Shown piece by piece: positions 1 through 20,761 of a stretch of DNA of 20,761 nt. The first letter of the stretch is position 1, and each line of letters opens with the position of its first letter. Under the pieces are notes generated by a model. The model was not told the DNA's origin. It made no database searches and saw only the letters and a program-made list of their open reading frames with translations. Source of the DNA: a virus; IMG/VR virus record IMGVR_UViG_3300042898_001751, positions 1-20,761 of that record; one strand, 5' to 3'. A program made the translations under genes and the position numbers.

Positions 1-12
1 GTTAAATATAAA

Positions 13-897
13 ATGAAATACCTAGTTACTGGTGGTGCTGGTTTTATTGGATCAAACCTTGTTGATAAGTTAATTAGTCTTGGTCATGATGTTATTTGTA
101 TTGATAATGAGTCTGCAGAATGTCATGAGCAATTCTATTGGAATGATAAAGCACAAAACTATAAATATGATATTTGTGATTACGATTTAATTGCACCACT
201 TTTTAATGGTGTTGATTGTGTTTTTCATGTTGCATCTGATGCAAGAATACAGCCAGCAATATTAAATCCTAAAAAATCTATTCAGGCAAATGCAGTGGGA
301 ACGGCAAACGTGCTTGAACTTTGTAGGGTTAATAAAGTAGAAAGATTTGTTTATTCAAGTACATCCTCTGCTTATGGTAAAAAGGCTTTGCTTCCTAATC
401 AAGAAACACAAACACCTGATCCATTAACTCCATACTCTGCTGCCAAAGTTTTTGGTGAAAATCTTGCAAGAGTTTATCATAATCTTTATGGATTAAAGAC
501 CATTTCTCTTAGATATTTTAATGTTTATGGAGACAGACAACCATTAAAAGGTCAATATGCACCAGTAATTGGTTTATTCTTAAAACAAAAAAAAGAGAGC
601 AAACCATTAACAGTTGTTGGAAATGGATCTCAACGTAGGGATTTTACCCATATATCAGATGTTGTACGTGCAAATATTCTTGCTTCTTATGTAGAAAATG
701 GTTTTGGTGAAATGTATAACATTGGTTATGGAAGCAACTATTCTATACTTGATATTGCCAATATGATCTCAAATGATATTAAATTTATCCCGCCAAGAAT
801 TGGTGAAGTGCAAGAAACTCTTGCGTCTAATGCCAAGTTTAAAGATTTAACTGGATGGATGCCAAAAGTATCATTAATAGAATGGTTACAGAAATGA
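13..897 (+). CDS. NAD-dependent epimerase/dehydratase (extended SDR, UDP-glucose 4-epimerase-like)
   Basis: A 294-residue extended short-chain dehydrogenase that most likely epimerises or dehydrates a nucleotide-activated sugar in the cytoplasm. Visible: the N-terminal NAD-binding glycine motif TGGAGFIGSN (residues 6-15), an acidic residue after beta-2 (D31), the VYSSTSSAYG block with the catalytic Ser region (about 113-122), and the YSAAK Tyr/Lys pair (Y141, K145). The LRYFNVYG and RRDFTHISDV segments of this family follow, and the C-terminus (GWMPKVSLIEW) is the usual ending, so the protein is complete although slightly short. It opens a run of glycan genes; its stop overlaps the next start in an ATGA. 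The substrate cannot be told from sequence. The promoter may lie outside the window. Confidence 0.93.
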   Translation: MKYLVTGGAGFIGSNLVDKLISLGHDVICIDNESAECHEQFYWNDKAQNYKYDICDYDLIAPLFNGVDCVFHVASDARIQPAILNPKKSIQANAVGTANVLELCRVNKVERFVYSSTSSAYGKKALLPNQETQTPDPLTPYSAAKVFGENLARVYHNLYGLKTISLRYFNVYGDRQPLKGQYAPVIGLFLKQKKESKPLTVVGNGSQRRDFTHISDVVRANILASYVENGFGEMYNIGYGSNYSILDIANMISNDIKFIPPRIGEVQETLASNAKFKDLTGWMPKVSLIEWLQK

Positions 898-1760
898 AAT
901 ATGTAGCACTAGTGCCCTATACAGTTCAGTCAATAATGGATGAGTTTATGGCAACATGTAAACTTGAAAATGTTCTAAAGGTTGATAACACTATAAATAA
1001 TATTGGAGCAATGGCAAGTCACAATCTTGGCGTTGACAAAATGTATGAAACTGAATCTGAATGGCTTATTATCATTAGTCCAGCAATTCGTTTTGGCAAT
1101 CCTGGTGGTTTAGATTTTATAGAAAAACTTAAAAGTACTAAATATAAAATTGTAGAAAGTCTGGGGGTGTTTGGATGGCACCTAATTGCTTTTCATAAAG
1201 ATGTAATAGATAAAGTTGGAAAATGGGATACTAACTTTACTCCATATGGATATGACGATCTTGATTTTAGCATTAGAATTCAAAAAGCATTTCCATATGC
1301 ATTTTCAGATGATGAAAAATTTGTTGTTAATGCTGAGAAAGTTTTTCTTTGGACAAAAGAATTGGTTGATGTAAAAGATACAATAATGTCTCACAGCCTG
1401 AAGTTAAACAAAATTAATACAGATAATTCACATCATAGAGAATACTATGAAAGAAAATGGGGCAAAGTTCCTGGAACAGGAGAACATCTCCTTAACACAT
1501 ATGAACACCCATTTAATAATCCAGAAAATGATATAACATATTTTTCTAATGACTATTACAATGAGTGGATAGAAAAAGAATCAATAAAAGATGATTTAAA
1601 TTTTAAAGAAACATCAGTTATTTGCACAACATGTGGTAATACTTTTAAATATAAATCAACATACGCTGAGGGTAGTGTTGATAATAAAATAGAAATAAAT
1701 ACATGTGGGGTATGTAATCCAGAAATTATAAAGTATAATAAAATAAGGGGGATAAAATGA
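894..1760 (+). CDS. GT2-like glycosyltransferase with a C-terminal L31-like zinc ribbon
   Basis: A 288-residue protein. Residues 1 to about 215 look like a GT-A fold, family-2-like glycosyltransferase: an N-x-G-AMASHNLGV segment, a WLIIISPAIRFG segment at the usual DxD place (without a clear DxD), and GYDDLDFSIRI, resembling the acceptor/catalytic-base region. YERKWG...PFN near 200-215 is also seen in related proteins. The tail has CxxC at 244-247 and CxxC at 271-274, with CGNTFK, ST and a final CGVCNP that resemble ribosomal protein bL31. The start at 894 is chosen because it makes an ATGA overlap with the epimerase; an in-frame ATG at 855 would add 13 residues. Its stop overlaps the next gene in the same way. 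Sugar and acceptor are unknown. Confidence 0.8.
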   Translation: MKYVALVPYTVQSIMDEFMATCKLENVLKVDNTINNIGAMASHNLGVDKMYETESEWLIIISPAIRFGNPGGLDFIEKLKSTKYKIVESLGVFGWHLIAFHKDVIDKVGKWDTNFTPYGYDDLDFSIRIQKAFPYAFSDDEKFVVNAEKVFLWTKELVDVKDTIMSHSLKLNKINTDNSHHREYYERKWGKVPGTGEHLLNTYEHPFNNPENDITYFSNDYYNEWIEKESIKDDLNFKETSVICTTCGNTFKYKSTYAEGSVDNKIEINTCGVCNPEIIKYNKIRGIK

Positions 1761-2470
1761 CAGAGATGGTTAAAGCCATTATTAACGGTGAATTTGAAAT
1801 AACACTACCAAAGCATCGTGCCAACAGACCTGAGTGGTACACAGAAAAAGGATGGGAAAAAAAAAGATTGCAATCAATGCATAGCAATCTTGGACCTGGC
1901 GATGTAATCTATTATGTTGGTGGAGAAGAAGGGGAGATGGTTGCGCTTTGTCAAATATGGGGAGCAGAGACTGTAGTATTTGAACCAAATCCAAAGGTTT
2001 GGTCTCACTATCCATTAATTTGGAAGGAAAATAATTTAAAAAATCCAACAGTTTGCATTCCTGGATTTGCTTCAGACAAAAACAATAACCTTACACGTAT
2101 TTATTATAATGAGTTTCCACCAGAATCAAATTTAGAAATTGAAGCAGCACATGGATTTAAAGAACTATACCTTGAAGGAGATACCTATGGTCAAATTACC
2201 ATAGATTCCTGTGTATATGATCATGGGATTAAGCCTCCTACGGCAATTTCTTTAGACGTAGAAGGCAGCGAAGGACGTGTTTTAAGGGGCGCAGAAGGCG
2301 TTTTAAAGGAGTTTAAGCCTAAGATCTGGTTATCTGGTCATCCAGAATTTATGATGCAACAATGGAATGAATACTTATATGATTTAAGATTTTGGTTGTG
2401 GGGGCTTGGATATAAAGAAACATTGCTTGACTATCAACATGAAGTACACTTATATTATGAATCAATCTAA
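1757..2470 (+). CDS. FkbM-family methyltransferase
   Basis: A 237-residue SAM-dependent methyltransferase of the FkbM type, a family that usually O-methylates sugars or polyketides. Visible: motif I as DVIYYVGGEEGE (about 49-60), an acidic residue after beta-2 in VVFEPNP (E76), and the family signature ISLDVEGSEGRVLRGA (about 164-179). The start codon is coupled to the preceding gene by ATGA and follows a purine-rich AAGGGGG site about 6 bases upstream. The position inside a glycosyltransferase cluster suggests that it methylates a sugar of the glycan made here. The family call is confident; the substrate is inference. Confidence 0.88.
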   Translation: MTEMVKAIINGEFEITLPKHRANRPEWYTEKGWEKKRLQSMHSNLGPGDVIYYVGGEEGEMVALCQIWGAETVVFEPNPKVWSHYPLIWKENNLKNPTVCIPGFASDKNNNLTRIYYNEFPPESNLEIEAAHGFKELYLEGDTYGQITIDSCVYDHGIKPPTAISLDVEGSEGRVLRGAEGVLKEFKPKIWLSGHPEFMMQQWNEYLYDLRFWLWGLGYKETLLDYQHEVHLYYESI

Positions 2471-3005
2471 AATATTTTGGGATAATGCTGCAGCGGATCC
2501 AGATGTAAGATATAAATATATTGCAGATGAGTGGGCATCTACTGAAACATTTTTAAATCTTATAGAAAATAATAATGACTCTTGGAGTAATGTTTTAGAA
2601 ATTGGATGTGGAATAGGAAGACTTTTGGTTCCTTTGGCAGACAAATATAGCAACTGTAACTTTTACGCAATAGATATCTCAGATGAAATGATAAACCTTG
2701 CACCTAAAAGAGATAATATAAGGTATCAGGAACTTGCAGACAATCTTGATTTTGTATACTCAATGTTAGTCTTTCAGCATATTGAACACCAAGAAAAAAT
2801 TAATTATATAAAACTTGCTTATGAAAAATTAAAGGTTGGTGGAAATTTATTCTTTCAGTTTGTTATTGGAGAAGAGAACTCTCCATACTCTTATCAAACA
2901 TCCAAGTCTGAGATTGATAATATATTAAAAGAAATAGGATTTAAAAACTTAATCTTTACAAAACATATGCATCCGCAATGGATGTTTGTTAGGTCTACAA
3001 AATGA
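2457..3005 (+). CDS. class I SAM-dependent methyltransferase
   Basis: A 182-residue methyltransferase of the type 11/25 kind. Motif I is VLEIGCGIGR (46-55), motif II is the Asp in YAIDISDEMI (D73), and the FVYSMLVFQHIEH segment (about 99-111) matches the post-motif region near the active site. I place the start at 2457, overlapping the FkbM gene by 14 bases; in-frame ATGs at 2439 and 2406 would lengthen the overlap. No strong ribosome site precedes it, so translation is probably coupled. The stop overlaps the next start in ATGA. It probably methylates a sugar or intermediate of the same pathway, but the small-molecule target is unknown. Confidence 0.85.
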   Translation: MNQSKIFWDNAAADPDVRYKYIADEWASTETFLNLIENNNDSWSNVLEIGCGIGRLLVPLADKYSNCNFYAIDISDEMINLAPKRDNIRYQELADNLDFVYSMLVFQHIEHQEKINYIKLAYEKLKVGGNLFFQFVIGEENSPYSYQTSKSEIDNILKEIGFKNLIFTKHMHPQWMFVRSTK

Positions 3006-3850
3006 TTAATGCATATCTTTACTCAGTTAAACAAGAAGATTGTGCTGCTGATAAATGGGATTATGGATTATTAAAAGAATTTTTTAATAAAAATAATATT
3101 AAGCCAGAAAAAGTAACAACTTTGCCCAATAAAGATAGAGCCTTTATTGTTATTCCTGGACCACAGAATATAGATTATGAAGATCAAATATCTGAAGAGT
3201 TAAGTAAGATAGGCAGGGTAGTTTTATTTATTACTGGAGATGAGAGTGCTACATTTAAAGTTGATAAAATAAAACATAATAATATTGAAATTTGGATTCA
3301 ATACCCGCATAGAAAACACTCACAATATAATAAGTTGGCACTAGGTGTTCCGCAACATTTATCAAATAATTTACCACAGTATCAAGACAAATCGTATGAC
3401 GTATCTTTTGCTGGACAAATAACTCATCAAAGAAGACAAGAATTATCAAAAGCAATGCCAACAATTGCAAATTCTTTTTATGAACCTACAGAAGGCTTTG
3501 CCCAAGGACTTAATCCTAAATCTTATTATGATAAAATGTTTATTAGTAAAATTATTCCATGCCCTAGTGGACAAGTAGTAATAGATTCTTTTAGATTTTA
3601 CGAAACAATAGAAATGCTATGCTTACCAATTGCAGACAATATTGATTCTAAAGGAAATACAATGAATTATTATAACTTTCTTTTTGAAGAAGAAGTGCCA
3701 GTTAAAACTATTGATAATTGGAATTTATTACAAACCCTAGTTCCTGAATTATTAAGTGATTATCCTAACAATATGCATCAAATTGTTTGTTGGTGGATTA
3801 AATATAAAAGAAATCTTTTTATTGAGTTAATGAGGCAAATAAATGCATAA
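3002..3850 (+). CDS. exostosin-like (GT47-type) glycosyltransferase
   Basis: A 282-residue protein resembling bacterial exostosin-family proteins (GT-B fold). The diagnostic part is the C-terminal half: YDVSFAGQITHQRRQEL (about 132-148), a YYDKMFISKIIPCPSG segment, then a DSFRFYETIEMLCLPI segment, which matches the pattern of the exostosin family where an Arg and a Glu contact the nucleotide sugar. It starts in an ATGA overlap and runs 8 bases into the next gene. The N-terminal half is less conserved. The transferred sugar cannot be predicted. A related GT-B family is the main alternative. Confidence 0.68.
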   Translation: MINAYLYSVKQEDCAADKWDYGLLKEFFNKNNIKPEKVTTLPNKDRAFIVIPGPQNIDYEDQISEELSKIGRVVLFITGDESATFKVDKIKHNNIEIWIQYPHRKHSQYNKLALGVPQHLSNNLPQYQDKSYDVSFAGQITHQRRQELSKAMPTIANSFYEPTEGFAQGLNPKSYYDKMFISKIIPCPSGQVVIDSFRFYETIEMLCLPIADNIDSKGNTMNYYNFLFEEEVPVKTIDNWNLLQTLVPELLSDYPNNMHQIVCWWIKYKRNLFIELMRQINA

Positions 3851-4604
3851 AAGAGATATAACAATTGTCATGGCTACATCTGTAATTACAGATCATCCAA
3901 GCACAAAAATGATAGACCAAACCATTAGTGATATTCGTGTTCATTTTCCAGACAACGAAATTATTATGCAAATAGATGGTCTTAGGGAAGAACAAAAAAA
4001 TCGTAAAAAAGATTACGATGAATATAAAAATCGCATTTTGTGGAAGTGTTTACATGAAGATAAAAACATATTACCATTTATATTTAAAGAGCATAGTCAT
4101 CAAACCAACATGATGCGTCAAACAATTACTGAAATTAAAACACCATTATTACTTTATGTTGAAGGCGATGCTCCTTTAACTCCAGATACGCCAATAGACT
4201 GGGATAAATGTTTAGATATGTTTGAATATAATAAAGCAAATACTATTCGTTTTCATTTTGAATCATTTATACCAAAAGATCACGAACACCTTATGTTTGG
4301 TTTAGAGGATGGTTTTATGAAAACTATGCAATGGAGTCAGAGACCACACCTAAGTAGAAAAAAATATTATAGAGATATTGTTCTTCCAAGATGCAAGGAT
4401 AAATTTTTTATAGAAGATACTTTTCATGGAGCAATTCAAGATGATATATCTCCATATGGGGAGTTTAGTCAAGAAGGTTGGGATATGCACAAACTCTGGA
4501 TTTACCATCCTGAAGGTAATATTAAGCGTTCTTATCATTTAGATGGTCGTCAGGGTACCCGTAAATTTACGGTAGATGATGAAGTTTGGGGATATAAAGA
4601 ATGA
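3843..4604 (+). CDS. putative GT-A-type glycosyltransferase
   Basis: A 253-residue protein that I read as a GT2-like glycosyltransferase. It begins with a beta strand ITIVMATSVI, followed by a Ser/Pro turn, a helix and a second strand ending in QIDGLR. The segment LLYVEGDAPL (about 103-112) sits where a metal-binding acidic motif normally lies. A late FHGAIQDDISPYG stretch could hold the catalytic acidic residue. It overlaps the neighbouring genes by 8 and 4 bases, within a cluster of clear glycosyltransferases. The assignment rests on fold-like pattern and context, so it is moderate. Another nucleotide-binding enzyme of glycan assembly is possible. Confidence 0.55.
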   Translation: MHKRDITIVMATSVITDHPSTKMIDQTISDIRVHFPDNEIIMQIDGLREEQKNRKKDYDEYKNRILWKCLHEDKNILPFIFKEHSHQTNMMRQTITEIKTPLLLYVEGDAPLTPDTPIDWDKCLDMFEYNKANTIRFHFESFIPKDHEHLMFGLEDGFMKTMQWSQRPHLSRKKYYRDIVLPRCKDKFFIEDTFHGAIQDDISPYGEFSQEGWDMHKLWIYHPEGNIKRSYHLDGRQGTRKFTVDDEVWGYKE

Positions 4605-5638
4605 GGTTGGGTATCATAGCAAGATCAGACAATACTGGCCTTGGTAATCAGACTAGAGAGTTAGTTAATATGTTAAATCCTGACAAGATTCTTTTAATTG
4701 ATTCTACTCCGTTTAATAAAAACAAACAACATCCAGAATGGTATGAAAAATATAATTGCATAAAGAGTCATGGTTTTCCATCTTCGCAACACATTAAAGT
4801 ATTTTTAAATGATATAGATGTTGTATTAAGTTGTGAAACATTTTATGATCAAAATTTTATAAAATATGCAGATAAACGAGGAGTTAAAACAATTCTTCAG
4901 TATAACTATGAGTTATTTGGTCATTTATCAAATCCTAACTTACCATTACCAACAGTTTTACTATCACCAAGTATTTGGGAAATTGATACTATAAAAAGAA
5001 TGTTTGGAAATAAAACTAAAGTAATACATCTTCCGCCACCAACAAATGAAGAATTATTTTATAAAATAAAAGAAAATAACTTATCTAAATCTCACAACAA
5101 AATATTGCACATTGCTGGTAAAAAAGCGGCAAAGGATAGGAATGGCACTAATACTGTTATTGATATGCTCAAATATTCAAAAGAAAACTATCAGTTAGTA
5201 ATTAAAAGTCAAAGTGAAATAGAAACAGCAGCAAAAGATCCTAGACTTACAATTGAGATTGGAAATCCGAGTCATAGGGAAGATATGTACAATGGTTTTG
5301 ATGCTATGGTTTTACCAAGAAGATATGCAGGATTATGTTTACCAATGAATGAGGCTTTGCTAAGTGCTCTCCCAGTTTTTATGACAAACGTATCTCCCAA
5401 TAACCATATACTACCTTCAGATTGGCTAATTAAAAGTGATTCAATAGGAACAATTAAAACTAAGGTTAGGATTGATTTATTTGAAGCAGATCCAAGAATA
5501 TTGGCTAAAAAGATAGATGACTATATTATTTTAAAAGATAAAGAGAGTTATAAAAAACAAGCCTATGAAATAGGAATAAATAATTTTTCACCAAATGTAT
5601 TGAAACAACAATACTTAGAACTTATTTCTCAAATTTAG
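4601..5638 (+). CDS. GT4-like (GT-B fold) glycosyltransferase
   Basis: A 345-residue protein like the glycosyltransferase group 1 family. The N-terminus MRLGIIARSDNTGLGNQTRE has the glycine-rich loop that follows beta-1 in GT-B enzymes. The C-terminal domain has a nucleotide-sugar site pattern: a FDAMVLPRRYAGLCLPMNEAL segment, in which the Glu of the terminal E-x7-E-like region and the preceding GLCLP loop are recognisable, then a variable tail. It starts by ATGA overlap with the previous gene and is the last gene of the plus-strand cluster. Its 3' end overlaps that of the opposite-strand gene by 17 bases, so the two transcripts converge with no room for a terminator. Confidence 0.8.
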   Translation: MRLGIIARSDNTGLGNQTRELVNMLNPDKILLIDSTPFNKNKQHPEWYEKYNCIKSHGFPSSQHIKVFLNDIDVVLSCETFYDQNFIKYADKRGVKTILQYNYELFGHLSNPNLPLPTVLLSPSIWEIDTIKRMFGNKTKVIHLPPPTNEELFYKIKENNLSKSHNKILHIAGKKAAKDRNGTNTVIDMLKYSKENYQLVIKSQSEIETAAKDPRLTIEIGNPSHREDMYNGFDAMVLPRRYAGLCLPMNEALLSALPVFMTNVSPNNHILPSDWLIKSDSIGTIKTKVRIDLFEADPRILAKKIDDYIILKDKESYKKQAYEIGINNFSPNVLKQQYLELISQI

Positions 5639-6314
5639 TTTTTTGTTTAAAGTTAACTTTAAGTATTTTATCATAAATAATATTAAAAGAACTATCTGCG
5701 CTAGACAAATATGTATGTTGATCTATATTTAAATTATAAGATTTAAAAACTAATGGCCCTTTTGTGTAAACTTTAACATCTTGCATTTCTTTTCCTTCAA
5801 CATTAAAGATATTTCCATACATAGATCTCCATAAAAACTTATCCTCATATTGCAAAACCTCTTTTAGTTTTTCTTTTTCCATAATCATTGGAACATGTAA
5901 TTCATAATCTAGTGGATCTGTAATTCCAAGTCCTATAATTTTTTTATAAGTTGCTACAAGTTTTCTAGTATAATTAGAGTTACCATTAATTTTTTGATAA
6001 AGATTTATTTTATTTAAAAGATAGCCACCGTGATACGTTTCTATATTATTTATTTTTTTAATAATATAAAAATCATCATTCATTAAAACAAAAGATTCAG
6101 ATATTTCTGAAGAAGAGCAAATTTTTTTTAAATTTTCTGCAGCATTTTTATATTTTGTGTGTACTTGATTTACTTCAATATAATTTCCAACATACCAATC
6201 TGGCTTACCACCAACAACCCATATGCTTGAATCTGGAAAACTTTCAACAACTGATCTAATAGAATACTTTAGTTCTTCGTTGGACCCATCTTTACAAATA
6301 TATACAAAATCCAC
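5622..6314 (-). CDS. Stealth-like sugar-phosphate transferase
   Basis: A 230-residue protein resembling Stealth-family proteins, hexose-1-phosphate transferases of capsule-type polymers. Visible blocks: VYICKDGSNEELKYSIRSV then WVVGGKPDW (about 4-40), matching conserved region 2; SESFVLMNDDFYI (73-84), matching its NDD motif; and YELHVPMIMEK (138-147) with the conserved His. A Trp-Arg-Ser follows near 162. It starts at GTG: the only purine-rich site (GGGGGA, 6317-6322) lies just upstream, and the ATG at 6323-6325 is closed by a stop. A TACAAT box lies 9 bases before the GTG. It is on the opposite strand to the glycan cluster but clearly belongs to it in function. Family call moderate to good. 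Confidence 0.75.
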   Translation of the reverse strand: MDFVYICKDGSNEELKYSIRSVVESFPDSSIWVVGGKPDWYVGNYIEVNQVHTKYKNAAENLKKICSSSEISESFVLMNDDFYIIKKINNIETYHGGYLLNKINLYQKINGNSNYTRKLVATYKKIIGLGITDPLDYELHVPMIMEKEKLKEVLQYEDKFLWRSMYGNIFNVEGKEMQDVKVYTKGPLVFKSYNLNIDQHTYLSSADSSFNIIYDKILKVNFKQKTKFEK

Positions 6315-6335
6315 TATTCCCCCATTGTAAAAATA

Positions 6336-6366
6336 AAAGGGGCAAGTTTTTATGTTTGCCCCCTTT
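6336..6366 (-). terminator. intrinsic terminator of the long minus-strand run
   Basis: On the minus strand a stem pairing GGGGCAA with TTGCCCC, extended by A-T pairs around one bulged base, is followed by TTTTATTTTT. It lies 14 bases past the stop of the holin-like gene and ends the run that starts near 13860. It lies just before the putative TACAAT box of the Stealth-like gene, so that gene probably has its own promoter. The plus-strand direction also has a T-rich flank, but no plus gene ends nearby. Confidence 0.75.
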
Positions 6367-6379
6367 ATTAAAAAATAAA

Positions 6380-6658
6380 CTACTTTTTCTTAGCAGCCTT
6401 TTTCTTTGGTGCACTCTTAACTGGAACGATTTTTCCAAGAGCATCTGAGATGGCTCCTGTATCTGGCAATACGCCAAACGCTTTATCGTTAGGATTAAGT
6501 GCTCTCAATGCAACGGGCGCTAAAGCAGCAACTAGTGCAGCCCAAAGATCTTTAGGATCTGTTACGCCAGCCATGTAGAGTGCAATTACTGAACCCAAAA
6601 CGGATCTTCCGTATGAGGCTAGCATTGCCTTTGTTTTATCATTTAGTAAGTTATTCAT
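6380..6658 (-). CDS. holin-like small membrane protein with lysine-rich tail
   Basis: A 92-residue protein. After a short polar N-terminus there is a hydrophobic stretch (about 17-31), a TDPKDLW turn, a second hydrophobic stretch (about 38-53), an RALNPNDKAFG segment often seen in actinophage holin-like proteins, and a strongly basic C-terminus (APKKKAAKKK). This layout is typical of small phage holins that make lethal membrane holes. The start at 6658 is fixed by a strong AGGAGGAA site 4-5 bases upstream; the longer open frame to 6787 would run through the XapX-like gene. It sits far from the endolysin gene, so the holin role is an inference from topology. Confidence 0.6.
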   Translation of the reverse strand: MNNLLNDKTKAMLASYGRSVLGSVIALYMAGVTDPKDLWAALVAALAPVALRALNPNDKAFGVLPDTGAISDALGKIVPVKSAPKKKAAKKK

Positions 6659-6666
6659 TATTCCTC

Positions 6667-6825
6667 CTAGGATATAATTCGTGTTAATGTTGTAAAACCA
6701 ATCCATAGACCAATAATTCCTGCGACTCCCGCAAAAACTGGTGGTGCTGGTACTGGCAATTTGAATGCAGCAAACACGACTCCGCATCCAAAACCTGTTA
6801 TTGTTGATAGTAAAACGTCTTTCAT
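6667..6825 (-). CDS. XapX-like mini membrane protein
   Basis: A 52-residue protein. It starts with MKDVLLSTITGFGCGVVFAA, a first hydrophobic helix, followed by FKLPVPAPPVFAGVAGIIG, whose K-L-P-x-P-A-P-P-x-x-A-G pattern is the signature of the XapX domain (DUF1427), and a second hydrophobic segment. The ATG overlaps the stop of the flavin monooxygenase gene as ATGA, and its TAG is followed at once by the ribosome site of the holin-like gene, which supports a real coupled gene. The molecular function of XapX proteins is not known to me. Recognition from the PxPAPP motif is good for such a short protein. Confidence 0.78.
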   Translation of the reverse strand: MKDVLLSTITGFGCGVVFAAFKLPVPAPPVFAGVAGIIGLWIGFTTLTRIIS

Positions 6826-7694
6826 TGTAAAACTTTCTCCTTTATTTTGTATGTTTCTTTTAATTCTACATATTGTTTAATAAATGGAACTATAACATGC
6901 ACCTCTTCTGCAGGAACAGAGTTTATTAGTAAATGATTTATTCCATCTTGTTCAAGCATTTCAATAAATTCATTAAAACTTTCGTGAGTAAAATATTCTA
7001 CATCATTTAAAACTTGTGAAACCTCTCCCTTTTTCCAAATAGGTTTTAGAGCATAATTTGTTAATAGATCAAGTTCCTCTTTAGTTTTTCTAATAATTGG
7101 AGTCATTGCTATCATAACTTCGGTATTTTTTATATCAAGTTTGATTGGTGAAGATGGTCTATCAGACCAAAAACCACGTTTGTATACATTGTAAGGAAGT
7201 ATTATTTTATTTTTATATTCTTTCGCTGTATTTAAAATATAACTATTTGTCGCTGATACATAAAAATCTAACAACTTTTTATTTTTTCTATTTTCTGACA
7301 TCTCGTTTAATGTTTTAATAAAATCAATCATATACTTTGATCTATCAATTGGATCTGATTTATCATTTACACCAGAAACTATTCCACCAACATTTGATTC
7401 ATGATCTTTTATATATCCTGTTATAAAATTTATTTGAAGTCTATCTTCCATTATTTCATTTATTGAATCATGAATTGTATAAAGATATTGAGGGGATATT
7501 GTGTGCGGTCTGATTGCAACCAAATATTTAATTTTTTCTTCAGGCTTGATATCTTTTGCAGTTCTTACAAACATGTCTCCCTGAGTTGCATCATATGTAA
7601 ACATTACACCAGAAAAATGATTTTTGTCTAAAGTAGATGCTTTTTCTAAACTATAGTTGTTGGTAAAGTGACCACCAAAATAATAAAATTTCAT
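6822..7694 (-). CDS. SsuD-like flavin-dependent monooxygenase (luciferase-like family)
   Basis: A 290-residue TIM-barrel protein of the bacterial-luciferase-like family, closest in pattern to alkanesulfonate monooxygenase SsuD, which uses FMNH2 and oxygen to release sulfite from sulfonates. The key block is YLVAIRPHTISPQYL, then a helix ending in EDRLQINFITG (about 57-93), matching the AVRPGxxxPxxxA...RLxxNxVTG region of SsuD. It is shorter than typical SsuD (about 380 residues), so parts of the barrel insertions are reduced. It overlaps neighbours on both sides by ATGA. No flavin reductase is visible nearby, so reduced flavin would have to come from the host. Substrate is inference. Confidence 0.75.
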   Translation of the reverse strand: MKFYYFGGHFTNNYSLEKASTLDKNHFSGVMFTYDATQGDMFVRTAKDIKPEEKIKYLVAIRPHTISPQYLYTIHDSINEIMEDRLQINFITGYIKDHESNVGGIVSGVNDKSDPIDRSKYMIDFIKTLNEMSENRKNKKLLDFYVSATNSYILNTAKEYKNKIILPYNVYKRGFWSDRPSSPIKLDIKNTEVMIAMTPIIRKTKEELDLLTNYALKPIWKKGEVSQVLNDVEYFTHESFNEFIEMLEQDGINHLLINSVPAEEVHVIVPFIKQYVELKETYKIKEKVLQ

Positions 7695-8116
7695 CTTTTT
7701 GTTTCGTAGTCTTCTGGTAAAAACTTTTTTAAGTCTTTATAAGCAATAGATATTTTTTTCATATCTTCATGCAATGGGTGCCCCTCTGACAGTGTGCTAA
7801 ATTCTGAAAAATAGTTTATGCTTGGATCAACATCTTCAATAAATTTATTTAAACCTTTTTGAACATCTTCAATATAAGCAAAAGCCCAATCTCTTGAATC
7901 AGATAAAAATTTAATAAAATTTTCTTTATGTATTGTATCGTCAGATAAATGTTCATTGTTTTTTGCTTGAAGAGAAATTTGTTCTAATGCTTTATTTTTT
8001 ATAAAAAGTTGTGACAATAGCAAATTACATTTTTTTAATTTATCAAAGGTAGACCAATAGGCTAATCCAAATGAAAATGTAAGTATGGCAAAAAATATAA
8101 CAAATATCATTTCCAT
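7691..8116 (-). CDS. membrane-anchored coiled protein of unknown function
   Basis: Not recognised. The 141-residue protein begins MEMIFVIFFAILTFSFGLAY, a single membrane anchor, then a Lys-rich turn and a mostly helical, charged region that could form a coiled coil (about 25-60), with a soluble C-terminal part. I place the start at 8116, just past the stop of the upstream gene. An ATG at 8170 would add 18 residues before the anchor but overlap the upstream gene by 49 bases. Neither has a clear ribosome site. Its TGA overlaps the ATG of the flavin monooxygenase, so the two are translationally coupled. Confidence 0.6.
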   Translation of the reverse strand: MEMIFVIFFAILTFSFGLAYWSTFDKLKKCNLLLSQLFIKNKALEQISLQAKNNEHLSDDTIHKENFIKFLSDSRDWAFAYIEDVQKGLNKFIEDVDPSINYFSEFSTLSEGHPLHEDMKKISIAYKDLKKFLPEDYETKR

Positions 8117-8121
8117 ACTAT

Positions 8122-8616
8122 CTATTGTACTCCATTCCTGATAGCGTGAGTTGCCCAATAGTATAAACATTTATCACAACATGGCTTGTTATTATTATTT
8201 TTAATATCATTATAAAACTCAGCATAGTAAATAGGATCTTTACGATACAGATTAGCCCTATGAGTAATGTTAATACGATCTATATGGGGGTTAGATGGCG
8301 TAGCCCAGAAAGGCTTCTGAGTACCCCAAATTTCGCTGCAAACAGCCTCTAGAGCCTCTATATTAGACTCATTCTTGTCTGTCTTAATACCCCTTGCTTT
8401 AGCCTCTTTAATCATGGCTTTAGCGTATGTCTTAAGTGAATGCTCTGCATTTTTCCACATCAATACTGCTGGATGATTACGCCATGCTCCAGAAGGAGAT
8501 TTGCCAGAGAGTACTTTCAATATTTGATAGGCTTCTAATATCTGTTTATTTAATCTCTTATTATCTAATATTTCTGCACACCTATTGTAGTCTTTATATG
8601 GTAAAAAGGTTTGCAT
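8122..8616 (-). CDS. pyrimidine-dimer DNA glycosylase-like protein (DenV/Pyr_excise family)
   Basis: A 164-residue protein with the opening MQTFLPYKDYNRCAEILDNKRLNKQ, then ILKVLSG and WRNHPAVLMW (about 45-54). These are the hallmark blocks of the MSMEG_6728-type group related to T4 endonuclease V, which removes UV-induced pyrimidine dimers. HRANLYRKDPIYY near 118-130 is also conserved. T4 DenV uses the amino group of Thr2; here residue 2 is Gln and Thr is residue 3, so the T4 mechanism cannot be assumed. A CCDKC cluster near the C-terminus could bind metal. It starts in a TAATG junction with the upstream gene. A DNA-repair role would suit a phage in sunlit water. Confidence 0.75.
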   Translation of the reverse strand: MQTFLPYKDYNRCAEILDNKRLNKQILEAYQILKVLSGKSPSGAWRNHPAVLMWKNAEHSLKTYAKAMIKEAKARGIKTDKNESNIEALEAVCSEIWGTQKPFWATPSNPHIDRINITHRANLYRKDPIYYAEFYNDIKNNNNKPCCDKCLYYWATHAIRNGVQ

Positions 8617-8846
8617 TATTTTACTGCTTCTCTAGTAACCAAAACAATTGCCCCATTCATTTCTAAAGCCTTTTTTACTTGAACTACATACTGCAATGCC
8701 TGTATCTTTTCATCATGAAACATTTTTATAAACTTTCTTTCATCTAATTTTATCGTAAGAAAGTGATCATTGTCAATAATTTCAACGTTAAATCCTTTTG
8801 GTGCAACTATAGAGTGAAATGCTTTACGCATATCGTTTGTATACAT
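8616..8846 (-). CDS. small conserved-looking protein of unknown function
   Basis: Not recognised. The 76-residue protein has an alternating strand-helix pattern (GFNVEIIDNDHFLTIKLDE, then a long helix around KIQALQYVVQVKKALE, then a final strand AIVLVTRE). It has no Cys pairs, signal peptide or membrane segment, so it is probably a small soluble alpha/beta protein. The ATG follows the WhiB stop by a single base and its own stop overlaps the next start as TAATG, so it is embedded in the operon. No function can be inferred beyond co-expression with WhiB and the DNA-repair-like gene. Confidence 0.6.
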   Translation of the reverse strand: MYTNDMRKAFHSIVAPKGFNVEIIDNDHFLTIKLDERKFIKMFHDEKIQALQYVVQVKKALEMNGAIVLVTREAVK

Positions 8847-8847
8847 T

Positions 8848-9132
8848 TTATTTTTCCATAGTCAAAGATTCCCAGGTATTAGCCCAATGGGATTTTGTTT
8901 TATGATTGTTAAACTCTCTAGATATATCTCCACCTTCTAGATATATTCCACCCCAAACGCCCCATTCTTTACTGGAAACGCCTACTGCAAAACAGGTTTT
9001 TTTAACTGGACAAGATGCACAAATAGAATCAACTATTGGTCTTACTGCTACATCATCCTCATACTTGTCAAAAAATAAATTATTGTCAAGTCCTAAGCAC
9101 GAAGACTCATCTTTCCACAAATGCTGCTTCAA
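8848..9132 (-). CDS. WhiB-family Fe-S transcriptional regulator
   Basis: A 94-residue WhiB-like protein. The four cluster cysteines are C12 and the C38-x2-C41-x5-C47 set, followed by the G58-V-W-G-G turn and a basic stretch (NHKTKSHW), all in the order expected for a [4Fe-4S] Wbl protein. This family is confined to actinobacteria and their phages and acts by binding the primary sigma factor to alter promoter choice. The start is TTG at 9132, supported by an AAGGA site 7 bases upstream; no ATG precedes C12. A phage copy may redirect host transcription or mimic a host Wbl protein. Family call very confident; role here is inference. Confidence 0.93.
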   Translation of the reverse strand: MKQHLWKDESSCLGLDNNLFFDKYEDDVAVRPIVDSICASCPVKKTCFAVGVSSKEWGVWGGIYLEGGDISREFNNHKTKSHWANTWESLTMEK

Positions 9133-9134
9133 GA

Positions 9135-9344
9135 TTAATCCTTATACTTATTTGGTATATCCCAGCCATTACGATTAGGCTTGTATACTTTATGTAGATA
9201 CCATTTATCATTTACTCTAATTCCAATAGGAGAGATTTTTGCCACATTTGATTCTTTTAAATCAATAACATTCCAGCCATCCCACATTAAATTTGCGTTT
9301 TTCTTTACAATTTTTTCCATTGTGTTTAAACTTCTAATAACCAT
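9135..9344 (-). CDS. small protein of unknown function
   Basis: Not recognised. The 69-residue protein is rich in aromatic residues and Lys (NANLMWDGWNVIDLKES, KWYLHKVYKPNRNGWDIPNKYKD) and looks like a small beta-rich soluble domain. The start at 9344 is supported by TAGGAGAA, 6 bases upstream, in which the TAG is also the stop of the preceding gene. An internal ATG (residue 9) lacks such a site. It lies between a SLOG-like gene and WhiB in the same transcript. Confidence 0.6.
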   Translation of the reverse strand: MVIRSLNTMEKIVKKNANLMWDGWNVIDLKESNVAKISPIGIRVNDKWYLHKVYKPNRNGWDIPNKYKD

Positions 9345-9353
9345 ATTTTTCTC

Positions 9354-9704
9354 CTAATATTGAAAAAGGCCAACGTCAATGTTGTTTGCCTCTGCATTTA
9401 AAACTAACTTTGATTTTAGTTGTTTTGGACGACTTAAAAAAACAAAGTAGTTTACTTGTTTGATATTTTCATTTAACCATTGAGGTGCAGTATTATAAAA
9501 CTTAATCTTGCGACCTCTTGCTTTCATTCCACGTTCAGATAAGTTAGCAAACTCTGAAACAAAACTATTTACTCTTACAGGACCAACAGAGTAGATAATA
9601 AATTCGTTATCTCCATCTTTCATTTCAGATAGGGCAACGCTCATAGCACGTAAAAATACGTTATAGTCGTTAAATTCCCTGGTCCCCTGTACTGCCACTA
9701 TCAT
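9354..9704 (-). CDS. SLOG-like Rossmann protein (DUF2493/YspA-like)
   Basis: A 116-residue protein starting MIVAVQGTREFNDYNVFLRAM. A strand, then G-T-R-E-F-x-D-Y and a helix is the opening of the YspA/DUF2493 branch of the SLOG superfamily, which binds nucleotides or nucleotide-derived ligands. A second strand EFIIYSVGPVRV and helix follow, then KIKFYNTA, QVNYFVFLS and a final strand, giving a compact Rossmann-like alternation. The classical GGA.GaD loop is not obvious (SVGPVRVNSFV lies there instead), so ligand binding is uncertain. It begins 35 bases inside the upstream gene, an unusually long overlap for this window. Confidence 0.58.
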   Translation of the reverse strand: MIVAVQGTREFNDYNVFLRAMSVALSEMKDGDNEFIIYSVGPVRVNSFVSEFANLSERGMKARGRKIKFYNTAPQWLNENIKQVNYFVFLSRPKQLKSKLVLNAEANNIDVGLFQY

Positions 9705-10098
9705 TTAGTTCTACCCCTTGTTTTAAGTCATCAAGTATAGATAACATTTTAGTTAGTTCTTCTTTTGTCATATTTTCAAAATCTAATGGCTTTACAGTAT
9801 CTTCATCTACTCTGCCATTAATAGCAGTAGCACTGTAAAAAACATTATCTAATGTCCAATATGCTTTTCCTTCAGTTATTATTACCCTTAACATATTTTT
9901 TTGAATATGTTTTTGAGACTGAGTAATAATTTTTGGCTTATCAAATTTTTGTTTTGGAAGAACATCCTTAATCATTTCATAAACATCACTTTGTCTATGT
10001 TTATTTTTTTTCAAGAATGTTATTCTTTTTTTATTTGATACTTTAATTATAGACCAAGAAACAAACAATGTCAAGCCTATAAGTAATAAATATTCCAT
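9670..10098 (-). CDS. N-terminally anchored membrane protein of unknown function
   Basis: Not recognised. The 142-residue protein starts with one hydrophobic helix (MEYLLLIGLTLFVSWSII), followed by a very basic stretch (KKRITFLKKNKHR), which predicts an anchor with a cytoplasmic C-terminus. The middle has a beta-rich part (MLRVIITEGKAYWTLDNVFYSA) and the end an acidic helix (MTKEELTKMLSILDDLKQG). An AAGGAAG site lies about 11 bases before the ATG. The single-anchor plan resembles the protein at 7691-8116, but I see no sequence similarity between them. Confidence 0.6.
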   Translation of the reverse strand: MEYLLLIGLTLFVSWSIIKVSNKKRITFLKKNKHRQSDVYEMIKDVLPKQKFDKPKIITQSQKHIQKNMLRVIITEGKAYWTLDNVFYSATAINGRVDEDTVKPLDFENMTKEELTKMLSILDDLKQGVELNDSGSTGDQGI

Positions 10099-10104
10099 AT
10101 TTTA

Positions 10105-10473
10105 CTACTTCCTTAGATCAAATGCAGTTCCTTGCCAAACCTTTTCTACTTGCTTTTTTTCTCTTTCTACAATTGCACGACTCCATGAAAAACCTGCATC
10201 TCCACCCCAAGCATCCCACATAATTCTTCCATTAGATGGAAACTCTGGGCCACTATAAAATCCCTTCCCCTTTTTATCTACTTCATGACGAGAAAAAAAT
10301 GAATACATTCTTTTAACAGTACTAAGAGACATTGCTCTACCAGCAACTATATCTGTTGCTCTACCCCAGCCTACTGGAGTTCCAGCACCTGTTGCTTTAC
10401 CGTCTTCTTTCCATTTTAAAGCACGACGAGCAGCAGCCTTCATACCAGCATTAGGAGTGTATGTATCAGCCAT
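10105..10473 (-). CDS. conserved phage-type protein with RALKWKEDG...SRHEVDKKGKGF domain
   Basis: A 122-residue protein. The core runs MKAAARRALKWKEDGKATG, then VGWGRATDIVAGRAMSLSTVKRM, SFFSRHEVDKKGKGF and IMWDAWGGDAGFSWSRA. I recognise this series as a conserved domain recurring in phage and bacterial proteins, often near head-protease or capsid genes, but I know no defined activity. The start at 10473 is supported by AAGGGAT upstream and by an ATGGCTGA overlap with the preceding tiny gene; the longer frame to 10503 begins with TTG and would overlap that gene further. Function unknown; a link to virion assembly is a guess from family context. Confidence 0.72.
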   Translation of the reverse strand: MADTYTPNAGMKAAARRALKWKEDGKATGAGTPVGWGRATDIVAGRAMSLSTVKRMYSFFSRHEVDKKGKGFYSGPEFPSNGRIMWDAWGGDAGFSWSRAIVEREKKQVEKVWQGTAFDLRK

Positions 10474-10576
10474 TTTTCTTATCCCTTTTTTGTTGCTTGG
10501 CAATACGCTTTTCTTTAAGATTCATCTTTGGCTCTTTTTTTGTATTAGCATTGCCTTTTTGTTCTTTATTTGCCAT
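10466..10576 (-). CDS. 36-residue lysine-rich protein
   Basis: A very small gene: residues begin MANKEQKGNANTKKEPKMNL and continue KEKRIAKQQKRDKKNG. It is almost entirely charged and polar, about one third Lys or Arg, so it is probably disordered and could bind nucleic acid or an acidic partner. The ATG has a strong TAGGAG site 6 bases upstream, starts 11 bases inside the previous gene and ends 8 bases inside the next. This pattern of strong ribosome site plus overlaps supports a real gene despite its size. Similar short basic proteins are common in actinophage genomes. Confidence 0.65.
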   Translation of the reverse strand: MANKEQKGNANTKKEPKMNLKEKRIAKQQKRDKKNG

Positions 10577-10724
10577 TGGTTACTCCTACCTTTGCCTTTG
10601 TGTGCGGACCAAGATCTGCTTTTACAGTTCCGTCTTTTCTTAAACGAACAATTCTGCCATTCTTAATTTGTAAAGAATTAAAAGCGTTGTTTTTAAAATA
10701 AGAACCTGAAGATCTATTAGCCAT
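10566..10724 (-). CDS. 52-residue basic protein
   Basis: A 52-residue protein beginning MANRSSGSYFKNNAFNSLQI and continuing KNGRIVRLRKDGTVKADLGP to a basic end. The middle, I-x-N-G-R-I-V-R-L-R-K-D-G-T-V, looks like a short beta hairpin. The start forms a TAATG junction with the stop of the large preceding gene, and the end overlaps the next gene by 11 bases, so it fills an otherwise empty 150-base space. Function unknown. Confidence 0.62.
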   Translation of the reverse strand: MANRSSGSYFKNNAFNSLQIKNGRIVRLRKDGTVKADLGPHTKAKVGVTNGK

Positions 10725-11674
10725 TATTTTTCAAACCTTAAAGGATTAAATGATCCATCCCAAATACTTTTTGTTGTAGATTGTGATTCTGACTTGTACG
10801 TGCCACCACGACGTTTGTATTCTTGAACTACCCATGAATTAGCAACTGCAGATGGGTAAACATCAAATTTATCTTTTGCTGCTTGCACTACTGTTGCATA
10901 TAACTTTGGATTAGATGGTGTTGATCCACCTCTACGAGGTTTAATAAACTCGCCATAGTTTGGTTCTTTTGCTTTTTCCATTTCATCATCCATATCTTGT
11001 GATTTTCCAACAGGAACACAGTTGGGAACCATACGGCCATTTTTATCTTTCATGCCACGTTGTTCATATCCAACCCAGCATTTCTTTTCCATATTATCCC
11101 ACTTATCTTCTTCTTCATTATCTGAAGAATATGATTTACTAATTTTTTCATTTAATTTTTCAACTTGAACATTATACATTTCTATTAAAGTTTTAGGGTC
11201 TGCTGTTGATGGAATTCCAGATCCATTAGAACCCATTTCAACTACAAGATCTACTGATACAGATAGTGATTCAATTTTAATAACTTCAGACATGCGGTGA
11301 TAAGAAACATAAGGTTTTTCTTTCCAGGCGCCATCTTCTTCTTCATATTCACGAACAATAACTGGCTTATCATTTTCCATGTATTCCATAGAGTATTCTG
11401 ATCCTGGTAATCCAAGTAATCCTGGATTAGTCATTACATATTCAACACGACCAACCATATTTTTATCATCTTCGCCCATATACATTACGAAGTCGCCTTC
11501 TTTAATTTCATTCATATTTTTTCCTATATTCCCTTCGGAACGATTAATTGCATAAATTTGTGCTGCTGCTTCGCCACGAGTTTGATGACAACCCATAACT
11601 TCATTTGTACCTTCTTTTAAAGCGGGATAGCCTGAACAACCAAACGACCCTTTAGCACCTATACGATATGGCAT
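10724..11674 (-). CDS. multi-domain conserved actinophage protein, possibly virion-associated
   Basis: A 316-residue mosaic of short motifs that recur in actinophage structural-region proteins. Residues 1-45: a Cys-containing module, KGSFGCSGYPALKEGTNEVM then GCHQTRGEAAAQIYA. About 54-130: a beta-rich module with NEIKEGDFVMY and YVMTNPGLLGLPGSEYSMEY. About 160-230: acidic linker, then CWVGYEQRGMKDKNGRMVPNCVPVG. About 240-300: KLYATVVQAAKDKFDVYPSA and VVQEYKRRGGTYK. No catalytic motif is clear. There is no ribosome site, but an extended -10 (TGATATAAT) ends exactly 6 bases before the ATG, so the mRNA is probably leaderless. The TGA of that motif is the upstream gene's stop. The protein may be assembled from modules that are separate genes elsewhere. 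Confidence 0.7.
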   Translation of the reverse strand: MPYRIGAKGSFGCSGYPALKEGTNEVMGCHQTRGEAAAQIYAINRSEGNIGKNMNEIKEGDFVMYMGEDDKNMVGRVEYVMTNPGLLGLPGSEYSMEYMENDKPVIVREYEEEDGAWKEKPYVSYHRMSEVIKIESLSVSVDLVVEMGSNGSGIPSTADPKTLIEMYNVQVEKLNEKISKSYSSDNEEEDKWDNMEKKCWVGYEQRGMKDKNGRMVPNCVPVGKSQDMDDEMEKAKEPNYGEFIKPRRGGSTPSNPKLYATVVQAAKDKFDVYPSAVANSWVVQEYKRRGGTYKSESQSTTKSIWDGSFNPLRFEK

Positions 11675-11680
11675 CTTAGT

Positions 11681-11689
11681 ATTATATCA
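11681..11689 (-). promoter_or_regulatory. extended -10 promoter giving a leaderless mRNA
   Basis: TGATATAAT on the minus strand has a perfect -10 with the TGN extension, and 6 bases (ACTAAG) separate it from the ATG at 11674. The start site would fall on or next to the A of the ATG. At the -35 place, 17 bases upstream, is CCTACA, which matches the consensus only in its last three bases. It would drive the genes from 11674 downwards independently of the distal promoter at 13895. Confidence 0.6.
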
Positions 11690-12040
11690 GGTTTTAGGCC
11701 TATTGTAGGGTTTTGGCCTAGTAAGACGCTTAAGTTCTTCTATGGCCCATATTTCATTCTTGTTTAATTTTGCCATTTCAGACTTATCAAATGACTTTTC
11801 TGTAAGTGTAACTACTGGATCTTTTGATAAAAAATCTATGTCTACATATCCTCTTTCCCACAAAAACAGTATTTCAGCATTAACGCTGTTTAAATGGTCA
11901 TGATATAACTCTGGCATTAATTCTTTTATTTTTGGAGTAAAAGAATATAGCAATGAACCATCTTCAGAATCAACCCCTACCACCTCAAGTCCACCATCAA
12001 GTATTAACTTTTCAATGATTTCGTTTTCTTCGGATGCCAT
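11687..12040 (-). CDS. small acidic protein of unknown function
   Basis: Not recognised. From the start at 12040 it is a 117-residue soluble protein: an acidic helix (MASEENEIIEKLILDGGLEV), a strand pair (VVGVDSEDGSLLYSFTP) resembling a small beta hairpin, a helical middle (HDHLNSVNAEILFLWERGYVDI) and a Pro/Lys-rich tail. The start at 12040 is preferred because GGAGAA lies 5 bases upstream. An in-frame ATG at 12085 would add a basic 15-residue segment and overlap the thioredoxin gene by 17 bases, with no ribosome site. Its stop codon doubles as part of the next gene's promoter. Confidence 0.62.
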   Translation of the reverse strand: MASEENEIIEKLILDGGLEVVGVDSEDGSLLYSFTPKIKELMPELYHDHLNSVNAEILFLWERGYVDIDFLSKDPVVTLTEKSFDKSEMAKLNKNEIWAIEELKRLTRPKPYNRPKT

Positions 12041-12068
12041 TATTTCTCCATCTGGATTAAATATTCTT

Positions 12069-12329
12069 TTAAGTATTTTTTTCATGATTAATAAATTTAA
12101 TTAAATCTTCTTTTGTTTGTGCTCCAGTTATACGATTAATTTCTTTTTTATTTTCAAATAATATAAAAGTTGGAACTGACTTTACTTCAAATCTTTTAAC
12201 AAGTAGTTGTTCGTAATCAGCATCTATCATTTGAAATTGAAATCCTTCTTTTTTTAAATCTTCAACAATAGGACGAACCTTTTTACAAGGTCCACACCAA
12301 TCTGCTGTAAAATAAAATACAGTTTTCAT
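12069..12329 (-). CDS. thioredoxin-like protein
   Basis: An 86-residue minimal thioredoxin that would reduce protein disulfides in the cytoplasm. The redox-active site is W11-C-G-P-C-K16, the buried Asp region follows in PIVEDL, and the cis-proline is P53 in SVPTF, then FENKKEINRITGAQ with the usual Gly. It is about 20 residues shorter than E. coli thioredoxin, lacking the first helix and strand. Small thioredoxins and glutaredoxins of this size are common in phages, where they support ribonucleotide reductase or a DNA polymerase; neither is in this window. It overlaps the nuclease gene by ATGA. Confidence 0.93.
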   Translation of the reverse strand: MKTVFYFTADWCGPCKKVRPIVEDLKKEGFQFQMIDADYEQLLVKRFEVKSVPTFILFENKKEINRITGAQTKEDLIKFINHEKNT

Positions 12330-12733
12330 TTGCCAGACTTTGCTCTAGCCTTTTTTAATGCTTCAAAATCTTTAATTTTAGTTTCTCCAAGGTATCCCCA
12401 AGCATAGCCATCATTAATCATCTTATCGTTTAATGACTCTGTGTCGCCATTTACATATATCCAACCAAGGATACGACCATATTTTTCTGACGAGTTCATT
12501 TTTTCAGTTTTAATTACAACGGATTTAGCATCTTTAAGATATTTTTTTAAATAGTCTTTAGATTCAAGACCTAAAGCCTTTTCAACTTTATCAGTTGTGC
12601 GTGACTCTGGGGTATCAATACCAGCCAAACGTACACGAGATGCAAACATAACATCAAAACCTAAATCAATAACAACATCAATAGTATCTCCATCAACAAC
12701 ATTCTTCACTTCTTTTACAAAATACTCATACAT
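12326..12733 (-). CDS. SNase-like (thermonuclease) nuclease
   Basis: A 135-residue nuclease of the staphylococcal nuclease fold. VVDGDTIDV (12-20) carries the calcium-binding Asps, VRLAGIDTPES (34-44) gives R35, D40 and E43, and EKYGRILGWIYV gives R87; these numbers match the catalytic residues of the S. aureus enzyme. LNDKMINDGYAW completes the family pattern. There is no signal peptide, so it acts inside the cell or enters virions, unlike secreted thermonucleases. It could degrade host nucleic acid or process phage DNA or RNA. It starts by TAATG overlap and ends by ATGA overlap with thioredoxin. Confidence 0.92.
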   Translation of the reverse strand: MYEYFVKEVKNVVDGDTIDVVIDLGFDVMFASRVRLAGIDTPESRTTDKVEKALGLESKDYLKKYLKDAKSVVIKTEKMNSSEKYGRILGWIYVNGDTESLNDKMINDGYAWGYLGETKIKDFEALKKARAKSGK

Positions 12734-13008
12734 TAGTTTGAACTCCCAATCGTTTTATTTTCTATTAATTTTTCACGCTCATCAATGACCTCTAACATAA
12801 AACTCATCATTTTTTGATATGAATCTGAATTATTCATTATTTTATTGTAGTGATGACTACAAAACATTAGACTTCCAGACACTCCTTTAACGTTTACCAT
12901 TGCTTGTGCCTGACATGTATCACAACGATCATTTGCATCTAATAAATATTTTTTTGCAACTACACTTGGATGATCTTTAACAATGCTACTCATAGTAATA
13001 TTATACAT
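12733..13008 (-). CDS. DUF7455-like actinobacterial zinc-binding protein
   Basis: A 91-residue protein whose core, DRCDTCQAQAMVNV followed by GSLMFCSHHYNK, matches the actinobacterial DUF7455 pattern (CDxCxAxAxV...LxFCxHHy). C29, C32, C50 and a His at 52/53 would bind one zinc. The C-terminal part is a charged helix. It starts directly after the upstream stop (TAGATG); ATG at 12993 is an alternative. Biochemical function is not known. Together with WhiB it marks an actinobacterial host range. Its stop shares a base with the nuclease start (TAATG). Confidence 0.85.
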   Translation of the reverse strand: MYNITMSSIVKDHPSVVAKKYLLDANDRCDTCQAQAMVNVKGVSGSLMFCSHHYNKIMNNSDSYQKMMSFMLEVIDEREKLIENKTIGSSN

Positions 13009-13191
13009 CTACTTTCTGTTATCAGTTGAATAAAATCCAGTACCGTTAAAAATTGCGCTTACATTAGAGTATACACGAACTAACGGCTTATTGCAAGTTT
13101 CACACTGATATCCTGGATCATTACTACTTATAGATCTTTCCTTAACTACTCTAGTACCACAAGGCATACAATCATATTCGTACAGTGCCAT
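13009..13191 (-). CDS. FmdB-type zinc ribbon protein
   Basis: A 60-residue zinc ribbon: MALYEYDCMPCG gives C8 and C11, YQCETC gives C30 and C33, and the tail SAIFNGTGFYSTDNRK is the standard FmdB-family ending (F-x-G-x-GFY-x-TD). FmdB-like proteins are called regulators after one amidase/formamidase operon, but the family role is unclear. The ATG has an AAAGGAG site about 13 bases upstream. It lies between the 2OG oxygenase and the DUF7455-like gene; three adjacent metal-binding proteins are notable. Confidence 0.92.
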   Translation of the reverse strand: MALYEYDCMPCGTRVVKERSISSNDPGYQCETCNKPLVRVYSNVSAIFNGTGFYSTDNRK

Positions 13192-13193
13192 AA

Positions 13194-13793
13194 CTATCTA
13201 TCTCTCCTTTCGTGTAAAAAACATATTATATTAACCCTATCTCCATCAATAACCTCTTCTACCTCATGAGGTATATCTTCTGATCCAACAAAAGCAATTA
13301 ATGTTCCTGGGTCTGGCTTTATTGTTAACTCTTGTTTTGGGAATACCACGTTTCCTCCAGAATAAGAATTTGTTAAATATAATATAACTGAGTAATCTTT
13401 GGAGTGTTTTTCATCATAGTTGTCAACGTGTAATGAATTTTTGCCACCACTTTTCATATGGCTATAAAAATATGATTTTAACATAAGATTTTTATTAAAT
13501 AAGTTTGATGCAGTTTTTTCAATGTTAGTGAGTAGTCCTGTAAAAATATCAATTCCTATATTTATATCTTTATCTGGATACCTATTAGATACTTTTTGAA
13601 GACCACTAATGTCAAAACTTTCGTGTTCTCCCTTTCCGCTTCCAAGGCTAGCAAATATTCCAGGTTGATCGGACTCAACTAAATGGTTACCAGAAAATGT
13701 TGAAACCAAAAGGTCGCATGTTTCTGAAAATAAAAAATCTTTAATATAAAATATTTTATTTTTTAAAACCTGTACCTCTTTATTTAATTCCAT
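13194..13793 (-). CDS. 2-oxoglutarate/Fe(II)-dependent oxygenase (prolyl-4-hydroxylase-like)
   Basis: A 199-residue oxygenase with the facial triad H122-x-D124 (LHVDNYD) and H176 (DIPHEVEEV), followed by R186 (GDRVNII), which would bind the 2-oxoglutarate carboxylate. VILYLTNSYSGGNVVFPKQ between them is the double-stranded beta helix core of P4H/PiuC-like enzymes. Such enzymes hydroxylate proteins or small molecules, and are frequent in aquatic phages, where their targets are mostly unknown. An AGGAG site lies 6 bases before the ATG. It is the first gene behind the promoter at 13867-13895. Confidence 0.9.
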   Translation of the reverse strand: MELNKEVQVLKNKIFYIKDFLFSETCDLLVSTFSGNHLVESDQPGIFASLGSGKGEHESFDISGLQKVSNRYPDKDINIGIDIFTGLLTNIEKTASNLFNKNLMLKSYFYSHMKSGGKNSLHVDNYDEKHSKDYSVILYLTNSYSGGNVVFPKQELTIKPDPGTLIAFVGSEDIPHEVEEVIDGDRVNIICFLHERRDR

Positions 13794-13843
13794 CCATTCT
13801 CCTAATTCTAAAAGCAGTTTTTATAGTCATGCTTAGGACTAAA

Positions 13844-13862
13844 ATGTTGTTAATTACAACAT
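13844..13862 (-). promoter_or_regulatory. inverted repeat at the transcription start (putative operator)
   Basis: ATGTTGT-TAATT-ACAACAT has seven-base perfect arms around a five-base AT centre. It begins 5 bases after the TATAAT box, so it covers the expected start site. Without a following U-run it is unlikely to be a terminator. It is a good candidate binding site for a dimeric repressor, but no helix-turn-helix regulator is seen in the window. Confidence 0.5.
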
Positions 13863-13866
13863 ATCT

Positions 13867-13895
13867 ATTATATACTAATCGTTACTTTTTGGCAA
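13867..13895 (-). promoter_or_regulatory. promoter of the long minus-strand operon
   Basis: TTGCCA (13890-13895), a 17-base spacer and TATAAT (13867-13872) give 5/6 and 6/6 matches to the primary-sigma consensus. The -35 box lies within the last codons of hsp20. It lies upstream of the 2OG oxygenase with a leader of about 65 bases, and probably drives the genes down to the terminator at 6336. Confidence 0.75.
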
Positions 13896-14313
13896 CTTTG
13901 ATTACAATATCCTTTGGTTTCTTATCCTCTGGAACAATGCGATCAATATCAATATGTAACATACCATCTTTCATTTCAGCACCAGTTACTTCCATATATT
14001 CACCAAGAGCAAAAGTACGAGTAAACTTTCTACCAGCAATGCCTTTATGAACAATTTCTGCATCTGTTACTTCAACAATTTCTCCTTTAATGATTAATGT
14101 TCCATTATCTACTGACACATTAATATCATCTTTAGAGAACCCAGCAACGGCTAAAGACAACTTGTATGTGTCTTCGTCTAATTTAAGAATGTCGTATGGC
14201 GGATATGCCTGACGAGTTGCTAGATTATGTACTGTATTTAAACGGTCCAACTCACGGTTGAAACCAATAAAAAATGGATCCTTAAAAAGATCCAATGCAA
14301 ATGAACTTACCAT
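13882..14313 (-). CDS. Hsp20 / small heat-shock protein (IbpA-like)
   Basis: A 143-residue alpha-crystallin-domain chaperone. The N-terminal arm contains DPFFIGFNRELDRL. The domain runs from YPPYDILKLDEDTYKLSLAV (about 37-56) through AGFSKDDINVSVDNGTLIIKG, HKGIAGRKFTRTFAL and MKDGMLHIDI, ending in a tail with PKDIVIKV. The layout fits class A proteins such as IbpA, which hold unfolding proteins as oligomers. Hsp20 genes are found in many aquatic phages and may assist virion protein folding. The ATG follows AAGGAG by 7 bases. The leader may fold into a heat-sensitive hairpin over this site. Confidence 0.94.
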   Translation of the reverse strand: MVSSFALDLFKDPFFIGFNRELDRLNTVHNLATRQAYPPYDILKLDEDTYKLSLAVAGFSKDDINVSVDNGTLIIKGEIVEVTDAEIVHKGIAGRKFTRTFALGEYMEVTGAEMKDGMLHIDIDRIVPEDKKPKDIVIKVAKK

Positions 14314-14320
14314 TTTATAT

Positions 14321-14335
14321 CTCCTTTTCAGCGAG
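14321..14335 (-). promoter_or_regulatory. ROSE-like hairpin masking the hsp20 Shine-Dalgarno site (putative RNA thermometer)
   Basis: The mRNA reads CUCGCU-GAAA-AGGAG just before the hsp20 start. CUC and CU pair with AGGAG with one bulged G (14332), closed by a GAAA tetraloop. ROSE thermometers of small heat-shock genes have a U(U/C)GCU motif pairing with the Shine-Dalgarno AGGA with a bulged or unusual G; UCGCU fits that motif. Melting would free the ribosome site. Inference from sequence and gene identity only. Confidence 0.5.
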
Positions 14336-14342
14336 TTTCATT

Positions 14343-14369
14343 TTTGTACCCCCTTTTGGCAGGTACAAA
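14343..14369 (-). repeat. perfect 8-base inverted repeat at the hsp20 transcription start
   Basis: TTTGTACC, 11 bases, GGTACAAA. It starts 3 bases past the -10 box, so it overlaps the likely start site near 14366. As DNA it may be an operator. As RNA, GUACC pairs with GGUAC, and inner CC-AAAA-GG extends the stem, giving a 5' hairpin ahead of the SD hairpin. There is no U-run, so a terminator for the carbamoyltransferase gene is unlikely. Confidence 0.55.
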
Positions 14370-14372
14370 TAT

Positions 14373-14381
14373 ATTATATCA
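14373..14381 (-). promoter_or_regulatory. extended -10 promoter of hsp20
   Basis: TGATATAAT on the minus strand is a perfect extended -10. The -35 region (TTTCCT, 17 bases up) is weak. The start site would be near 14366, giving a leader of about 53 bases with two possible hairpins. Confidence 0.65.
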
Positions 14382-14383
14382 GA

Positions 14384-15802
14384 TTAGGACAGTATAGGAA
14401 AATTATATTGTTTTTGCCATTTTTCTATGTCTAACTTATCATTTAATAATGGCTGTCCTTTAATATTTAAACTAGTATTAAGTAATACTGGAACTCCAGT
14501 AAGTGCGTGCCAATTAGATAAAACGGCATAAAGTCCAGGGTGCTGATTTTTATTTATTGTTTGTACTCTAGACGTACCATCTTTATGAACCACCGATGGT
14601 ATTTTTTCTGGTTGTAAGCATTTAACTGCATATTGCATATAAGGAGAGTCAAAATCCATATCAAACCATTTATCTGCATATTCTTCTAATACTACTGGGG
14701 CAAAAGGCCTAAACATTTCTCTTTGTTTAATAAGATTAACTTTGTCTTTAATATCTGGGTCTCTAGGATCTGCCAATATGCTTCTGTTTCCTAATGCTCT
14801 TGGTCCGTACTCTGCTCTACCAGATGCAACTGCAACTACCTTATCTCTGATTAGATTAGTTATTATTTCATTTATTGGATATTCCCCACCTAAATTATGT
14901 CCAAGATATGGAGTTTTCCATTCAATATGTTTTCCATATAGTGCTGCTGCTGCACCTAAAGATGATCCAGCATCTCCTGGGTTTGGCATAATCCAAACAT
15001 CATCAAATATATCCCATAGCATAGTATTAGCAGAGCAGTTTAGTGCACAACCACCCATAAAAACTAATTCAGTTTTTCCAGTAATGGTTCTTGCCATTTT
15101 CATGAATTCCATAAGTCTAAGTTCATATACTTTTTGAACTGCTGCAGCAATATCAAACTTATCCTGTTCTGTTACCCAGCCCCAGTCAGTAATGCCTTTG
15201 TGAAAATTATATTTTTGTTTGTTGTGCTCTGGAAAATAATCTCTTACTTTATTGTAATATTTGTTTGCATCCCCATAGGCTGCCATACCCATAAAAATAT
15301 ATTCTTCTTCGTTTGGTTTTAAGCCAACTAATTGTGTAAATGCAGAATAAAATAATCCAAAACTAACAGGATAGTTTTGTTTATATTTTAATTTAATTTT
15401 ATTTCCTTCTCCAACCCAAATAGTAGAAGTATTGTATTCACCAATTGAATCAAGAACAACAATAACCGCATCATTAAAACTACTAGTATAGTAGCCTGCT
15501 GCTGCATGTGAATAATGATGTTTAAAATATTTTACTGGAAGGCTTATTGGAATTTTTGGTTTCCAGTCTCCAGCCCCGCCTTTTAAAATAAGCCTAGATC
15601 TTTTTAGTTGTGGTTTTTCATAATACGCAATATGTGTTGGTATTGCATAACTTAATGCATCTATAATAATTTTATCATTGTTATACCAGTCGTTTTTTTG
15701 CTTACTATATCTTTCGGCATGTCCAGCAAATAATATTTGGCCATCTTTAATTAAAGATACTGATGCATCATGTGATGTTTCATTAATTCCTAATATAATC
15801 AT
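14384..15802 (-). CDS. NodU/TobZ-family carbamoyltransferase
   Basis: A 472-residue carbamoyltransferase that makes carbamoyl-adenylate from carbamoyl phosphate and ATP and moves it to a sugar or other hydroxyl. Visible: MIILGINETSHDAS at the N-terminus, the HHYSHA metal site (95-100), GGCALN (250-255), a SGRAEYGPRALGNRSILADPR block (327-347) for ATP binding and VLLNTSLN (439-446). Family members are commonly about 550-600 residues; here the end after NTSLNIKGQP is abbreviated and unlike the usual C-terminus. The start is fixed by the MIILGI opening although no ribosome site is present. With the glycosyltransferases 9 kb away, it may carbamoylate the phage-encoded glycan; DNA-base modification is another option. 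Confidence 0.93.
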   Translation of the reverse strand: MIILGINETSHDASVSLIKDGQILFAGHAERYSKQKNDWYNNDKIIIDALSYAIPTHIAYYEKPQLKRSRLILKGGAGDWKPKIPISLPVKYFKHHYSHAAAGYYTSSFNDAVIVVLDSIGEYNTSTIWVGEGNKIKLKYKQNYPVSFGLFYSAFTQLVGLKPNEEEYIFMGMAAYGDANKYYNKVRDYFPEHNKQKYNFHKGITDWGWVTEQDKFDIAAAVQKVYELRLMEFMKMARTITGKTELVFMGGCALNCSANTMLWDIFDDVWIMPNPGDAGSSLGAAAALYGKHIEWKTPYLGHNLGGEYPINEIITNLIRDKVVAVASGRAEYGPRALGNRSILADPRDPDIKDKVNLIKQREMFRPFAPVVLEEYADKWFDMDFDSPYMQYAVKCLQPEKIPSVVHKDGTSRVQTINKNQHPGLYAVLSNWHALTGVPVLLNTSLNIKGQPLLNDKLDIEKWQKQYNFPILS

Positions 15803-15821
15803 TAGTATATAAAATCATTTC

Positions 15822-15847
15822 TTTTTTTATTTTTTTTAATTTTTTTT
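15822..15847 (-). other. phased A-tracts upstream of the carbamoyltransferase gene
   Basis: Three A-runs on the minus strand (7, 8 and 8 bases at 15822-15828, 15830-15837 and 15840-15847) have centres about 8.5 and 10 bases apart, close to a helical turn. This suggests curved DNA or an UP-element-like site in the 81-base gap between the SGNH and carbamoyltransferase genes. I see no convincing -10/-35 pair there: TATACT at 15804-15809 lies only one base before the ATG. Confidence 0.45.
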
Positions 15848-15883
15848 AATAATATAAATATGGTATAAAAAAATATTTTCACT

Positions 15884-16843
15884 TTATTGTTTATCCATTC
15901 TCTTTAAATACTCTTTATAAAAAACATCTGCAACATGTTGATTAATATGAATTCCAAAATGGCCCTTTTGTTTTTTATTATGATTACAATCTGAAGCATG
16001 ATTAAATAATGGATGACTTGATAATTCCTGATGGCATCTTAATGTATATTGATTTTCAGGATCATCAAATCCTTTACACATTGGGGAATCCACAAATATA
16101 TTTTTTATGCTTACAAAATTATTCAATAGTTCTGGTATCTCTAAGTTAAGATACTCTTCAATCTCATTATCATTATGTAAGGTCCAGATTAAATCAATGC
16201 CGTTTGTTTTACAATATTGTTCTAAAATTTGAATAAAAATAAAACTATAAAATATTGTAACTTCTAGCGGAATTACACTTTCTGGATTATGTGGTATCTT
16301 AGAATATTTATCTATTTTATTTTGATTGCCTTCAAGAATTATTTTTTGTATGATTGGAAGATTTCTTCCATCATCGTAAGATCCATCTTTACTTATTTTT
16401 CCAAAAATATTTGGAATATAGGGCAGTTCCATTCTTCCGTATGGGAAAAAACCAACAATGGTTTTAGGATTACCAAATTCTTTAAAATATTCAAATGCTT
16501 TACGTATTTGGCCTTGTATACTATCGCCTGGTTGTGCTAAATTATGACTTTTTTTATTAACTTTGTTAGAAAAAATTTTTGACCAAATAAATTCTTCTGG
16601 TAAGCCACTACCAAATGTATGAGAACAACCCAAAATTAAAACTTCTTCTTTATTGATAAAATTCTCACCTCTATAACCATATTTATTTAAATTATAAAAT
16701 ACTGGATAATTAATATCGCCTGAATGAGTTGTGTTTGATTCTGTTTCTATGTCATCATATTGAAGAATAGAAGATTCTTTTAAATTTCTAACAAATAATT
16801 GTTTAAATAGGGTTAGTTTTTTTTCTTTATCTGTGCTCATCAT
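15884..16843 (-). CDS. SGNH/GDSL-like hydrolase
   Basis: A 319-residue protein. EEVLILGCSHTFGSGL (67-81) is the strand plus nucleophile-elbow block, with Ser74 as nucleophile. HNLAQPGDSIQGQ follows as a block with the oxyanion residues, VGFFPYGRMELPY after the third strand, and the late GHFGIHINQHVADVF (about 293-307) supplies the catalytic His block. Such enzymes remove acetyl or other acyl groups, often from polysaccharides. The typical GDSL is changed to GCSHTFG, as in SGNH proteins of phage and glycan clusters. Start: ATG at 16843, or the next codon, ATG at 16840, with GGGGAT in front; TACAAT lies exactly 6 bases before the first. A glycan-modifying role alongside the carbamoyltransferase is inference. 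Confidence 0.72.
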   Translation of the reverse strand: MMSTDKEKKLTLFKQLFVRNLKESSILQYDDIETESNTTHSGDINYPVFYNLNKYGYRGENFINKEEVLILGCSHTFGSGLPEEFIWSKIFSNKVNKKSHNLAQPGDSIQGQIRKAFEYFKEFGNPKTIVGFFPYGRMELPYIPNIFGKISKDGSYDDGRNLPIIQKIILEGNQNKIDKYSKIPHNPESVIPLEVTIFYSFIFIQILEQYCKTNGIDLIWTLHNDNEIEEYLNLEIPELLNNFVSIKNIFVDSPMCKGFDDPENQYTLRCHQELSSHPLFNHASDCNHNKKQKGHFGIHINQHVADVFYKEYLKRMDKQ

Positions 16844-16849
16844 ATCCCC

Positions 16850-16855
16850 ATTGTA
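16850..16855 (-). promoter_or_regulatory. -10 box six bases before the SGNH gene start
   Basis: TACAAT, then GGGGAT, then ATG at 16843. The spacing matches the other leaderless-type starts here, though GGGG could also act as a ribosome site for the second ATG (16840). No -35 or TGN extension is seen. The Stealth-like gene has a similar ACAATGGGG sequence before its start. The 67-base gap between this gene and the peroxidase gene holds nothing else visible. Confidence 0.4.
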
Positions 16856-16910
16856 TAATTAATTTTTATTTAAAAACTAAATATTTTTATTTTATATTAG
16901 TTTAAAAATG

Positions 16911-17720
16911 TTATGCACTTTGTAAAATATTATTAAACACAGGATTTACTGGAGATTTATTTCCTGCAATTAATTTTTCTATTTCACTACATATTAGTGC
17001 ATACTCTTCATTAAACACTTCCATGGTTCTTCCTTCACCCATTGCTGCAGGAGTTCCATTTTCTATCATTGTTTCTTTAAGGGTTTTTTCTATATCATAA
17101 TTTAGTGTTGTGCATGTAAAATGTTTTACAACATATCCATCTCTGTCTACTAAATATTTTTCATAATTTCCACCCATAAAAGCACCGTTATAAAATCCTG
17201 TGTTTAGCCAAGGAGACAAGTATCCACCTTCTGGTGTCTTATCCTTGATCATTCCTGAACGATTCATTTCTGATAATGATATCATTTGTCTTGCAATTTC
17301 TTGATATAGTTCGTGAGGTGGTAAATTATTTTTACCCAAACCATTTACACCTTGAGGTAAATCATTTCCTAACTGTTCATTAAGATTTGGATTAGGATTA
17401 GATCCTACCATTTCTGAATATTGAAATGTAGTTTTATAAACTTCTTCTCCATATGCCTTTGAATCTAGGCCACATGTGATACCTTGTGACCATCTGCCCT
17501 TAGTAACTCCTGGTCCGCAATAATCATTTGTTGGAATAGCAACTATTTGAAAGTCTTCGCCATTATATTTATCTTGAAGCCATTGAAGAACTTCCATTTG
17601 ATTTGCATTTCCACAACCAACAGTTGTATTAACAACCATTGTAACTTTTCCTTTAAATTGGGATAAATGATTTTCTTTACCCTCAGCAGATTTTAGCGGT
17701 ATGTTATATAATGATTTCAT
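16911..17720 (-). CDS. glutathione-peroxidase-like (redoxin) protein
   Basis: A 269-residue protein with the opening of the GPx family: SLYNIPLKSAEGKENHLSQF (3-22), KGKVTMVVNTTVGCGNANQ (23-41) with Cys36 as the peroxidatic residue, a helix ELLxW-like LQWLQDKYN, and FQIVAIPTNDYCGPG, where a Cys follows in place of the usual Gln/Asn-Phe region. Family members are about 160-180 residues; a long insert (about 75-170) and a C-terminal extension make this one larger. YLVDRDGYVVKHF matches the late FLIDRxGxVVxRF strand. It could reduce peroxides using thioredoxin. Start: ATG at 17720, 6 bases after a -10 box; the frame continues to a TTG at 17726, which would lie inside the promoter spacing. Confidence 0.8.
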   Translation of the reverse strand: MKSLYNIPLKSAEGKENHLSQFKGKVTMVVNTTVGCGNANQMEVLQWLQDKYNGEDFQIVAIPTNDYCGPGVTKGRWSQGITCGLDSKAYGEEVYKTTFQYSEMVGSNPNPNLNEQLGNDLPQGVNGLGKNNLPPHELYQEIARQMISLSEMNRSGMIKDKTPEGGYLSPWLNTGFYNGAFMGGNYEKYLVDRDGYVVKHFTCTTLNYDIEKTLKETMIENGTPAAMGEGRTMEVFNEEYALICSEIEKLIAGNKSPVNPVFNNILQSA

Positions 17721-17726
17721 AAACAA

Positions 17727-17735
17727 AGTATATCA
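17727..17735 (-). promoter_or_regulatory. extended -10 promoter giving a leaderless peroxidase mRNA
   Basis: TGATATACT, then 6 bases (TTGTTT), then the ATG at 17720. There is no ribosome site and no -35. It lies between the tRNA 3' end (17758) and the peroxidase gene. Confidence 0.6.
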
Positions 17736-17757
17736 TATTTTTGAATAATAACCTTTG

Positions 17758-17830
17758 CGTCCCCAACGGGATTTGAACCCGTGTTAACGCCGTGAAAGGG
17801 CGACGTCCTAGGCCACTAGACGATGGGGAC
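17758..17830 (-). tRNA. tRNA-Glu (anticodon UUC)
   Basis: A 73-base cloverleaf: acceptor GTCCCCA/TGGGGAC, D arm GTC...GAC, anticodon loop CTTTCAC with anticodon TTC, T arm ACGGG-TTCGAAT-CCCGT, discriminator G, and no encoded CCA. The anticodon stem has a T27/T43 mismatch at its top, otherwise pairing is complete. The sequence is close to the familiar bacterial tRNA-Glu. It lies 4 bases past the stop of the metalloprotease gene on the same strand, so it may be cut from that transcript. It would read GAA, the favoured Glu codon in this AT-rich DNA. Confidence 0.95.
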
Positions 17831-17834
17831 AATA

Positions 17835-18956
17835 TTAGACTGAATTTTTTACATACAGTGCAACATTTTTATAAAAATCTGATTCATTAATTTTAAAATA
17901 TTTTAATAATGTATCATTAAAGTTCTTAGACTTAGAGTATTCAATTAGAAATTCATCAACAATCTTTCCTTCATATAGATCATACATAGATTCAACGGCT
18001 AGCATTCCCATGCTGTAGCCAGCACCATTTTTAAAACAATAATTGCTATCAGAGTTAATCTGATTATAAGCATTTATCCAATCTTCTACAGTAAAAGTTT
18101 TATAATTGGGAAACATTCTTTGGATATCACGTATTTGTCCTTGTCTAAAAGAATCCATATTTGTAGTCCTTGAAGACATTGCCATTCCTAAAGCATTTGC
18201 TTGTCCCTCAATTACCCAACAATTAAGGTTTGAATTAGTCCAAGACATCATCTGATACATGTGTGCCGATTCATGATCTGCAATTATTGCATCATTAGAT
18301 CCCCATATAGAAGATGATCCTACTATCATATAAAATATTGGTGAATTTGGATTTGCATTTCCATATGCACAAACAGTAATATTAGATATTTTGCACTTTC
18401 CACTTTCCCACCACTGTAGGTTAGGTCTATCAATTTCAGATGATTTTTGTATCCACCAATCTTTTTCTGTTTCATCTAAAAAAACCCAAGTTATTTTTTT
18501 GTCAACTGGCATTGGAAAAAAATTTACAGATTTTTCATAGTTAGATACAATTTCATTAACTCTTGACTTATTAACCTTTGGACTAGTAATCACAGTCATT
18601 TTAAAGTATTCAGGGCTAGGGTTAAAAGAACCTAAAATATTTTGATAAATCTTTGTGACTTTTTCTGATTGCGTCGTGTTAACTGGAATGAATTCGCTCT
18701 GTGTTGATTTTGTTAAAGGTTTTGAATTTGATTTAACTATCCATTTATATCCAGCATTATAGTAACCATCGCCATACGCAGTACAAACTAAAACTTTTTT
18801 ATTAGAAAGTTTTATGGTTTTATTTAAATTTGATTTTGAGCAAGATTTATTTGTAAGTTGATATTGCTGAATATTTTTCTTTTCAACTACTGTTGGTGCC
18901 TGAGTTGGTGATAATAAAGAGACAGCCGTTACTACAGATACACAAACTACGCACAT
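17835..18956 (-). CDS. secreted HExxH metalloprotease-like protein
   Basis: A 373-residue protein with an N-terminal hydrophobic segment (about 2-18) ending in SPTQA, consistent with a signal peptide cleaved near residue 20, although no Lys or Arg precedes the helix. H228-E-S-A-H232 in an IIADHESAHMYQ helix is a zinc-protease motif, and WVIEGQANALG gives E250, the third ligand of gluzincins (HExxH plus a downstream Glu). Cys at 39, 58, 188, 196, 246 and 308 may form disulfides. AAGGGG lies 9 bases upstream of the ATG, and the gene follows a small conserved gene. It may act outside the cell membrane, at lysis or in virion entry; substrate unknown. The M1-family is one alternative gluzincin type. 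Confidence 0.78.
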   Translation of the reverse strand: MCVVCVSVVTAVSLLSPTQAPTVVEKKNIQQYQLTNKSCSKSNLNKTIKLSNKKVLVCTAYGDGYYNAGYKWIVKSNSKPLTKSTQSEFIPVNTTQSEKVTKIYQNILGSFNPSPEYFKMTVITSPKVNKSRVNEIVSNYEKSVNFFPMPVDKKITWVFLDETEKDWWIQKSSEIDRPNLQWWESGKCKISNITVCAYGNANPNSPIFYMIVGSSSIWGSNDAIIADHESAHMYQMMSWTNSNLNCWVIEGQANALGMAMSSRTTNMDSFRQGQIRDIQRMFPNYKTFTVEDWINAYNQINSDSNYCFKNGAGYSMGMLAVESMYDLYEGKIVDEFLIEYSKSKNFNDTLLKYFKINESDFYKNVALYVKNSV

Positions 18957-18968
18957 TTGTTTTACCCC

Positions 18969-19187
18969 TTAGTTATTTACTAGTTTAATTACTACCTGAC
19001 AAGGATCTCCGCCCTCTTCCCACTCTTGGGCTTCTTCATCACTCATAAAAGGATCTCCTTCGTGAGTGTTACAAAACGGTTCTGTTACCCATCCCCGCTC
19101 AATTCCATTAGTTAGCCAAATCTCAAACTCATCAAGATTTGATGCTTCACTTTGAATATCTCTTAATATGTCGTCAAAATTTGCCAT
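18969..19187 (-). CDS. small acidic protein common in actinophage-type genomes
   Basis: A 72-residue acidic protein: helical N-terminus (MANFDDILRDIQSEASNLDE), then FEIWLTNGIERGWVTEPFCN, THEGDPFMSDEEAQEWEEGG and a DPCQVVIKL end. I recognise the WLxxGIERGWVxEPFCxTHxGxP pattern as a conserved phage/actinobacterial hypothetical family; the Cys/His/Asp in it may bind metal. No function is known to me. It has no ribosome site: a TTGACG-17-TATACT promoter ends 6 bases before the ATG, pointing to a leaderless mRNA. Confidence 0.7.
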   Translation of the reverse strand: MANFDDILRDIQSEASNLDEFEIWLTNGIERGWVTEPFCNTHEGDPFMSDEEAQEWEEGGDPCQVVIKLVNN

Positions 19188-19193
19188 GTATTA

Positions 19194-19222
19194 AGTATAC
19201 TGCTAAATGCTTACCACGTCAA
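19194..19222 (-). promoter_or_regulatory. strong promoter with leaderless start
   Basis: TTGACG (19217-19222), 17-base spacer, TATACT (19194-19199), then 6 bases (TAATAC) and the ATG at 19187. The -35 lies within the 3' end of the proteasome-like gene. The close consensus match and exact spacing make this the clearest leaderless-type promoter of the window. It would drive the small gene, the metalloprotease and possibly tRNA-Glu. Confidence 0.8.
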
Positions 19223-19727
19223 TTGGACCCATACATGATGGACTAAATTTAATAGCAGAGTTAACTGCTCCTACAACTCTTTTACGTGGATCTTTAGATT
19301 TTTCGGTAGCATTTAAATATCCATAAGCATATTCGGCACCAGACCCCATTGCTAAATAATCTAAATTATATTTAGATAAAGACATATCAACTGCATTATG
19401 TTCATATATTTGTCCTTTAACACAAATTATTAAACCAAGATCAGCCTCTTTGCCAGTATCAACCCACCAGTCATTATAAAAATTTTTAAGTTGTTTAATA
19501 AACTTAGTTTGCATGAACTTATCTAGATCTTTAATATCTGGGACATATGGATTAAAATTGTATCTGATTCGTTCTCCATCTAAGGCACCAGCATATCCAA
19601 GTAAATATGGACCAAGTTTCCAAACCTTTGGTGCTGTTAAAGCAAGGATTGTATTATCATCAGATGCACCACGATCTCCAGCCATGTACACTTTATTTTC
19701 ATGACGGACTACAGCCAAAACGGTCAT
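19203..19727 (-). CDS. proteasome-beta/HslV-like Ntn-hydrolase
   Basis: A 174-residue Ntn-hydrolase similar to proteasome beta subunits and HslV. It begins MT-VLAVVRHENKVYMAGDRGAS: after Met removal the N-terminus is Thr1, with Asp17 (GDRG) and Lys33 (APKVWKL) at the positions of the 20S proteasome catalytic set. LAMGSGAEYAYGYL (about 126-139) is the conserved GSG loop and helix. There is no propeptide, as in HslV. No alpha-ring subunit or unfoldase is nearby, so it may form its own ring or dock on host partners. It has an SD (GGGGATC) and its own promoter (19756-19784). Alternatives are rare; function as an active peptidase is inference. Confidence 0.85.
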   Translation of the reverse strand: MTVLAVVRHENKVYMAGDRGASDDNTILALTAPKVWKLGPYLLGYAGALDGERIRYNFNPYVPDIKDLDKFMQTKFIKQLKNFYNDWWVDTGKEADLGLIICVKGQIYEHNAVDMSLSKYNLDYLAMGSGAEYAYGYLNATEKSKDPRKRVVGAVNSAIKFSPSCMGPIDVVSI

Positions 19728-19755
19728 ACTAGATCCCCTTAGAATATACCCTTTA

Positions 19756-19784
19756 AGTATAGCAAATAATTATTGCTTGGTCAA
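19756..19784 (-). promoter_or_regulatory. promoter of the proteasome-like gene
   Basis: TTGACC (19779-19784), 17-base spacer, TATACT (19756-19761). The start site would be near 19749, giving a leader of about 22 bases that carries the GGGGATC ribosome site. Most of the spacer is a weak inverted repeat, AGCAA-7-TTGCT (19761-19777). It lies directly after the endolysin gene. Confidence 0.75.
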
Positions 19785-19790
19785 ACACCT

Positions 19791-20402
19791 TTATTTAGTA
19801 ACTTTATAGCCTTCTGAGGTTAATAGGTCTATAGCAGCCTGTATTTTTGGATCTACCTTGGCAGATTTAGACGCTGATCCGCTAGACGGCTTTGAGGTAG
19901 TATTAGTAGATTTGCCAAATTTAGGTCTACCAAACCCTACAATAGAAACCATAATATTTTTCTTATTTTTCTTATAAGCACGAAGTTTTTTACAAACTTC
20001 TCCACCATTACGTTGGCTACCTTTAGGGTCTCCAGATGTATTGCCTTCTACACACCATACAGTACCGTCGCCATTATCGGCAACAACAATACCTACGTGA
20101 GATATTCTGTCTACCCCATCAGATGGAAAATCAAAATATGCAACATCTCCTGGTTCTGGATCTGCTACATCTCCATCAATCCATTGTCCAGCCTTCTTAA
20201 ATGCTGCTGCACCACCTGGAGTATAAACAGTATTAGGAATTTTCACTCCTGCTTCGTTTGCACACCAGTTAACAAAAGAGCCACACCAAGGTTGAAAGTC
20301 TGCTTTAGTAAACTTGCCATACTTAGTTTCATTATCTTTTGGACCCTCTACGGTGCCAATTTCTGCAGTAGCAATTTCAATAAATTTTTCTGCTGATGAC
20401 AT
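19791..20402 (-). CDS. CHAP-domain endolysin
   Basis: A 203-residue peptidoglycan hydrolase. The CHAP domain (about 1-158) shows WCGSFVNWC with nucleophile C40, DVAYF with a short strand, SHVGIVV with catalytic H102 and VEGNT with E119/N121. After a Ser/Thr/Lys-rich linker (160-182) there is a C-terminal mini-motif, DPKIQAAIDLLTSEGYKVTK, probably a small helical wall- or partner-binding unit. No signal peptide, so export needs a holin. It follows the two-helix membrane protein by 2 bases (TAATTATG), the expected holin-lysin order. The CHAP call is strong; a virion-associated lysin is the alternative. Confidence 0.88.
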   Translation of the reverse strand: MSSAEKFIEIATAEIGTVEGPKDNETKYGKFTKADFQPWCGSFVNWCANEAGVKIPNTVYTPGGAAAFKKAGQWIDGDVADPEPGDVAYFDFPSDGVDRISHVGIVVADNGDGTVWCVEGNTSGDPKGSQRNGGEVCKKLRAYKKNKKNIMVSIVGFGRPKFGKSTNTTSKPSSGSASKSAKVDPKIQAAIDLLTSEGYKVTK

Positions 20403-20404
20403 AA

Positions 20405-20761
20405 TTATTTTTTATCCCAATCAGTATCTACTGGCTGTTCTTCTGGCATTGCACCGTCTGGTTTAGATAATCTACGTGCCTTAGCATCGTCAATTTCTGC
20501 TTCTAATTTTTTATCTGCCATTGTATTTTTGGCATCAACTTCCTTGTTTGCAATCTGTGCTGCCATAACATCTTTAGCACCAGATGAACCAATTAATAAA
20601 CCAGCAAGTGTTCCTGTAATGAATGTTGCTACGCTTCCAAGAACATTAAAAAACATTTTATCGTTTTCTGATTGTCCTGTAATTGGTTGTGTAACAAATA
20701 TTAATGCATACATAATTCCTGTTGCTGTTATAAATAAAATAGATCCTAATGTGATTCCTAG
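20405..20761 (-). CDS. partial two-helix membrane protein, holin candidate
   Basis: The frame is open to the window edge with no stop, so the 5' end lies outside; an ATG at 20713 is internal to a likely first helix. Visible residues: hydrophobic helix LGITLGSILFITATGIMYAL plus IFVTQPI, a polar turn GQSENDKMFF, a second helix VLGSVATFITGTLAGLLIGS, then a charged, helical C-terminal part rich in Lys/Asp/Glu. The SENDKxFF...GTLAGLL pattern is seen in phage membrane proteins beside lysins. Two helices with a short turn and position directly before the endolysin support a holin or antiholin. Not proven by sequence. Confidence 0.6.
   Translation of the reverse strand, partial: LGITLGSILFITATGIMYALIFVTQPITGQSENDKMFFNVLGSVATFITGTLAGLLIGSSGAKDVMAAQIANKEVDAKNTMADKKLEAEIDDAKARRLSKPDGAMPEEQPVDTDWDKK

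Follow-up and report, generated by a model that had tools for sequence, protein, structure and literature searches.

Does a phage that carries a small heat-shock gene also carry the switch that decides when the chaperone is made? The question arises in the IMG/VR virus record IMGVR_UViG_3300042898_001751, of which positions 1 to 20,761 form the window, i.e. the whole 20.8-kb stretch of DNA analyzed here. On its minus strand the window encodes a 143-aa small heat-shock protein (hsp20, 13882..14313, start codon 14313-14311; PHROG phrog_432 Hsp20, E 1.3e-37), and an earlier sequence-only reading had proposed a ROSE-like RNA thermometer directly in front of this gene. Our analysis indicates that the leader very probably acts as a short ROSE-like RNA thermometer with two hairpins; its response to temperature is inferred from its anatomy, its gene company and the homologous layout of known elements.

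Anatomy and covariation of the leader

The promoter is represented by an extended -10 element, TGATATAAT (TGnTATAAT, minus strand), which had been predicted at 14373 and was read directly at 14373..14381; no clear -35 element accompanies it. From the spacing of the -10 element a 5' leader of about 53 nt is predicted (14314..14366, minus strand). Hairpin I (UUUGUACCU[G]CC-AAAA-GGGGGUACAAA, 14343..14369, minus strand), supported by folding and covariation, lies at the predicted mRNA 5' end. The sequence-only reading had seen this hairpin as GUACC...GGUAC with an inner CC-AAAA-GG, which is present but understated, since the hairpin is longer and has a bulged G of its own. This G (14360, minus strand) belongs to a UGCC/GGG motif and is invariant in an alignment of window-type leaders (A1). 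Hairpin II, the putative temperature sensor (CUC[G]CU-GAAA-AGGAG, 14321..14335, minus strand; sequence and fold), was found exactly as it had been described, with five pairs, one bulged G and a GNRA-type loop that together hide the Shine-Dalgarno (SD) site. The SD sequence AGGAG (14321..14325, minus strand, read directly) lies wholly within hairpin II and is paired around the bulged G with UCGCU (14330..14334, minus strand), which on the anti-SD strand corresponds to the ROSE motif U(U/C)GCU as defined for Pseudomonas (PMC3669281). Of 200 dinucleotide shuffles of an 81-nt leader stretch, 198 fold less well than the stretch itself (z -2.6).

Conservation was first judged in the 80 closest IMG/VR relatives of the window Hsp20, collected by protein and with a readable leader in 78 cases. 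All 78 have the ROSE motif beside the start codon, and upstream of hairpin I a TATAAT is found in 77 and the full TGnTATAAT in 74 of them. Hairpin II occurs mainly as CUCGCU-GAAA-AGGAG (57 leaders); in a second type, UUAUUC-G-CUU-GAAA-GGG-GAAUAA (19 leaders), the stem can be extended. The spacer and the distance to the ATG vary among the window-type relatives. Stretches that fit the sequence pattern lie directly 5' of hsp20 in 210 of 218 cases. A search of phage records at the DNA level with the window leader and gene gave no match.

A comparison of related leaders had been named as a check, and it came out in favor of the element: homologous leaders retain the pairing and contain compensatory changes. 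The stem of hairpin I appears as GUACC/GGUAC, GUAUC/GAUAC, GUGCACC/GGUGCAC or GUACUU/AAGUAC, and one of its positions shows each of the four Watson-Crick pairs, with 117 of 117 leaders paired. Alignment A1 comprises 40 leaders, some of them picked by sequence pattern, so that invariance of the motif was judged solely on the protein-anchored sets. It contains 31 compensatory double-change cells against 5.9 in shuffles, and none of 500 shuffles scored as high. The larger alignment A3 (95 leaders) contains 218 double-change cells, a number reached in none of 500 shuffles; its pairing of 98%, compared with 43-65% when the partner strand is slid, comes from an alignment that was fitted to the structure. 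The fourth outer pair of hairpin I (o4), on which the parse was not conditioned, is paired in 95% of leaders vs 43% with shuffled partners. In hairpin II, 99% of the cells in A1 are paired and the changes are mostly wobble changes, while A3 adds a few double changes in its lower pairs. Covariation thus gives hairpin I far stronger backing than hairpin II. The bulged-G motif of hairpin I (YGCY/RGG) is found in 229 of the 239 distinct leaders taken from all groups, in a parse that required the G. As a side observation, both hairpins in all groups share this same kind of motif, YGCY opposite RGG, so that the sensor motif looks duplicated.

Occurrence in other phages and in bacteria

A relative of Hsp20 is encoded by 508 of the phage records that were searched. 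Across the protein-anchored phage hsp20 genes of the freshwater, cyanophage, pelagiphage and methylophage types, the ROSE motif stands by the start codon in 251 of 258. The three groups other than that of the window account for 173 of 180 (78/78 cyanophage-type, 16/23 HTVC008M-type and 79/79 Melnitz-type). The control was formed by other ORF starts with an SD, which have the motif in 21 of 779 cases (2.7%); at least 3 of these 21 resemble divergent hsp20 genes. In seven HTVC008M-type genes UUGCU is replaced by CUGUCU. In these leaders (L359-L366) CUGUCU lies opposite AGGAGG and hairpin I is mostly retained, which may represent a natural loss of the motif or a variant of it. The same layout is present 5' of hsp20 in the cultured phages Melnitz-3, HTVC115P, HTVC008M, C48C1, S-CRM01, Mosig, Atu_ph07, Phosso, S-SKS1, P-SSM4 and HTVC103P; before the hsp20 genes of two Vibrio phages the element is absent. 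A covariance model built from freshwater leaders alone (R1) matches cultured phages (S-SKS1, 9.7e-7; Melnitz, 6.7e-5) and recovers most of the hsp20 loci of the other groups in IMG/VR. It missed the Pseudomonas element and is too narrow for bacteria.

Promoters differ between these groups. Just 5' of hairpin I the T4-like groups have a TAAATA/TATAAA box in 43/46, 9/11 and 38/58 leaders (background 4.6%), in place of which the window group has the extended -10 element. By resemblance only, the box may be a T4-late-like promoter. Since the leader stays constant while the promoters differ, we argue for a post-transcriptional role.

In Methylophilales-type phage contigs (L245, 5465-5689; L210; relatives L150, L216 and L236) a tiny PqqA-like gene (MWTKPEAVEMRYGFEITMYVMNR), a ROSE-like leader, a gene for a phasin-like protein of 74 aa and hsp20 follow one another. 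The phasin-like gene was considered as a different target of the leader and dropped, because in the long contigs L210 and L245 hsp20 comes immediately next. In a related phage (L153), UCGCU...AAGGAG adjoins the start of another gene (ORF MKTVGDRLGNFAVTG), either as a second ROSE-like target or by chance.

A second covariance model (R2), built from 95 phage leaders and containing phage sequence only, was run on bacterial genomes. At class level it found matches in 9/185 and 11/142 genomes (E <= 0.1), and in three narrower groups in 134/197, 28/114 and 29/40 genomes (E <= 0.01). By inference these three look like a SAR11-type, an OM43-type and a third, aquatic alphaproteobacterial group. None of 151 genomes from the phylum to which a Dehalococcoidia genome belongs gave a match. 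The gene directly 3' of the 69 best loci is hsp20 in 61, dnaK in 6 and a 500-aa ORF in one, the last locus running off its contig end; the training set had been anchored on hsp20, and the hsp20 matches therefore partly reflect common ancestry of leader and gene, whereas matches before dnaK and rpoH do not. A model trained on phages only thus recovers mostly cellular heat-shock genes. On the Pseudomonas element R2 gave a weak match (E 0.013). A simple exact pattern proved too narrow for such a search: its 14 matches in 85k bacterial and archaeal species were all rejected as chance by their context. In its main text, a survey of SAR11 intergenic regions names "a possible RNA thermometer" but does not elaborate (PMC6429828), so the host side may be partly known already.

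Some single bacterial loci deserve mention. ROSE-like leaders lie directly 5' of dnaK in alphaproteobacterial genomes (L469, L512, L513, L514, L522, L524 and L525, at ~1500-1560); according to a review, ROSE is always linked to small heat-shock genes. A weak match (28.2 bits; L468, 1501-1560) precedes rpoH (NCBIfam sigma-32) in a 1.2-Mb alphaproteobacterial genome and shows hairpin I together with UCGCU and GAAAGGG. The 500-aa ORF (L508, minus strand, gene 2-1501) follows a leader match of 43.2 bits and lies beside a uvrB-like gene.

Proposed temperature sensing and competing readings

An Rfam scan of the window at gathering thresholds returned nothing but a tRNA. Below these thresholds, ROSE_3 (RF02523) was the best real match to the window leader and aligned over its full length (model positions 1-69), including ACUCGCU/AGGAG and UGCC/GGG, at 17.8 bits against a gathering cut-off of 43. 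In Melnitz-3 (34.1 bits, E 1.6e-6), C48C1 (26.8) and also IMG/VR relatives, the best ROSE_3 match falls exactly on the hsp20 leader. The cut-off was passed solely by the record of Pseudomonas phage Y7 (69.2), an unverified record that possibly contains host DNA. Because the cut-off is missed, we call the window leader ROSE-like and not a member of RF02523. The ROSE-like reading is supported by the anatomy, the small heat-shock gene, the conservation, the covariation and the fact that a model trained on phages finds heat-shock genes in bacteria.

At normal temperature hairpin II would block binding of the 30S subunit; upon warming this weak hairpin of five pairs and a bulge would open and Hsp20 would be made, while hairpin I would stay closed as a folding scaffold or a protector of the 5' end. 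Chaperone output of the phage would then follow the temperature of the cell independently of the transcriptional heat-shock regulators of the host, since phage groups with different promoters retain this leader. The short ROSE elements of Pseudomonas, which are proven thermometers, are 61-62 nt long and fold into two hairpins; they share the anti-SD motif, their hairpin I is stable, and their hairpin II melts and is sufficient for regulation (PMC3669281). In another ROSE-like element, deletion of the bulged G lowers heat induction (PMC11342760). Nearest-neighbor folding (ViennaRNA) from 10 to 42 C predicts that the unpaired fraction of the window SD rises from 0.01 to 0.09 when 9 nt of the gene are included, values that shift with the length of coding sequence added. 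For the P. aeruginosa-type element the calculated rise is just as small (0.01 to 0.13), so that the method speaks neither for nor against melting. At 20 C the accessibility of the SD is 0.12-0.30 vs 0.36-0.46 with shuffled upstream sequence.

The weak predicted opening between 10 and 42 C would also suit a constitutive translational attenuator or mRNA stabilizer, which would hold translation at a fixed low level and protect the 5' end without sensing temperature, and hairpin I does sit at the predicted 5' end as stabilizing stems do. We nevertheless regard this as unlikely, given the retention of the exact ROSE motif with its bulged G and a phage-trained model that finds mainly bacterial heat-shock chaperone genes; a generic attenuator would not follow hsp20, dnaK and rpoH. 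That phage hsp20 is controlled through a binding site for a protein (e.g. the T4-type translational repressor RegA) or a small RNA, with the bulged Gs as recognition features, is very unlikely in our view. The bulged-G motif YGCY/RG(G) is indeed kept in both hairpins, and regA lies near hsp20 in S-CRM01 and S-SKS1. The element, however, also occurs in bacteria, no RegA is seen in the window's phage type within the part of the genome covered, and hairpin I covaries freely beyond the bulge, which argues for a structural role and against recognition of its sequence.

Hairpin II is also overlapped by a short upstream frame, MKLAEKEI-stop (14315..14341, minus strand, read directly), which opens with ATG-AAA-CTC-GCT and ends a single base ahead of the hsp20 start codon, as a leader peptide or a translationally coupled frame might. 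Its ATG, however, is present in just 23 of 121 distinct leaders, the frame ends vary, and other groups that keep both hairpins do not have the frame. On the rarity of the ATG and the varying frames we rejected the leader peptide, whose probability is close to nil; the frame is probably incidental. In some relatives this short frame continues in phase into hsp20.

Known thermometers and significance

The thermometer reading of the window leader finds its closest counterpart in the short ROSE-like thermometer of Pseudomonas ibpA (PMC3669281; nearest Rfam family ROSE_3, RF02523). Both consist of two hairpins in about 60 nt before a small heat-shock gene, with U(U/C)GCU-SD pairing around a bulged G in hairpin II and a stable hairpin I with UGCC/GGG. 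The window leader differs in being phage-borne, in its shorter hairpin II (five pairs and a tetraloop), in its leader of about 53 nt and in scoring below the RF02523 cut-off; moreover, the phage leaders stand under phage promoters and Pseudomonas ibpA under sigma-32. Classical ROSE elements (rhizobial hspA, E. coli ibpA) likewise combine U(U/C)GCU as anti-SD and its bulged G with a small heat-shock gene, but have three to four hairpins (PMC3669281). The ROSE-like element of Anabaena variabilis and the hsp17 thermometer of Synechocystis (PMC4166951) are also small heat-shock leaders, one of them ROSE-like, and cyanobacteria are the hosts of cyanophages; these elements are cellular, that of hsp17 is a single hairpin, and the comparison made here is one of published descriptions. 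Temperature-dependent translation from phage mRNA leaders is known for lambda cIII, the fourU of SPbeta blyA (PMC10586365) and the fourU of a gut phage sigma-70 (PMC11182007). In contrast to the window leader, these are fourU elements or alternative conformers before other genes, and cIII is lowered by heat. Their authors suspect that more phage thermometers exist (PMC10586365, PMC11182007). A paper dealing with the small heat-shock proteins of cyanophages does not take up leaders (PMC3827213). In the open-licence PMC literature we found neither a phage ROSE element nor a phage hsp20 thermometer, an absence that is no proof.

The class of mechanism is already known; a viral family of such breadth had not been described in the literature searched. 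We consider it likely that some of the most abundant phages of aquatic habitats, among them cyanophages, pelagiphages, methylophages and probable actinophages, carry a large family of ROSE-like thermometers. Chaperone genes of bacteria with small genomes would share this family, which would be kept as promoters change and would serve chaperone production on demand in warmed or stressed cells; the probable actinophages would have brought a proteobacterial-type switch into another phylum. RNA thermometers in phages, so far a handful of separate cases, would thereby extend to a widespread viral family. Hsp20 is a common yet unexplained gene of aquatic phages, and a conserved thermometer would tell when it is used; the output of infection should then vary with temperature over short periods. 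In bacteria, model R2 also points to ROSE-like leaders on dnaK and rpoH.

WhiB-type regulators point to an actinobacterial host. One of them (Pfam) is encoded in the window at 8848-9132, which makes such a host probable here. The window further encodes a proteasome-subunit-like protein just under the Pfam cut-off (19203-19727) and a NolO-like carbamoyltransferase (14384-15802).
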